Shown here: positions 1 to 56,680 of the stretch, in pieces
Layout of the letters: the number at the start of each line of letters is the position of its first letter
How positions within the stretch are numbered: the first letter of the stretch is position 1
IMG/VR virus record: IMGVR_UViG_3300045125_000107
Coordinates: 1 to 56,680 of that record
Length of the DNA: 56,680 nt
Source: a virus
Direction: 5' to 3' (one strand)
Position numbers and translations under genes: made by a program
Notes under the pieces: model-generated
Told to the model about the DNA's origin: nothing
What the model saw: only the letters and a program-made list of their open reading frames with translations
Databases searched by the model: none

Positions 1-246
1 CGAGGCAACCTGCGCCTGATCGAGAGGCCCGCACCAAGGCTGCGGCTCCATCGCACTGGGCGAACGCCTCGAGGAGGCCCGACGAACTGCAACAGGCCAC
101 CAGCAGCGCGGAAGACAAGGCCTGCGAGGCCGGGCAGGGAGATCGCCCGCCTGCGCTACGACATCGAGGTTCTGGAGGAGCGCGTCTTCGAAAAGGACAG
201 GCGCATCGCCCAGCTGGAAGCACAACTCAAGAAGAGGACGAAGTGA
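1..246 (+). CDS. small coiled-coil protein, 3' part (continues from window end)
   Basis: Open from the first base to TGA at 244-246. The last 35 residues are a clear charged heptad-type helix (e.g. EIARLRYDIEVLEERV, then RRIAQLEAQLKK). The upstream half reads best in frame 3 (DELQQATSSAEDKACEAGQG), so one indel lies near base 140. Its start is not here. The ATG at 56659 opens a frame that runs into this one if the ends are joined, giving a protein of about 88 residues. Function unknown; short coiled-coil proteins are common in phage early operons. It is coupled to the next gene by TGATG at 244-248. Confidence 0.55.
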   Translation, partial: RGNLRLIERPAPRLRLHRTGRTPRGGPTNCNRPPAARKTRPARPGREIARLRYDIEVLEERVFEKDRRIAQLEAQLKKRTK

Positions 247-367
247 TGATCAAGATCAAGTGACCGGCGCCAGCATCGCCGAAGTGGCCGACAAGCTCCT
301 CGCCATTGGCAGCGGTATGAAGAATGACTTTGCCGTCTGCGATGACTTTCAAGCGATACTGAAATGA
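246..367 (+). CDS. small hypothetical protein (about 40 aa, frameshifted)
   Basis: ATG at 246 overlaps the previous stop (TGATG). The frame opens as MIKIK and meets TGA at once. With one base restored it continues as VTGASIAEVADKLLAIGSG to TGA at 365-367, which itself overlaps an ATG at 364. Tight coupling on both sides argues that it is a real gene of a translationally coupled early operon. I recognise no family. Confidence 0.4.
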
Positions 368-2650
368 CGGGTATCGCAAACGTCAGCTGGTCGTTCCCAC
401 ATCTTGGAAGTGCGAAGATGGCGGCCGCCAAAGGGCGGGGTTGCAGTGCTGCGCTGGAACTACCGCCGGAATATCGAACCGGGCAGTCGCGGCCGCGTGG
501 CGTCTACCGGGCCGATCAAGCACTTCCGCGGCCTCTTCTGCTGTCGATCAGTTTTCGGGCACGCGGCCCGATGGTGGTGTGTTGCCGACATTTGAGGCTC
601 GATGCTGGGTTGGCCTGCAGGCTGGTCTGCGCTGGAAACGTCTCTCGGTGGCGCCGCGCTGTCTCAGCCCTCTGGGCGCGCCGCTGGATGCCGCGGGCAA
701 TATGTCCTCGAAGACGCGGCACCTGGCGGCTGGCAACTTCTGCCGAAGGGACGTCTTCGCCTGGAACAGCAGCGTCGGTCACGATCGTGGGATGGCGATC
801 GATCGGCAGGTCAAGACCGTGGTGGCGCTATCGATCAGATCACTGCGGGCCAGCGCGACGTCGACCCATTAACTCGATCGCGGTGGTCAGCGATGCGTTT
901 CCTCGTCGTTCGTCTGCCATCGTACTGACGGCGAGCTTCACGGCTGTGGCTGGTCCTCTTCATTCGATCAGGAGATGCATCAGGGTCATCGACACCAGGC
1001 TGTGCCGGGCGTGCGCGTCTTTAACCGAGGACAACGGCAAAGATACCGTCTTGCCTTCAAAGCCCTGGCGCGCGCCTGATCTCGGATTTCGTTGTCGCCG
1101 GTGATCTCACCAACCGCGCGCGTCTGGGCTGCATCGCCGGTGGGCTGCTACCGATTTTGGCTGGTGCTGCGGTTCGGAACGCTCGCCAAACCGGCGTTCG
1201 AAGCTTGCGGGGATGCGTGCATTACGCCCGCGCCTGCTCGCTGGCGGACGATCCCTGGCCCGGCGTCGGCGTTGCCGCCCACGGTGGCGCGTCCCGGCCT
1301 GCAGGGTGATGATGTCTATCGCTGGCTCACCGTCGGAACTGCGCTATGCCTCGCTGGAGGTGCCGGAAGCGCGGCCGGGGCGCTCTGCTCATCGCCATGC
1401 GGGCAGGTTCGTCTCAGTCGGGAGTCGTTTCAGCTGTGCGCGAGTTGGGCGCAGCTGTGCGGCATTATCAGTGGATGGCGCGGAAGCGCTCGTGGAGGGC
1501 TGCAGGAGGCTGGCTTCGCCGCGTGGGCCGGCGAGGCCCGCGAGGGTGCGCAAGAGGTCATTCCACCTGCGGATGGCGACGCCTGCGGCTGATCAAGCTA
1601 CGGCGTGAAGCTTCTCAGGATCTCAGCGCTGGCGGGCTGATGGGCCTGGCAAACCGCGCGGAGGCCAAACCCATCATCGCTGGCGGCGGATGCGTGGCCG
1701 CTCGTCGAAGCGGTCTGTGCCAACTCTGCAGGACGGTTCCCGATCAAGCCACAAGGCCGTTCTGCAACTGACTGGCTGGGCCGGTCGCCACGGTGCCGAA
1801 GGCAATATCGGCTGTTGAGTCTGGCAGCACCCAACGCCGATCGGCGGTGAGCCCGGCGCCGCGCGCCGCTATTCACGGCGTCACGTCATCCTCGACCACC
1901 GACCCGACACATGGCGATATCGACGCCTGGTCCGCGAAGTCGCCCTGCCGATGAAAGGATAAGGCGCCGCGTGCCGGAGATCGCGGCCTGGAAGGGCGCG
2001 GCCCTCAGAAGGATTACCAGCCCTGGGCGAGGTCTGGCGGGCTGAAGCGAGCTATTTATCAGCGCCGGCACATGCGGAAGATAAAGCGGTTGCTTCGTGT
2101 ATCGGGCGGCGACAATATCGCAATGGACAGGCAAAGCGTCACGCAGCATCTGGCGATTTTCTGCCAGCGTAGAGGTGAGTTACTCTCCACGCGTGATGAC
2201 GGCGTCACCCTCGCTGCGCTGTCGAGCGTCTGTCGCGCGTTTGTGGGGCGTGAACGGCAGCTCTGAAACCGCGCTCCGTGGTGACGCCCGCGGCGTGGAG
2301 AGCCGCGAGGATGATCTGAAGAACCAGGTCGATGGTATCGAAACCGTCTGTGCAGCACCGCGGTATTACTCGAAATACGATCAAGGCTCGATGGAAAGAA
2401 GAAGAAGGGCATGGCGTGATATCAGGACGGCGATACATGGGAACAGGCGGTCGCTCGTCCCGGATCGCGCTGATCGTCTGGAAGATCAGCAGATGCCGCG
2501 GATGGAAGCCTCGATCTCTACAATGACCCAACTCAATCAGCAGCAATACCCGAAGGTACTGGAGATGGATGGAAGTATGCCGCCCCCTTCAGGCGGGCTA
2601 GCTGCTGAAGATGCCCGCGACGACCATCCTGACCGCTGATAACTGCGACA
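364..2650 (+). other. error-rich stretch, gene content unresolved
   Basis: A start codon at 364 is coupled to the preceding stop, so a gene should begin here (MTGIANVSWSFPHLG). After about 80 codons no frame stays protein-like for long. All six frames are broken every few dozen codons, and the two strands look equally poor. By position it should hold the N-terminal (3'-5' exonuclease) part of the polymerase whose 3' end is readable downstream, or another replication gene. I could not align any stretch to a family with confidence. Treat as coding but unreadable. Confidence 0.3.
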
Positions 2651-4636
2651 CCTGACCTCGAAGCTGCGAAGAAGCAAAGCTTACTGCGACCATCAGGCTG
2701 GGTGTGAACGCCGGAGCTCCGTCTCAGTTGGCGGTGCTATGGCGTCTATCGATATCTTGTGCGGCGTTATCGCGTGAGCGTTCTCTCGGATGGCGTCGGA
2801 TACCGCGCCCGATATCAGCTGGCGGCATCAATGGTGATCGAAGGTTCGCCGCCGCATGATTACCATATCTCACTCATGCCGGGCGTTAGCCGGTTCTGAT
2901 CACCGGACGATTGCACGCCTGCCGCGGCGACGAAATTCGATCACCTTTGTTCAGGCGTGGACGAAAGAGCGGTGGTGTTTACCGGACCACCCGACCTTCG
3001 CGCCAGCTGATGATGCGGTGGCCCTGCGGATGAGATCGTGGTTCTGCCGACCACGCTAAATGCATTGCTGCGGCGTGCGCGTGGTCTCTCGCCGGATAGA
3101 ACCATGACCTGCTGATTTGGCGCGCTTGGCTGCAATATCGCTGGGCGCTATGCGGCAATATCAGCGTTCGCGAGTCATTGCGGCGAAAGCGGGCCGGGCT
3201 GATACGAAAGCGCCATAAAGCTGAGCAGGCGTCGGTGCGGACAATGCAGGAGTGCATCCTGGAATGTTTTCACAATAGTTGCCATGATGTGGACGAAAGT
3301 CATCAGGGCGCCTCTTGCCTTCCGCTGGAACCATGGCGATGTTGGCGGCTGCGGCGCAGCGAAGATGTGGCGGATCAGCATTCTCGTTAACGTTGTTGTC
3401 ACGCTGAAGTCGCTCGATGTGGCACGGAACGGGCTGAACAATGCATCGTGCCTTCTGTTGTGCTGGCGGGCGTGATAGCCTGACGCCAACGCAAACGCTC
3501 GACTATCAGCCACCTTCATTTCGTTGAAAATCGCAGCTCTGGGGACGCTGGCAAATCGCGCCAAAGGCGTTCATTATTTGAGCCGCCAGTGGTGGCATTC
3601 GGCGATCAGCGGTGAAATTGAGGTCATCGTCGCGCCGCATCTGCTGACCGAAGCGACCTGCAGCACGGTCAGTTCTGCGGAGCTTCCGCGGGCTGCGACG
3701 TTGCCTGTTCCAGCAGACTTACCGGTGACCGCGCGAAGGCTGCGACGTGGTCAGCCAGGCGCAAGGCGCCAGCCGTTCGGGCGCCCGCGACAACTGTCAG
3801 CGGCTCGCTATCGTGGTGCGCTGCACCGCAGCTCGGGCGCAGCTGATCATCGCGAACCTATCGCCTCGAAGGCCGCGCTGATGTGGCATGGCAACAGGCA
3901 AAGGCTGGAAGGTAAAGGCCGCTAAACTGGTGGGAGCAGGCGCGTCTCTGCGATCCAGCGGGCCGCATCCTCGCGGCAAGAGCGGTGACCGCCTCCTACA
4001 AGACAACGCTCGAAGGCAGAACGCCGGGCTCAGGGGCTGTTGAGCATCAGGCGGCTGCCAGATGCGGGCGGCGCCGTGTTCGCGCGCCATGGCGATGGCG
4101 AAATCCCACAGCCATTGTGCATGCGTGGCGCGGCCGTATCAGGCGACAGTGGCACTGTGGTACGCAGTAGGCGCGCGGCAAAGGCTAATTCCTTAACGAG
4201 CCTGATACCGTTTTCGCACGAAGTGCGGGGCCTGCGCTTTGACGTGCGTGATGGCTGGCTGCGCATTGGCGCCCGTCTGGTCAATACCTGACGTACCCCA
4301 ATACCGGCGGTTGAGGACGGCCCGGGTTGGTACGATGGCATCGATCGAGCACACGGCAAAGCCGAGCCTCCGACCACTGCTGCCACGGAAAGCTGAACGA
4401 GAACGCTCGTCGCAGGCCATCGCGCGCGACATCTTCATGGGCGGCATGCTGCGCGCCGGAGCAGGAGGATATCCCGTCGTCATCCGCGTCCACGACGAAC
4501 TGGTCTGCGAGACGCGACGTGGCGTTCACCGTCGAAAGCTCTCAGCGCTGATGACGCGCGGAAAGCTGGTCCGTACCCTGCCTGCCGGGCGCCGGGATAT
4601 ATCCGCTGCAAAGCTGGACGAGCAGGAAGTATATGA
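2650..4636 (+). CDS. family A DNA polymerase (3' part readable, many indels)
   Basis: The C-terminal palm is recognisable. At about 4425-4510 the frames give QAIARDIFMGGMLRA and then GYPVVIRVHDELVCE. VHDEL is motif C of family A polymerases, holding the catalytic Asp. Just upstream, at 4115-4190, reads an AWR..YQATVALWYAV segment and, at 4235-4265, a RDGWLRI segment, both typical of the phage PolA palm and fingers. The end at TGA 4634-4636 overlaps the next ATG (4633), as expected in this operon. The start is not determined; family proteins are 600-750 aa, which places it near 2650 or earlier. At least eight frame changes occur. It would replicate the phage genome with the clamp-like, primase and helicase genes seen elsewhere. 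Confidence 0.6.
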
Positions 4637-4785
4637 AGCGCATCGACGCGAGAGTGCCCATGCTGGCCCAAGAAATCGCGCGGAAGAAGCTTGCCCACGC
4701 TGCACTTCACGCAGTACTCGAGGGGCAAATTGCTGCCTCGAAGAACGCCTGGAGAGCAATTCCGCTTTGGTCAGGACAACAGTGA
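4633..4785 (+). CDS. small hypothetical protein, 50 aa
   Basis: An intact 50-codon frame (MKRIDARVPMLAQEIARKK...) starts inside the end of the polymerase gene (ATGA overlap) and stops at TGA 4783-4785. It is alanine- and lysine-rich and predicted helical, with no cysteines or membrane segment. No family recognised. The overlap with the polymerase stop is the main support. Confidence 0.4.
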   Translation: MKRIDARVPMLAQEIARKKLAHAALHAVLEGQIAASKNAWRAIPLWSGQQ

Positions 4786-4868
4786 CACGGTCTGCGGTTT
4801 CATGGATCAGCTGCGCTTTTGGGCGCCGCTACATCTTCTACTCCGCGAAACTTCAATCTTGAGTGAAC

Positions 4869-5213
4869 CATGATGGCGAGAGCGCTACGGCTCCACCCCC
4901 TTATCGGGAAAAGATGGCTGGAAATGGCACCGCAGCCGTGCGGGGGATTCACCTGAAGCACATCGTGCAGAAGAGCGGCGGCCAGTACGAGAAAGGTGCG
5001 CTGGGAGGGCCGCAGGCGGCCCTGACTGCTTGTCATGGTGCGGCGAAGCCGCCGCCCGGTTTATCCCGAGATCAAGGCGACGGGGACCCGGCTGCAAGCT
5101 GCAAGCCACGCGAGGTCGAGCACCTGCGGCACGACGGCGTGCCGGTGTTCTATCGCGCAGGCAGGCGGCATCCGGCGAGATCGTGGCGACGATGCGGAAA
5201 CCCGACGGCATAA
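4869..5213 (+). CDS. VRR-NUC domain nuclease
   Basis: Restoring one or two bases gives a compact protein of about 115 aa. It has a helical start (IVQKSGGQYEKVRWEGRR), then a motif reading APDCLVM near 5015-5040, and PEIKATGTRLQ at 5064-5096, followed by REVEHLRHDGVPV. The APD...EIKA arrangement is the catalytic core of VRR-NUC (PD-(D/E)XK-like) nucleases, which are frequent beside phage polymerases and helicases and cut branched or flapped DNA. It sits downstream of the polymerase and begins at ATG 4869, overlapping a 23-codon frame (4802-4873). The stop is TAA 5211-5213. Confidence 0.65.
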   Translation, partial: HDGESATAPPPYREKMAGNGTAAVRGIHLKHIVQKSGGQYEKGALGGPQAALTACHGAAKPPPGLSRDQGDGDPAASCKPREVEHLRHDGVPVFYRAGRRHPARSWRRCGNPTA

Positions 5214-5254
5214 AGCGGCTGCTTGCCGGGTATCAGCAACGAAGGAACGACCAG

Positions 5255-5473
5255 ATGACCGACTACAGCCATCTTGATGCCCTTGAACTGGAGCACTCTC
5301 GCCCGGCGTGAGCGCCTCCGGCTGTTACGCCCGCTGGAGATTGGTATCGCGAAGTTGGTGCTCAATGCTGGAAGCGCGAGATCATAGCGAAGAGCGCGAA
5401 CTGCTCGAAGGCTCCCCGCTACGGACGCCGGAGATGACGCTGGTTTGAAATCCTCGCAGAACTGGAGACTGAG
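5255..5473 (+). CDS. small helical hypothetical protein (about 72 aa)
   Basis: Starts at ATG 5255 with a good Shine-Dalgarno (GAAGGA 10 bases upstream). Reads MTDYSHLDALELE, then, after frame changes, SRERLRL, DWYREVGAQCWKREI and ILAELETE. Small proteins of this type, two charged helices around a WxREV-like patch, are common in phage early regions and are uncharacterised. At least two indels. The stop is taken at TGA 5471-5473, just before the next start codon. Confidence 0.45.
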
Positions 5474-5475
5474 AC

Positions 5476-5748
5476 ATGGCACGACCCGCCGCCACCATCC
5501 ACGTCGCGTACAGCGTCGGCGGACCAATGGCTACGACTACTGGGCCAAGGCCGCGTCTGGACGAGGGCTTCAAGGGCTACAACACCGGTCGCACGGGCGT
5601 CGGAGACACGCCAGCGGAAGCCATGGACGGGCCATCGGCTACGTATCGCGGCGTCGCTGCGATGTACCGCCGCCGGAGACCACACAGTCCTGTACGGGCG
5701 CGTGGCTTGCCGATATCCAGGGCGTCCACTTTTCTCAGGAGGCACTGA
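5476..5748 (+). CDS. hypothetical protein, up to 90 aa
   Basis: ATG 5476 follows GGAGACTGAGAC, a good ribosome site. One frame runs the whole length (MARPAATIHVAYSVGG...), but its middle is better in the second frame (GTNGYDYWAKAASGRG), so it is probably frameshifted once or twice. The stop TGA at 5746-5748 overlaps the next ATG. No family recognised. Confidence 0.35.
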   Translation: MARPAATIHVAYSVGGPMATTTGPRPRLDEGFKGYNTGRTGVGDTPAEAMDGPSATYRGVAAMYRRRRPHSPVRARGLPISRASTFLRRH

Positions 5749-5804
5749 TGACCGCCAAAACTTTCCTCTTCGCTTGGGAAGGCTACCAGCCGCAGCCTGA
5801 CTAA
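5748..5804 (+). CDS. 18-residue micro-ORF
   Basis: MTAKTFLFAWEGYQPQPD, intact, with AGGAGG six bases before the ATG and a TAA that overlaps the next ATG (TAATG). The strong ribosome site and coupling suggest that it is translated. Its aromatic, uncharged sequence gives no hint of function. Confidence 0.4.
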   Translation: MTAKTFLFAWEGYQPQPD

Positions 5805-5869
5805 TGACGACCGTGGAGCGCGCTTTCAACCGTCTGATCCGCGCGCTGGCGCGGCGCGTCGCGCGCTAA
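5804..5869 (+). CDS. 21-residue arginine-rich micro-ORF
   Basis: MTTVERAFNRLIRALARRVA plus Arg, intact, begins in the TAATG overlap and ends in another TAATG at 5867-5871. It forms an amphipathic basic helix with six arginines. It could bind nucleic acid or a membrane, or merely couple translation to the next gene. Confidence 0.35.
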   Translation: MTTVERAFNRLIRALARRVAR

Positions 5870-6371
5870 TGTCGATGGCCGCCCGGCGTCTCGCGCACAA
5901 AGTTGCTGCGTCACGCGAGGACGGCTGGCGCGGAGTACAAAGTCACGGCCAGTGCGGCAGGCGCGGCATGCGCTCTGGATACGCACGAGAAACTGCGGCG
6001 CAACGACATGGCGCTGGTTGCGCGCAAAAAACGTTTATCCACTGGGGTGCCGGGAGCGGCGCCCCCATCCGCGTCCTAGCCGACAGCCCTACCGAGGCCC
6101 TACCTGGCCAGAAGAGCCTGCGGCTGGTGTCTGACGCCGCTTTTCCTGAAGGCACCATCTCACCGGGCTTACTCCGGAGGGCAGGGCATACCGGTTGGCC
6201 ACGATAACCTGCGCGAGAAGCCAGAACACCGAAATCGACAGCTACGGCGGCTGGTTCCGGCACGAGGACCGCCGACGGCGCGTGCCGAGCGCCGGGCCCT
6301 ACGGCGGCCACCTAACCTGCAAAGCGTCGTGCCGAACAGCTATACGGCATGATCGACGAGTGGGAGGACTA
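5869..6371 (+). CDS. hypothetical protein(s), frameshifted, boundaries unclear
   Basis: The 5869 ATG opens a 112-codon frame, but protein-like text jumps frames: HEKLRRNDMALVARKK at about 5985-6035, then YGGWFRHEDR (6243-6272), PSAGPYGGHLTC, and a convincing end AEQLYGMIDEWED before TAA at 6370-6372. Probably two small genes, the second ending in that acidic tail. I recognise no family. Confidence 0.3.
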
Positions 6372-6375
6372 AGCC

Positions 6376-6716
6376 ATGGTACGGATCGCCAGTGAAGACT
6401 CCAGAGCAGGCCGCGCAAGGACAGCGCCCTGCGCGGCCTGCTCAACAACTACGAGCGGCCGTTCTCGACCGGTCTGAATGTCAAGGCATCCCTCCCGGTT
6501 GGGATGACGAAGAGCAGCTGATATCAACGAGGCCAAAGCGGAGGCAGAGAACCGCTGGCTTCGCCTTCGTACCCGGGTTTCAAACTCTGCATCGCAGGGG
6601 ACGTCGAGGGTATCACGCTCACGCCAGAAGCTATGTCGGCGATGTGTGATGAAGCGCGCATGGACGAGATCAGTCGTGCAGCTGATTGGCTTCTGGGCCA
6701 GCCGCGCGCTGCTTGA
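6376..6716 (+). CDS. hypothetical protein, about 110 aa, frameshifted
   Basis: ATG 6376 lies a few bases after the previous TAA. Text assembled over three frames reads LRGLLNNYERPFSTGLNV, ASLPVG, WDDEE, INEAKAEAENRWLRLRT and finally ITLTPEAMSAMCDEARMDEI to TGA 6714-6716. The acidic middle and helical C-terminus resemble small phage accessory proteins but no named family. The stop lies inside TTGACC, the same overlap of stop and promoter-like box seen at 44758 and 47021. Confidence 0.35.
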
Positions 6717-6849
6717 CCGGGGCAGCAGCCACGATCATCACGAAGGGCAAGTGTTGACCCGTTACTCTTCATTGCTGCGCGATTTGTCGCCTTTCTCGTA
6801 TCAACCCCGTGAAACCCGCGCCACACTCCCTGCCCCCGAAGGAAACACA

Positions 6850-7028
6850 ATGAGCATCAGCAAGAACTACGCCGACCGCACGACATCGCGAATGCGACGA
6901 GTGCGGCGAGACCTTTGAAGCCGACGGCCTCGATTTCGCCGACGCCTTGGACGAGTACAAGGCGAACGGCGGCGCGGCGGTGCTCGTCGGGCGGAAACTG
7001 GGAGCACCGGTGCCGGGACTGCCGGTGA
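6850..7028 (+). CDS. small zinc-ribbon protein, about 58 aa
   Basis: Starts at ATG 6850 behind GAAGGAAACACA. With two bases corrected it reads CDECGETFEADGLDFADALD, then EYKANGG and WEHRCRDCR, ending at TGA 7026-7028. Two CxxC pairs about 45 residues apart form a zinc ribbon. It is likely a nucleic-acid or protein binding accessory factor. The next promoter-like box begins 10 bases after the stop. Confidence 0.55.
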
Positions 7029-7038
7029 CGATTTTTGC

Positions 7039-7092
7039 TTGACGGTGTAAAGCGGTCGGTTTAAGAGGGGCCATCAGCAACGGAGACCCACC
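7039..7092 (+). promoter_or_regulatory. repeated early promoter/leader motif, copy 1
   Basis: TTGACG at 7039, a TTTAAG box 15 bases on, and a leader with CATCAGCAACGGAGAC directly before ATG 7093. The same ordered elements occur at 44234, 44758, 47021 and 56085. It resembles a host sigma-70 -35 box followed by a conserved ribosome-binding leader; the downstream box is only weakly -10-like. Confidence 0.55.
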
Positions 7093-7392
7093 ATGTGCAA
7101 CCTGTCCACCTGCTCGCATGACGCCCTCAACGACGATCTCGACGACATCTTCCGGCGAGCCGACTGCCGCCGATCTGACCGCGCGGGGTCCACATCCTCC
7201 GCACGCAGAAGATCGGACCGCTTCGAAGAGAAGTGCCTCGCCTGCGGCGGCAGCGGCCAGTTCCGCAGCTACACGGGCCGCGTCGTCGGCAGCGCGACTG
7301 CGCGTGCAAGGGCAGAGCAGCTGTTTTACAAGACGTCGCTGGAGCAGCGCGAGAAGGCTCGCGCCGCTGCTGAGCGCCGCAAGGGCTTCTGA
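7093..7392 (+). CDS. zinc-binding CxxCxGxG protein
   Basis: ATG 7093 is the first codon after the conserved leader. After a variable N-terminus (MCNLSTCSHDALNDDLDDIF) the protein shows KCLACGGSGQFRSYTGRVV and then, one frame over, a second ACKGR cysteine pair before YKTSLEQREKARAAAERR and TGA at 7390-7392. The CxxCxGxG pairs are DnaJ-like zinc modules, seen in many phage DUF6011-neighbour proteins. One indel in the second module. Coupled to the next gene through TGATG. Confidence 0.6.
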   Translation: MCNLSTCSHDALNDDLDDIFRRADCRRSDRAGSTSSARRRSDRFEEKCLACGGSGQFRSYTGRVVGSATARARAEQLFYKTSLEQREKARAAAERRKGF

Positions 7393-8031
7393 TGCCGCCG
7401 GACAAGATCGCGCAGGGCTTCGGCATGGCTCGTTGCCAACCCCGCTGAAGCTGAATGGTTGATTGAGGGCGCAACCCGTAAGTTCGAGTTTGCCGTCTCC
7501 ATGCGCGAGGCGCTGTACAAGTACGGCCACCTCACCGAGAAGCACGGAAGCTGCCGTCCGCAACGCGACCGCCAAGGTCCGCCGCGCGCAAGGCGCAGTG
7601 GAGTGCCTGAGCGCGCCGCCCGTGATGCCGGGTCAGGGCGCCGACATCGGATGCAGTGTCGAAGATCGCGACCGCGCTGAGCAACGCGCTGGCCTCGGGC
7701 CTCGAGCGGCCGAAGCTGCGCCTCGGCCGACTTCGTGTTCAGCCCGGCGGCTGCGAACAGCCGCAACGCTGGCTGCGACCGACGTCACGATCGCACGACG
7801 ACGTGTATCTGGGCAAGATCATCGACGGCAAGTTCACCCGCAGCCGGGACTGCACCGACGAACTCGAGCAGGGCATCCTTGCCGCAGCTGCCGACCCGCC
7901 ACGCGGGCTGCCGTCGCTCACACGGGCACCAGACCGGCGTGGTGCGCCTGTCGTGGCCGCGAGTTGACCAACGCCGAGAGCGTCGCCCCCTGGCATCGGA
8001 CCGATCTGCCGCAACAAGTGGGGGTGGCTGA
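7392..8031 (+). CDS. DUF6011-type zinc-binding protein
   Basis: About 210 aa, read over several frames: WLIEGATRKFEFAVSMREAL, then SKIATALSNALASGLERPKL, then DDVYLGKIIDGKFTRSRDC, and a C-terminal module CGRELTN, ESVA, IGPIC and NKWG. The last module, with paired cysteines around GREL(T)N and GIGP, is the DUF6011 signature of phage proteins of unknown function. It ends at TGA 8029-8031, overlapping a GTG start of the helicase. Context points to a role with the helicase in recombination or replication. Confidence 0.65.
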
Positions 8032-10326
8032 GCCGCGACTTCGTCCCCCATGACTACCAGCAGAGGCGCTGGAGTGGCTCTACAGCCACCTCGCGCACTG
8101 CGCTGTGGATGCCTATGGGTGGTGGCAAGACAGCCACCACCCTGGACGTCCTTGACGCACCTCGAGTTGGTCGAAGACGTCTACCCAGTGCTGGTAGCTG
8201 GCGCCCGCTGCAGCCGCGCGGACTACTTGGCCAGACGAGGTGGCCAAGTGGGCCGGGCTGCGGCATCTGCGGGTACGCGTCATATCAGGGGCACGCCGAA
8301 GCAGCGCCTCGCGGCGCTGGCCGCGCCAGCCGAGGTCTACACCATGGCCTACGACAACCTCGCGTGGCTGTGCGAAACGCTGGGCGATGCGTGGCCCTTC
8401 GTCACGGTGATCGCTGACGAACTGACCCGGCCCGAGAGCTTCCGCATCCGGCAGGGCAGCAAGCGCGCGGGCGCACTGGGCCGCGTGGCGCACACGAAGG
8501 TCAAGCGCTTCATCGGCCTTCACCGGCACGCCCGCGCAAACGGCCTGAAAGACCTGTGGGGCCAGACGTGGTTCCCGACAAGGGCGAGCGGCTGGGACGC
8601 ACCTTCAGCGCCTTCGAGCAGCGCTGGTTCCGCCGGGGCTGGCGACGGCTACAGCCTCGCAGCCGCTCCCGCACGCGCAGGAGGATACAGGACCTGCTGC
8701 GCGACATCTGCCTCGACCGTCACCGGCCTCCCGGTGGACGAGCCTATCCGCAACCCGATCTACGTCGACCTGCCGCCTGGCCGCCCGGACGCTGTACAAC
8801 GACATGGAGGAGGAGATGTTCGCCGAGATCGGGGGAGAACGGGGCCGAGGCGGCGAACGCTGCGGTGCGCACTAGCAAGCTGCTTGCAGCTCGCCAACGG
8901 CGCGATCTACACTGGAGTGGATAGGGCTGAGCGAGGGTCCACGATGCGAAGTTGGAGGCGCTCGACAGCATCGTCGAAGAAGCCACCGGGGCAACCGGTC
9001 CCTGTGGCCTACAATTTCGGCACGACTTGAGCGCCTACGGCAGCCACTTCCCTAGAAGGTCGGGTGCTGGACGCTGACCCTGATACGATCAGGCAGTGGA
9101 ACGCCGGGCGGGATCGACATACTATTCGCTCACCCTGCGCGCCTACACCCAGCGACTGAAGTGTTGACTGAACATCGAGGGTGGGTCAGGATCCGTGGAC
9201 GCGATGCGGAACGAACGTGTGTTCGACGGGCGTCGACCCCAGGAGCCACAGTGGCTGCACGTTTTCGGGCATCAAAACCGTGACTGAGCGGTTCGGCACG
9301 CACCACGACGCCGGATCATAAGCTGCTCGTCAGCGGCGTTCGGGTGGAGGCCAAGGGATGTACGGAGATACCGAAAGCGCTAGGACGAGAAGCGGCGTAC
9401 ACCTACGCGGGAGATGACGCTACTCTTGGCGCGATGCTGTCATTGCGTGGCGCGGAACAGGTACTAGCGCAACAGCACGTCTGACAGTGGGCGAACAGGG
9501 CAGAAGCGGCAACGATGCCCCATCTGGGCGTAGAAGATACTTTTCACCGGATGTCGGACACGCGGTTTTATCGGATTTGGAAAAAGCATGAAAAGCCGCG
9601 CCACGAACCCGGACGACCTAGATTACCCGCGCTATGGTGGCGCTGGGCGGGGCATCCTCGCGAGGACTGGGCTGACATTCGAAAACTTCTTCCGCGACAT
9701 GCTTCTCGCTATACGCCGACCATCTCACCATCGAGCGCATGGACAACTGCGGGTACAGCAAGCAAAACTGCCGGTGGGCGACGAACGCAGAGCAGCAAAG
9801 CAACAAGAACAACAATCGGATGCTTCGGTATATGGGGCAGTACCTGCATCTGGCCGAGTTCTGCCGGATGACAGGCATCGGACGTGGCGCAGTAACATCG
9901 CGGCTAAACCGGGGCCTGACGCCGGAGGAAGTGGTGTCGGACTATCAAGCGTCATCGTACCCGAAGAACCGCAATCTCGGCGGTCTTCGACCTTGTAGAT
10001 TGTGGTCCCCGTCATCGGTTTGTTGTGCGCAATTGCGCAGGTGAGGTGTTCATCTCGCACAACTCCGGCAGGCCATGGGCTGAACCTCGCCGATGGCGGC
10101 AACATCTTGGCATTTTTCGGCCTGAACTGGTCCTCGAGGAAGCGCCATGCAGATCATCGAGCGCATAGGGCCGATGCGCCAGAAGCAGGCTGGGTTCGAC
10201 CGGCCCGTCTTCGTGCATTACATCATGGCGAGAAACACCGTGGACGACATGGTGTTTGACCGCCTCCAGTCGAAGAAGACCGTGCAGGAAGTCCTGCTTG
10301 AGGCGATGAAAAGGAGAGACAAATGA
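8024..10326 (+). CDS. SNF2-type DNA helicase, interrupted by an intein
   Basis: The two exteins together give about 460 aa. Near 8080-8150: PHDYQQ, ALWMP and the Walker A MGGGKTATTLDV. Motif II is VIADELTR (8407-8430), motif III FIGL-GTPA with frame slips (8511-8540). The C-terminal lobe shows DEPIRNPIYVDLPP, SKLLQLANGA(I), ADPDTIRQWNAG, FAHPA|SAGHGLNLADGG (motif V, split by the intein) and MQIIERIGPMRQKQAGFDRP (motif VI region), ending ARNTVDDMVFDRL to TGA 10324-10326. GTG 8024 is chosen because it overlaps the upstream stop and precedes a coherent N-terminus. Such enzymes remodel or unwind replication and recombination intermediates. Several indels. Confidence 0.8.
9140..10063 (+). CDS. intein with embedded HNH homing endonuclease
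   Basis: About 308 codons in the middle of helicase motif V. N-terminal splicing block: PATEVLTEHRGWVRIR (9149 on), then GCTFSGIKTVTERFG around 9250-9300. C-terminal block: FDLVDCGPRHRFVVRN, then AGEVFISHN ending in Asn at 10061-10063, followed by Ser (TCC) as the +1 nucleophile. HN|S is a standard intein end. The first residue should be Cys but reads CGC (Arg) at 9140-9142, one base from TGC. Splicing would join HPA to SAGHGLNL, a canonical helicase motif V. The N-terminal half has several indels. Confidence 0.8.
9551..9830 (+). CDS. HNH-type endonuclease domain inside the intein
   Basis: Reading MSDTRFYRIW, KSRATNPDDLDYPRYGGAGR, LTFENFFRDML, then IERMDNCGYSKQNCRWATN and EQQSNKNNNRML. The order MK.R..NP....Y..YGGRGI, F..F..D, .IDR.DN.GY...NCRWAT..(E)Q..N.R.N is a well known phage HNH endonuclease type, free-standing or within inteins and introns. 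The residues after it (LHLAEFCRMTGIGRGAVTSR) form a helix-turn-helix that probably helps recognise the target. It would cut intein-free helicase genes and so spread the intein. Confidence 0.75.
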
Positions 10327-10718
10327 CCGACCTGCCTTGTGATAGCGAGCCGCCCTTTGAGGTGCCGCCGTACACCCTTGAGGTGATCGAGGAGATCAAC
10401 TCCGGCGGCGCCCCGCCTACCCGCCAGAATACACCCCGCCGCCCTGCTGCAAGCCGCCAGGCTCCTCGGCCGCGCTGCCCGCAGCATGCACGACTCGCGC
10501 GGCCACCTACGACACGCCGCAAGGCAAGCGCTCGATAGGCAAAGCCGTGGCCGCCTTCAACGCGATCACCGGCCACACGCTTACCGAGAGCGAGGGCTGG
10601 CTGCTCCTAGGCGAAGCACGTGCGTCTGTTCACGCGCCGCGCCTACCATGCCGACAGCGCGGAGGACTGCATCGCGTACGCGGCGCTCAAGGCCGAAGCG
10701 CGGGGAGAGGGCCGGTGA
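10323..10718 (+). CDS. DUF6378-type protein
   Basis: About 130 aa. ATG 10323 overlaps the helicase stop (ATGA). Starts MTDLPCDSEPPFEVPPYTLE; after frame slips reads LLQAARLLG, KRSIGKAVAAFNAITG, LTESEGWLLL, VRLFTRRAYHADSAEDCIAY and AALKAEARGEGR to TGA 10716-10718. The AFN.ITG..L...EGWL....K..R......DS.ED..AY.AL pattern matches the DUF6378 family of phage proteins, function unknown. It is the last gene of the rightward arm. Confidence 0.65.
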
Positions 10719-10721
10719 TCA
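10716..10721. other. convergence point: two stop codons in TGATCA
   Basis: The plus-strand TGA (10716-10718) and the minus-strand TGA (10721-10719) abut to form the palindrome TGATCA, with no bases between the converging genes and no obvious terminator hairpin. Transcripts of both arms would run into each other here. Confidence 0.6.
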
Positions 10722-12346
10722 GCGTTTCTTGCCCGCACGACGTCCCATGGGAACTCCTTGCTTTTACTGCGAACAGCAAGGGATCGACGTGCCGAAGTCC
10801 GTTCTTGACGCGGTTTCGCGGCGAGACCGCCGCGAGCAAAAGGCACATGGCCGTACTTCGCGATGTCCTCAAGATACTTAGAGTTCTTGTCCACCCACTC
10901 CTGATCGAAGGGTTGAATGCGCGGGTCCGAGCCGAAGGCCTCTTTGATCTCGGTGGGTGTGCGAGTGAACAGATATGAGTGAACTTGCGCCGGATCATAT
11001 CCGGAGCCGTACATGGCCTTGTAGTAGTTAGAGAACAGTGAGGCTCACGGGGCACGCCATGCTCGTACCCCCGAAGTATTCCCCGGTGACTTTCTTGGGG
11101 TAGTTTGAGTGGGGTATATCCGGCACGTTGGCCCCCGCAACGCGTTCGTGGGGCGGCGACAGGCCTGAATCGCATATAGCCAGAGAGAATGCCTTCAGGG
11201 GCGTACAGCAACTCTGGAACCGTAGCGGCCGCGCGATTGGCACCGATATCAGGAAACCCAGCGGCAATTGCGTTGGCGCTGTCAAGCGACTGGATTATCG
11301 CAGTACGCTTGGGCATCTGCACTCTGGAAATGTCGTTTAGCTGCGCCGCAGCTGCCTGCGGGTCTTTTTCGAACCCCACAAAGTTGTTGGCGAAGTCTTT
11401 GCCCATGAGGTTTTTGATGCGCCCGATCCAGAAGCTTGAGGGTTTGCCTTGGTGACGCCACCCGCCGCAAGCTGGCGGCCGAGCAAGTCCATCATGGCAG
11501 TTGTCTGGTCAAGGGCGGTGTTTCCCATGCGGGTGTAAACCCCGGCCACAGGCCCCCCATAAAGCGCTTCGCCTATGTCGCGACGGTTGTTGAGATCGCT
11601 CACTACGGAACCGAGGCTGGCCCGCATCAGGACTGCCAAGTTCCATCATGCGGCGAGGAAATCCGGCCCCCTTCAACGACAGCGGAACCCGCTGGGGGCG
11701 CCCGTTAACCCCAGCGATTTCGCCTACGCGCAATGCGTCGCCAAGAAGGGGGATGCCAGCGGAGAACGCCTTCGCGACTTCTTCCGGCGTTTTTATGACG
11801 CGGGGGGCCATCGGGACGTCGATTACGTTTGCCTCTACCCGGTTAGCAGGGGTGCTGGCACTGAGGCCTGAATAGCCGGTGCTGCTTTGGCCCAACGAAG
11901 GCTTGCGTCCGACGATGGGGACACCGTGCTCAATAGCATGGGGGCCGCCGAGACCAGAGCCTTGCGGAAACTCGAAATCTGCCCAGTTCAGGGTGTGGGT
12001 TAGGGTGCGGTTCGATAGCGGCGTACCGGGCCTTGGCTGCCCGCGCAGCTGCACTGCTCGCGCTGCTTCTGCTTCGACCTGCTTCGCAGACAGCTTGAAC
12101 TGTTTGACCGATTTTTGGCAGGAACCCCTGACATACCAAGGACCGCCAGCGACGCCTTTTCCGGCGCGGCCTTTTCGCCGGGCAGGCGAAGGCGCGGGAG
12201 CGCTGCGCGCGGCCTTGGCCTCTTGCGCCACGGCCTTCTTGAATACGGCGGGTTCGGCATCCATGCCCGGCACGGCGCGGACCCGGTCTACGAGTTCGGG
12301 GCCGTGCTTGGTGATGAGCAGTGAGCCAATCAGCCTTTGCGGTCAT
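10719..12346 (-). CDS. virion-associated hypothetical protein, about 540 aa
   Basis: Begins with ATG 12346 overlapping the upstream stop (ATGA). Reconstructed text: SLLITKHGPELVDRVRAVPG, FKKAVAQEAKAARSA, TLTHTLNWADFEFPQGSGLG, NVIDVPMAPRVIKTPEEVAK, NNRRDIGEALYGGPVAGVYT, FANNFVGFEKDPQAAAAQLN and, near the end, EWVDKNSKYLEDIAKYG, finishing RAGKKR at 10719. No catalytic motif recognised. Being the last late gene, right after the large internal protein, it is most likely an ejected or internal virion protein, but a non-virion accessory protein cannot be excluded. About eight indels. Confidence 0.5.
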
Positions 12347-15300
12347 TTCTTGCCCTTCCGAATACGCTTGACCGCCAAACCCCCGCGCCCGTAGCGCGCG
12401 CGCACGGCGAGGAAGTGAGGGCGTTCATCGGTGCTGCCTCTTGTACAGCTTGCGGGATATCTTGGGTCGTGCGAGCTTCACCCGCGCTTTGCACTGCGCC
12501 GGTCGCCGTCTCGTCTGCAATGCCGACACCCAGACGCCCCAAACGGCGCGACTGCAAGGCCGCAAGGGCTCGCGGGGCCACCCGCGCCGCGAAGCGCTCC
12601 ACGGGCGCGTCCATGACGCGCGCGATGCGACCGAGCGCGCCCACGGTGGCTCCTTGGCCGCCCGGCACGAAGGCGCCCACCACACCGGGGACCATCGCAC
12701 CAACCGTCTCTGCGCCCATAGCCATGTTGGGGTTCGCCTCGGCCCACGCACGGCGCTCCGCCTCAATGCGGTCCTTTGTGGCGCGGTACTGCGCCGGGTC
12801 GAACTGCGCGAGGGTGCGGAGCGCGGCCTCCCCTCGTCGCTGAAACCGAACGAGAGACCCTGACCCACTTGCCGGGCGAGGTTCGACCAATAAAGTGTTG
12901 TCGGCCACTCCCTCAACGCGTCCCAATCGGGTAGGCCAGACCCCCGCGAGCAAAGCCGGGGCCTCCTCGGACAGATCAACGACCTCGTCAGTGTCCACAT
13001 CGACCGCCATGCCGGTGGCGGGGTCGATGCGGAAGCGGCGCTTGCCGACCATCACGATCTTGGGCGCAGTCTGCTTTGGTTGCGCCGCCACGGGTGCGGG
13101 CGGGTGCGGCCTCGCCAACTTGCGGGGCCTCTTGTGCCTCTGGCATGACGAGTTGGGTCGTAGCGGGAGCCGCGACCCGGGGAGTAACGGTCCAACAGGT
13201 CCGCGACACGCCTTGAGGCCGCAGGGCGCCCAAAGAGCATGCCACTCAGCGCGCGCTGACCGCCGCGCGAGCCACCAGCGGCCGTCGCAAGCAGCGCGGC
13301 CAGCGGGACGCCAGCCCCAGTAACTGCATCAGCAACCGAAGCGCCATCTTCAGGGTTGTAACCAAATCCCGCGCCAGCAGCGCCCCCGAGGCCCACAGTG
13401 CCGAGGGTCGCAGGAGCCGCGCTGGCGGGCAGTACCGCTGTCGGGAAGCCTAGACGGGATGACAGTCTGCGCCAGCGCGCCGAGGTCGGACAGTGGAACC
13501 TGACCCGGAAACTTCCTCCCGCTCTGGTAAATCGCATCCTGAAGCATGCCGGGCGTGAAAATGTCCGTCCCGAGGCCTGTCGGGTCTTTGCGTGCGCGGT
13601 CGACCGCCTCGCCCAGAATACGCTCGCCACGGTACATGGTGTCCGCCTCGCGCAGCGCCGGAACGACATCCGGTGCCTGCCGCTCAACCGCGCTGCGCAA
13701 AGCATCCTGCGCGCCAGACAGAAGCCTCCCGGAAGTCTTGCTCATACCCGGTCCCCGAGCGCGGCTTGTAACTGGACAGCTTGCGCTGGGCTTGCTGGTA
13801 GGCCTCGCCCGACATGGTTCCCGTGGCACCCGCAGGGGTGCCCGCAAGGCTGTTCTGGATCGCGCGGTCGAACTTGGCCGCGAACTCATCTGTCAGCGTC
13901 GAGCGGACAGCCAGCGCGTTCTGCATAGCCGCCACAAAGGCCGGGTCGTTCAGATCGAATTGGCGGCCAGCCGTGGCCGCATCATACGCCCCCGCCGCAA
14001 CTGCTCCAGCGCAGCCTCGGCCGCGTTGCCCACGCCGACATCCTGCCCTGCCACGTCCCTGAACGCGGCGCGGTTGAAGTCTCGGACGCTTTCACCCCGA
14101 CGCGCGTTGATGATGTCCCCGATGATGGGTACGGACGTGGCGGCGTCTTCTACCGCCCGTGCGGGGCCGCCAAGCTGCTGTCCCACAGTGAGATCGGTAA
14201 CCCCGTAGCGGTCCATAAGCTGCTGGGCGGCTGTGTTCCTCGGAATACCACGCAGGCCGAAGTTTAGGGCGCGCCCGAGCCCGGACCCGATCAGGCTGCC
14301 CGTGAGGCCTGCCTCCGCACCCCTTCCGCGTCCCCCTCAACGGCTGCACCAGAGGCGGCGCCTTGGGTTACGTCAGCGGCCACGTTGCGAGGCGAGAGGT
14401 GCGCCCCGGCGGGCAGAGGTGACGGCACTGTAGGCACGGGGCGCGTACCGGCCCAGCAACTCTCGCGCCGCGCGAGCACCGAGGGCCTTGATGGCCGCGT
14501 TGCCGAGGATGCCGCCGCGCGATAGTCACCGGCAAGGGCCGCGCCCGGGTTAAGCTCTCCGGGCTTGCGCCAACTGCGGCACCACCGCGTCAAGAAGGTT
14601 GAGCCCCGCGCCAGACACACCCGTGGCCACCGCCGTCCCGACGGGGCTCATAACGGCGGTGCCAGCGATACGCTCGGCGGTGTTGCGCGTGTCCTTCCGC
14701 GTTACGGGCGGGATGGCGGTGTTAACCGGCCTCTTGGGGTCGTTGTACGCGTTCAGGAACTTGACCACATCGGGGTCTGCACGCCGTAGTCCCGCGTCCC
14801 GAAGCCGTACTTGGCGTCGAGCGCCTGACGGACAGCGGAGATACTCACGCAGACCGAGGGTGCCGCGCGGGTGCTGGGCCAGCCACTCCTGCATCTCGGC
14901 CTGCATCTCGGGCGGGATGGGGGTTGTCGTCTCGGTCGCCCCGAAAGCCGCCGCCTTCGGGGCGACCCGAGGTGGCTCGGCGCAGCGTTCATCGCGGACA
15001 GCTCTGGCGGCGTCACCGTGGTCTCAGACGGGGCATCACCCCGTACCTGCAGGTGCCAGCAAAGCAGGCGGGACATCCTTGAACGACCGACTTCTCTCGC
15101 GCCGATTTTGCTGCGCTCTGCCTCGGGGATAGCGAAGAATTGCCGCGCAGCTTGGTCGTCAGGCTCAACCCACGACGGGGCCGGCAGCCCCATTGCCCGT
15201 GCCTTCGCGTCGAGCCTGCGCCGAAGGTTGTACAGTTTCCCCAGAAACGTGGCGTCGAAGTCAGAGGTCGAGGGCTGGTTCGCCGCAACGAACCTTTCGG

Positions 15301-15786
15301 CGTCCTTGTCCGACTGCGCGCCTGCGCCGGGCACCTTGAAGAGCGCCAAGCCTACATCTGCCAGACCGGCCGAAGTAGCGTTGATGGCGCCCTTGGCCTG
15401 CGAAGGAAGTACTCCAGTGTGGAACTGACAAGCCCCTTCTTGGAGAGGTTTTCGTTAAAGCCCCGCGTCAGGATGTTGATTGTCTGGACGGCCGCCTCAA
15501 GGTCACCCGCGATCCGCGCCTGCTCTGCCGCCTCCTTGGTCGGAACTGCAGCCGCGCGCTCTGCGGCTTGGGTCTCAAGGCGGGCCTTGCGGACCTCTTC
15601 CCTGAGCTTTTTCTACCTCAAGAGGCGTGAGCGCAGTCGTCCGGGCGGCCGTCGCACCAGACGACGCCGCAGACGCACCCGTCTGCTCAATGTCCGCTAT
15701 GTCCTTGCGCTGTTTGATGTCAGCGCCGCTGCTGGGGGCTCCGATTGTCACCCCGGCGATGCCTGCGTAGGGTCTTTCTCAGCCAT
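12343..15786 (-). CDS. large internal virion (ejection-type) protein, about 1150 aa
   Basis: Read as one chain because no internal start with a ribosome site is seen. N-terminus MAEKDPTQASPG, then a long coiled coil (EEVRKARLETQAAERAAAVP). Middle: DSDFDATFLGKLYNLRRRLD-like helix, then alanine/glycine-rich hydrophobic stretches (IAGTAVMSPVGTAVATGV; VPLAALLATAAGG; GAMVPGVVGAFVPGGQGAT), RRFRIDPATGMAVDVDTDEV, WDALREWPTTLYWSNLARQV, and a basic tail VKRIRKGKK. Such size, low cysteine and membrane-like glycine/alanine segments are typical of podovirus internal proteins that enter the cell with the DNA. It could be two genes. At least fifteen indels. Confidence 0.5.
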
Positions 15787-16608
15787 CAGTTGATCACTCC
15801 CGTGCGCCCATCTTGGGTATAGAACGTCTTGCCCTTGTTGCGCGGGTCTTGTTTGGCAAGGAGCAACTGATCAGGTGTAAGGATGCCGAGGTTGTTTCCG
15901 GTGCCGGGCCTCTCCATGAACCTATCACCCACCACGTCAAACTTTGGCGCGTTCGCGTTGGCTATGCGGGCCAGCACCGGACCCTGCGCGGCCACGCCTC
16001 GCGCTGCGCGCCTGAACTCGGCCTGCTTGGCCGCATCTGTCTGGTTCAAGAGGGACTGCTCCAGTGCCGCGAGGGCCTCGGCGCGGGACGTCTGCGCCTC
16101 GCGGTTGGCCTTCTCGATGCCGGCCAAGTCGAGGTGACGTTGCTCATGACGCCGCCGAAGCTGGGGCGGATCATGCGGCTTGCCGATGGCGGCAGACAGG
16201 GCGAACAACTGCTCTGCCCGCGAAGGGCGGAAGCGCCTCTCGTTGAGGGCCTTGCGCATCGCCTCGTACTGCGCGGCGCGAGCGCTTTCCTGCTTCGCGT
16301 TCCAGTCAGCCTGCGCCTGTGACATGCCGGTACCGGCCGCCGACCACTGGTCGAGGTTCTTGTAAGGAGCGGCAGCGAGCTCCAGGACGCGCGCCTCCTC
16401 GATCTGGTCTTCGGAGTCCATGCTTGTCATTCCTTGCGGCTTCACGCCCACCGAACCGCCGCTGGAGAGGGGTCCAGTATACGTGGGGTCAGGTAGTCCA
16501 TCAACGAACATGTTGTTCTCGCTGCGCCATTCTCAGCCTCCGGGATGGTCCCGAAGTTTTTGCGAATGTAGTCATCCCACTGGCGGCGGTGAAGTGGCCC
16601 CCTGCCAT
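15786..16608 (-). CDS. virion structural protein, about 270 aa
   Basis: ATG 16608 (MAGGHFTAASG, then DYIRKNFGTIPEAENG), one indel near 16520, then an open frame of 240 codons starting MFVDGLPDPTYTGPLSSGGS and ending KGKTFYTQDGRTGVIN. Two long helical stretches (EARVLELAAAPYKNL; KANREAQTSRAEALAALEQS). The stop overlaps the next ATG at 15786. It belongs to the internal-protein block between the tail genes and the large ejection-type protein. No named family. Confidence 0.55.
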
Positions 16609-16613
16609 CGCTC

Positions 16614-17745
16614 TTACAGCCCTTTGAGAGCGGCAAATGGACCCGCCAGCCCGGCGAGGCCGCTGCCGGTATTGCTGCGCCGTGCTTGGTCGCTCAGGTC
16701 GCCGTCGGCACGACACCCTCCTCGCTCTGGCTCGTGGGCGCGCCGGGGAACACGCCCTTGAAGGTGTTCAGCGCCGCGTCGATCTGCTCCTGCGGGTAGC
16801 CCCTGCTGGCGCATCCAGGTCGGCCCGGGCGGCGTCGAGGTTCTGCCGGTTCTTGGCCATCTCGGCGTCCGCCCACGCCAGTGACGGCGTTGGGCCCCAG
16901 TGCGGCCAGCTGCTGCGCGAGTGTGGCCCAGGTCGCCTTGCGCGGTGCCGCTTTGCAAGGCGGTCGCGCATCTCGGGTGCTGGCGGCGTTGCCGACACTC
17001 GACCCGACACCCGCCAAGCGGCTGAGGCCTGGCGCCCCGCCAGCATTGACAGCGCGCCGCTGCAGCCTGAGTTGAGCGCCTCGTACTGCTTCCCGAGGAT
17101 GGCCGGCGTTGGTGTCACGGGATCGCCCGCGCCGTGTCTGTCAGCATGCCCGAGGGTGCTGCCGACAAACCGCCGCCGCCGCGCGCGGGCCGCCCAGCTG
17201 GCACCGCGCCGATGTGGCGGCCCTCGATGGCGGGCGCGATGTTTCGCTGGCGGTTGCGTGGCCGCCGAGCCGCCGCGATGCGGCTCACGACGTTCTCGGT
17301 GTACGGGCTCACGTATGCGCGCGATGTCAGCCACCGAGGTGCCTGCGGCCTTCAGCAGAAGCCAGGGAGTGGCGGCGGTCAGCGCGCCGGGCGCTGCGGC
17401 GGCCGTCGTTGACGGTGCCCGTCTGGCGGCGGAGAGGCCCGGCTGGTAGGCCGTGGCGGCCTCTTTGGTCATGTTCTTGGCCGGCATGATGGCCGGTAGG
17501 CGTGAAGCCCGCGACGGCGGGCGATGCAGGCGCGGGCTCGGTAGGGCCGGTTCGGTAGCGCAGTCTGGTTTGCCAGAAGCCGCATGGCCAGGAGTTGGTG
17601 TACCAATCGGGCAGCACCGTCTCGCTGGTGGGATCGAGCTTGACCGCCCGAGCCTGCGGGGACGTTGCCGGTCACCGCTGAAATCCGAAGAGAGCCGTTG
17701 GGCGCGACCTCCAGCCAGATATGCTTCCGGCGCGCACGGTCTTTC
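16614..17745 (-). CDS. virion structural protein, about 370 aa
   Basis: GTG 17745 overlaps the upstream TAG (TAGTG). Begins VKDRARRKHIWLEVAPNGSL, then DPTSETVLPDWYTNSW, PAKNMTKEAATAYQPGLSAA, YVSPYTENVVSRIAA, a glycine/glutamine region, GILGKQYE, and ends LAGLAGPFAALKGL. The SPYTENVVSRIA...AI...IGAG segment is characteristic of a structural protein found in many podoviruses between the tail genes and ejection proteins. Function unknown; likely internal core. About eight indels. Confidence 0.5.
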
Positions 17746-17746
17746 A

Positions 17747-18582
17747 CTAGAACTTTGCCCTGCGCCCAAGTTGCGGCCCTTCTGCTTTACGCAGGTTCAC
17801 GCGAAAAACTGATCCGAGCTTCTTGGCCCCCGCCGCTGACGGCCCATCCCCGAGGAGGGCCACCGTCTCTGCGTCCATGACGTACTCGCCGTCCGAGAGA
17901 CGCGCGCGAGATGCTGTCGCTGCGGGCCAGGGTGCCCGGCCTCCCGACGGCGGAAGTCTCGCGCCGCGCGCACATCCCGGGCGTCTTGCCTGGTGGGGGT
18001 GTGTAGCCCGGGGCCGAGGTGTTGAAGAAGCTCTGCTCTGGGCGGAACCCACGTGCTCGTACCAGTTCTGCTCCGGCACGGGGCGCGCGGTCATGCTCGA
18101 CACACCGCCGGGCGGCGAGGCCGTCGGCAACTTGGCCGAGAAGATCACGGTGGCGCGTGCCGTGCGAATACCGAGTTCCGCCGCCGCCGGAGCCGCCGCC
18201 GATACCGCCAAGAATACCACCAAGCAATTGGGCGGCCGTGTAATAGCCCCGGGACCAGCGCCGGCAGCGCCAAGGGCCGAGACGCCACCGCAGGCGGTCC
18301 ACGCCGGTAGCTGGCAGCGCCAGCAGCGCCAAGGGCCGAGGAACACCACCGAGCCCCGGTGACCAGCGGGTTGCCGGCAGCCGGGACGGTCGCGATAGGG
18401 AATAGCCTGAAGAGTGGCCAGCGCGGAGGCGGGTGTTACGGCGCTGAGGCCTGCCAGCTGCCCATGCCGCTCCCTGCGCCACCACGCGCCACCCCGGCAC
18501 CGGCAGCGCCCAGCAACGCGTTGCCGCCAAAAGCACGCCAGCGCAGTGCCCGCTTTATGGGCGCGAGCATCGGCAGGATCAC
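17747..18582 (-). CDS. glycine-rich virion protein with DGEYV(I/M)...ALLGDG motif
   Basis: GTG 18582 overlaps the previous TGA. N-terminus LAPIKRALRWRAFGGNALLG, then a glycine/alanine-rich body (LLGGILGGIGGGSGGGG). C-terminal block: ARLSDGEYVMDAETVALLGD, then GAKKL, RVNLRK. This last block is widespread in short-tailed phage proteins just downstream of tail genes and of unknown function. The hydrophobic glycine runs suggest membrane insertion during DNA ejection. Frameshifted about six times. Confidence 0.5.
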
Positions 18583-18998
18583 ATGTCGGTGAAACGATTG
18601 CTGGGCACATCGCCCGCGATGGGCACACCCCACTCCCCGTTGACCTGCATCGCCGGGCCGAGCGCGGCCGGGGCGCGGGTGTGCATGTCGTCTGGCATCA
18701 AGCCGCCGGGCGTCGGACCGCCCATCTGCTGCAACTGCCAATTCGCCTTGTTGCCTCTGCGGCACGAGGGTGTCATTGAATGGTGGTGCGAGCAAGCCGC
18801 CCGGTCTCCTCCGGCGTGCTGCCGGAGCCGAGGAGGACTTTGTTGGTGGCTTTGTCGTTCAGGACGTACCGCTTCCAGTGCCCGGCAGGCGGCGCGTCGT
18901 TGTGCTTCAGGCCCGTAGCTGCCGCTCCGAGACCCTCCCGCAACCAGTTGGGCGCGTTGTACTCCGATGTCGGGAGGCTGGCGCTGTCGATTATTCAT
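18579..18998 (-). CDS. hypothetical virion-region protein, about 140 aa
   Basis: ATG 18998 (MNNRQRQPP), then TSEYNAPNWLREGLGAAATG, AGHWKRYVLNDKATNKVLLG, ETGGLLAPPFNDTLVPQ and a C-terminus MPDDMHTRAPAALGPAMQVN ... VPSNRFTDM. Three frames are needed. No recognised domain. Sits between the tail hub-like gene and the internal proteins. Confidence 0.45.
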   Translation of the reverse strand: MNNRQRQPPDIGVQRAQLVAGGSRSGSYGPEAQRRAACRALEAVRPERQSHQQSPPRLRQHAGGDRAACSHHHSMTPSCRRGNKANWQLQQMGGPTPGGLMPDDMHTRAPAALGPAMQVNGEWGVPIAGDVPSNRFTDM

Positions 18999-19025
18999 GC
19001 GACCGCTGCGACGGGTCTCGCCCGT

Positions 19026-19305
19026 TCAAGGCGGCCGTTTGAAGGGGCGACAGTGCCATCCGGCCTTGTCGCTCCAAGCGTCTGGATGCGCGCGCGCGGC
19101 CCACTCTCGCCAATCGGTGAACTGATAGGGGGTCCGGTGGGTTGCGCTCGCGCGCAGGCGGCTGCGCGCGTACAAAACCTGCCGCCCACTGCACGCGCGG
19201 TCGTTTTCATCGACAAGGCGGCCAGGAGGACCAAGCGTCACCGTTGGACGGTAAATAACCGCATCCGCCCATTGCCAGCAATGTCATGCCGCGCGGGTCG
19301 ATCAT
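19026..19305 (-). CDS. small hypothetical protein, about 92 aa
   Basis: ATG 19305 overlaps the stop of the upstream structural gene. Opens MIDPRGMTLLAMGGCGYLPS, switches frame near 19235, and ends QFTDWREWAARAHPDAWSDK ... PFKRPP at 19026. The tryptophan-rich C-terminus is protein-like. No family recognised. Confidence 0.4.
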
Positions 19306-20966
19306 CCGATTACGGTCCCGTCGCTGGGCTGCACATGTGCGAGGATCAGACCCATCTCGTAGTTGCCGCGCGCGACCGTGTTGCTGGTGAAGCGGAAGCG
19401 GTGCTGGCGACGCTCCTCGCTGAAAGCCGACGATCTGCTCCCTGCGGCGTCTGTGGCGTTTCCGACGCGTCGTCTTGGCCTCTCGCGGTCACTCTCAGGC
19501 GCAGCGCATGCTGGCGCGGCCCAGCGGCCTGCACCGTCAGCATGTCCCCGCTCTGCACGAAATCGGGCTCCATGATGAGCGCCTGCAGAGCCCGGTTGTT
19601 CCATTCAGCTCTCGGCAGGCGGCCCAGGTCTGCCGTCTCAGCCATGGGAGAGGATCGGGTTGATGTAGAGGGCCATCCACCTCATCGCGTGCACCACCTC
19701 GTTGGACCCACATGCGGTACTGCCGTGGCTGCCGCTCTCTTCACGTGATCGCGGGTCTCGGCCGCTCTCGGCGACGCGATGTCTCCGCCCTCTGGCGATG
19801 CCGCGTTGTCTCTCGGCAGGAAGGGGCCAGCACGCCACGACATGGGCGGCTTGCGGAAGACTGCCGGAAACAGGCCCGCGCCGCGCGCCCACCGTGGGCA
19901 GCTCGGTGTCGTACCAGATGTTCTCCCGGACGTTGTAGATCACGGCGTGGTTCGGCTCCGTGCTGTCTCCCGTGGGAAGCACCACCAGATTTCGCCCGAA
20001 ACGCGGCACCTTCATCGCGGAGCACCTTCTGGCGCTGCGAGTAGTTCAGGTTGTCGAAGAAGAAGTTCAGGTTGAGGTTGTTCTCAATCTCGCGCACGAC
20101 GCCGTTGAACGATCAGGAAGCGGTCGGTGCCGACCCAGTAGAAGACGCCATCGTACTCGATGACGGACTGCGCCGAGCAGGATCGACGACTGCGCGCGAG
20201 ATGGTGTCGAACTGGAAGCGACGGGAGGGCCGCCTACATACGTCATGCGGATGCAGGCTGTCCGCCGACCAGAGCAGGCCCGACGGGCTGTTGCTCGGAG
20301 CCGCCGCGCAGCGGCATGCCGCGCACGATCTTCTGCCCGGTAAGCGTACGCGTTGCCGGCGCCCGCGCCGGTAGTAGTCGGTCGGGCTGACCCGGCACGA
20401 CCACATGACGAAGCCATCGTTGCCGAAGGCCACGTATGCGGATGGCAGCGCACGACAACGCCCCCGGTGGCGCTGTACGTCGCGCGGGAGGTTGGTGATC
20501 TCGGTCAGCAGGCGCGGTGCCGAACTCGTCGCCGTAGAAGAGCTGGCCGCCGTTGCTGTTGCAGATGCAGTTGAGGTTCGGCGCCACCTGCGCGATGAGC
20601 TGCAGGCCGGTGCCCGCCGCTGTGTCCAGCGTCGAACTGCCACAGGTTGGCGTCGCTTGCCGCACAGCGTGGCGGGCGTGCGGTCGCTGATGACGCTCGT
20701 GTTCAGCGAGCCGTCGATGTAGAGCGCTCAAGCGTGCTTGCCGACCCGGCGTGGATGTAGGTGATCAGGTCGAGGGTGTATGCGTGCAGCGCACGCGCCA
20801 CCCCGAGCAGGTACTTGTTGACCGAGCGGTAGCCGCCGATCTTGCGCGGCAGGCCCGCGCTGGAAGCGCACCCACTGCCCGTCCACGTAGTTGCGCGCCC
20901 TCAAGGCGAGTGCCGTCTCGCTTGATGCCGGAGGAGCGAGCGTATCTGGATGACGTTCTCAGGCAT
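19302..20966 (-). CDS. tail/DNA-stabilisation structural protein, about 550 aa
   Basis: ATG 20966 (MPENVIQIRS). Then VRFQRGLPRKIGGYRSVNKY, LDLITYIHAGSASTLER, TEITNLPA, AYVFGNDGFVMWS (with slips), GQKIVRGMPLRGGS, LIRMTYVGGPPV, QFDTISAQSSIL, DGVFYWVGTDRFLIFNGVVR, NLNLNFFFDNLNYSQRQKV, MKVPRFG, EPNHAVIYNVRENIWYDTEL, ETADLGRLP and HVQPSDGTVIG. This is a conserved podovirus virion protein, apparently beta-rich and repetitive, sometimes annotated as DNA stabilisation or tail protein. It probably forms part of the tail nozzle or hub. About ten indels. Confidence 0.6.
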
Positions 20967-20975
20967 CGGGGCCCC

Positions 20976-21559
20976 TTATGCGTATTGAACACGCACTGGC
21001 CAGCAGCGCCGTTGCCGCCAGCACCTGATATAGTATCACCCGCGCCGCCGCCACCGGGCGCGGTCACCGCCCCTGCAGAAGCAGTACCCCCGCACCGCCG
21101 CCCGGTTGGCCACCAGCACCGCCGCCGCTGCCACCCGCAACCGAAGTACCTGCCGTACCAGAAGTGTTAACGTCACCCCCAGACCCAGTGCCGCCGCTAC
21201 CTCCAGACCACCCGAAAAGCCATTCAGCCCCGGCGCACCTCCACCTGCGTTCAGTGAGAAGACGGTTCCGAAGGTACCTGAGACGAAGTACTGGCGTTGC
21301 CCCCGCTTCCGCCAATGACACTCGCCCGACCGCGTAGTTGAAAGTTTGGCCTGCGTTACCCGAGGTAAGAGCAAACGTCTTGTGACGTACGCACCGCCGC
21401 CACCGCCGCCACCGCCACCGCCTGTAAGCACTGCCGCCGCCACCGCCGCCCCAGATTTCGGATGACGACTGGGTTGCGCCAGATGGGATGATGTCCGTAC
21501 CACTGCCTGTCGTATAGGTGTTGGTGACCGGGCTGCAGCCCCGCCGCCAGCAGGGCCAT
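20976..21559 (-). CDS. glycine-rich tail fibre tip / adhesin
   Basis: From ATG 21559: MALLAAGLQP, VTNTYTTGSGTDIIPSGATQ, IWGGGGGGSA, GGGGGGGGGAYVT, KTFALTSGNAGQTFNYAVG, FSLNAGGGAPGLNGFSGG, SGGDVNTSGTAGTSVAGGSG, GQPGGGAG, and an end near VRVQYA at 20976. A T(Y)T.GSGT..IP.GAT...I..WGGGGGG start followed by polyglycine loops is the pattern of phage receptor-recognising tips (as in the polyglycine adhesins of T-even relatives). Lies right after the fibre gene, so it likely caps that fibre. Several indels inside the glycine runs. Confidence 0.6.
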
Positions 21560-21574
21560 CTGGATACCACATCA

Positions 21575-23581
21575 TTAGACAGCCCCGAGCCCGACACGAA
21601 CCACGCATCCGTGGCGACTTTGAGCCACGTCGCCATGCCGCGAACGGCCAGCGCCGCCCGAGGCCCACGCCGTGGAGGTGCCCGCCTTGTACACGGTCGT
21701 GCCCGTGGTCGTGAGCTGATAGCCGTCGTGCCGTTGTTGACCACCGAGATGGCGGTTCCGACAGGGATCGCGGTCGTGGCATTGGTGGGGACCGTGATGG
21801 CCTGCGCGCCCGTGTTGGCCGAGTAGATGTGCTTGCCCGCATCAGACAGGGCGAACGAGTAGGCGCCGTTCTGAGCGTTCTGGTGGGAGACCGCGATAGC
21901 CAATGGTGTTGGCCGCAATCGTGCCGGTGGCCGTGACGGTGACGTCTTGGTTGAGGGCCGTGATGTCAGTGTTGGCACCCGAGGCCGCCGCGCCGAGGTT
22001 GGTGCGCGCGGTGGTCGCCGTGGTCGCGCCCGTGCCGCCGTTGGCGACGGAAAGCGCGCCCGACAGGTCGCTGGCCGGGATCGTGGCCGAGGCCGTCATG
22101 GCCGACGTGCCCGCGCCCTTGACGTACCCGGTGAGGTCGCCGCGCCAGTGCCACCATTGGCGACCGGGAGCGTGCCAGTCACATGCGTCGTCAGGCCGAC
22201 CTTACCCACGCGGGCGCCACGCCGACGCCGCCGGAGAGGAGCGCGCTGCCTGTGGCCACGTCGGCCAGCTTCGACAGGGCGGTGGTGCTGGAGGCGTACA
22301 GGAGGTCGCCCACTGCGTACGACGACTGGCCGGTGCCGCCCTGCGGCGCGCTCAGGGCCGTCGTGAGGCCCGTGAGCGAGGTGATGTCGCCGTTGGTGCC
22401 CGAGGCCGCCGCGCCAATGGTGGAGCGCACAGAGGCGCCCGTGGTGGCCGTGACGATGGCGTCGGCGAAGGTCGTGATGCCGAGGTTCAGGCGCGCGCCC
22501 GAGGCCGTGGTCGAGCCGGTGCCGCCCTGCAGGATCGTGACCGGCGTGGACAGCGAAGTCGTGGTCCGAGGCGAGGATGACGTTCGACCCGTCGCAGTAG
22601 TAGATGCCCTTGGCGCCCTGCTGCACCAGCGTCGGCGCGCCGCCGAGACGCGCACGTAGAAGTTGAACGATCCCGTCGTGGCGTTGGTGATCCAGTACTG
22701 CTGCACCGTGGACGGGATGATGATGTACACGTCGCTCGTGAGCGTGCCGACGAACTTGTAGGCGATGCGGTTAAGCTCCGGAGCCGCTCAGCGTGTAGTT
22801 ACCGCCCGTGACGCTGATCGACGTGTAGTCGAAGGCAAAGACCGCGCTCTGGCCAAAGCCCACCGTGGTGCCACTTGATCCCGTCCGTGATGATGGTGGC
22901 GCTATCGCCGGGCTGGAAGGTCAGGGTCGCCGCGCCGTTGATGACTTCGGTGCCCGACGGGTCCACGATCAGGTCGCCGCCGCCCGCGTTGCGCACGAGG
23001 ATGAAGAAGTTGTTGCCCGCAGACGCGGCCGTGGGCAGGTTGAGGTGCCCGCGCCCCGTTCCCGTCCACACAAACGCGCCCGCCCGGTTGGACGTGGCGA
23101 TGGTGAGGCCCGTGGTCGAGAACGACGTGACCGGCGTGGCCTGCGACAGCGTGGAGCCGGTCACCGTGAGGCCGAAGCCCGCCAGCGCCGAGGGCTGCAC
23201 CGTGGCCGTGGAGGCGCCGTAGCGAAACTACGCGCCAGCGACCGCCGCCGTGGTCGTCACGGCGAGGTAGAGCTGCCACTGCTCACCGAAGCCGACGGTC
23301 GCGAGCGTGTTGCCCGCGAAGTCCTTCACGAAGAAGCTGTATGCGCCGCTCAGGTTGTTGAAGAGGATCGTCTGGCCCGCGCCGGTCTGCGTCGCGTCGG
23401 GCATGATGACACTGCAGCCCGCCGCCGTGGGCGTCACGTCGATGATGCGCGCGGCGGGTCTTCCGTGCCGGAGCTTTCGAGTGGCCACTCCAGCGGATTG
23501 TCGGCGCTCAGCGGCAGCGCCAGATACGACACGTCGGACGGGTAGATCGGTGTTGCCGCCGAAAACTGAGGTGTAGGTCAT
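21575..23581 (-). CDS. tail fibre protein, about 665 aa
   Basis: ATG 23581 (MTYTSVFGGNT). Beta-rich text follows: IIDVTPTAAGCSVIMPDATQ, TILFNNLSGAYSFFVKDFAG, NNFFILVRNAGGGDLIVDPS, YIIIPSTVQQYWITNATTGS. Then repeated fibre units: GGTGSTTASGARLNLG, LTTALSAPQGGTGQ, VANGGTGATTATTARTNLGA plus ASGANTDITALNQ, and DAGKHIYSANTGAQAITVPT, ending WFVSGSGLS. The GGTGATT..ARTNLGA(A)...DIT.L repeats are diagnostic of phage tail fibres. The stop is placed at TAA 21577-21575; read-through into the adhesin as one protein is possible. About ten indels. Confidence 0.7.
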
Positions 23582-23584
23582 ATC

Positions 23585-24242
23585 TTACGCTTCCTTGCGG
23601 GTGGCCGAGCGGTCGAGGATTTTCGCCAAGTCCTCTCCGTTGAGCATCGCTGCGGCGCGGTCGTAGTAGCCCTGCCAGCGTAGCGATGCGCTCGTCGTTC
23701 TTGAGGAACGGCGTTGCCTCCAGCAGGGTGCCGTAGAGGAGGAGCTGCGGCGCGTACTCCGTCAGCCAGTTGGTTTGCACGGTGTCGTCCAGAAGCTGCG
23801 GCAGCTCGTAGTACAGCACCTCAAACGGGTAGGCCTGATCGGGCGTCGGCGCGATCAGCCAGTGCGTGTAGTCGTAGTCGGCGTAGAAGAGCGGGCGTCG
23901 CCGTGGCGCCTCGTTCGGCCAGTACGAGCGCAGGTACTCATACGCGCGGGTGAAGAGGAACGTGCGGTTGGCGTTGTTGGCGCCCGGTGCCGACGTTGAT
24001 TGACACCGTGTCGCGCCAGCGGTCGGCTTGGCGTAGACCGACTGGCCGGGGACCATTGTGTCCGTCACCGCGACGATGAAGCCCTGCACCTTGAGCTCGC
24101 GCGCGATGCGCGCGCTCGGCGAGGTTAATCAGGCGCGGTATCTGCGCGAACACAATGGCGTCGAGGCCAGAGTGACGCGCCGCGCTCGCGGTAGCGCCTG
24201 CACGTCCTGCTGGAGGGTGTCGAAGGTCATCGTGGTTGCCAT
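23585..24242 (-). CDS. head-tail adaptor (connector) protein, about 215 aa
   Basis: ATG 24242 (MATTMTFDTLQQDVQA), then FAQIPRLINLAER, QGFIVAVTDTMVPGQSVYAK, TFLFTRAYEYLRSYWPNEAP, LFYADYDYTHWLIAPTPDQA, FEVLYYELPQLLDDTVQTNW, YAPQLLLYGTLLEATPFLKN and GEDLAKILDRSATRKEA. The YADYD..HWL..PTPD..YP.E......P..LD......W...YAP..LLYG.LLEA.PFLK.D.RI signature belongs to the phage SU10 gp11-like adaptor family that sits under the portal. Five indels. Confidence 0.7.
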
Positions 24243-24262
24243 GGCACCCTGCCTATATCACA

Positions 24263-24470
24263 TTACGCGCCGAAGCGCATCACGCCGCGTCGGACGGCCG
24301 CGTGGCTTGCCGCCATCAGGCCGCTGCCCGCAATGAGCGTCACGGCCTGCCCGATCTGGTCGATCTGCACGCCCGCCTTCTGTGCGCCCACCATGCCCGC
24401 GATAAGCGCGAGGCCGGTAGGTTGAGCGCTCGCGGGCGCGCTGGCCAAGCCACTTCAGAACCTTGCTCAT
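24263..24470 (-). CDS. small hydrophobic protein, about 68 aa (lysis cassette)
   Basis: ATG 24470 (MSKVLKWL), one indel, then PTGLALIAGMVGAQKAGVQI, GQAVTLIAGSGLMAASHAAV and RRGVMRFGA to TAA. It has two weakly hydrophobic stretches separated by a short polar segment. Directly downstream of the amidase, so a holin or pinholin-type role is possible, but such a short sequence does not prove it. Confidence 0.45.
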
Positions 24471-24472
24471 GT

Positions 24473-24898
24473 TCAGTCTCCTGTTTCCAGCCAGCCAGCT
24501 ATCGACATCGAAGCTGGGGCAGGCCTCTTTACGCCCGGCCAGTCGCGGTGGCCGCGAATAAGCGAGGCTGGGGTAACGCTCTTTGTAGGTGCGGATCAGC
24601 GTCAGCATCGCCTTCTTCTGGGCGGGCGTGCGCGTGTCCTTGGGGTTCAGGTTCTTGTCCACGCCGCCGACGTAGCAGATGCCGATGTTGCCGGTGTTGG
24701 CGCCGCCGACGTGCGCGCCCTTCTGATCGTCGCGCAGCGTGCGGTGGGCGGAGCCGTCGAAGCCGATGACCCAGTGGTAGCTGGTCTGACCGAACTTGGC
24801 CTGATCCCACTGCGTGATCTGTTCGTGCGAGACGTGCCGACCCTCCGGGGTCGCGGCGCAGTGGACCGTGAGAAAACGTACGGGGCGAGCGCGGGCAT
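24473..24898 (-). CDS. N-acetylmuramoyl-L-alanine amidase (endolysin)
   Basis: About 140 aa from ATG 24898. With indels repaired: APYVF-LTVHCAATPEG (first zinc His), EQITQWDQAKFGQTSYHWVI, GFDG, KGAHVGGANTGNIGICYVGG, KNLNPKDTRTPAQKKAMLTL, RGHRDWPG (second His), EACPSFDVDSWL (zinc Cys). These are the marks of amidase_2 / T7 lysozyme-like peptidoglycan amidases, at their usual size without a separate cell-wall domain. It cuts the amide bond between MurNAc and L-Ala at lysis. Start overlaps the stop of the membrane protein gene upstream. Confidence 0.8.
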
Positions 24899-25169
24899 CA
24901 GCTCTTGTCCTCTTTCTTGTCGAGTTTGGAGAAGATCGTGTTGAGCGTGTTGTCGATCTTGTTGAGACCGGCCCGCATCTCCTCCTTCATGTCGCTCATG
25001 GCGGACTTCCAGTCCTCCTTCGACACGTAGTTCTTGGGCATGGACCGCACATCCGCATCCAGCCGCTCGATGGCCTTGGACAGGTTGTTCAAGACCCAGC
25101 CCCGAGGAAGCCCACCAATCCGACAAGGAGGTTAAACAGTACTTGGTAGTCCACGGCGTCCTCATTCAC
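24898..25169 (-). CDS. membrane-anchored coiled-coil protein, holin candidate
   Basis: GTG 25169 overlaps the upstream stop (GTGA). After one indel: YQVLFNLLVGLVGFLGAWVL, a single membrane helix, then NNLSKAIERLDADVRSMPKN, YVSKEDWKSAMSDMKEEM, NKIDNTLNTIFSKLDKKEDK. One N-terminal membrane helix followed by a charged coiled coil of about 60 residues, directly before the amidase, is the layout of holin-type proteins in related podoviruses; a spanin-like role is the alternative. Confidence 0.6.
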
Positions 25170-25528
25170 TTCAGGTTGCGGAGTTTGTAGATCGTGCTGA
25201 GGTACGTGTCCGTGACCGTATCCACGAGGTTGGCCACGCCCCGGTTGCCGCGACAAATGCTGTCGTGGTTGTTCTCGATCCAGTCGGCGTCGTTCTCAAG
25301 CACCTTCAGCACGTCGCCCTTGGTGTTCTCGGGCGCGGGGATGTTGCCGATCAGATCGAAGGCGCCCTGATAGGCCTCCACGAGGTCGTCGATGGCCTCG
25401 ATGACCTCCTCGTAGAAGCTGCCCAGCGCCATGTGCTTGGCGAAGCTGCCGGTGCCCGTGGCGCGCCAGTGTTCAAAGTGGGCGACGTTGCGGGCATAGA
25501 AGACCCGGCTGATGAGCTGCTCAATCAT
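25166..25528 (-). CDS. DUF5856-type helical protein, 120 aa
   Basis: Intact ORF. MIEQLISRVFYARNVAHFEH, then a motif FAKHMALGSFYEEVIEAIDD, LVEAYQGAFDLIGNIP, IENNHDSICRGNRGVANLVD and TYLSTIYKLRNLK. The HMALG.FYE.VI..ID..VEAYQG.F.LIG pattern is the DUF5856 family, small all-helical phage proteins often near lysis or structural genes, function unknown. Its ATG (25528) overlaps the TAA of the gene upstream. Confidence 0.7.
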   Translation of the reverse strand: MIEQLISRVFYARNVAHFEHWRATGTGSFAKHMALGSFYEEVIEAIDDLVEAYQGAFDLIGNIPAPENTKGDVLKVLENDADWIENNHDSICRGNRGVANLVDTVTDTYLSTIYKLRNLK

Positions 25529-26096
25529 TATGCGATCCTCGTGACAGGGACGATGACGGACGGGACCGCCGGGGCCACCGCCCCAGCCGCCGTGGCATCA
25601 ACAGTCACGGCCGTATTCTGGACCAGAAACATGATTTCGATGTATTGGCCCGCCGTGACGGTGTTAGTCAGCGCCACCGTGAGGAGGGTCAGGCTGCCGT
25701 CGGCCGCCTTGGGGACGGAGATGATGCTGGCCGAGTTGGCGATGTCGGTGCCGTTCTTCCTGAACCAGACCGTGGCGGGTGTAGTTGCTGACGGCCGAGT
25801 TGGCGAACTGGACGCTCGGCATCAGCAGGTACGTGCGCTGCGTTCGTGAACGTGATGCGGCTGCCGGAGACCACGCTGATGCCGACACCCGTGGTGCCGG
25901 TGTCCATCGTGATCGCGGTGGCGACCGTCGTGCTGCCCGTCTGGTCCAGCGTGCTGCTGGCATTGAGGTAGGCGTAGGCCCGCAGGTCAGACACCGTCAC
26001 CTTGGTGCTGGCGCCGCTCTGCACCATCTCAAGCTGCTCGGTACCCGCCAGCGGTGTGCTGGCACTGGGCAGACCGGAAATCTTAGCAGTGGCCAT
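25528..26096 (-). CDS. virion (fibre-like) protein, about 188 aa
   Basis: Starts ATG 26096 MATAKISGLPSASTPLAGTE, QLEMVQSGASTKVTVSDLRA, then beta-rich text SGSRITFTNAA, YLLMPSVQFANSAVSNYTAT (with slips), FRKNGTDIANSASI and LTNTVTAGQYIEIMFLVQNT. The N-terminal ISGLP.A.TPLAGTE...VQ.G...KVTVSDL module is common at the start of phage head or tail fibres, followed here by a C1q/jelly-roll-like beta domain. Three indels. Confidence 0.55.
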
Positions 26097-26182
26097 TCTG
26101 GTTATCCTTCAATCGAACAGCGCTGGCGGTGGGGAGGGGCACCGCCAGCGCTGCGACGCCCCGAGGAGCACGCCTCGGACGT

Positions 26183-26408
26183 TCATGGGACAAGGGGCGT
26201 GTCCGGCCAGGGGTACTGCAGCGCGATGACTTCAGGTTGCCGGGCGGGCAGGCGGTAGGGGTCGTACTCGTCGAGGTCGTCCTTGCACACGCGCAGGCCC
26301 GGGTAGTTCGGATCGGGTTGCAGTTCGTCGAGGCTCATCTTGCGGCTGCAGCGGCCGCAGATGCCGATGCCGAGTGGTCCTGCCGCGCGTGTCGAGAAAG
26401 ACTGGCAT
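26183..26408 (-). CDS. small zinc-binding protein, about 74 aa
   Basis: ATG 26408 (MPVFLDTRGRTT), one indel, then GIGICGRCSRKMSLDELQPD, PNYPGLRVCKDDLDEYDPYR, LPARQPEVIAL and a proline-rich end WPDTPLVP. The CxxC pair, followed by a further C about 25 residues on, resembles small podovirus zinc proteins placed near the connector genes. The long frame that joins it to the upstream gene is a frameshift artefact. Confidence 0.55.
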
Positions 26409-26412
26409 GGCC

Positions 26413-27400
26413 TTACCTCGTGTAGGGGCTGATGTTGGGGGCGATCATCATGGGCGAATTGTCGCGCTCCTCGGCCTGCGCCACGGCCAGCGCCTGCGCC
26501 GCGCTTGGCGTCGAGGATGGGGATCATCTGCGGATCGACCTCCATCATCTCCATGGCCATCTTGGCGGCCAGCATGGACACGAGGGCCTCGTACCAGCGC
26601 TGGGGCACCTCGACCTGTTGTGACATGGTGCCCACGTCCATGATGTGGCGCTGCACCCACGTCACGACCTGGTAGACCGTCGCCTGCGCGTTGGGCACCG
26701 GCCACAGGTTCAGCACCGGCGTACGCACCTGCCTGTCGAGCCAGAACTGCAGGGGCCGGTTGGACTGGAAGCTCTTGTTCGGGAGATTGGTGAAGTCGTC
26801 GCGGTTCATCCGCGCCATGGGGATTTCGGTGGGCATGTTGCCGAGGTAAATCTGGCTGAACCCAAGCGTGCCCGAAGTGGCGCGGACGCGGAAGTATTGC
26901 GTCGGCACAGACATGTCGAGGTCGAACCACGTCCACTCACCTGCGTTCGCGGATGGCGTCTCGGTCTGGATTGTGGCCCACAACACGCCGTCGATGGACT
27001 GTTCGAGGGCAAGCGGAACTGCCGCAGCCGCCCAGAACACCCCGACCGAGGTGACGGCAGTCGCGCTGCCGAAGTCCACTGTGCGCGAGGTGGATGTATC
27101 CGTGTTGGCCCCGGTAACTTCCTGCAGCGTGCGAAGATTGGTATTGAGAAGGTCCACGGTGCCGGTAACGGTCGTGATCTTCGGGACACCCTCGTACAGC
27201 GGATAGATGAACTTCTGGATGCACCAAAGCGGCACGCCCTGATTGGCGAGATCGGAGAGCAGCAGATACAGCTGGTCGTTGGCGATGCTGATCGTCTCGG
27301 ACGTGATCTGCTCCGCCGGCACGCGGCAGCGACGCACGGCGTTGTCGATAACGCGCTGCGTCGTGAAAACCGTCTGGGAGACCGTGTTGGAGTAGGCCAT
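26413..27400 (-). CDS. tail/connector protein with galactose-binding-like domain, about 328 aa
   Basis: Mostly intact frame. N-terminal helical part MAYSNTVSQTVFTTQRVIDN, PLWCIQKFIYPLYEGVPKIT. Middle beta-domain TSVGVFWAAAAVPLALEQSI, DGVLWATIQT, EWTWFDLDMSVPTQYFRVRA, TLGFSQIYLGNMP, which reads like an F5/8 type C (discoidin) sandwich. C-terminal FTNLPNKSFQSNRPLQFWLD, VVTWVQRHIMDVGTMSQQVE, EALVSMLAAKMAMEM and, one frame over, NISPYTR before TAA 26415-26413. A conserved podovirus structural protein upstream of the adaptor. The inserted sugar-binding-like fold hints at surface exposure. Confidence 0.6.
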
Positions 27401-27417
27401 AGATCGCGCTCGCTTGG

Positions 27418-29476
27418 TTAGGGCAGCAGCTTACCATGCACGGTGAGCATCTCTGGCCCGCCAGACATACCAAACAACCCCGATGGTGTAAACGCTGGCC
27501 TAGTTGTCGAGGCCCGGGAGCCCGTTATAGAGGCCAGCTCCACCGTCGATACAGGCCGCTGCTCCCGGTATACAAGCCTCGGCCCCAGCTCAGGCCCGCA
27601 GACCCGGTCGCCGACCCTGCGAAAACCCAGCCGGTGTTGTTGCCGCTGTTGACGTTCCCATTGGTGGTGAACGCGTTCCAGATGGTGCTGTTTGCCGGGC
27701 TGGCGTTGATCCACGAGATGTTGAGGAACGACACGTTGTTGGTGCCACCCGTGCTGTCGAGCAGGGTAGCTTGGCTGACGCCTGTTGAACTGCGCAACGT
27801 GACCTCGGCGCCAGCGGAGCCGCTGAGACTGAACGCCGACACAGTGGTGGTCGCGCCTGCGGGAAGAAAGACGAGGTGGAGCGCGCCGACCGCCGTGGCC
27901 TGAATGTCTTGAAACGTGTTCGCGCCTGTGATGGTCAGGCCGCCCACGCCCGCCTGCTGGAGAATAGCGGCGTAGGTGTGCGGCCAGCCCGACAAAGGTC
28001 TTCGCGGACGCGGACGACATCTGAATCGGCGCCCGGTCGCCCGGCGGTCGTGAAGTTGGTGGGCTGCGCGTTGTTGAAGGCCGTGGCAGCCGCTGCCCGT
28101 GCAGACGAGGATGCCGCTGTTGAAGGCAAGCGCCTTGGTGCCCGATCCGGTCTCGAACGACCCCAACAAACATGGTCTTGCCGTTGAGGTTCAGCGTGCC
28201 GTTGGTGAGCGTGCAGCGCGAGGTCGAGCCGATGCGGAACGGATCTTGGGGCGACCAAGCAGCGGTGCCGCCCGCGCCCGCGTTGAAGGTGACCGGGACG
28301 TCCAGCGCCTTGCCGTTTGAGGTGAGGTCCGGGCACCAGACGTCGCGCCGAACGAGCGCGTTGGCGTGGTCGAGGGGTCGCGCGCCATGTTGGCACCGAG
28401 CGTCAGGTTGCCGTAGATAACGCAGGCTACCGGTGAGGTGATGGACCACGACCCGGTGAACCCCGACCCGAAAGTTACGTTCCGCGCGCGTTGCCGCCGG
28501 CGCCGAGGAACGTCAGCGCGTACGAGCCCGAAATAAAGCTGAAGGACAGGCTCTGGCTTTCGCTCAAGGAGCCGGGTGACCACCGTAGTCGCGGTGGCGG
28601 TGTTGGCGTCGACGGTGACGGTGAACGGGGTCGGTGATGGTAAGGCCTGTGGTACTTAGACGTAGTCCATATGTGTGCCCCCGCAGTTCCGGTGACCGTG
28701 ATGACCGCCCCGTTTGCCGTGAGGGTCCGGGTGTTGGCGTTGCTTGACGAGGAACTGGCCGCAGGACAGGACTTTGCCGTTCAGGTCGAGGCGTGCCTAC
28801 CGTGAAGTCACGGCGCGGGTGCTGCCGACTGTCAGGTTGTCGAAAAGCTGCCAAGCGCCCGTGCCGGTAGTCGCGACGCCGATGGCCAGTGGAAATCGAG
28901 AGTGACCCCGTTCGTGCGGAGCACCCGCGTGCCGGTGTTGCCTGAAAAAGTAGTCGTACTAGCAGCCCCGCCGTGAGTGTTGCGCCGCTGGCGACAGTGA
29001 GGTCACCAAAAATCGTTCGGGCAGAGTTGTTCAGGCTCCCGAAAAGCCGGAGGTGATCACAAGCGAGCGAATGCTGCCCGCCACGCCAACTGGGCCTGAC
29101 CCCGCGCTGATCGTGAAACTGACCGCGTTGGCCTCGGTAACTGCCCCTGCGGACACGCTTCTCGCGATGGCAGTGATTCGCGGTGAGGTTGCACGAGACA
29201 TCGGTGTTCGTGCACGTGGTGGCCCCGGTCCACACCGTGCCGGTGCCGGTCAGATTGATGGTGAAGCCGGTTCCGGTCAGCGTGTTCGTGTAGCCGGTCT
29301 GGTTGACCACGCCGGGGCCGACAGTCGCCCGAGGTGCACGCGAATTGACGTCGAACCGCGCAGCGTCGGTCGCTCGAGCACACTCGCGCCACCTGCCGCC
29401 GCCGACGAGGCGGACCAATTTGCGGTTGCTGGAGTTGTCCCACGTGCCCGTGCCCGACCCAGAAACGGTTTGGCAT
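27418..29476 (-). CDS. repetitive beta-helix virion protein, about 685 aa
   Basis: ATG 29476 (MPNRFWVG, then GTGTWDNSSNRKLV with slips). Repeats of short threonine/glycine-rich strands follow: TNTLTGTGFTINLTGTGTVW, TCTNTDVSCNLTAN, SLNNSARTIFGDLTVASGAT, NVTFGSGFTGSWSITSP, VIYGNLTLGANMA, TLNLNGKTMFVG, GLTITGANTFQDIQATAVGA, ATLLDSTGGTNNVSFLNISW, ending GLFGMSGGPEMLTVHGKLLP. The (R)(Y/F)WVGGTGTWD start and the NL.GT.T...G...L...G repeats are typical of phage beta-helical appendage proteins. It may bind cells or decorate the head. More than fifteen indels. Confidence 0.6.
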
Positions 29477-29670
29477 TACAGCGCCTCCGGTTCGACGTTA
29501 TCAGAAGCGGCGGTGACATCCGCAAGCCACGAGGTCCACCGCGCTTCCTGCATGGCGAGTTCCGCCTCGGGCGTGACAGCGGCCCACTCCCCCTGCGAGA
29601 GGCAGATCGCGTCTTTCAGGGTGAAGCGCCCGTTGGTCCGCTCGAAAGGCTTGCAGATGATCTCGTCCAC
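29476..29670 (-). CDS. small hypothetical protein, 64 aa
   Basis: Intact frame from GTG 29670: DEIICKPFERTNGRFTLKDA, ICLSQGEWAAVTPEAELAMQ, then EARWTSWLADVTA and an acidic end. The stop TAA overlaps the start of the beta-helix gene (TAATG). Similar short proteins precede appendage genes in other phages, with no known function. Confidence 0.5.
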   Translation of the reverse strand: MDEIICKPFERTNGRFTLKDAICLSQGEWAAVTPEAELAMQEARWTSWLADVTAASDNVEPEAL

Positions 29671-29675
29671 GGGCG

Positions 29676-30234
29676 TTACTTCTTGCGCGGCATGGCGGAG
29701 AGACCGCCGCCCTTCTTGGCCGGGCCGCCCTTGGCGAACCCGAGGTGTCGCGCACTGCGCCCACCATGCGGTCGAGGGCGGCGTGTCATCGTGCCGCGCG
29801 CCCGCAGGACCGCGCTTGGTCAGGCGGATCGACAGTTCGGAGGGCGCGCGCTTCGCCTCGGGGTTGTCGTAGTTGCGAAAGCGGCGGTAGTCCGGCTCCG
29901 TCGGCTGCGCGCGGCGGCGGTCGATTACCTTGTCCTCGCCTGCCTCTTCGGCCGACCACGCGGTTGCCGCGCGCCACAGCGCCGCCTTCGGCCTTCTTCA
30001 TCGGCACCTTTGCGCCAGCCTTGCGGGCCTCGCTCAAAGAGATGGCGACAGCCTGCTTGGGGTTGGTCACCTCGGGCCGCTCTTGGAGCCGCTGTGCAGT
30101 GTGCCGCGCCTTGAACTCGCCCATGACCTTGGCGATCTTGGCCGCGCCTTTCACCGAGCCGCCCTTAGCGTAGCCCTCGCCAAGAGCCGCCGCGCATGTA
30201 CTGGGTCTTGGTGCTGTTCTTGGAAACCGTCCAT
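29676..30234 (-). CDS. DUF6496-like protein, about 185 aa
   Basis: ATG 30234 (MDGFQE). After slips: GAAKIAKVMGEFKA, SGSKSG-type loop, VTNPKQAVAISLSEARKAGA, KVPMKKAEGGAV. The KI.KVM.EFK.G.L.SGS...V....QAVAI.LSEA(R)KAG signature is DUF6496, a short basic phage module. C-terminal half: RRFRNYDNPEAKRAPSELSI, RLTKRGP and a lysine/glycine tail GGPAKKGGGLSAMPRKK. Very basic, perhaps DNA-contacting inside the head. About five indels. Confidence 0.55.
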
Positions 30235-30235
30235 G

Positions 30236-30401
30236 TCACTTGCCCTTCTTGCGCGCCGCGAAGGCGTTATCGATCAAATTGGGGTAGGGGCGGCCTGCCG
30301 CCTTGGCTCGCCGCTTGGCGGCAGCCTTGCGCTTCACCCGACAGGCTTTTGGGCTTCTGGCCCTCGGGTCGGGGCTTATCCCAGAACGGTGCGTCGGCCA
30401 T
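30236..30401 (-). CDS. small basic protein, about 54 aa
   Basis: ATG 30401: MADAPFWDKPRPEGQKPKSL, one indel, then KRKAAAKRRAKAAGRPYPNL and IDNAFAARKKGK. About one third Lys/Arg. Start overlaps the upstream stop. The long minus-strand frame at 30236-31528 joins three genes by frameshift. Likely a head-associated DNA-binding peptide, inferred from charge alone. Confidence 0.5.
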
Positions 30402-30402
30402 G

Positions 30403-30938
30403 TCAGCCAGTCCCACTTGCGGAGAGCGAGAGCCTTGCGGGTGGGCTTCCCGTTCTTGTCCTTCATCGGGCCTTCCATGCCGCCCATGCGGGCGCAGAAG
30501 GACTTCCGCCGCGCCGCCGCCTTGGGTGACTTCTTGGCCTGCTTTGCGCTGACCGGCGGCTTTATGTCGTGGCCCTGCGCGCGAAGCGAGGCCCGCCCGG
30601 CGGCGTTGAGGCCGCCCTCGGGGTTCTGGCCCTCCTTGCGCGTCCAGACGCCACCGCCGCGCGCAAAGTGGGGCTTGCCCGCCACCTCGTGCATCTGGGC
30701 ATCGCGGTCGCGGATGAAGTCCATGTCGTTCTGGTGCGTCTCGTACGCGCCGGGAGCGAGGTGGACAGGCCTCCCTCGTGGAAGGCCTGCGGGCGCCGTA
30801 GCGAGCCCCAAGCTGCGCCAGACCGGAAGACGGCCCGGGCTGCGGCATCGGCGCGCTGGCGGGCGCGGTGCGCCGGTTGCGCAGCCCCAGCCCGTCGTCG
30901 ATCTGCATCCTCGCTTCGGAGAAAGGATCGTAGCGCAC
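30403..30938 (-). CDS. DUF6321-like protein, about 178 aa
   Basis: GTG 30938 (RYDPFSEARMQIDDGLGLRN, RRTAPASAPMPQPGP). C-terminal block: VWTRKEGQNPEGGLNAAGRA, SLRAQGHDIKPPV, AARRKSFCARMGGMEGPMKD and KNGKPTRKALALRKWDW. The WTRKEG.NPEGGLNA.GRAS......L..PV......AARRKSFCARM.GM.GPMKD..G.PTRKALALRKW block is DUF6321, widespread in phages and of unknown function. Three indels. Confidence 0.65.
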
Positions 30939-30939
30939 G

Positions 30940-31574
30940 TTACGCTCGGTTGTCGCCAGACTGCACGACTGTGAAGGTTGCCGACCCTGTGCCGCTGGTG
31001 ATTAAAGACGGACCGCAGCCGGGATGTAGGCATGGTTGCCCTGCCGGTTGGCGGTTTGAGCAGCCATATTTGTGTCGGGGTGGTCGAACCACGTAGCGAG
31101 GCGGTGTTCCACATGTTGTCGAGCGTCTGCTGCACCGTCCACGTTGCGATGCCGAGACGACAACCTGAAGCGACACATCGGGTCGCCCGTGGATGTCGAG
31201 GATGAGTCGGCGGCGTGACGCCCGCAGAGCCGAAGCCAACGCTCACCGTGCCGACGGTGCCGCCGCCCGCGACAGACACATCGGTGACCGTCCTGAAATA
31301 GCGCGTGGTCGATACCGTGCCGACGTTGGGGCCGGTTATCGTCTCAGACATCGCGACACCGGCTGAGTTGGTGCCGGTGATCGTGTAGGTGCGGGTGCTG
31401 TCGTTGCCAGTCGAGGTGACTGTGACGAGGTAGGCCCGCGTTGAAGACGGCCACGCCGTTGACAACGCTGCTGCCGTTTTCGATGAGCGACCCTGCAGAG
31501 GCCAGCGTCTGGGCGAGACACACTGCATCGGTGACCGGCGCCTGAAGCTGGAGAGTTGCGGTAATCTGGCGCAT
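30940..31574 (-). CDS. head-associated structural protein, about 210 aa
   Basis: ATG 31574 (MRQITATLQLQAPVTDAVCL, AQTLASAGSLIENGSSVVNG). Then AYLVTVTSTGNDSTRTYTIT, GTNSAGVAMSETITGPNVGT, RYFRTVTDVSVAGGGTVGTV, GIATWTVQQTLDNMWN, INSGTG-type stretch and FTVVQSGDNRA. A conserved beta-sandwich phage protein that follows decoration genes in many podoviruses. Three or four indels. Confidence 0.55.
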
Positions 31575-31648
31575 CTTGCAATCCTTGGTAGCAGGGGCCG
31601 GTTTTTACGCCGACCCCTAGCCTATACCACCGCGTTAGCGGTTCGTCA

Positions 31649-32097
31649 TCAGTCCGTGGACGAGGCCGTCTGCACGTACTGGATCGTCACACGCACCTGA
31701 CCCGCCGTGGGCTGGCCCACCGAGGTGACCGTCGCCACGACCGGGCCGTTTGAGCCGGTGTTGGCCATAGCCGCAAGCTGCGCCGCCGTGAACGTCGCGG
31801 CAATGCGACCCGTCGCTGCCTTGACGTTCACGCCGCTGGCGTACTGCGTGCCGCCCGAGGCGGTGCCACCGACAGCGTGGCCGAGGTCGCGCTGTTGTAC
31901 GCCGTGAGCGCATCGCAGAAGATATTGGTGATCTGCGAGTTGAACGGCAGGTTGATGGTGCCGTTCTGCACCAGCGTGGCGTCGAAGTTGATCAGCACGG
32001 TCTGCGTCAGCACGACGTTTCCGAGGTTGGGGCCGCCGGGGTAGCCTGCCGGGCGGTCGCCCGTGACGAGCGGGCCGCTGAAGGTAGTCTGGGACAT
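31649..32097 (-). CDS. capsid decoration-like structural protein, about 148 aa
   Basis: ATG 32097: MSQTTFSGPLVTGDRPAGYP, GNVVLTQTVLINFDATL, NLPFNSQITNIFCDALTAYN, SATSATLSV, then ASGVNVKAATGRIAATFTAA, QLAAMANTGSNGPVVATVTS, RVTIQYVQTASS. One indel near 31860. The NG.I.LP....I..I..D..TA.NSATSATLSVG...YASGV.VK.A.GR pattern is a common phage head protein. Lies downstream of the capsid gene, separated from it by the endonuclease gene. Confidence 0.6.
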
Positions 32098-32164
32098 AAG
32101 GGGAGTTCCTTCGCGAAAGTTGCTGCTATAGCGCGGCGACTTTAGCACGGAGCGGAGTGTTTGG

Positions 32165-33711
32165 CTAGGTACGCCGCCAGACCCAGCGCTTCTTGCCACA
32201 GTCGAACAACCGCATGGCGCCCAGAAGGTAGGTCATGTCGCGTCCGCTCCGGCTATCGCGAACCGGATCGAAGGTCTCAGGCCGCTCTGTGTCACGGATG
32301 CGCGCCGGGATATTTTTGCGCTGCCACGCAGTCTTCGGCAGAAGTCCGGTTTTGGGGTGATAGACCTGATAGTCTGGGCCTGTTTCCTCCTCCAACACAA
32401 AGCCTAGATGCTCGTACATGCGCCCGGTGAAGTACCGGCTATCAGAAAAGGACTTTGCCAGTCTCCGGCTGGTGCTCAGCCATGAAGGCGGAAAACAGCT
32501 TCGATGCCCCGCCGGTAACCGATACGCGTGTGGCATACCTTGTCAGCGTCCACATGCGCTCCGCCGCCGCAGCGCCTCTGTCGTTGGCGCCAAAGGCAAA
32601 GCGCATGCAGGCAACCAACTTGCCCTTGATACCGCAGCCCGTAGGCCTGCCCCCAACCGCCACCTCCCTGCGGGTGGTACTGCTCAAGAAGGCTGTAGCG
32701 CAGCCGGCCCAACTTGGTCTACGGTACAGCGCCGCGCCATGACACGGCCACGCCCCTTGCCAAGGGCGTTGCGGATGAGACGCTTGATGACCGGCTTACG
32801 CTCGAGCCATTCACTCTCGTACACGGTGAGCAGGCGAAAACCCGCCGCCTCGCACATCCGCATTTTCTCCAGATGCCGTTTCCGGGCGAAGGGCTCGTCG
32901 TCCACCTTGCGCGCGGCGTGCCAATACTCGCCGCAATATTCGATGGCCACCTTGGCCTCCGGCACCCATATATCAATTTCCTTCGGCGCGATGAGAACCC
33001 GATTACGCGGTTCCGCTCGGCGAATATCGACACGAAGGTCAGCACTTCCGCCTCGCCCTTCGAGCGGTGGTGCGAGCATTCGGGGCAACCTTGCGCCGCG
33101 TCAGATGCTTGTCGGAACCTGCACAAAGGGTCCGTGCACCGGGCAGACTATCTCAACAGGCTGCTTGCGTCCCTCGTACTGCACGCGGCTGTAATCGTAA
33201 CAGCCGCCATGGATCGCGCGGGCCCTCGCTGACGAACCCCTCAGAGAACTTCGCAATCTTGGCGTTAGCGGTCTTGCGCGCGGAGGCCAGCGTGTCTTTG
33301 CGGTGCCCGCGCTTGGCCGCGCCGCACTGGGGGCAGCCCTTGCCCGCCAAGTGGTTGTTCGGCGTGATGGAAAAATCACCGTGCACGGGCAGGTCACGGT
33401 GAACTTTGTGGCGCTGTTGACATACGCCGCCGCTCGTAGGTGTAGAGGCCCCGGCATGCTTGGCGTTGGCAGCCGCGATGACATCGGCCCGCGAGACCGC
33501 CTTTTGGAGCGGCGCGCAACTTCGCCGCATTGCGGACACCCGCGCCGTCCTCGCGCAGTTGCGCCGGGTACTGGCTGAACTCTCCATGCTGCGCGCACAC
33601 AATGCCGGTCATGCGTTTCAGCGCACCGTGCGTTTTCTGCATTCGAGAAGTCGTAGCGGTCGCGAACTGGTTGGGGAAATTGGCGATAACGTCGTGAAAG
33701 GAAAGCTGCAC
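32165..33711 (-). CDS. free-standing homing endonuclease (zinc repeats + VSR-like nuclease)
   Basis: About 510 aa. GTG 33711 (QLSFHDVIANFPNQFA). N-terminal half: two or three zinc units, e.g. GIVCAQHGEFSQYPAQL, GCPQCG; GKGCPQCGAAKRGH; then HGGCYDYSRVQYEGRKQPVE and IVCPVHGPFVQVP. Central nuclease: KEIDIWVPEAKVAIEYCGEY, KRHLEKMRMCEAAGFRLLTV, YESEWLERKPVIKRLIRN. C-terminal domain: LVACMRFAFGA, MWTLTRYATRVSVTGGASKL, RYFTGRMYEHLGFVLEEETG, YHPKTGLLPKTAWQRKNI. This order matches the phage homing endonucleases with DUF723-like fingers and a VSR/EDxHD-type core. About six indels. Confidence 0.7.
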
Positions 33712-33811
33712 GGGCTGGCGTCCTCTCTATCCTAGCCCAACCTTTGTATCTAGCCGTATACGTTTTGTAAAACACCAAACCACAGGCCGCAGTGTCCATA
33801 TCACGGCCAGC

Positions 33812-33843
33812 AAAAAGGCCCCGAAACGTCTGCTCCGGGGGCC
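33812..33843 (-). terminator. intrinsic terminator after the capsid gene
   Basis: Read on the minus strand: a GGCCCC / GGGGCC stem around a loop of about 15 bases, followed directly by a run of five T (GGGGCCTTTTTG). It lies 38 bases after the capsid stop (33881) and upstream of the homing endonuclease gene, so it would cap high-level capsid transcription and insulate the endonuclease gene. Confidence 0.6.
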
Positions 33844-33880
33844 CAATGCTAGGAGTGGAAAAGCTAGAGATTACAAGGGG

Positions 33881-34809
33881 TCAGATGCCCGGCGTACCGT
33901 ACACGCCCGCGCGGATCGGTCCAGCCGAACGCGTAACGTTCGGTCGCCTTGTAGCGCATGCTGTCGGTTTCGAAGTCGCCTTCCATGGACTCTTCTCAAG
34001 GCCGCGACGCATCGCGAGCTTCAGACCTTCCGGCGCATCAGTCTTCACCCACCACGCGGTGGTCGAGGTGATACGCGAGAGGTTGGCCTGACCGCCGGCC
34101 AGCAGGCCCATCGACTTCACGGGGTTGATGTCGTTGTTCAGCGGTGCCGGCACGCAGGACGACTTGAGCAGCACTTCCGCCTGGAAGACGCCGCTCGAGA
34201 CCAACGACGATCTTCTTCGGCGTCGAGGCGGATGCGCTTGCCGTTGTTGTCCACGGCGTTGCGGATCTGGATCAGGAGCTGCTCCAGCGAGGTCTGCGAC
34301 AGGCTTGCGGCCGTGCTGACGAGCTGGTTGCTGAAGGTGCCGTTGACAATCGGGTGGTCGGTGGCGACCAAGCGACACGCCGTCGCCGCCAGTCATACGC
34401 CGCCGTGAACGCACGGTTGAGGATGTTGGCGCCGAGGGTTTCCTTCGGTTTCGATCAGCGACTGCGCGAGGTGGCGCGCGTAGGTCTGACCGATGCGGAT
34501 GTGGTCACCGTCTTCGACGAGCACCTTCGTGAGCGCGAATGCAAGGCCGTAGACCTTGTAGACGTAGCGCTGAATGAAGAGCACGCCACCCGACTGATAG
34601 GTGACCGGCATGCCGTCAGGCAGTTCCGGCGCAGCGCCGAAGCCGTACAGAACGCGGCTCTTCGTGGTAGTTGCGGGGAATGCCCTTGAACTGCTTGGAA
34701 GACCTGCGCCCACTCGTCAGCACGCTGGTCGTAGATGCCGTTGAACTCTTCGTTCAGAATCGGCTCGACGATGGAGCGGAAAGTCAGTACTCCGCATTGG
34801 CATTGCCAT
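33881..34809 (-). CDS. major capsid protein (HK97-fold type), about 309 aa
   Basis: ATG 34809, with AAGGAGGG eight bases upstream, the strongest ribosome site in the window. FRSIVEPILNEEFNGIYDQR, EWAQVF, PVLYGFGAAPELPDGMPVTY, SGGVLFIQRYVYKVYGLAFA, LTKVLVEDGDHIRIGQTYAR, HLAQSLIE, TTAWWVKTDAPEGLKLAMRR and, at the end, GTPGI. This is the capsid family of many podoviruses and siphoviruses with head proteins of about 300 aa, with the RRGLEKSMEGDFETDSMRYK region near the C-terminus (33950-34030). About six indels. Followed by a terminator, consistent with very high expression. Confidence 0.75.
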
Positions 34810-34826
34810 TGTTCAGCCCTCCTTAG

Positions 34827-35425
34827 TAAGCTGCAGCGTTGGCGGCTGTTCTGGTGCTCAGAAATCTGGACCAGAGCATCGACGATGGAAGGTTGAGTCC
34901 CCGAAGGCGTTGTTCGAGGTGCGGGACGACACCGATCAGGCGCAGGACTGGCGTTGGCCGCGTCGTCTGCGAGGCCAGCATCGAGTGCCTGCGCTGGACA
35001 GGCCCGTGGTGGTGCTGCCGGAAGCAGCCGTGAAGTCGTACTGCTGCCGATGTCGCGCCACGTTGAGCTGGGCTGTTCGCTCTGCATCTCGATAGGTGAT
35101 CGTCGGATCGATGGTGACGTAGGCGACGATGTCGGTCGCGGCGGTCGACGCCAGTCCAGCGTGTTCGCTGACGCGGCGACGGCCATCACCGTCCGTGAAC
35201 TCGACGCCCTGAAGGTGCCGATGAACGCTTCACCGACCGCCGCAGCGGCGATGGTGCCTTCCGTCTGGCCGCCCGCCGTCGAGGGCGCGATGTGAACCGG
35301 CTGGTTCTGAAGAATGTTGACGGCGTACCCGGACTGCGATCGTCATCGCGAATCGGGCGGATGACGCCCGACGGATGGTTCACGGGGATAAGGCCGGACG
35401 GAGATGCGGTACTGGGCGCAGTCCT
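34827..35425 (-). CDS. capsid decoration/stabilising protein, about 195 aa
   Basis: Pieced together as APSTASPSGLIPVNHPSGVI, NILQNQPVHIAP, GGQTEGTIAAAAVGEAFIGT, FQGVEFTDGDGRRRVSEHW, IVAYVTIDPTITYR, QQYDFTAASGSTTTGL, ALDAGLADDAANAS, LRLIGVV, VLVQISEHQN and AAAY just before the capsid ribosome site. This resembles the decoration proteins encoded directly upstream of the capsid gene in related phages (GV..GC.F.D..G, then a D(P)...YR.Q segment). The start is not certain: ACTGCG stands where ATGGCG is expected (about 35425). About eight indels. Confidence 0.5.
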
Positions 35426-35453
35426 AGTTACCTTAAAAAGCGGTGATGCCCGG

Positions 35454-36002
35454 TCAGGAGAATACGCCCCTGCGCGGGCGCGTGACGATACATGGTCTTC
35501 CATGTCGTCGCCTTCGATCAATTCGGCTGCCCGCCCGCTCGGCCTGTTCGCGCATGAGCTGCGCGGTTTCGGCGAGCTTGCTCTTCTTCGCGCAACGGTG
35601 CGTCGTAGTGAGCTTCCCGCATAAAGCGCTGGTACAGGCTATCGGGCAGCTTGAACGCGATCATCTCGTTGACCGCCGATCAGACCGGCTCCATTCGCCA
35701 GTCTTGACCGAGGCATACTCCATTCCCGGAACGTCTTCGGCGCCTTGACCGGCTCATAACCGAGCTGGATGCGGCGGTGGATGGGTCACGCGGGTTTGTC
35801 GTGGTGAGCCAGCACAGGTGATAGCCGGGCATTTTCGGCAGATCAGGAAGTGCATCGTTGTACATCTGCATGCGGAACATCTCCAGCCGGTCGTCTTCGC
35901 TGACCACGCGGCTTTCGGAACCTGACGGTCTCCTTCGCCACGGGTGCGCCGAGCGGCACCAACGTCCCTCTTCAGGCGATCATCAGAATATTCATCAGTC
36001 AT
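35454..36002 (-). CDS. structural/scaffold-associated protein, about 180 aa
   Basis: ATG 36002 with GGAGTGAGACAAC upstream. MTDEYSDDRLKRDVGAARRT, VVSEDDRLEMFRMQMYNDAL, PDLPKMPGYHLCWLTTTNPR, DPIHRRIQLGYEPVKA, VPGMEYASVKTGEWSGLI, VNEMIAFKLPDSLYQRFMRE, AHYDAPLREEE, IEGDDMEDHV and an end read as (R)AGVFS. The HLCWLSTTN..D....R..LGYE.V......M......GE..G...VNEM...K.P...YQ..M...HH..P..EE pattern is a conserved phage head protein found just before decoration and capsid genes. Four indels. Confidence 0.6.
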
Positions 36003-36022
36003 GTTGTCTCACTCCATTGAAA

Positions 36023-36979
36023 TCAGCGAGCCGAACCCTCGCCTGTCGTATGCCTGATACGCCTTGAGCATCCGGTTCCGCGCGACGGGATCATCCCAGA
36101 TGTCCTGCCTCGATCATAGCATGCCTTTCTCTCCGTGTCACGTGCACCTCTTTGCGGGTGCTGGCGGGTGCGTGTTCGCGTCCGTTTCCGGTCGGCGGGG
36201 CCCTGCGCTTGGGCTGCGCGGGCGCGGTCGGCGCATCGTCGCCGATGCTGCTGGCGACGCGGCGCGTCAGTTCCTCCCAGTACTCACGCGGGCGGCGGGG
36301 TTGTAGCCCTCCGCACGAGATCCGTCGTCGATGGCCTTGGTGATCCGGCTGTCGCGGTCGCGGCCTTGGGGTCGCAGCCTCACGGGTTGGCGCTGCGACC
36401 CGCTCCGCCGCGTAGTTGGTTACGCGCGGATCGAGCTGCAGGTCGCGACACCTGCTCGCGCGCCTGTGCAACCTGCTGCTTGCAGCCCTGGCAGCTGATT
36501 GGCGGCCGCCTTGGCCTCGCTCGCGAATACGCATGGCGGCGATCATGTCGTCGCCGTTGCCCGCCTCCGCCCGCGCGAGCCATGACCATGCTCGGCTGCC
36601 GCACTCGTGCGTGGCACTGCTGCCTGCGCCGCGCGTCGAGCGTCTGCTCGTTGCTGCTGATCGCGTGGCCCTCGACGGCGCCTGCAGGCATGCTGCATCA
36701 TCTCGGCGTTCTGCTGGCGCAGGAACTCGAGTTCGTGGTCAGCGGCCTCCTTGGCCTGCCAGAAGTTCGCGCCGCTTGACGCGCTTCGCGTCGGCCTTGT
36801 TCTTACTCGATGTCGTCGTCGAGGTCGTCCTGACTGTCGGCAAGCCGCCGCTCTGCCATCCGTCTCGTCGTCGTCGTCCGCGTCATCGTCGGCCTGTTGC
36901 GTCTCGCCCGGCTGGGGGAGGGTATCGGTCTCGATGATGTCGAACTCGCTGCCGTCATTCTCGTAAGGGTATCAGCCAT
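36023..36979 (-). CDS. scaffold-like protein, about 318 aa
   Basis: ATG 36979 behind GGAGATGACCA. Very acidic start (MADTL, DGSEFDIIETDTLPQPGETQ, QADDDADDDDETDGRAA), then helices FWQAKEAADHELEFLRQQNA, AMRIRE, QVAQAREQVSR, DLQLDPRVTNYAAERVAAPT, SWEELTRRVASSIGDDAP, NGREHAPASTRKEVHVTRR, and AMIEAGIWDDPV (with slips) near the end. Charged, helical, proline-poor core with an acidic N-terminus and basic C-terminus, placed before the capsid genes, as in phage scaffolds. About eight indels. Confidence 0.55.
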
Positions 36980-36990
36980 TGGTCATCTCC

Positions 36991-37398
36991 TCAGATATAC
37001 GCCTTCATGCTCAGCGGATCGCCGAAGATCCGCCCCAGCAAGTCGATGTTGAACATCACGAACACGTCCTTGCTCCTCGGTTCTCACGCTCCACCGGTCG
37101 CCGTACTTGGGCGCACGGACGAAGTCGCCGACCTTGCACCACGACCTGGGCCACGCCCGCAGGTTGCGGTTGTGGAAGAGACTGCCCACGGCCACTGCCT
37201 TCGCGGCCTGCGTGTTCCAGCGCTCGGTCTCCTGCGTGTCCTCGGGCAGAATGGACGCCGGCCGTCTTGCTCTTCGGCCGTGCGGGATTTGCACGATGAC
37301 GCGCGAGCCGAAGGGCCCACGCCGGGGTCGATGACGGGGAATGCCTCGCCGATCCCGCTGTAGTCGAACTTCACTTTGTTCAGCACGTAGTCCTGCAT
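36991..37398 (-). CDS. GroES-like co-chaperonin, about 135 aa
   Basis: ATG 37398 behind GGAGAAGAGCGCAC. MQDYVLNKVKFDYSGIGEAF, PVIDPGVGPFGSRVIVQI (with a slip), then a mobile-loop region, ETERWNTQAAKVVAVGSLF (with slips), HNRNLRAWPE, WCKVGDFVRAPKYG, DRWSVRTEE, and an end reading (M)KAYI. The order AKVVAVG....N(R)..WPEG..VKVGD.VR.PKYGGDR is that of Cpn10/GroES, as in phage-encoded versions such as T4 gp31. It may help the host GroEL fold the capsid protein. About six indels. Confidence 0.65.
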
Positions 37399-37417
37399 GT
37401 GCGCTCTTCTCCGCAGG

Positions 37418-37725
37418 TTAGAGATCGGCCTTGCGCTCTTGCTCGACACCATCTCGATCAGGGTAATTTTGGCCAGTTCCAGCCCTGCATGCCGACGGCG
37501 CGGCCGTAGTCGAAGCTCTCCTTGCCTGTGGGTCTTCCAGCCTCCCGCGGCAACAGCCCGCGCCGCCCAGCGTTGGAGAAAGCCCGATCCTTCACGCCGT
37601 TCCGGCCGCCGCCGACCTCGGGCAGCGACGCCCGTGGCCATCTTCTTGTGCTGCTTGGATGGCCTCACCGGCCTGCGGCTTGACCTCGCCGCTCGGGCGG
37701 GCTCTGCGTTGTTCTCAGCCGCCAT
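37418..37725 (-). CDS. hypothetical protein, about 100 aa
   Basis: ATG 37725 (MAAENNAEPA) overlaps the end of the Gp49-like gene. Then GEVKPQAGEAIQAAQED (frame 2), EVGGGRNGVKDRAFSNAGRR, PTGKESFDYGRAVGMQ, GLELAKITLIEM and EQERKADL to TAA. The (V)FDYGR.VGM..GL..A...L...........DL tail recurs in small phage proteins before co-chaperonin genes. Function unknown. Three or four indels. Confidence 0.45.
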
Positions 37726-38057
37726 TGCTCGGTCTCTTTTTCTCCGCCGCGAGACGATCCCGCAGGTTGCACCCTCTCCAGCTTCCAGGAGTTGTTGATG
37801 GCGTTCTCAGCACGCTGGAACTTGCGGGCCAAGCTCGGCGTCGAAGTTTTCGGGCCGGCGGGCGCGCCCTCGCCCACCACGCCGAAACCGTTCTGGCATT
37901 TCGATGATGCAGAGGGCAGAGACCGTGCCGCGCCGGCTGGAGATAACCCTCCCCGCTTGATCTTGGCCCGCATGCTCTCCAGCGTGACGCGCGGCGCGAC
38001 GGCCACGGCGGCGCGCCTCTCTCGGCCTCGGTTGCTCTCAGTGCATCGCTGTCCCAT
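37715..38057 (-). CDS. Gp49-like (N4 Gp49 / Sf6 gene 66 family) protein, about 112 aa
   Basis: ATG 38057 with AAAGGAGG upstream (38065-38072). SDALRATEAE, VAPRVTLESMRAKIKRG, LCPLHHRNA / NGFGVVGEGAPAGPENFDAE (with slips), LARKF.RAENAINNSWKLEG, RDRLAAEKE. The (A)APRVT......I....Y........LT.C...L.NGF.V.GES....P.NFD.E.G.K.A...A...IW..EGY.L...L pattern is the Gp49-like family of small phage proteins, unknown function. Four indels. Its stop lies in the next gene (ATGGCGGCTGA). Confidence 0.6.
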
Positions 38058-38089
38058 TCCGCAGCGCCTCCTTTACGGGTTAGTTTATC

Positions 38090-38179
38090 CCGGTCCCCGT
38101 GGAGACCGGCGATCCGTTCGCCTGAGGTGATCTCCGCCGTCGCCAGCTCCAGCGCCGTGCGGTTGTCCTCGGTGTTCAT
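38090..38179 (-). CDS. small hypothetical protein, about 33 aa
   Basis: ATG 38179 overlaps the portal stop (ATGA). MNTEDNRTALELATAEITSG then ERIAGLHGDRDKL; a TAA follows one frame over. In the raw frame it runs on into the next gene, but that gene has its own strong ribosome site, so two genes are more likely. Confidence 0.4.
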
Positions 38180-40657
38180 CTGTGCATGCGCGCCTCAGCA
38201 GCTCTCGGCCACGGTGCGCTGGTCCTCGGGCCTCGGGCCTTCTGCTGCTGGAGCGCCATCTGCTGCTGCAGCTTGGTTCCGCCTGCTTGTCTGCGTGTCC
38301 GTCTGCAGCTTGGCCTGGCCGGAACTGGGCGTCCCGCTGCGCCTTCGCCCGTCGAGCCGCAGCTTGGCCTCGCGCCGTCTGGTTCTGCATCTGCGCCGCC
38401 TGCATGGCGCCTGCCTCGTCGTGGGTCCATGGGCCGCGGTGCGGCGAACTGCTGGGCCATCTCGCTGCGCCCGCTGGATGACGGCGGGCATCTGGGCGAA
38501 GACCTTGTCGCCCTCCTCCACCACCAGCGCGCCCTGCTCTCGCCAGCGCGCGCGGTCGAGCGCCTTGCGTGCGCCCGTGTCGCCCTGTGATGTGCTTCAT
38601 GTCCTCGCCGATGTCCACGCCCGCCGCGTCGCTGGCCACGTCCAGTACGCTGCTGGCGTACCACATGGCGATGCTGCTTCCTTGAGGTGCTGCATCATCA
38701 CCGGGAGGAAGGCGTGGGCGATGAGCGGTACCATGCCGAAGGCCTGGCCGCGCAGGTACGCGAGGTGCGTCTTGAGGTGCGCGATGTGGTCCTGCTCGGG
38801 AACGCCGACAACGGCCCGGCCGATGCGTGGCCGCGACGTTCTCGTTGACGGCGTTCTGCTGCTCCGGCTCCACGGCCGGCATCGAGCAGGCTCGTCGGCG
38901 TTGGGGATCTTGCAGCGTGTCGAGGATGCGCTCCTCGACCTTGCGCGCGGTTGTACAGTTCGGGCAGGCAGCTGCGACGCGCTGCGCCACGGCCTGCACC
39001 TGCGCGAAGCGCTGCGCCTCGCTGAAGATGTTCGGGTCGCTGACAGGCACGACGTCCATCGGGCCTGTCGAAGCCTGCGCGGGTGGCCAGCTCCTCGCCG
39101 CACCTCGGCCTCGATGTCCTCGTCGTCGAGGTACATGCCGTTGAGGCGGTGCAGCATCCTGCAGCACGCGCGCCATGGCGTCGTGCAGACGGGCGTGGAT
39201 CGCGCTGAACACGACCATGCCCTGCTCGAGTCTGAGCAAGCGTGGCGCCCACCGGCGCGTTCGCGTTGCCGTCGGCTGATGTCGTCGATGCGTGGTGCGG
39301 ATGACGCCGTTGCCGGCGTCCACCACGAAGCCCAGCAGCTGGAACAGGACCGGGCGACGGCGGGTTGAACGGCAGCGGCATCGCCAGCTTGCGCACGTCG
39401 TCGATGTTGAGGCCGCCCTCGATCTCCTCGACCTGCGTCGGGCTGGATGTTCAGCGACTGGCCGCCGCGCGATGCCGCCCTTGAGCTTGAGCATGGTCGG
39501 CGCGTTGCTGATGTGCGCGCTGTCCATCAGGGCGCGGAGCGCGCCGTAGCGGCCGCCGACAGGCCGCCGATCATGTGCGGCAGGCCGATGGGGTAGGCGC
39601 CGCGCCACGGCACGAACGGGAACTCGACGAACCACGTGGAGCTCTTCGTGGCTCTCGTCGTCCTCGTCCCAGTTGCGGTAGAGCGCCAGCACCTTGTTGG
39701 TCGTCTTGTCGATGGTGATGATGTACGGGGCGGCCGTCGCCTCGCCACGCTGTCGCCGTCCACACGAAGCAACGCGTGCGTACTCGTAGACGGTGCGCAG
39801 GCCGTCCTCGTTGTAGCTCGTGTCGCTGCGGCCCTCGATCTTGTCGTTGGCCTTCTGCGCGACGGTCGGGCTCAGGCTGCATGCTCGGCGGCGTGAGGTC
39901 CACGTCGCGGTACATGCCGCTCTTGACGCGCAGGTCGTAGTCGAGCTGCGTCGATGTACTGCACGTGCGTCTTGCGCTGCGCGGTGTAGAAGTTGGTCGC
40001 GGCGAACGGCAGGTAGCATGTCGTCGATCGGCACGAACAGGAAGCCCGGGCGATTGCGTCGGCGTCGTCCCACGAGAGCTTCAGGTACTGCGGCCCCGCC
40101 CAGCGGCACCTGCGTCAGCAGCTGCTCGATGCTCGCCGCGGAACTCTCGGACTCTGCACCGTCAGCTGCCAGTTCGAGCAGCGCCGTCTTGCGCTTGGCC
40201 GTCTTGACCTTGTCGTCGCGTCACCTCGCCGGGGATGAAGTCCTTAGCCGGGCCCGCGGCGGGAAGAGCTCCTTGACGGCGCGGGCGGCGAAGTCCGACG
40301 CGTGGCCGCGGCCAGCATCGGGTGGACGACGCGGCTGGCGCCTCGAACTGCGCGCCGCCCGGCGCGTCGTCGCCGAGGCCGGTGCGGCGCAGGCCTTCCT
40401 CGTACTGCTCGTCGCGCTTCTTGCGCGCCTCCTTGTCCTTGGCGATCAGCTCGATCAGCCCGGATCGCGAGCGGACGCCAGCTCCTGATCGTCCAGCACG
40501 TCGGCGAGGTTCTCAAGGAAGTCCTCGCTGCGGGCGGCCTCCTCGTCCTCAAGGCGCACGATGGCGCCGCCGTCCTCGGTGTCCTCGACGTCGTCCTCGT
40601 CGCTCTCGGGCAGCTTCGACCATCTCGCCGTACTCGTCGCGCCTCGTCTTCTTCCAT
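38176..40657 (-). CDS. portal protein, about 825 aa
   Basis: ATG 40657 (MEEDEARDEYGEMVEAARER with slips). N-terminal DDVEDTEDGGAIVRLEDEEA, NLADVLDDQELAS, LIELIAKDKEARKKRDEQYE, EGLRRTGLGDDAPGGAQFEG, ASRVVHPMLAAA; then KANDKIEGRSDTSYNEDGLR, VEFPFVPWRGAYPIGLPHMI, NAPTMLKLKGGI, LLGFVVDAGNGVIRTT, ANAPVGATLA, MLHRLNGMYLDDEDIEAEVR, and a glutamine/alanine-rich C-terminal tail. This is the large podovirus portal family, directly downstream of TerL. It forms the DNA gate of the head. About twenty indels; the long plus-strand frame 38127-39368 is only its shadow. Confidence 0.75.
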
Positions 40658-40666
40658 GGGTCAGTC

Positions 40667-42226
40667 CTATGCGGCGTACGGGTTGGACGACCGGCTTGCG
40701 CGGCGGAGTAGGCGCTGGGGCTGGCCTCCTTTACCATGCGACACGAGGCCCTTGTCCAATACGAGGCGGACGCACTGCGTCGTGGCGTCCACGTGAGTCG
40801 TCGTGCTTGATGCTGCCCGTGCCGGTGAATGCGCAGGCTGCGCCAGCAGCGGCTCGACCCAAGTGCGCGGCTGGCCGGGCCGCTTGTCGCTCTCCGGCAG
40901 CCGACACGCGGCCACGCGCGAAGACGTGGCTGACCATGTGCAGGCGTGCCAGCTTGTCGGCGCGCCGCCGGGGTTGTAGGCGTAGGCCTCGATGCCCTCG
41001 CGCTCCAGCATCTGGCGCAAGGCTGATGCCGCTGCCCTTGTCCTCGATCAGGCAGGAGGTCGGGCTTGCGGCCAGACGTGATCGGGCTTCGACGCCGCCG
41101 AACATGGGCTTGATCAGCGCCGTGTCGTCGATCGTCGCCGTAGGCCACGTTGAGTCTCCTTCTTCACCCGGCGGATCAGGTCGGGCATGCCCATCTGCTC
41201 CGACCCAGCAGTCGAGCAGCAGGAGGTTCGTGGTGCGCGTCTTGTCGCGCTCCGTGGTGCTGAAGGCGCCCATGACCGACGCAGGCCGTGCTGTCCGGGA
41301 TCGCCGCTGCTTCCGGTCGTACGTCGCCTCGGTGAAGGCCGTGTCGAGGCTCAGCACGATGTAGGTCAGAGCGCGGCAGCGGCTTGTCGGTCGGGCCACA
41401 GCTTCATCCAGCTGCGGCGGCATGATGCCGCTCTCCTCCGGGTCGATGAGTCTCGCCGTGGAGCTCTTGGCGGCCAATCGTCGTGCCCTCGTACTGCTCC
41501 AGCTGCTCGAAGAAGCTGTCGGGCAGGTCTCGCCTTGTTGTCGAACGTCGAGCCGCGCACGATCGACGCGGCCGGGCTGCGGCGCGCTCAGCTTGCGGAT
41601 CAGTTCCTTGGGCTTTGGCGTCGTGGTCCACAGCACCTGCGGCCGTTGCGCCCGAGGCGCATGCCCATCATCGCCATGTCCCACGTGTCGCTGTCGTACT
41701 GCCACGCCGCGAGCCTCGTCGAACCAGCTGCGCGTGTGCTGCGGCGCCGCGCAGCCGCTCCGGCTTCGGCGGTGAAGCCACGGAGCGCCGACACGCCGCC
41801 CGCGATGTTGCGGATGCGGATGATCGTGTCCGACTTGTTGTACTCGACAAGCAGATCGGGCGGCAGCACGGACAGGATGCCGCTCTCGCCTTCGAGCAGG
41901 TGAAGCGCACGTCGCCGTAGGTCGGCGCGATGACGCAGCCTATCGAAGCCGCTCGGTCTCGAACGCGGCCTCGCGTGATCTCACTCGGGCGCCGACGCGG
42001 CTCTCGCCGGAGCCGCGCCCGGGCGAGGTAGCCGCACTCGCTCCAGTCGCTCTCCTGGCGGTATCTGGGCCGGGCGCGCTTGGTCTGCGCCCAGCGCCGC
42101 TGCCAGTCCATCGTGAGGCCAGCGACGCTGTCGGCGGCAGCTTGGCCAGATCGAGAAGGCGAGCGCGGCGGCGTCCATCAGGCGTTGCGGTAGAGCCTTC
42201 GAGGGCCTGCGCAGCTGGCCGTTCAT
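40667..42226 (-). CDS. terL: terminase large subunit
   Basis: About 519 aa, ATG 42226 (MNGQLRRPSKALPQRLM) coupled to the small gene upstream. ATPase: the Walker A region reads GRGSGESRVGARV at about 41984-42022, where GKT is expected; then GESGILSVLPPDLLVEYNKS, AGGVSALRGFTAEAPERLRG, DSDTWDMAMMGMRLG, VLWTTTPKPKELIRKL. Nuclease: YIVLSLDTAFTEATYDRKSG, LLIEDKGSGISL, KHDDYVDATTQ (Asp cluster). Typical order and size for headful-packaging TerL. About twelve indels. Confidence 0.85.
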
Positions 42227-42353
42227 GGCGCGCACCACCAGTAGCGGTCGGCACCGCGTTGGGCATCTTGTCCTCGCTGACGCGAGTCGCTGCTCGATGT
42301 CACGCACGCAGCGCCCGAGCCTCGGCGATGCGCCGCCACGGGCGCCAGATCAT
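42223..42353 (-). CDS. small helical protein between terS and terL, about 43 aa
   Basis: ATG 42353 overlaps the terS stop; MIWRPWRRIAEARALR, one indel, then DIEQRLASA and DRYWWCAP before TGA, which overlaps the terL start. Tryptophan and arginine rich. Such a mini-gene in the terminase operon is seen in related phages. Function unknown. Confidence 0.45.
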
Positions 42354-42819
42354 GCGTCGCGCTTTGCGGCGCGAAGGGCGGCGGCGACGTTGGCGGGCGA
42401 TCTCGGCCAGCGTTGGTCTCGACCTTGAGCGCCTTCGCCGTCCTTGTTGCCGACATCCACGGTCTGCTTGTTGCCGCACTTCTTCGGGTTCCAGCAGGCG
42501 AGCAGCTTGAGCGCGGGTGTCCACCTGTGCGCGGCGCCACGCGACGTGGCCCGGGCTCGATCTTGTTGTCAGCACCCGCGCGACGGCTGCTCGTCGATCA
42601 GGTCGAGGGCCGCTTCCGCGATGGCGTCAGCGTTCCGGTATCCTGCGCCAGCGCGACGCGTGAGGCGAAGTCCGGGTCGGAGGCGATCCAGTCGTACACC
42701 GAACGCCACGACGGCATGCCCTCCTGACGGCGCAGCGCCTGCAGGGGGACGCCATCGCTCAACCCCCGATGATGCGCTTCTCGACTGCGGTGGACCGGGT
42801 GACAGGCCTCTCTGGCCAT
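42350..42819 (-). CDS. terS: terminase small subunit
   Basis: About 156 aa. ATG 42819 behind GGAGGCGTGCAGCT. After slips: VTRSTAVEKRIIGGLSDGVP, LQALRRQEGMPSWRSVYDWI, ASDPDFASRVALAQDTG, EPGHVAWRRAQVDTR, LKLLACWNPKKCGNKQTVDV, NKDGKALKVETNAGEIA. A helix-turn-helix with the SVYDWI..DP.F......AR/A sequence, then R..DTRLKLLA.WNPKKYG(N)K, is diagnostic of the phage TerS family that recognises the packaging site. Four indels. Confidence 0.8.
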
Positions 42820-42957
42820 AGCTGCACGCCTCCGCTTCGTGGCAGGACTACCAGAGCCGCAGAGAATAGCATCAGGCTCGAGTTTAAGCAAGGCGGCCGC
42901 TCGAGGCCACTCTCCGGGCGAACGGACGCAGCCCCAGCGACCGGCCACCAGCCCATC

Positions 42958-43005
42958 ACTTGCAAAGCCTTACAGCACGACAAGACACACGAAAACTTTG
43001 CAAGT
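42958..43005. repeat. 10-bp inverted repeat ACTTGCAAAG / CTTTGCAAGT
   Basis: Perfect arms at 42958-42967 and 42996-43005, separated by 28 AT-richer bases. The spacing is about what two operator half-sites on neighbouring helical faces would need. On the minus strand the second arm contributes TTGCAAAG, which could also be part of a -35-like box for terS. Function inferred only. Confidence 0.5.
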
Positions 43006-43029
43006 ACCACTGGACGGGCGGACATGGCG

Positions 43030-43070
43030 CCGGACATACACCCCTCTCAAGGGAGGGGTGTAATGTCCGG
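43030..43070. repeat. 17/18-bp hairpin with 6-base loop
   Basis: Left arm CCGGACATACACCCCTC (43030-43046), loop TCAAGG, right arm GAGGGGTGTAATGTCCGG (43053-43070), pairing fully apart from one bulged base. There is no T-run on either side, so it is not an ordinary intrinsic terminator. A further CGGACAT lies just to its left (43019-43025). It starts three bases beyond the stop of the ATPase gene. Candidate packaging site, transcript-processing site or protein-binding site. Confidence 0.6.
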
Positions 43071-43072
43071 TC

Positions 43073-44164
43073 CTACTTCCGCACCAGTACACCCCCATCC
43101 AGCCCACGAGACCGTCCAGAAGCAAACCGCTCCTTTGCCCTACGATAGGCACGCCCGACCGAGTCCGCTTATTGTCTTCCCGTGCGACGGCGCAAATCCC
43201 GCGCGCGGCCCACGTCTTCTGCCACGCTATCGCCGCCCTCCAGAATATCGAGCAGAAGACCCGCCTTGCTGGACCCGATGTCCACCAGCGCCTTTGTCTT
43301 GGCGCCATCCTTGGCCACCAGTGTTTGCGTAATTTTACCGTAAGCGTCGGTAATCCTCAAATACATAGGGCAATTTGTTCTCGATGTCCACCGATGTCCG
43401 CCCCGGCGTCCTGCGCGGCCATGCTGGTGGACCCGCACCAGCGCTTTGTCCGAGGCGCGGAGTTAACCCGCTTCATGTCCACATCGCTCAACTTGGCAAC
43501 GCTGCCGAGATTAGCCGCCTGCCAATTTCTGGTGGCATGATCCAGCACGAGAGCGGACAAATCCAGAGGGACACTGGCCTCCTCGATGATGTTGCGCAGG
43601 TGCTCCTTCGATGAACGTTTCCGGCACGTTTGCCTTGTCGATGCCCGCAGAAGTTTGCGAGTAGGTATCGATTACGCACAGAATGCGCCACGCCAATATC
43701 GCTTTATCATCCATCGCCTCAAACACGTCATCGTCCCTGTACTCACTCGCGGCTTGGATGCCCTCACACTCGTAACGTTTAGCGGCCAAGATGCTCCTGT
43801 TCTCGTTTGCCCTCCGTATCCAGCGCCGGGCGCTCCTGTGCCACTCTAAGAGGAAGCCTTGCTTGCCCGCGTCCACCTGAAGACAGCGGCCGGCGCACGC
43901 AGCGCATCACCACCCTGGCTGCTTCAGATACAGTACCAGGTTGGGCCAGCCAGCCCCATCCACTCACTACCGGTAGACACAGCGGCGGCCATGCCCAGAG
44001 CAATGAACGTCTTGAAGCTCATCGAGGGGCCGTACATCCAAGTGATGCCGCGCATCGCACGAACCCTCGATCACGTCACACATATCCTTTGCTGGTCTGC
44101 AGCACTGCGAGCGGATTGGCCCACACAGGTTTATCGGTAAATCACGCCGTCAGTCCTTTCATGG
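43073..44164 (-). CDS. RepA-like (AAA_25) ATPase, about 350 aa
   Basis: N-terminus DKPVWANPLAVLQTSKGYV, then Walker A WMYGPSMSFKTFIALGMAAA (GPSxxxKT), VSTGSEWMGLAGP, Walker B ILCVIDTYSQTSAG (43640-43690), ANVPETFIE, LRNIIEEASVPLDLSALVLD (with a slip), RITDAYGKITQTLVAKDGAK, LLLDILEGGDSVAED and a winged-helix-like end GKTISGLGRAYRRAKER to a TAG near 43073. This is the hexameric RecA/RepA-like helicase fold seen in phage replication ATPases. It is unusual in being the first gene of the late strand. The start (ATG 44164 or GTG about 44151) is uncertain. About eight indels. Confidence 0.65.
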
Positions 44165-44233
44165 GTGGTGTACCCGGGAACAGTGACACCACCGGACAAA
44201 CGGCAAAGACGCCGCTTAAATGTCTTTTTCCTG

Positions 44234-44292
44234 TTGACGGTGTAAACCACCCGCTTTACAAGTACGTCATCAGCAAAGAAGGAACGATCACC
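44234..44292 (+). promoter_or_regulatory. repeated early promoter/leader motif, copy 2
   Basis: TTGACG at 44234, GTGTAAACCACCCGC spacer, TTTACA, then GTCATCAGCAAAGAAGGAAC before ATG 44293. It is the first promoter of the rightward early arm, in the divergent gap with the minus-strand ATPase gene. Confidence 0.6.
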
Positions 44293-44472
44293 ATGGGACC
44301 TCCGCCGTTCGCATCACCAACAACTTTGGCAACCGCGCAATCTACCCGGTCCGCGAGAAGGCCAAGCGCTTCGCCGACCTCGTTGGGACCAAGACCCTGA
44401 TCGTCCGCGCCATCGTAGGCAGATCAAGGGCCTCTGGCTTCGAAATCCGCGCCGCGCAGCAAACCCTCATAA
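44293..44472 (+). CDS. small early protein, about 57 aa
   Basis: Follows the conserved leader. After an early indel: TSAVRITNNFGNRAIYPVRE, KAKRFADLVGTKTLIVRA, then GFEIRAAQQT before a TAA overlapped by AAGGAG, the ribosome site of the next gene. The DNA around GTTGGGACCAAGACCCTGA (44382-44400) recurs exactly at 46077-46095. Resembles small phage proteins with an RITN.FG..A.YP...KA..FA.(L)AGTKTLT start, unknown function. Confidence 0.5.
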
Positions 44473-44480
44473 GGAGACCG

Positions 44481-44761
44481 ATGATCGCCAGCCGACCACT
44501 TTCCGGCACCGCCATCGCCCACATGCGCCAGACCCTCACCGATGAGCAGCGCGCCAGGCGTCGGACAGCCCAGATGGCCAAGTGCGCGTGCGGCAACATC
44601 GCGCCGCCTCGGCACCACCCTGTTCGGCCGCTGCCAAGCGTGCGGACGATCAGCGGGAAGAACGCAGGTACGCATCCGCGCGTAGAGCCTCGACCGGTAG
44701 CCGGACTTCCGGCGTCGATCTGCGCAGCGTGCTGCGCGACATTCTGGCGAATAGTGCTTGA
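44481..44761 (+). CDS. small zinc-ribbon protein, about 92 aa
   Basis: AAGGAGACCG precedes ATG 44481. MIASRPLSGTAIAHMRQTLT, DEQRARRRTAQMAKCACGNI, then TLFGRCQACGR (slip), DDQREERRYASARRASTGSR and TSGVDLRSVLRDILANSA to TGA 44759-44761, which is inside the next TTGACC box. CxC/CxxC pairs form a zinc ribbon. Three indels. Confidence 0.5.
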
Positions 44762-44818
44762 CCACGTAAACCGCCTGCTTTACTGGTGCGTCATCACCAA
44801 CGAAAGAACCCAATCACC
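44758..44818 (+). promoter_or_regulatory. repeated early promoter/leader motif, copy 3
   Basis: TTGACC (44758) overlaps the stop of the preceding gene; then ACGTAAACCGCCTGC, TTTACT, and GTCATCACCAACGAAAGAAC before ATG 44819. Clearly homologous to the copy at 44234. Confidence 0.6.
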
Positions 44819-45035
44819 ATGGCGGTTTACTATTCAGAAGCGGAAGCCATTGATGCAATCAAGGCAATGGGCTTTGAGCCTAAGCAAGTTCACGTCGGCC
44901 TGTGGCGCAAGAACTGCACAACGCAAGGTAGCCTGTCCGACGCCGCAGTGAGACTGTGGCGCTTGTCCGCCTGTCTTTAATCGAGTGGCGCCTGGTGCGC
45001 GGCGGCGTCATTTCTGGACGCTGGGTTGGCAATGA
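44819..45035 (+). CDS. small early protein, about 72 aa
   Basis: MAVYYSEAEAIDAIKAMGFE, PKQVHVGLWRKNCTTQGSLS, DAAV; then, after an indel near 44950, VALVRLSLIEWRLVRGGVIS and GRWVG. The stop TGA at 45033-45035 overlaps the next ATG. No family recognised. Confidence 0.5.
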
Positions 45036-45159
45036 ACCTCCTCGCCCACCTCACGATCTACGCACGGGCGGCTACGGCGGCTCGCCGCGATCATCCACAC
45101 AATCACGCACAATGGGCCTGCCATCTGCAAGCTACTGCGCGAAACCAAGGGGGGAATGA
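45032..45159 (+). CDS. small early protein with ICKLLRE tail (paralogue of 46541)
   Basis: ATG 45032: MNLLAHLTIYARAATAAR, frame slip, IIHTITHNGPAICKLLRETK. The tail, both as DNA (CGCACAATGG...CCATCTGC) and as protein, resembles 46541-46634 (RAQWRTICEVLREARR). Stops at TGA 45157-45159 overlapping an ATG with a GGGGGG ribosome site. Confidence 0.45.
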
Positions 45160-45374
45160 CGCTGTAAAACTATTTTGCCACGCTCAACGCCGCGCTTGAG
45201 AGCGAAAGCTTGTTCGGACCTGTGGCTATGCGGCCAGCGTTCCTACGGCGCGACGGTAGGACTTGCGGCCAATGGCCGCTGGATTGACGTCTACCGTGAC
45301 GAATGCGGGGCATGCGAACGCCCGGTGCACTACGCAACGCTCATGGCGATACGGGCCTCATTCATTTGTCCTGA
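45156..45374 (+). CDS. small early protein, about 70 aa (paralogue of 47075)
   Basis: With one base removed near 45165: MTL, NYFATLNAALESESLFGPVA, (slips) ATVGLAANGRWIDVYRDECG, ACERPVHYAT. It matches the 47075 protein (NWFPTLNDALAAEDLVSG...GGRWISITRDEQGRYERPIHYA). The family is common in phage early regions (GRWI...RDE.G.YERP.HYA) and uncharacterised. Confidence 0.5.
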
Positions 45375-45403
45375 TCAACCCCAACCAACCGGAGCAAACT
45401 ATC

Positions 45404-46027
45404 ATGACCAATATCACTATCTCTATCGACGCCGCTTTCGTTGACGCCGCGATGTGCGCCATATCGAAGAGGAAACCCGCCGCTATCTCAAGGGCGTGTT
45501 CCTCGACAGCCCGCGGGTTCATCGCGCGACAAACGGCCACATCGCATTTGCCGCCCGCTGCAATGACGCGTTCGCTGGTCCGATTGCCGCCCGGCGTACG
45601 ATACCGCCGGACAATCCAATGCGGGCGTGATCGTGCCCGATAGCGCGATCGCGCAAACAGCAAAGCGGCCGGGCGCAGCGAGGCGCGTACGTCGACATCG
45701 AACGCGACGACAACGGCCTGTGGTGGATCACGTGCGGGAACGCGCGGGTTCACTTCGTGCCCGTGGATGGCTCGTTCCTGATTGGACCAGGATTGTGCCC
45801 ACGGCGCCCGAACACCACTCACGGCCGCGCACTATCAGCCGCAGTACGTCATGGCGATGGGCAACATGGCCAAAGCGCTGCGCGACGGCAGAAAAGCCGG
45901 CGCGCTTGCCAGTACCGCATCCACAGGCGGGCAGAACCCGGCATTGGTGACGTTCATTGGCGATGACGGCCCGCGCACTGATTGCCTGGCGGTTCTCATG
46001 CCCGTGCGCACGTACGAAACGGACTGA
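45404..46027 (+). CDS. sliding-clamp (DnaN-like) protein, about 205 aa
   Basis: ATG 45404 behind GGAG. MTNITISIDAAFVDAAMCAI, SKEETRRYLKGVFLDSPRVH (slips), RATNGHIAFAARCNDAFAGP, AGVIVPDSAIAQTAK, GRSEARYVDIERDDNGLWWI, TCGNARVHFVPVDGSF, PDWTRIVPTAPE, HY.PQYVMAMGNMAKALRDG, QNPALVTFIGDDGPRTDCLA, VLMPVRTYETD. The RYYLKGVF(L), TNGHIA, IVP, PVDG.FPDWTRIVP and VLMP(V/M)R ends are marks of DNA polymerase III beta-type clamps; here two of the usual three domains. It would tether the phage or host polymerase. About five indels. Confidence 0.6.
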
Positions 46028-46263
46028 CGCCGCGTTTGCCGCGACGTTCACCCACGCCTGAACCACGCCAACCACGTTGGGACCAAGACCCTGACCGACC
46101 GTGAGCCGATCACTTCATTCGATCCGACCGCGCGTTTCTTCGCTCGGCCGTTGACGGGACGCCGTGCGTCGAGTTCCAGCCCGCCACGCCGCGCCTTTCC
46201 AACCGCGCTACGGTGGCGGACTACGCGCGCCGTATTCGCCGCTTTCAGCGCTTTGGCTGGTAA
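46028..46263 (+). CDS. small hypothetical protein, about 75 aa
   Basis: Start unclear (CTGACGCC where ATGACGCC may be meant). Contains NHVGTKTLTDREPITSFDPT, then FFA, AVDGTPCVEFQPATPRLSNR and ATVADYARRIRRFQRFGW to TAA 46261-46263. Shares an exact 19-bp DNA repeat (VGTKTLT coding) with the 44293 gene, so the two N-termini may be duplicated. No family recognised. Confidence 0.4.
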
Positions 46264-46276
46264 GGAATAAATCACC

Positions 46277-46544
46277 ATGAGCATCACCAAAGCACAAGCG
46301 GCATGCGCGCTACGGCATGACGCTACAGGACGCGCACCGCATCCGCGACTTGGCGCTGCAACGCCCTGACCGCAAAGCAAGTCGAGGAAGCGCGATTTGC
46401 ATGGCAGACCATGCGCGACACGCCCTGAGTCACGGCATCCGCGAAGCATCCGAAGCCATCCACCTGCGCTTCCTGTCTGCGCTGGCCGATGGGCTCACCG
46501 TGCGCGAAGCAATCGCGGCAACTGCGGACTATGCGTCCGCCTGA
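46277..46544 (+). CDS. small helical protein, about 88 aa
   Basis: MSITKAQAALRYGMTLQDAH (slip), RIRDLALQRLTAKQVEEARF, AWQTMRDT, then frame +2: SHGIREASEAIHLRFLSALA, DGLTVREAIAATADYASA. Alanine-rich helices, two indels. TGA at 46542-46544. No family. Confidence 0.45.
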
Positions 46545-46634
46545 AAAAGTGAGGCAATCAACCACACCACCCGCGCACAATGGCGTACCATCTGCGAAGT
46601 GCTGCGCGAAGCCAGAAGGAACGACACCATGAAC
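46541..46634 (+). CDS. mini-gene with ICEVLRE tail (paralogue of 45032)
   Basis: KSEAINHTTRAQWRTICEVL, REARRNDT; the start is obscured by an A-run (CTGAAAAAG). AGAAGGA within it is the ribosome site of the gene at 46629. Homology to 45105-45155 supports translation. Confidence 0.35.
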
Positions 46635-46835
46635 ACCGATATGGCACTACAAAGGCTGGACCGTCAGCTTCTGCCGACACGCGATCCCGTCGCGCGACTT
46701 CGACTGGTCAGCACGTCGCCTGACTACGACGTCGGTTGCGACCAGAACGGCTGGTACCGGTGCGCAGGCCAGATCGTCAGCGCGACCTACGAGGCCCTGC
46801 GCGGAGATCGAGGACGCCATCGAGGGGATGCGGCA
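46629..46835 (+). CDS. small hypothetical protein, about 70 aa
   Basis: ATG 46629: MNTDMA, HYKGWTVSFCRHAIPSRDFD (frame 2), WSA, TSPDYDVGCDQNGWYRCAGQ, IVSATYEALR, AEIEDAIEG. Reads like small phage proteins of the form (W).(F)DW.(A).(S)PDYD.DC(D)..(G)....CAG......T...L..EIDA.I, function unknown. Two indels; end uncertain. Confidence 0.4.
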
Positions 46836-47024
46836 TGGTGCGGCCGTCCGCCTCTGGAGCATCGACGGCAGCGTCGATCCGCATGACGGCAGCGCGACAC
46901 GATCCGCGTCGAGCCGGAGACCTTCACCAGCTGGTCGACGCCATGTGCGGGCCACACTCGAGTACGAGATGCGCGCCGAGCGGCACAGCGGGCGCACCAT
47001 CGAGTTCGATGTGTTGGCGCTTGA
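46828..47024 (+). CDS. small hypothetical protein, about 65 aa
   Basis: AAVRLWSIDGSVDPHDG, DTIRVEPETFT (slip), SLVDAMCG, TLEYEMRAERHSGRTIEFDV then LA. The TGA at 47022-47024 is inside the next TTGACC box. Beta-strand rich. Start about ATG 46828. Three indels. Confidence 0.4.
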
Positions 47025-47074
47025 CCGAAACAGCACACGCTTTAAGGCTGCGTCATCAGCAACGGAGACACGAC
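47021..47074 (+). promoter_or_regulatory. repeated early promoter/leader motif, copy 4
   Basis: TTGACC (47021), GAAACAGCACACGC, TTTAAG, CGTCATCAGCAACGGAGACA and then ATG 47075. Same architecture as the copies at 7039 and 44234. Confidence 0.6.
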
Positions 47075-47289
47075 ATGCAGAACTGGTTCCCCACCCTCAA
47101 CGACGCGCTCGCCGCCGAAGACCTTGTCTCGGCCTGGCCTCGGCGTCAACCTGAGCGTACGGCGAGACGCGCGGTCTCTCGGCTGGCGGTCGCTGGATCA
47201 GCATCACCCGCGACGAGCAGGGCCGCTACGAGCGCCCGATCCACTACGCCCAGGTTCCCGCCACCTACCCCTCGGAGTACAACCTGTGA
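47075..47289 (+). CDS. small early protein, about 70 aa (paralogue of 45156)
   Basis: MQNWFPTLNDALAAEDLVSG, (slips) YGETR, GGRWISITRDEQGRYERPIH, YAQVPATYPSEYNL to TGA 47287-47289. Paralogous to the 45156 protein, as described there. The next gene starts within the stop (GTGA). Confidence 0.5.
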
Positions 47290-47483
47290 CCCCGGTTTCC
47301 GCCAAGAGTTCCGCAAGCTCGCCCCCTGCCGACGCCCTCATCGTGCTGGGCTGGCTCCTTGACCCCGGTATGGACGACCCGCACCCGGACCTGCCAGACG
47401 ACATGATCGACGCCCTGCAGCCGCTCTACAAGGCCTACCGCGCCCAGTACGACGCGCTGGTCGCCACGAGCGAGGAGGCCTGA
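47286..47483 (+). CDS. small acidic protein, 65 aa
   Basis: Intact frame from GTG 47286: VTPVSAKSSASSPPADALIV, LGWLLDPGMDDPHPDLPDDM, IDALQPLYKAYRAQYDALVA, TSEEA. Acidic proline-containing loop between helices. Unknown function. Not frameshifted, so its sequence is reliable. Confidence 0.5.
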   Translation: MTPVSAKSSASSPPADALIVLGWLLDPGMDDPHPDLPDDMIDALQPLYKAYRAQYDALVATSEEA

Positions 47484-47486
47484 GCC

Positions 47487-47659
47487 ATGACGCACACGAC
47501 CAGCGACCCTTCCTCTTCGCGACGGCGACGCACTGCAGGCCCTGCGTAGGCTCCGAGGCTCTGCTCAGCGCCCTGCAGTACGAGCACCCCGAGATCGTCC
47601 GCCACCTGCAGGACCGCGCCGCGACGTACCGCGCCGCCGCAGCGGAGGACGTCGCGTGA
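47487..47659 (+). CDS. small helical protein, about 57 aa
   Basis: MTHTTSDPFLFATATDALQA (slip), LRSAEALLSALQYEHPEIVR (slips), HLQDRAATYRAAAAEDVA. GTGA overlap with the next gene at 47656. Unknown. Confidence 0.4.
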
Positions 47660-47925
47660 CCCCGCTGAGCGCCCATGTGGTGCGACCACTGCGCGGCCGA
47701 TGTGCGGCCCGCAGGCATCCGTGCCTGCCTGCGGAAGGTCTGCGAGACCAAGGCGAAACTGGCCGAGCGCGACAGGACCCCGGGCCCACGAGCGGCCGGT
47801 GGCGGCAGTGGCGCGAGGAGCAGCTGGCCAGGATCTCGCCCGAACGCGCGCTCGCCTCGCCAAACTCGAGGCCGACGCCCCGCCGCAAGAGGCTCGGCCA
47901 CCTGCTGACGGGAGACGTCGCATGA
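47656..47925 (+). CDS. small cysteine-containing protein, about 88 aa
   Basis: GTG 47656: VTPLSA, then MWCDHCAADVRPAGIRACLR, KVCETKAKLAERDRTPG, WREEQLARISPERA, RLAKLEADAPPQEARPPADG. CxxC followed by two spaced Cys (C..KxC) suggests a zinc site with a helical tail. Three indels. Ends in ATGA with the next start. Confidence 0.45.
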   Translation: MTPLSAHVVRPLRGRCAARRHPCLPAEGLRDQGETGRARQDPGPTSGRWRQWREEQLARISPERALASPNSRPTPRRKRLGHLLTGDVA

Positions 47926-48035
47926 CCGGCGCTGACTGGGCAACGGTGGCTTGCGTCACCGGGGCAGCGATCATCGCCGCCACCGGTCATGATGGCTGGG
48001 ACTGGTTCCTCTTTTTAGGGTATCTCGCGTTATGA
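47922..48035 (+). CDS. 37-residue membrane peptide
   Basis: Intact: MTGADWATVACVTGAAIIAA then TGHDGWDWFLFLGYLAL. Two hydrophobic halves around a GHDGWDW turn; could span the membrane once or hairpin. Coupled both sides through ATGA overlaps. Early small membrane proteins often act on host functions, but nothing in the sequence shows this. Confidence 0.45.
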   Translation: MTGADWATVACVTGAAIIAATGHDGWDWFLFLGYLAL

Positions 48036-48274
48036 CCGACCAATCAGCAGTAGAGCGCCAGAAGGGCAACGGAGAGTGAGGCGCTGCCAGCCCTACGAAC
48101 TGTACAATTGCCAGGCTGACCTACCGGACGCCGGCGGGTCGGCCTCGCTACTACCACACGAAGGTTGCGGCGGTATCAATCGAGGCAGCGCTGGAATTGG
48201 CCGAGCGCCACCTCGCAAATGACAGGCGCAGGATCGCGCACACCATCGAAGATATGGAGGCTTTCGCGTTATGA
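48032..48274 (+). CDS. small hypothetical protein, about 75 aa
   Basis: MTDQSAVERQKGNGE, then frame 3: TYRTPAGRPRYYHTKVAAVS, IEAALELAERHLANDRRRIA, HTIEDMEAFAL. N-terminal half damaged. The stop overlaps the next ATG. Confidence 0.45.
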
Positions 48275-48589
48275 CCGACGCCACCGACCCGCACCACCCA
48301 CCCCCGAACGCACAGCCGAGGAAAACTAAGATGGATAGACCCGAAACAATTTCGCTTCTTCGCCATGCTCATGACGAAGTGATCACCCTTCGCAGGCGCA
48401 TCGCCGAACTGGATGCCCAAGGCCCACGCCTACGACACGATTGCTGCAACGGTGCGGCTCAATGTCCGCGAGGGCGGCGGGTATGCTGGCGTTGATGTTG
48501 CTTGGCGACTGCAGAGGCCGTCAAAGCTTTGATCGCAGAGCGGGAGGCGGAAAGGTCCGAACCCGCAGCCGAGGAGAGCGAGGAAGTGA
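48271..48589 (+). CDS. coiled-coil hypothetical protein, about 105 aa
   Basis: MTDATDPHHPPPNAQPRKTK, MDRPETISLLRHAHDEVITL, RRRIAELDAQ, then AHAYDTIAATVRLNVREGGG, YAGVDVAWRLQ, AVKALIAEREAERSEPAA. The EI..LR..(I)..L.A.A.AYD.I........(R)...G......W.L(Q)..V..L...R pattern recurs in phage early proteins without known role. Three indels. Confidence 0.5.
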
Positions 48590-48751
48590 GCGAGGAACCC
48601 GATCTTCTCCACGCGCGAGGCTTTGATCGCATGGATCGAGAACCGCGTCGTTGGCATGCGTAATGCAGATGGGCGCGCGCAGATGGAAGCCCTTGCACAT
48701 ATCCGCCGCGTGGTCCGCGACAATGGGCATTTGACAGGAGCGCCAGTATGA
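48586..48751 (+). CDS. small helical protein, about 55 aa
   Basis: GTG 48586 (VSEEPDLF, slip) TREALIAWIENRVVGMRNAD, GRAQMEALAHIRRVVRDNGH, LTGAPV. Stop overlaps the next ATG. Confidence 0.45.
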
Positions 48752-48911
48752 ACACCCCCACACCGAGCAAGCCTGATGCGTGGGAATGCTTTCAGGATGC
48801 CGCCTATTACGACATGTGGTGCGTCCGCCCTCTCGGATGCCGGACATTTGGCGAAGGATTTCACCTGAGTCAACGGTGGCGAAGCGAAGAGCCTGTTGCG
48901 CCTCCATTTGA
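48748..48911 (+). CDS. small hypothetical protein, about 54 aa
   Basis: MNTPTPSKPDAWECFQDAAY, YDMWCVRPLGCRTFGEGFHL, then (frame change) STVAKRRACCASI. A second, diverged copy of the DAA(Y)Y..WCVRP.G.RTFGE.FH block opens the 49379 gene, so the family is duplicated. Confidence 0.45.
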
Positions 48912-49371
48912 ACCGCCGCCCCGCACCGACCGGAGGATCCCGGAGTGGCACTTCGGCCCATGAACAGCGCACTGAAAGATGGCAGTTACGTCCTCGCCAA
49001 AACAGGCGATCGGATGGCGAGCGGTGAGTCATCTCCAATCGTTGGTTCGGTATCCGCTGGATTGGCCCCGGCGATTGGGCGCTGTTCCCGGCTTCGGGTT
49101 GCGGCGATAGCTGGCTTTGCCAGGCTGGAGCTTCCTCTCCGCCATCACCCCGCGCGCACTGGCCCGACAAGCTGGTGATCGCGCGGGAGGCGTTGGAGGC
49201 GGCTAGGTCATTCTACGGGGCGCACCCGATGGAAAGCGCTGCATTGCTACGGCAGAAGCGCTTGCTGAGCCAGCACTGGCATGGGTGACGGCCATTCGCC
49301 CTGTAGACAGAATCGGCATATTGCGCGATCAGATTGCCGATCAGGTCAGAAAGCCGCTCTCGCCGCAATAG
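48912..49371 (+). CDS. two small hypothetical proteins, frameshifted
   Basis: First: NSALKDGSYVLAKTGDRMAS (48963 on), then in another frame LDWPGDWALFPASG, resembling phage early proteins ending in a PLDxPGxxALxP strand. Second: VIAREALEAARSFYGAHPME, SAALLRQK (49180-49255), ALAEPALAWVTAIRP, VDRIGILRDQIAD, to TAG 49369-49371. Boundaries are uncertain, with at least four indels. Confidence 0.3.
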
Positions 49372-49378
49372 GTGACGC

Positions 49379-49870
49379 GTGACCGAGCGTTGCGAGGAAC
49401 AAAGAACGCAGCCCGATGCCGCCCGTTACCGCCTGCGGTGCGTCGCCCTCAGCCGGCCGCCGGACATCTGGCGAAGAGTTTCACGTGATCGCGGTGGCGA
49501 AGTTCCAGAGTTCGTATTCACGCGGGAGGACCGAGGATCAGGCGGAGCGGCGATGGCAGGAGTCGAAGGCGCGACGCATATGCTGGCCCGTCGGAGGATG
49601 GAACCCGTGCACCGTCGGAGTCTGCAGCGGCACCGGAGGGTCAAGTGTGATGGCGCACCCCGCCGCAGGGGCGCTAGATGCCACAAAAGACTGCCGATTG
49701 ACGCGGCTGCGGCGCACATGCGAGCGCTGGCCGCGTGCTGGACTGAGTCCTCTGACCCCACGGCGGTGCTGTCAACTGACGCGCTACTGCGATCCGATCG
49801 AAGCCCAATCACTCGCATCGCAGAGCTTGAAGCGCTGGTAGAGCGGGCGCGGAGGAAGGCTGGCGAGTAG
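49379..49870 (+). CDS. hypothetical protein, up to 163 aa
   Basis: GTG 49379: TERCEEQRTQPDAARYRLRC, then (slips) RTSGEEFHVIAVAKFQSSYS, a damaged middle, and a clean helical end AAAHMRALAACWTES, ITRIAELEALVERARRKAGE to TAG. N-terminal block is a paralogue of the 48748 protein. It may be two genes joined by frameshift. Confidence 0.35.
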   Translation: MTERCEEQRTQPDAARYRLRCVALSRPPDIWRRVSRDRGGEVPEFVFTREDRGSGGAAMAGVEGATHMLARRRMEPVHRRSLQRHRRVKCDGAPRRRGARCHKRLPIDAAAAHMRALAACWTESSDPTAVLSTDALLRSDRSPITRIAELEALVERARRKAGE

Positions 49871-49910
49871 CAGGATACGCGGCCATTGACCAGAGGACTG
49901 CGTGCGGATC

Positions 49911-50012
49911 ATGAAGCATGGTGTTTGGAGCGACCCCGTGCCGTGCACATGCGGCTACACTGATGCGTGGAGGACATGGGACGCTCTCACCTCACTGGAA
50001 CCCCGCACATGA
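49911..50012 (+). CDS. 33-residue cysteine-containing peptide
   Basis: Intact: MKHGVWSDPVPCTCGYTDAW then RTWDALTSLEPRT. One CxC pair. TGA overlaps the next ATG (50009). Translational coupling is the main evidence. Confidence 0.4.
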   Translation: MKHGVWSDPVPCTCGYTDAWRTWDALTSLEPRT

Positions 50013-50300
50013 CCTGCAAGGACTGCGGGCATCGTGACCCGTATTCGCTAAAGCGCTGTTGGGCGCCGCAATCCGCCCGATCTGCGCACTCCGCATCGAG
50101 GCGACTGCGGAAATGCCTTATCGACCACAAAATGTCGGTGACGCGATTTTGCGGAACTGGTCGGGTTTGATCGGGGCATGATCGGCAGTCTGCTTGCTTT
50201 TAACCGTCCACCCACACTCCAGTTCATTGAATGCGCTGCGCAGGTTTTTGGCGTCCGCGCAGGATGGCTGGCTTTTGGAGAGGAGCCTGAGAATGGCTGA
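50009..50300 (+). CDS. XRE/Cro-type helix-turn-helix regulator, about 95 aa
   Basis: ATG 50009 (MTCKDCGHRDPYSLK). After two slips: RPQNVGDAILR, GMIGSLLAFNRPPTLQFIEC, AAQVFGVRAGWLAFGEEPEN. The ...LLAFNR.PTL.FIE..A.VFGV..GWLAFGE segment is the end of a CI/Cro-like helix-turn-helix domain (helix 5 and GWLAFGEGP). A short single-domain form, as in Cro-like repressors. It may control the early promoters. N-terminal helices are only partly readable. Confidence 0.5.
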
Positions 50301-50589
50301 TCAAGAAGAAATGACCATGCTTTATTCGTTCACCGACCAATCGGCCAGCTTTGTGCACGGCTTTGAGGCTGGTGCAATCTCGGTGCGCATGAAGTCAGAC
50401 GAACCGCTCATTGACCTAGGCTACGAGGAAGGTTTTCCGATCCATTCGGCCAACGTTGAACTGCTTCAACGCATGTGCGCGTGCTATGGGTACGATCTGG
50501 AAACGAAGCCGACTGACTACAATGAGTGGACTGCGGCTCGCATGGAAAAGCGGATGAAACCACGCCCCACGCTTGCGGTGGTCTCATGA
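50293..50589 (+). CDS. hypothetical protein, 98 aa
   Basis: Intact frame behind GAGAGGAGCCTGAGA. MADQEEMTMLYSFTDQSASF, VHGFEAGAISVRMKSDEPLI, DLGYEEGFPIHSANVELLQR, MCACYGYDLETKPTDYNEWT. The SF(T)HGFE.G.I..RM.........FP.H..N.E...R....GY......... pattern is a frequent small phage protein of unknown role. The stop overlaps the next ATG. Confidence 0.6.
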   Translation: MADQEEMTMLYSFTDQSASFVHGFEAGAISVRMKSDEPLIDLGYEEGFPIHSANVELLQRMCACYGYDLETKPTDYNEWTAARMEKRMKPRPTLAVVS

Positions 50590-50762
50590 CCCGCGAAGAC
50601 CTCATAGCCTGGTGGGATAGGCTGAACCCGGAGCCGCGTGACAGTGCCGTCAACGTCATGGACCTCACAAGCGAAGAGCTTGGTCCGTGGTGCGACTGGT
50701 ACGAACGGCAGGCCGAGTTCGACACCCTCCTCGACGCAGGCGAACCCGCTGGCCAGCGGTGA
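50586..50762 (+). CDS. small acidic protein, 58 aa
   Basis: Intact: MTREDLIAWWDRLNPEPRDS, AVNVMDLTSEELGPWCDWYE, RQAEFDTLLDAGEPAGQR. Acidic, tryptophan-rich; such small acidic phage proteins sometimes mimic DNA, but there is no direct evidence for that here. Coupled by ATGA upstream and TGATG downstream. Confidence 0.55.
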   Translation: MTREDLIAWWDRLNPEPRDSAVNVMDLTSEELGPWCDWYERQAEFDTLLDAGEPAGQR

Positions 50763-51128
50763 TGACGATGTGCTGAGTCGGGCGAGTTTCGCCGTCATGC
50801 CATGGTCGCGTATGTCGGCCGATATGGGCGGCAACAACTGGAAGCAAGGCGTCGTAGATAAGCAGCGTGCGTCTGGCCTCACTCTACGCAGCCTCCTCGC
50901 GCAGGCATTGCTAAAGCACAGGAGGTCGCTGATATTGAGATACCGAAGGCTTCATGGCCTCGATGGCCGCCGTGTCCTGTGGACATGTGGCAGCCAGTCA
51001 CAATCTTGCGCCGGAGACGGTAAGGCTGCCACGCACCCGACTGCCGCTTTCGACGCGCTGGTGGGCATGACTGGCAGTACGCCATACCGACATCATCGCC
51101 TACAAAAACCTGAGGAGGGTTCAGGCAT
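50762..51128 (+). CDS. hypothetical protein, frameshifted
   Basis: ATG 50762. Fragments: SRASFAVM, YVGRYGRQQLEARR, KAQEVADIEIPKASWPRWPP, CPVDMWQPVTILRRR and, near the end, TDIIAYKNLRRVQA. The final ADII.YK segment resembles early proteins ending in a beta-strand. Two or more small genes possible. Confidence 0.3.
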
Positions 51129-51395
51129 GATGAGATGCTGAAGAACTGGAAGGCAACACTACAGAGGCGCAGCACAACAGCTAAAGCCATCGCATCGCAA
51201 TGGGCGATGAGTCGCCAATGCCTTTACAATGGTGACGGCGCTGAAGCTGCGCGGCGAGCGTGGCATGAGCGGTGGGCCGGCTCCGCGATGTTAACGAGCC
51301 GTACTGGTATGACTATATCTGACGCAGCGGACGCCGCTTATGCAGCCCTCCGCGCGCACCTGGAGCAGCAGGAGGTGGGGCGTGGGGATGCCTGA
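51127..51395 (+). CDS. hypothetical protein, 86-89 aa
   Basis: MLKNWKATLQRRSTTAKAIA, SQWAMSRQCLYNGDGAEAAR, RAWHERWAGSAMLTSRTGMT, ISDAADAAYAALRAHLEQQE, VGRGDA. Open over 261 bases from ATG 51135; an ATG at 51127 could be used with one indel. Lysine/arginine-rich start, alanine-rich helical end. Confidence 0.45.
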
Positions 51396-51471
51396 CCACC
51401 TGCGCGCATGGCTGCGCCTGAACTTCGGCTGGGATGATCTCGACTGGCATCCCGACGACATTCAGGCCTGA
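51388..51471 (+). CDS. 27-residue micro-ORF
   Basis: MPDHLRAWLRLNFGWDDLDW then HPDDIQA, intact, starting inside the end of the preceding gene (GGAGGTGGGG upstream). Tryptophan/aspartate-rich. Confidence 0.4.
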   Translation: MPDHLRAWLRLNFGWDDLDWHPDDIQA

Positions 51472-51693
51472 GGACACACCTAAGGCCCTGCCGGCTGTTC
51501 GTTCTGTTCGCCATTCTCCGTGATGGCGTCCGACCATCCTCAGCGTCGCCTTGCTGGGCCTCGCTGGCCTACGTGGCGCTCGCCCGGCCTGATCGGCCGC
51601 GCCATACGCAGGGCCGCCGACTCGAAGCATCCTGGCTCGACACTGCGCGGAGGGCGATGCCTGCCACAGCGACGCTCAACCGCGGAGACCAAC
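51472..51693 (+). other. damaged stretch, one unresolved small gene
   Basis: Contains YVALARPDRPRHTQGRRLEA and DTARRAMPATATLNRGD in one frame, preceded by a hydrophobic SVALLGLAGL stretch in another. This would fit a signal-anchor or lipoprotein-like start followed by a basic tail, but no single frame supports it. Confidence 0.25.
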
Positions 51694-51882
51694 ATGACCG
51701 ACGCATAGGGCTCATCAGCCTGCTGCACTGCGCGTGCGGACGCCTCGCTAAGCGCCGAACTGCGCCGCCTCGAGCTCCCCCAGCTGAGCCGGGCCTGCGT
51801 GGAGTACGGCAAGCGGCGCGGCTATACGGCCTTCCGCGACTTCCATGTGCGCAACCTGATCAACGCGAAGGCCGCAGCATGA
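51694..51882 (+). CDS. small hypothetical protein, about 62 aa
   Basis: GGAGACCAAC precedes ATG 51694. MTDA, slip, GLISLLHCA, SLSAELRRLELPQLSRACVE, YGKRRGYTAFRDFHVRNLIN, AKAAA. The L...YG.RRGY.AFRD.HVR..I pattern is shared by short phage early proteins. Overlaps the next start. Confidence 0.5.
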
Positions 51883-52097
51883 GCGGCATTGCAGACGCCA
51901 TCGCCAAAGCCGGCGGCCGCCGCTTCTTCGCCGAGAGCCTCGAACCCGCCCGTGTCCGTGCAGGCCGTGTGCCGAGTGGGTGCGTCGGGGCTGGGTTCCG
52001 CCCACCCGCGCCCTCGAGATCGAGCGCATGTACGGCGCTGGACCGGGCGTACCTCGTAAAGCCCACGCTGGTGGCCCTCGTTGGCGAGCCGGGTTGA
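51879..52097 (+). CDS. small hypothetical protein, about 72 aa
   Basis: MSGIADAIAKAGGRRFFAES, LEP, slips, EWVRRGWVPPTRALEIERMY, GAGPG and YLVKPTLVALVGEPG. The W.PPTRALEIERMY helix is distinctive. TGA overlaps the methyltransferase ATG. Confidence 0.4.
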   Translation: MSGIADAIAKAGGRRFFAESLEPARVRAGRVPSGCVGAGFRPPAPSRSSACTALDRAYLVKPTLVALVGEPG

Positions 52098-54036
52098 TGC
52101 GCTACGGCTCTGGTCTGCAGCAGGCATGAGGCCGCCACAGCCGCGTGGCACCACATGGGCTGGGAGGCCCGCGTTCTTCTCAGAGATTGAGAAGTTTCCC
52201 CGCGCCGTTCTGCAACACCACTATCCCGAACGTCCCGCTGCACGGTGACTTCACCACCATCAAGCGAGAACCAATATGGCAGCATCGACCTCCTTGTCGG
52301 CGGGACGCCCTCGCCAATCCTTCAGCGTTGCCAGGATTGCGAGGCGGACTGGCTGACGACACGTGGCAACCTCGCCCTTGAGTTTTGCCGACTTGCTCAG
52401 CGCGAGCGTCCCCGGTGGATTGTCTGGGAAAATGTCCCCGGTGTCCTGTCATCGAATGGAGGACGGGACTTTGGTTCCATCCTCGGGGCGCTGGAAGACC
52501 TCGGGTATGGTCTCGCGTACCGAGTGCTTGACGCTCAGTACTTCGGAGTGGCCCAGCGCCGCCGCCGTGTGTTCGTTGTCGGATACCTTGGAGACTGGCG
52601 TCCTGCCGCAGCGGTTACTCTTTGAGCGCCACAGCCTGCGCAGGGCATCCGCGCCGCGCCGAGAGAAAGGGGCAAAGCGCTCGCCGCCGATGCTGCAGCA
52701 CGCGCTGAGGCGGTAGCGCGGCAGGGGTGGGCTGGACTCTGGCGTGACACGATTTCGAGTGCGGCGGATTGACTCCAGCAGCCGCAGCGTTAGTAGCCCA
52801 ATTTTGCGCACAGGTGCCGACATGGGCCACGGCTGTGAAGCGCTTGCTACGGTCGGCACGTTGGTGCACGCGCCGCCCGGTGAAGGCGGCGTGCAGGGCG
52901 ACTTTGATCACATCGTGCCGGTAATCAGCCCTGCCTTGAACACGCAGAGCGGATCGCACCACGCGCCGGACACCAAGGCCAATGTGAAGTTCAGCGGCAA
53001 TATGTCCGTGCCCGACTGCCAGACGGATGGTCAACGTCACGCGAAATCCGGGCGGCCACGGCGGCAACAACACCGCGGCGATCGACCGTATACGGGCACG
53101 GATGGCGACACTCGCGGTGCCTGATCCCCGTGCCCAGAAGATCCGCCGGCGCCGTTGCGAACCTCCTGATAGCGGCCCCGATGGTGTCGGCAGGATGGCA
53201 TCGCGTACACACTTGAGGCGCGTGCCGAAGTGCAGGCAGTCGCGTTCGCTCAGAACAGCCGTGACGAGGTTCGTTTGTTGCCTGGCGATGGGGTGGTCGC
53301 GGTAGCGCGCACCCCAAACACAATGTGGTTTTGTGACGGAGGACGGCACAGGCCGTGGGGTCGCCTGGTTCCTGTAGCCTTCTACACCACCCAGATCACC
53401 AGTTCAGCAAACGGCAGCAACCCAAAGCCGGGAGATGCCTGTCACCCGCTCGCAGCCGGCGCACATCCTCCTGTGATTGCCTTCAGCGCCAAGGACTACG
53501 GCGCCGATGCAGCCAGGCGTCTCACCAACCCTGCGCGCAGGCGGCTTCACTGGCAGTCACCAAAACGGCGGCATCATGCCGAGCCGTCGCCTTTGCCCAA
53601 AACAGCCGCGACGAGGTTCGCTTGTTTGGCGATGATGGCCAATCGAGTTGGCGCGTTATCCGCGAAGTCCGGCATGAAGCAGCAGTGCTACATCGCCCAG
53701 CCCTGACAGCATCATGCCGATGAACAGCGGCAAGGACTACAAGGCGCGGCCTACGGATGTGGCGCGGCGGATCATGGCCGGCGGGCCGGTTGGCGGTAAT
53801 CAGGGTGGAGATTTTATCGCCGAAGCATGGGACGTGCGCCGCCTTACGCCGCGCGAATGCGAGCGCCTGCAAGGCTTCCCGACACGTTCACCATGATCCC
53901 GTGGCGCGGGAAGCCAGCAGACCAGCGTCCCTGATGGGCCGCGATATAAGGCTCTCAGAACAGCATGGCCGTGCCGGTGATGCGCTGGATCGGCGAGCGT
54001 ATTCAACTGGTGGACGACTTCATCTCTGTATTCTGA
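52097..54036 (+). CDS. cytosine-5 DNA methyltransferase, about 645 aa
   Basis: ATG 52097 (MRYGS-CSGIEAATAAWHHM with slips; motif I). Then FFSEIEKFPRAVLQHHYP, VPLHGDFTTIKREN, GSIDLLVGGTP followed by C-QSFSVAGLRGGLADD one frame over (motif IV, catalytic Cys), RPRWIVWENVPGVLSS (motif VI, ENV), GLAYRVLDAQYFGVAQRRRR, VFVVGYLGDW (motif VIII). A long target-recognition part has two copies of FAQNSRDEVRL (53243, 53602). Ends VRRLTPRECERLQGFP, IPWRGKP and, in a shifted frame, NSMAVPVMRWIGERIQLVDD, FISVF. Methylates cytosine in phage DNA, likely against restriction. About fifteen indels. Confidence 0.8.
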
Positions 54037-54046
54037 AAGGCTGCCA

Positions 54047-56066
54047 GTGACGAATGTGCAACCTATCTCGCCTCAGCACCGCCGGGTGGAGGCCCCAGTG
54101 TCCTGCGCGACCTGCAGGGCTGGCTCCTGTGGCGCTACGAGCCCGGCGAGACCAAGCCGATCAAGGTGCCCTACTACGCCGACGGGGGCAGGCGTTTCGG
54201 GCCAACGGCAGCCCCAATGACCGTGCCAAGCTGGTCAAGTTCGCTGCCGCGAGGGACGCGGCAGCAAAGCGCGGGATGGACGGGGTGGGCCTCGCCCTCA
54301 TGCCGGAGTTCGGCATCACCGCCACCGACTTCGACCACTGCGTGGACGCGGACGGCAACGTGCCGCGCGAGATCGAGGAGATCGCCGCGCGCACCTACAC
54401 CGAGTACAGCCCCAGCGGGGCGGGCGTGCAGGCCTTCAGCGTGGGCAACTTCGGCGACCGCAAGGCCCCCGCGACAGGCGACACCTACGGTTTCGAGGAC
54501 CTTCGCCAACCGGGGCTTCGTCACATTCACCGGCAACGTCCTGCCGATCTGCGGAGCTCCTCGGCCAAAGAGGACACCGTCGCCGATGACCCCACAATCA
54601 ATTCGATCATCCAGAACCTGTGCGACGCCCGCTTCGGCCCCAAGCGCGTGGACGAGGTCGAAGACGACTTCATGGCGGGCTACGAGCCTCGCCTCGGCCT
54701 CAGCCAGCCGACTATGGAGGCGATCCTCTCCACATTAGCGCCGACATCAGCCGCGACGAGTGGATCAGGGTCGGCATGGCCCTGCACCACGAGTGCGAGG
54801 GCGACGACACCGGCTTCGACCTGTGGAACACGTGGTCTGCCGACGGGGCGACCTACCCCGGAACCGAAGGCCTGCGGGTCCAGTGGGAGAGCTTTGACCG
54901 GCGTGCCGGCGCGGCCCGGAAGCAGGTGACCATGGCCTCAGTCATCAGCATGGCCAAGCGGAACGGCTACACCCACAGCCGCCCCGATAGCGCAACCAGC
55001 CCCGAAGACGTGAAGGCCCGGGTCGAAGCCATCACGGCTGGTGCGCACGGATCGCGGCCGCTTCGGCACCATGCCGATCTACGAGTTGGCCAGCCTGCCG
55101 CCCGGCGAGTGGCTGATCAAGGGCGTGCTGCCCGATGCCGATCTGGCCATCCTCTTCGGGGCGTCAGGCAGCGGCAAGACCTTCGTGGCCCTCGACATGG
55201 CCTTTGCTGTCGCCATGGGCCTGCCGTGGCGCGGGAACCGGGTGAAGCAGGGCAAGGTGGTCATCATCGCCGCAGAAGGCTCTGGTGGCCTCGGCAAGCG
55301 CGCCAGTGCCTACGCCCAGTTCCACGGGATCGACCTGCGCGAGAGCAACCTGCATGTCATACCAGCGGCGCCCAACTTCCTGCGAGGAGGACATCGCCGA
55401 GGTGCTCGCCTCCATCAAGGCACTCGGCGACGTGGCCCTCGTGGTGGTCGATACCCTCGCGCAGGTCACGCCCGGCGCGAATGAGAACGGTGCCGAGGAC
55501 ATGGGCCGGGCGCTCGCCAACCTGCGCATGATCCGCGAGATCAGCAGGCGCCGCTGTCTTGGCGGTCCACCATGCGGGCAAGGATGCCAGCAAGGGCTCG
55601 CGCGGCTGGTCTGGCATCAAGGCCGCAGCGGACGCCCAGATCGAGGTTCTGCGGCACGAGGACGGCCAGCGCGAAATCCATCTGGAGAAGATGAAGGACG
55701 GCGAGGACGGCGTGCGCTTCGGCTTCAAGCTGGAGACCGTCGAGATCGGCACTGACGAGGACGGCGACAGGATCACGTCCTGCGTGGCCGTGGAGGCCGA
55801 GGCTGCCCGTGGCCAAGGCAAACGACCGGCCCAGCAAGGGCGTCGTGCGCTACGGCGCCAATGAGCGCCACGTACTGGAGGTGATCGAGAGCGAATACGC
55901 TGCCGTGGAGAGCGTCAGCGAGACGCTGTTTGTGGCGCGCTGCGCCGAGCTGCTGCCCAAGCCGGATGCAGGAAGCGCGACCAGCGCCTCTTCCTGATGC
56001 GCCGCGCCGTGCAGTCGCTGGTCAAGCGCAAGGACGGCCCGCTCGCCCTTGAACATGGACGTGTAA
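54047..56066 (+). CDS. primase-polymerase fused to RepA-like ATPase, about 670 aa
   Basis: GTG 54047. N-terminal part: LQGWLLWRYEPGETKPIKVP, YYADGGRRFG, MDGVGLALMPEFGITATDFD (acidic metal site), HCVDADGNVPREIEEIAART, YTEYSPSGAGVQAFSVGNFG, as in NrS-1-like/archaeo-eukaryotic-type phage primase-polymerases. Then a PriCT-2-like helical unit (ISADISRDEWIRVGMALHHE). C-terminal ATPase: ADLAILFGASGSGKTFVALD (Walker A), GKVVIIAAEGSGGLGKR, VALVVVDTLAQVTPGANENG (Walker B), LAVHHAGKDASKGSRGWSGI. End LNMDV at TAA 56064-56066. Primes and unwinds at the phage fork. About eight indels. Confidence 0.75.
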
Positions 56067-56084
56067 TTTCTTGCACATCAGGGG

Positions 56085-56142
56085 TTGACGGGGCAAGCGG
56101 ACGCTTTATACGGGGTGCATCAGCTAACGAAGGAGTACCCCA
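56085..56142 (+). promoter_or_regulatory. repeated early promoter/leader motif, copy 5
   Basis: TTGACG (56085), GGGCAAGCGGACGC, TTTATACGG, GCATCAGCTAACGAAGGAGT and then ATG 56143. The best -10-like version (TTTATA/TATACG) of the family. Confidence 0.6.
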
Positions 56143-56456
56143 ATGGCAACTCGCACCCGTCACCGACTTTTCGTCCGCCATCGTTGACCGCCTCGGCGAC
56201 ATCAAGGCGCAGATCCGCCGACCTCAAGAAGATCGAGGCCGACCTCGTGCAGCGCCTGCTCGACAGCGAGCAGAGCGCCATCGACGGCCGCTTCTACCGC
56301 GCCACCGTCTCGCAGGTGGCCGAGCGCCAGTCGCTCGACCCCAAGGCCGCCGAGGCCAAGCTGCGCGATCTGGGCGTGGACGGCCGCTGGTTCAGCAAGC
56401 ACCAGAAGACCACCAAGGGCTACGCGACCGTCAAGGTCGTGGCCCGCAAGGCGTGA
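56143..56456 (+). CDS. hypothetical early protein, 104 aa
   Basis: One indel at 56160, then open to TGA: MATRT, PVTDFSSAIVDRLGDIKAQI, ADLKKIEADLVQRLLDSEQS, AIDGRFYRATVSQVAERQSL, DPKAAEAKLRDLGVDGRWFS, KHQKTTKGYATVKVVARKA. Helical N-terminus, then a (E)G..YRATVS......LD.K.....L......(F)...H.K.T....V.VVAR beta/alpha unit seen in many phages, function unknown. Transcribed from promoter copy 5. Confidence 0.6.
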
Positions 56457-56466
56457 GGAGGCACCG

Positions 56467-56646
56467 ATGCACTGCAACATCCTCGCGGCCGAGTTCACCA
56501 AGGGGAGGGCTGCGCGCCCCTCCACACTCGATCTCAACCGCATCATCGACGGGCGCCGCACGCGGTCATCAGGCTTTAACGTGGCGACCAAGCGCGAGGC
56601 GCGTCAGATCGCCAAGCAGTACAACGCCACCCCGTGGAACTTCTGA
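56467..56646 (+). CDS. small basic protein, 59 aa
   Basis: Intact frame: MHCNILAAEFTKGRAARPST, LDLNRIIDGRRTRSSGFNVA, TKREARQIAKQYNATPWNF. GAGGAGGCACCG precedes the ATG. Basic and possibly DNA-binding. Unknown family. Confidence 0.5.
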   Translation: MHCNILAAEFTKGRAARPSTLDLNRIIDGRRTRSSGFNVATKREARQIAKQYNATPWNF

Positions 56647-56658
56647 GGAGACACTGAC

Positions 56659-56680
56659 ATGGACCGTGACTACTGGCGCA
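56659..56680 (+). CDS. start of coiled-coil protein gene (joins position 1)
   Basis: ATG 56659 behind GAGGAGACACTGAC; MDRDYWR then cut by the window end. Joined to base 1 it continues in frame into a charged reading frame that leads to the coiled-coil protein ending at 246. This is the main evidence for end-to-end joining. Confidence 0.5.

Follow-up and report, generated by a model that had tools for sequence, protein, structure and literature searches.

Inteins have been divided into full-length, mini and split forms (PMC7765530). In full-length inteins the intein polypeptide includes the endonuclease as one of its domains, in a region between blocks B and F of the Hint fold (PMC7765530; insertion site, PMC6801210). 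A 'hidden HNH' was reported for the ShiLan domain and Pacc40 gp60 of phage methylases by Arsenault, Gosselin and Gogarten in 2025 (PMC11855218). There the host frame of the phage gene remains open through the insert, an HNH endonuclease is encoded within it in another frame, and the distribution is that of a homing element. ShiLan itself has no splicing motifs, its in-frame product is unlike an intein (PMC11855218), and no ribosome-binding site is detectable. In GenBank, the HNH gene P46 of phage APSE-1 is nested in P45, and gp39 of phage SO-1 is nested in gp38 and called an intron. Split inteins with a free-standing endonuclease ORF between their halves, termed 'fractured genes', were reportedly described by Dassa et al. 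in 2009, a work cited in PMC3229294.

The element described here is, judged from its sequence, very probably a Hint-fold intein containing a complete homing-endonuclease gene that is out of frame with the intein. With full-length inteins it shares the Hint fold and the location of the endonuclease region between blocks B and F, but the endonuclease would be a separate protein encoded in an overlapping frame. The non-splicing hidden HNH of ShiLan and Pacc40 is the closest precedent. In contrast to ShiLan, the hidden gene is flanked on both sides by parts of a Hint splicing domain, so that the insert is removable in principle, the invaded genes encode polymerases, helicases and a probable terminase, and Shine-Dalgarno (SD)-like sites are common. 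The fractured genes also have an endonuclease gene, translated by itself, between the intein halves, whereas here the intein is one continuous frame overlapping the endonuclease gene. The inteins of phage DNA polymerases (APSE-1 P45/P46 and the 'intein-containing DNA polymerase precursor' of Jerseyvirus) belong to the same intein family; in the sources available their frame relation is not described as an intein architecture. In the openly licensed full-text literature we found no report of an out-of-frame endonuclease in a splicing intein, and older intein lists may note cases. An endonuclease gene hidden out of frame is an unrecorded layout for the standard intein list.

The locus is located in a virus record of 56,680 bases, the whole stretch of DNA that was analysed (referred to as the window). 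Frame breaks occur throughout the window; the sequence-only reading was right to suspect sequencing errors. Between positions 1 and 56680 there are 289 ORFs of at least 90 amino acids, mostly short, a pattern typical of uncorrected long reads; no tRNA was found. Because of the frame breaks the other genes of the window should not be judged from single ORFs. The SNF2-type phage DNA helicase gene at approximately 8035-10326 is made up as follows.

8035..9139, plus strand: N-extein of the SNF2-type phage helicase; start approximate, several frames (indels); from three-frame translation, phrog_62, DNA similarity to KcrB/RW and alignment with BPP-1 and KcrB gp059
9140..10063, plus strand: intein, 308 codons net; codon 1 is CGC (Arg), the end is HN, followed by Ser+1
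9140..9370, plus strand: N-terminal half of the splicing domain with blocks A and B (ATEVLTEHRGW..., TTPDHKLLV); read in phase 2 except for a short part in phase 1
9414..9998, plus strand: ORF of the nested HNH endonuclease, +1 relative to the intein frame; tblastn with the L001 HNH frame (E 2e-29), phrog_3377 (3e-25) and frame map
9582..9915, plus strand: HNH core and C-terminal helix-turn-helix-like segment; family profile iE 6.5e-5 (9582-9704) and 2.7e-16 (9703-9915)
9983..10063, plus strand: C-terminal half of the splicing domain with blocks F and G (VFDLVDCGPRHRFVVRN...FISHN); family profile iE 5.1e-15
10064..10326, plus strand: C-extein with the remainder of motif V (SAGHGLNL) and the region of motif VI; stop codon TGA at 10324-10326

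The joined C-terminal helicase pieces matched phrog_62 (DNA helicase) at 2e-39, which agrees with the host gene proposed from the sequence alone; Pfam yielded no useful match when the window was searched piecewise by frame. The helicase DNA is similar to that of the Caulobacter phage KcrB/RW helicase, and the C-terminal half of the protein is approximately 50% identical to bbp47 of Bordetella phage BPP-1 and gp059 of KcrB, both of which are intein-free. The insert of 924 nt, a length divisible by three, lies between HPA (9131-9139) and S (10064-10066) in helicase motif V. Alignment with the two intein-free proteins, a comparison already proposed with the initial reading, located the uninterrupted site at exactly this place (HPASAGHGLNL in BPP-1, HPQSAGHGLNM in KcrB). 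The boundaries 9140 and 10063, and the proposal that the insert splits motif V and that its removal restores HPASAGHGLNL, were thus borne out.

Only one other public viral contig (L001) was found to carry an intein at the HPA/S site (here and below the slash marks the insertion point). Its sequence is clean: one unbroken frame of 841 amino acids comprises helicase, intein and helicase. The HNH endonuclease lies outside this 841-aa frame, in an overlapping +1 ORF of 230 amino acids. With the L001 intein as tblastn query an alignment was obtained over 9143-10063 of the window (E 5e-20). In the window the intein blocks are in phase 2 (9140-9196, 9302-9430 and 9983-10063). The C-terminal blocks VFDLVDCGPRHRFVV...FISHN matched the family profile at iE 5e-15, whereas the N-terminal pieces (9146-9196, 9241-9303 and 9302-9337) were each weak (iE 0.1-0.65) because of the frame breaks. 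The TxxH motif of block B is present as TPDH in the window and in the family, with T56 and H59 invariant in 56 aligned relatives. Blocks F and G read VFDLVDCGPRHRF...FISHN/S, with the terminal His-Asn and Ser at +1, and H324 and N325 are invariant in the aligned relatives. The initial reading was not confirmed for the first residue of the intein, which is Arg (CGC) instead of Cys. Cys1 is invariant in the 56 aligned relatives. The Arg codon is possibly a read error or the mark of a dead intein, and the window copy, with Arg1 and many frame breaks, may be inactive or merely misread.

The nested ORF of the window begins in phase 0, which is +1 relative to intein phase 2, and an indel near 9704 shifts it to phase 1. 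The ATG at 9414 is common to the window and L001 (REMTL), the true start being possibly further upstream. The phase-0 frame is closed by TAG (9996-9998) inside block F (DLVD), and the L001 HNH likewise ends in DLVN. The search with HNH profiles that had been suggested gave phrog_3377 for the window (3e-25) and for L001 (5e-47), and phrog_374 (1e-52) for L054, a member of the family. With the L001 HNH as sole query, a scan recovered nothing but L001 itself, and a PDB fold search with the HNH structural model gave no match; the assignment as HNH is based on the PHROG profiles. The HNH had initially been taken for a domain of the intein protein. This part had to be given up, as the HNH is in the +1 frame in the window, out of frame in L001 and in 116 other related inteins, and in frame in none. 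The mistake arose because the frame of the window jumps, so that hopping between frames by eye collects intein blocks and HNH core alike.

Similarity of the insert to the Hint fold, whose absence would have spoken against an intein, was found with the family profile in the window and with structural models of L001. AlphaFold predicted the splicing halves of the L001 intein frame (approximately residues 1-80 and 293-325) with pLDDT 83-98 and the middle with 40-51; the HNH frame of the same DNA was predicted with pLDDT around 95 in its core. The leading Foldseek matches of the L001 intein model were all inteins or Hint domains (probability up to 1.00, E 2e-3), and the intein-frame profile matched PI-MtuI (3e-6) and NEQ068 (4e-6) in the PDB. 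TIGR01445 matched even the clean L001 intein only at 7e-4, below cut-off. Pfam and NCBIfam barely detect this intein family, so curated models alone would miss the intein.

Related inteins were collected in two surveys. The query of the first included the shifted stretch, a possible source of bias; against this bias the second used only the first 70 residues (N block) of 14 inteins. An intein was counted as complete if N and C blocks were located in one ORF, both scans were pooled, and identical DNA was removed. Among the 125 complete inteins the HNH was at +1 in 76 and at +2 in 41, eight had no HNH, and in none was the HNH in frame. The one-ORF criterion selects for an open intein frame, and 9 of 134 N-block hits failed it: three of these resemble split genes, the others are broken or truncated. 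In the 125 inteins both halves are in one ORF and not, as in split inteins, in separate polypeptides.

The arrangement occurs in isolated phages with the HNH at +1 (Caulobacter KcrB, Shewanella SFCi1, Streptococcus Javan101, Hamiltonella APSE-1 and Gardnerella vB_Gva_AB1) or at +2 (Sodalis SO-1, Salmonella LP31, Shigella EP23 and Pseudomonas MR14). Although GenBank places SO-1 gp39 (L169, 3078-3836) in a type I self-splicing intron, this gene is an intein's hidden HNH, encoded at +2. Eight loci were found in bacterial genome contigs, and all six HNH-bearing inteins, in five of these loci, have the HNH out of frame. The N block of the family is present in 192 annotated phage records; the nested HNH was unannotated in seven of the nine isolates examined.

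The host proteins are family A DNA polymerases (several sites), SNF2-type helicases, a ResIII/DEAD-type helicase and a probable terminase. The SNF2-type helicases are invaded at K/CLQ, LQ/CNGA, LQIS/CG, LQVA/SG and HPA/S. That such helicases are uncommon hosts, as had been supposed, does not hold: at least 16 of the listed inteins are at helicase sites, as assigned by flanking motif, with five of the proteins checked by Pfam. In five family A polymerase ORFs (L112, L123, L050, L055 and L179) there are two inteins; the HNH is at +2 in the first and at +1 in the second, the latter HNH being truncated in L055 and L179.

Across the HNH core the intein frame was free of stop codons in all 117 HNH-bearing inteins, and the third frame in one. 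When HNH codons were replaced synonymously at the codon usage of the host gene, 4.4 open intein frames out of 117 were expected. Javan101, Gardnerella and APSE-1 have a lower GC content; for these, 12 to 21 stops were expected and none was seen. As a control, the Pacc40 methylase intein, whose LAGLIDADG-type endonuclease is in frame, has its other two frames full of stops. Median pairwise identity was 0.50 (+1) and 0.55 (+2) in the HNH frame, and 0.27 and 0.28, respectively, in the intein frame of the same DNA. In 33 close pairs, 362, 246 and 1034 substitutions fell on HNH codon positions 1, 2 and 3, and there were 461 residue changes in the HNH frame versus 1152 in the intein frame. Purifying selection acts on the HNH frame and is strong in most members. 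In this shared stretch the intein frame is unconserved, and in the L001 model it is predicted to be disordered. Since this middle part is open but neither conserved nor ordered, the intein seems to tolerate whatever the shifted frame spells, provided that it contains no stop.

The nested frames start at fixed nucleotides of the intein (188, 203 and 221 for +1, 93 and 99 for +2), mostly with ATG or GTG. The mean Shine-Dalgarno energy at these starts was -5.7 to -8.8 kcal/mol, compared with -2.3 to -2.8 for the remaining in-frame start codons. Because the SD-like sequence partly coincides with codons of conserved intein residues, SD strength cannot be treated as independent of what the intein encodes. 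A start codon with SD sequence was also present at one of the nested-start places in seven of the eight inteins that have no HNH. These sites agree with internal initiation, but do not prove it.

From the sequences we infer splicing, internal initiation, cleavage and homing, which could proceed as follows. The host gene would be read straight through, giving the N-terminal part of the helicase, the N splicing half, a linker, the C splicing half and the C-terminal part of the helicase, the long, disordered linker being the shifted reading of the endonuclease gene. The splicing halves would fold together, excise the complete intein and ligate HPA with SAGHGLNL, which would restore motif V. Separate initiation at an internal ATG or GTG preceded by an SD sequence, at +1 or, in other members, at +2, would give a free-standing zinc-finger/HNH/HTH endonuclease ending in or near intein block F. 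This free endonuclease would cut intein-free alleles and so bring about homing of the whole intein.

Other explanations have to be weighed against such an intein with a hidden gene. A conventional full-length intein whose HNH domain is in frame, with the frame difference in the window being only long-read noise, is suggested by the heavily broken frames of the window and by the review, in which inteins are either full-length with an embedded domain, mini or split (PMC7765530). It is nevertheless very improbable, because the relative frame is unchanged in clean contigs and in the genomes of isolates, among them four Caulobacter records that give the same match, and both frames are stop-free over at least 200 codons. 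The in-frame Pacc40 control, with stops filling its other two frames, looks quite different, and for the relatives an in-frame HNH is refuted (0/117). It is similarly hard to believe that the nested HNH is a decaying relic which by chance leaves the intein frame open. Decay is seen in some members (L055, L059 and L179 are truncated; L056, L065, L067 and L150 have no HNH), but most members have a full-length HNH ORF under strong purifying selection, and the intein frame is open far beyond chance, low-GC genomes included.

Phage HNH genes are often located in introns, and a group I intron with an ORF is what GenBank notes for Sodalis phage SO-1 gp38/gp39 ('type I self-splicing intron'). This explanation can hardly apply, as the host frame is free of stops and shows both splicing blocks together with the Hint fold. 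Rfam searches of L001, L004, L169, L170, L054, L081, L184 and the window gave no intron family above threshold, that is no group I or II signal and no conserved intron RNA core. A programmed frameshift from the intein N-half, without independent initiation, would yield an IntN-HNH fusion unable to splice. Frameshifting can reach +1 and +2 alike, and it would fit the observation that the beginning of the HNH frame is always downstream of the intein start, in block B or directly behind it. The fixed start codons with SD sites and the stop codon often present in the HNH frame shortly upstream of the start make a frameshift unlikely.

In the HNH tree each phase occupied one side of one branch (support 95), and in the intein tree there were few changes of phase label, so each phase was probably fixed once and then kept. 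Loss of the hidden gene can be seen at one polymerase site, where the inteins of L041 (4001-4936) and L056 (4922-5326), full and mini forms from one metagenome, are identical in DNA except for the clean loss of 531 nt (177 codons) comprising the HNH region. By this comparison L056 is a natural mini-intein allele of L041. In three further polymerase inteins (L057, 2733; L061, 2718-3733; L064, 695-1692) the N half, the HNH and the C half are in three different frames. The split-like frames were read for L061 and L064, at the site GRWGG/C...HN/SDSINMQNLPR. From their frames these three look like a split ('fractured') counterpart within the same intein family.

The ORF of a probable phage terminase large subunit (L152, 1396-6066) contains three inteins. 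Two belong to the main family and have a +1 HNH, and the third is of the PF14890/Hint_2 family, its +2 frame encoding a different nuclease, HNH_3 (3e-17). The PF14890 intein with a hidden HNH_3 at +2 was found again in L185, L186 and L187. Because of these terminase inteins the layout seems to have arisen more than once.

We consider it likely, on the sequence data, that hidden-gene inteins are a fourth, widespread phage architecture beside full-length, mini and split inteins, with an overlapping endonuclease gene, internal initiation, and splicing and homing by separate proteins that could be separately regulated or lost. It would have at least three origins (the +1 and +2 HNH clades in one family and HNH_3 in terminase inteins), and would offer a plausible road to split inteins. 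Intein annotation and some of the reasoning about homing endonucleases presuppose an in-frame endonuclease. In the Felix O1 genome paper, for instance, inteins were excluded by a frame difference (PMC3185647), a criterion which fails for hidden-gene inteins. One stretch of DNA must here satisfy two proteins, so that these are natural overlapping genes under unequal constraint. The layout would uncouple splicing from homing; L041 and L056 provide natural deletion alleles, and the layout suggests how fractured split-intein genes may have originated.

Follow-up and report, generated by a model that had tools for sequence, protein, structure and literature searches.

Homing endonuclease genes positioned beside essential phage genes are already known, and capsid-proximal endonucleases in general have precedent (PMC10448857). 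In T4, the free-standing GIY-YIG gene segD lies near terminators, beside the capsid gene, between gene 23 (major capsid) and gene 24, and embedded host promoters favor the retention of free-standing endonucleases in this phage (PMC2988022). The DNA-binding domains of homing endonucleases have also given rise to CapR, a satellite repressor (PMC10448857). Other described systems include I-Bth0305I, in which a VSR-like catalytic core is accompanied by separate DNA-binding domains, and the cyanophage enzyme F-CphI, which carries an Endonuclease VII motif and homes as a free-standing, intronless gene. In jumbo phages, Mom domains are fused to restriction-type nucleases, and Iyer et al. (2021) interpret these proteins as one-protein restriction-modification systems (PMC7824862). 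Finally, the RW cluster was described in 2024 as encoding a homing endonuclease, with its capsid gene reported as not identified (PMC11053796).

Here we examine a gene from a 56,680-base virus record (the window, by which we mean this entire stretch of DNA). It likely encodes an EDxHD-type (VSR-like) homing endonuclease, free-standing and targeted to the 3′ end of the major capsid protein (MCP) gene (Table 1). An initial annotation had already proposed a free-standing homing endonuclease, and this proposal is supported by our data with two refinements: the protein carries a Mom-like domain, and the locus is used by three unrelated classes of endonuclease.

Table 1. Coordinates of the predicted endonuclease gene, its domains and its flanking elements in the window
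Feature	Coordinates	Strand	Remarks
Predicted homing endonuclease gene	32165..33711	-	EDxHD-type, free-standing; GTG at 33711, TAG at 32165; ~15 assembly frameshifts
N-terminal region, three CapR/DUF723 zinc-finger repeats	33105..33711	-	Right boundary approximate; predicted DNA-binding arm
VSR-like/EDxHD nuclease core	32740..33105	-	Boundaries approximate; profile, fold and residue evidence
Mom-like (GNAT-fold) domain	32165..32740	-	Mom-matching residues present in window
MCP gene	33881..34809	-	304 codons, TGA stop 33883-33881; 3′ end is putative homing target
Intrinsic terminator	33819..33840	-	Between MCP and endonuclease genes
Right-border element CTAGCCA-N14-TGCTAAAGT (extended -10)	32139..32168	-	Promoter-like; overlaps endonuclease gene end
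Downstream structural-type gene (MSQTTFSGPL...)	31650..32097	-	Frameshifted; start 32097

The gene comprises 515 codons, close to the approximately 510 codons originally estimated. A frameshift-aware alignment with the intact protein of relative L013 extends from residue 1 to residue 515 at 69% identity (348/504), and exposes 15 frameshifts and zero internal stops in the window gene. This corresponds to 9.7 frameshifts per kb, versus 13 per kb in the MCP gene (12 in 0.93 kb) and 5-17 per kb in other essential genes. Because essential genes are equally dense in frameshifts, we attribute the breaks in the endonuclease gene to assembly noise; decay to a pseudogene is ruled out by this capsid- and neighbor-like density together with the lack of an internal stop. 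The window genes examined carry about 10 frameshifts per kb throughout, as single-base events. The record resembles a long-read assembly that was left unpolished, and therefore gene calls made from it are unreliable.

At the DNA level, the endonuclease gene is 68% similar over 1,164 nt to its counterparts in Caulobacter phages RW, KcrB, RLK and GB2A; for RW, the match has E 8e-101, far above chance. The same protein family is represented by PHROG 559 (‘HNH endonuclease’, E 8e-104) and PHROG 3339 (‘homing endonuclease’, E 3e-76), and WNV48116 of GB2A is a member. No relatives of the endonuclease were found in bacterial genomes. Residence in an intron or intein was rejected because the reading frames on both sides of the gene are complete, and because an Rfam scan of the window and of ten related loci gave no family at the gathering score.

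Zinc-finger repeats, a VSR-like nuclease core and a third conserved domain had been recognized in the initial annotation, and each can be placed on a firmer footing with the aid of intact relatives. For the N-terminal arm, relative P0001 scores 46.7 bits for DUF723 (cut-off 20.9) and 30.4 bits for CapR (cut-off 24.2), and both families also exceed their Pfam cut-offs in L021; the frameshifted fragments of the window reach 18.4 bits for DUF723, which is under the cut-off. Among the clade B loci (L022-L038), this N-terminal DNA-binding part varies by group and the nuclease and Mom-like parts are retained. In L024, L026, L028, L030 and L034, for example, a ‘TGxPCxxGHxxxR...C..C’ module takes the place of the zinc fingers. 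Variation of this type may reflect modular recognition of targets at the same site.

A profile of the nuclease core, built from residues 206-328 of the L021 protein aligned over 35 relatives, matches a single PDB sequence, that of I-Bth0305I (3r3p, E 3.4e-4). A single-sequence PDB search had given only a weak, spurious match to flavivirus envelope proteins, which the profile search resolved. The predicted model of the core (pLDDT 84) also returns 3r3p as the top match in Foldseek, and VIA-align superimposes it on 3r3p with Z 11.3 and an rmsd of 2.2 over 91 residues, on NGO0050 (3hrl) with Z 11.3, and on Vsr (1cw0) with Z 11.0. According to the initial annotation, the assignment would fail if the core had no VSR-like fold similarity; that similarity is present. 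The core of the window protein contains the conserved segments SKGE, KEIDI, IEYCGEYWH, RH..K and YESEW, and residues E222, E247, D249, E260, H267, H282, K285 and E301, which are invariant in all 35 relatives, are present in the window as well. These putative catalytic acidic and histidine positions are defined by the family alignment. Assignment as a Vsr mismatch endonuclease was rejected since the fold is shared but the family sequence score fails, with only one of the 35 members yielding a Pfam Vsr score, and a weak one. Together with the optional occupancy and tree conflict described below, these comparisons place the nuclease in the EDxHD homing family as a new member.

The third domain, left unnamed in the initial annotation, spans residues 329-516 and adopts a GNAT fold in a confident model, with pLDDT values above 90 in most blocks. 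The best Foldseek match is the DNA-modification protein Mom of phage Mu (8bv8, E 2e-5). The VIA superposition on Mom extends over 164 residues and scores Z 13.2, a value tied by ordinary GNAT enzymes (Z 12-14). Profile comparison with Mu Mom yields E 6.5e-4 at a low probability of 28%. The Pfam Mom model (PF25680) matches four of the 35 family members; L044 scores 30.1 against a cut-off of 27.1, L021, L010, L038 and L034 fall below it, and Pfam GNAT exceeds its cut-off in L039. That the Mom cut-off is reached only in relative L044 is a point against our main interpretation, and we use the term ‘Mom-like’ because the window’s own subgroup is under this cut-off. A comparison of the Pfam Mom and Endonuclease VII models with the window DNA gave no match, an outcome that frameshifts and silent controls render uninformative.

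Residues H48, R101, S114, D139 and Y149, which we take to be the important residues of Mom, correspond to H349, R393, S405, D425 and Y434 of the family. Four of these are kept in 35 of 35 members and S405 is kept in 29; all five Mom counterparts occur in the window, where family residue E491 reads G. Values of dN/dS are mostly 0.04-0.2 on the nuclease and Mom-like domains, as is typical of purifying selection.

The upstream neighbor is the MCP gene, and the endonuclease gene is indeed located right after the capsid terminator as first proposed. A frameshift-aware alignment of the window MCP with the RW-cluster protein P0002 yields 261 of 303 identical residues, and P0002 matches Phage_capsid_4 and PHROG head families. 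In RW and GB2A, the capsid gene is the 304-residue gene 5′ of the endonuclease (L001:7666-8580), which has matches to these same families. On the other side, the gene had been described as adjoining a decoration gene. In empty relatives, this structural-type gene comes straight after MCP, and its relative in phage Pag-Yong1 carries the depositor label ‘minor capsid protein’. A PHROG search with intact relatives of the downstream gene gave no match, so the capsid half of the description stands and ‘decoration’ is unconfirmed.

To define the use of this site, we sampled 61 viral relatives for the endonuclease and 80 close relatives for the capsid, the latter chosen by closeness to phage RW. Wherever a relative is at least 44% identical and its upstream sequence is retained, the endonuclease gene is directly 3′ of MCP, and this position is conserved even where the MCP is merely 37-47% identical to that of RW. 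The 80 capsid loci include 3 with the EDxHD gene, 17 with an Endonuclease VII-type zinc-finger gene, 4 with a GIY-YIG gene, 51 that are empty and 5 that are cut by contig ends. When combined and de-duplicated, 92 close capsid loci include 52 empty, 19 EDxHD, 17 EndoVII-type and 4 GIY-YIG loci. The initial annotation had said that recent homing would be unlikely if all relatives carried the gene at this place. They do not: 52 of 92 loci are empty and 21 carry another endonuclease. Every recognized insert at the capsid flank is an endonuclease, of one of three unrelated kinds. It is this repeated use of one capsid flank by three folds that distinguishes the site, and our literature searches returned no account of this hotspot.

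Genes of the EndoVII zinc-finger class lie directly 3′ of MCP in L071, L076, L093-L097, L100, L102, L104, L107, L111, L117-L120 and L139. In L093-like loci, a GGAGGAG ribosome-binding site resides inside the 3′ arm of the terminator hairpin, right before the ATG, an arrangement reminiscent of T4 endonucleases, whose RBS is sequestered in a hairpin. Genes of the GIY-YIG class occupy the same position in L101, L130, L138 and L146, and have their own terminator.

Two loci capture intermediate states. In L126 (6976-8389), an EndoVII-type gene precedes what remains of an EDxHD endonuclease: the zinc-finger region and the final codons persist, the nuclease and Mom-like domains are lost, and an L008-type right border is kept. 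L116 is empty, yet its terminator resembles those of occupied loci. L126 is a fossil of succession at the capsid site. Gain, swap and decay, through which homing genes are expected to pass, are all represented here. The site offers alleles of every kind (empty, occupied, swapped and decayed), and is a clean natural experiment on competition for one position.

The joining of a nuclease to a Mom-like domain permits more than one view of how the protein acts. We tentatively entertain a self-immunizing homing endonuclease, wherein the Mom-like domain would mark the carrier’s own capsid site or genome and thereby spare the intact target beside the gene, and cleavage would fall on unmarked capsid genes in co-infecting phages. 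If this were true, the capsid 3′ end would be a long-term battleground on which three endonuclease classes displace one another. A one-protein restriction-modification weapon, in which the Mom-like domain marks the phage’s own adenines, the REase-like domain attacks many sites in any host or competitor DNA without the mark, and the capsid location is incidental, seems unlikely to us. The jumbo-phage fusions have been read this way (Iyer et al., 2021; PMC7824862), and the conservation of the Mom-like residues would be in keeping with it. However, all relatives that are at least 44% identical occupy one capsid flank, and this flank is also used by two unrelated endonuclease classes in which no Mom domain was detected, a pattern that favors homing to a specific locus; the long zinc-finger arms also suggest a long target. 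Although this capsid-specific location argues for homing, homing and restriction-modification could coexist.

The borders of the inserts carry recurrent features. The MCP gene ends in TAA at 47 of the 52 empty loci versus 3 of the 19 loci with the EDxHD gene (p 5e-9, ignoring shared ancestry), and the same shift away from TAA is seen at EndoVII and GIY-YIG loci. A hairpin and T-run follow MCP at 18/19 EDxHD, 15/17 EndoVII and 4/4 GIY-YIG loci, and at 9/52 empty loci. At the right border, the extended -10-like motif TGCTA[ATC], often preceded by CTAGCCA, is present in 11 of 19 EDxHD and 12 of 17 EndoVII inserts (1.5 and 1.4 expected, respectively) versus 2 of 52 empty loci. These association tests treat the loci as independent; shared ancestry enters through the trees only. 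In the window, this element is directed towards the next structural gene. It was revealed by border-by-border reading; a strict sigma-70 scan of the window found no promoter, and a fixed-motif search for -35 and -10 sequences missed it. We consider the motif a putative outward promoter. The window cassette has the layout of occupied relatives (TGA stop, terminator, CTAGCCA...TGCTAAAGT), and therefore the insert would stop transcription of the capsid gene and, should the motif be a promoter, start it anew for the next gene.

A further observation concerns the leader located 5′ of ‘MASTTFSGPV’-type genes, which is conserved over ~70-120 nt (e.g. L013, L018, L009, L142 and L103). It contains apparent pairings, for example CAGCTCGTCAG...CTGACGAGC and GATGCACA...TTGTGCAT beside the ribosome-binding site, which suggest a structured or pseudoknotted regulatory RNA. 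This leader has no Rfam match at the gathering score.

On the capsid DNA tree, a minimum of 12 gains or losses is required for the EDxHD gene (branches with good support force 11), 10 changes for the EndoVII type, and 23 for all four states together. The endonuclease clades {L006,L007,L021} and {L009,L013,L017,L018}, with supports of 100/99 and 97/99, are rejected by the capsid data (p-AU 7e-5 and 2e-4, respectively), and the capsid-like grouping {L006,L008,L012,L032} is rejected by the endonuclease data (6e-4). The capsid of the window is nearest to those of empty loci L077 and L069, and its endonuclease groups with the endonucleases of other capsid lineages. Moreover, distant phages share 44-56% identity in the endonuclease and 37-47% in MCP. 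The capsid and endonuclease trees thus conflict significantly, and therefore the gene moves between lineages, as the suggestion of a mobile element at the capsid locus had implied.

These trees and borders also bear on the idea that the gene is a passive passenger at a module boundary, tolerated between structural operons and swapped by homologous recombination of its flanks with no endonuclease-driven homing. Insertion would be cheap because the gene sits behind a terminator, the capsid and endonuclease trees partly agree (L008/L012/L032 and L013/L017/L018), and different inserts have similar borders; indeed, that ordinary recombination at a module boundary could yield similar inserts is a point against the homing interpretation. 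We nevertheless find passive carriage quite improbable, given that the recognized inserts are all endonucleases of three unrelated folds, that the endonuclease is better conserved than MCP between distant phages, and that the tree conflicts are strong. A domesticated capsid regulator, whose CapR-type fingers bind the capsid region and tune expression as does the satellite repressor, would fit the above-cut-off CapR homology and the descent of CapR from homing endonucleases (PMC10448857), but is very hard to reconcile with invariant nuclease and Mom-like residues under strong purifying selection and with the absence of the gene from most relatives.

In the homing mechanism that we propose, the zinc-finger arm would recognize a long, conserved target close to the capsid stop codon, and cleavage by the VSR-like core would fall on insert-free capsid genes, such as the capsid locus of competing phages. 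Recombination repair templated by the occupied genome would then install the cassette in place of the stop-codon region of the capsid gene. A terminator and the endonuclease gene would thereby arrive, and the next structural gene would gain an outward promoter. The target position in this scheme is inferred from the insert borders only. The content of the cassette and its movement between capsid lineages are documented by comparison of sequences. The Mom-like domain probably modifies DNA, and would most simply protect the genome or target of the carrier. In mixed infections, the capsid 3′ ends of competitors would be replaced by the allele of the carrier.

As far as our searches show, an EDxHD and Mom-like fusion at a capsid flank that is used by three unrelated endonuclease classes is undescribed. 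The fusion unites the homing and restriction-modification interpretations, and allows self-protection to be tested directly in a case of intronless homing. The cultured representatives are Caulobacter phages such as RW, GB2A, RLK and KcrB, for which the capsid gene was formerly unidentified.

The window gene can be compared with several known systems. T4 segD shares the free-standing location at a capsid gene, but has another nuclease fold, is antisense and is uncharacterized, whereas the window gene is sense-oriented and moves among lineages. F-CphI (PF02945) serves as a model for the second class of endonuclease at this site; it targets psbA, is blocked by an intron, and bears no relation to the window gene. 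The catalytic core of I-Bth0305I is related in both sequence and fold, but the PDB entry of this protein names it a mobile intron protein whereas the window gene is free-standing, and the window protein differs by its CapR/DUF723 fingers and its extra Mom-like domain. The jumbo-phage fusions likewise combine a Mom-type domain with a restriction-fold nuclease and share the logic of modification and protection. They are read as general restriction-modification systems (PMC7824862), whereas the zinc-finger arm and fixed capsid flank of the window gene point to homing. The RW/GB2A cluster carries the endonuclease at the identical capsid-flank position, an adjacency that, like the domain content of the protein, is absent from the available portion of its description (PMC11053796).
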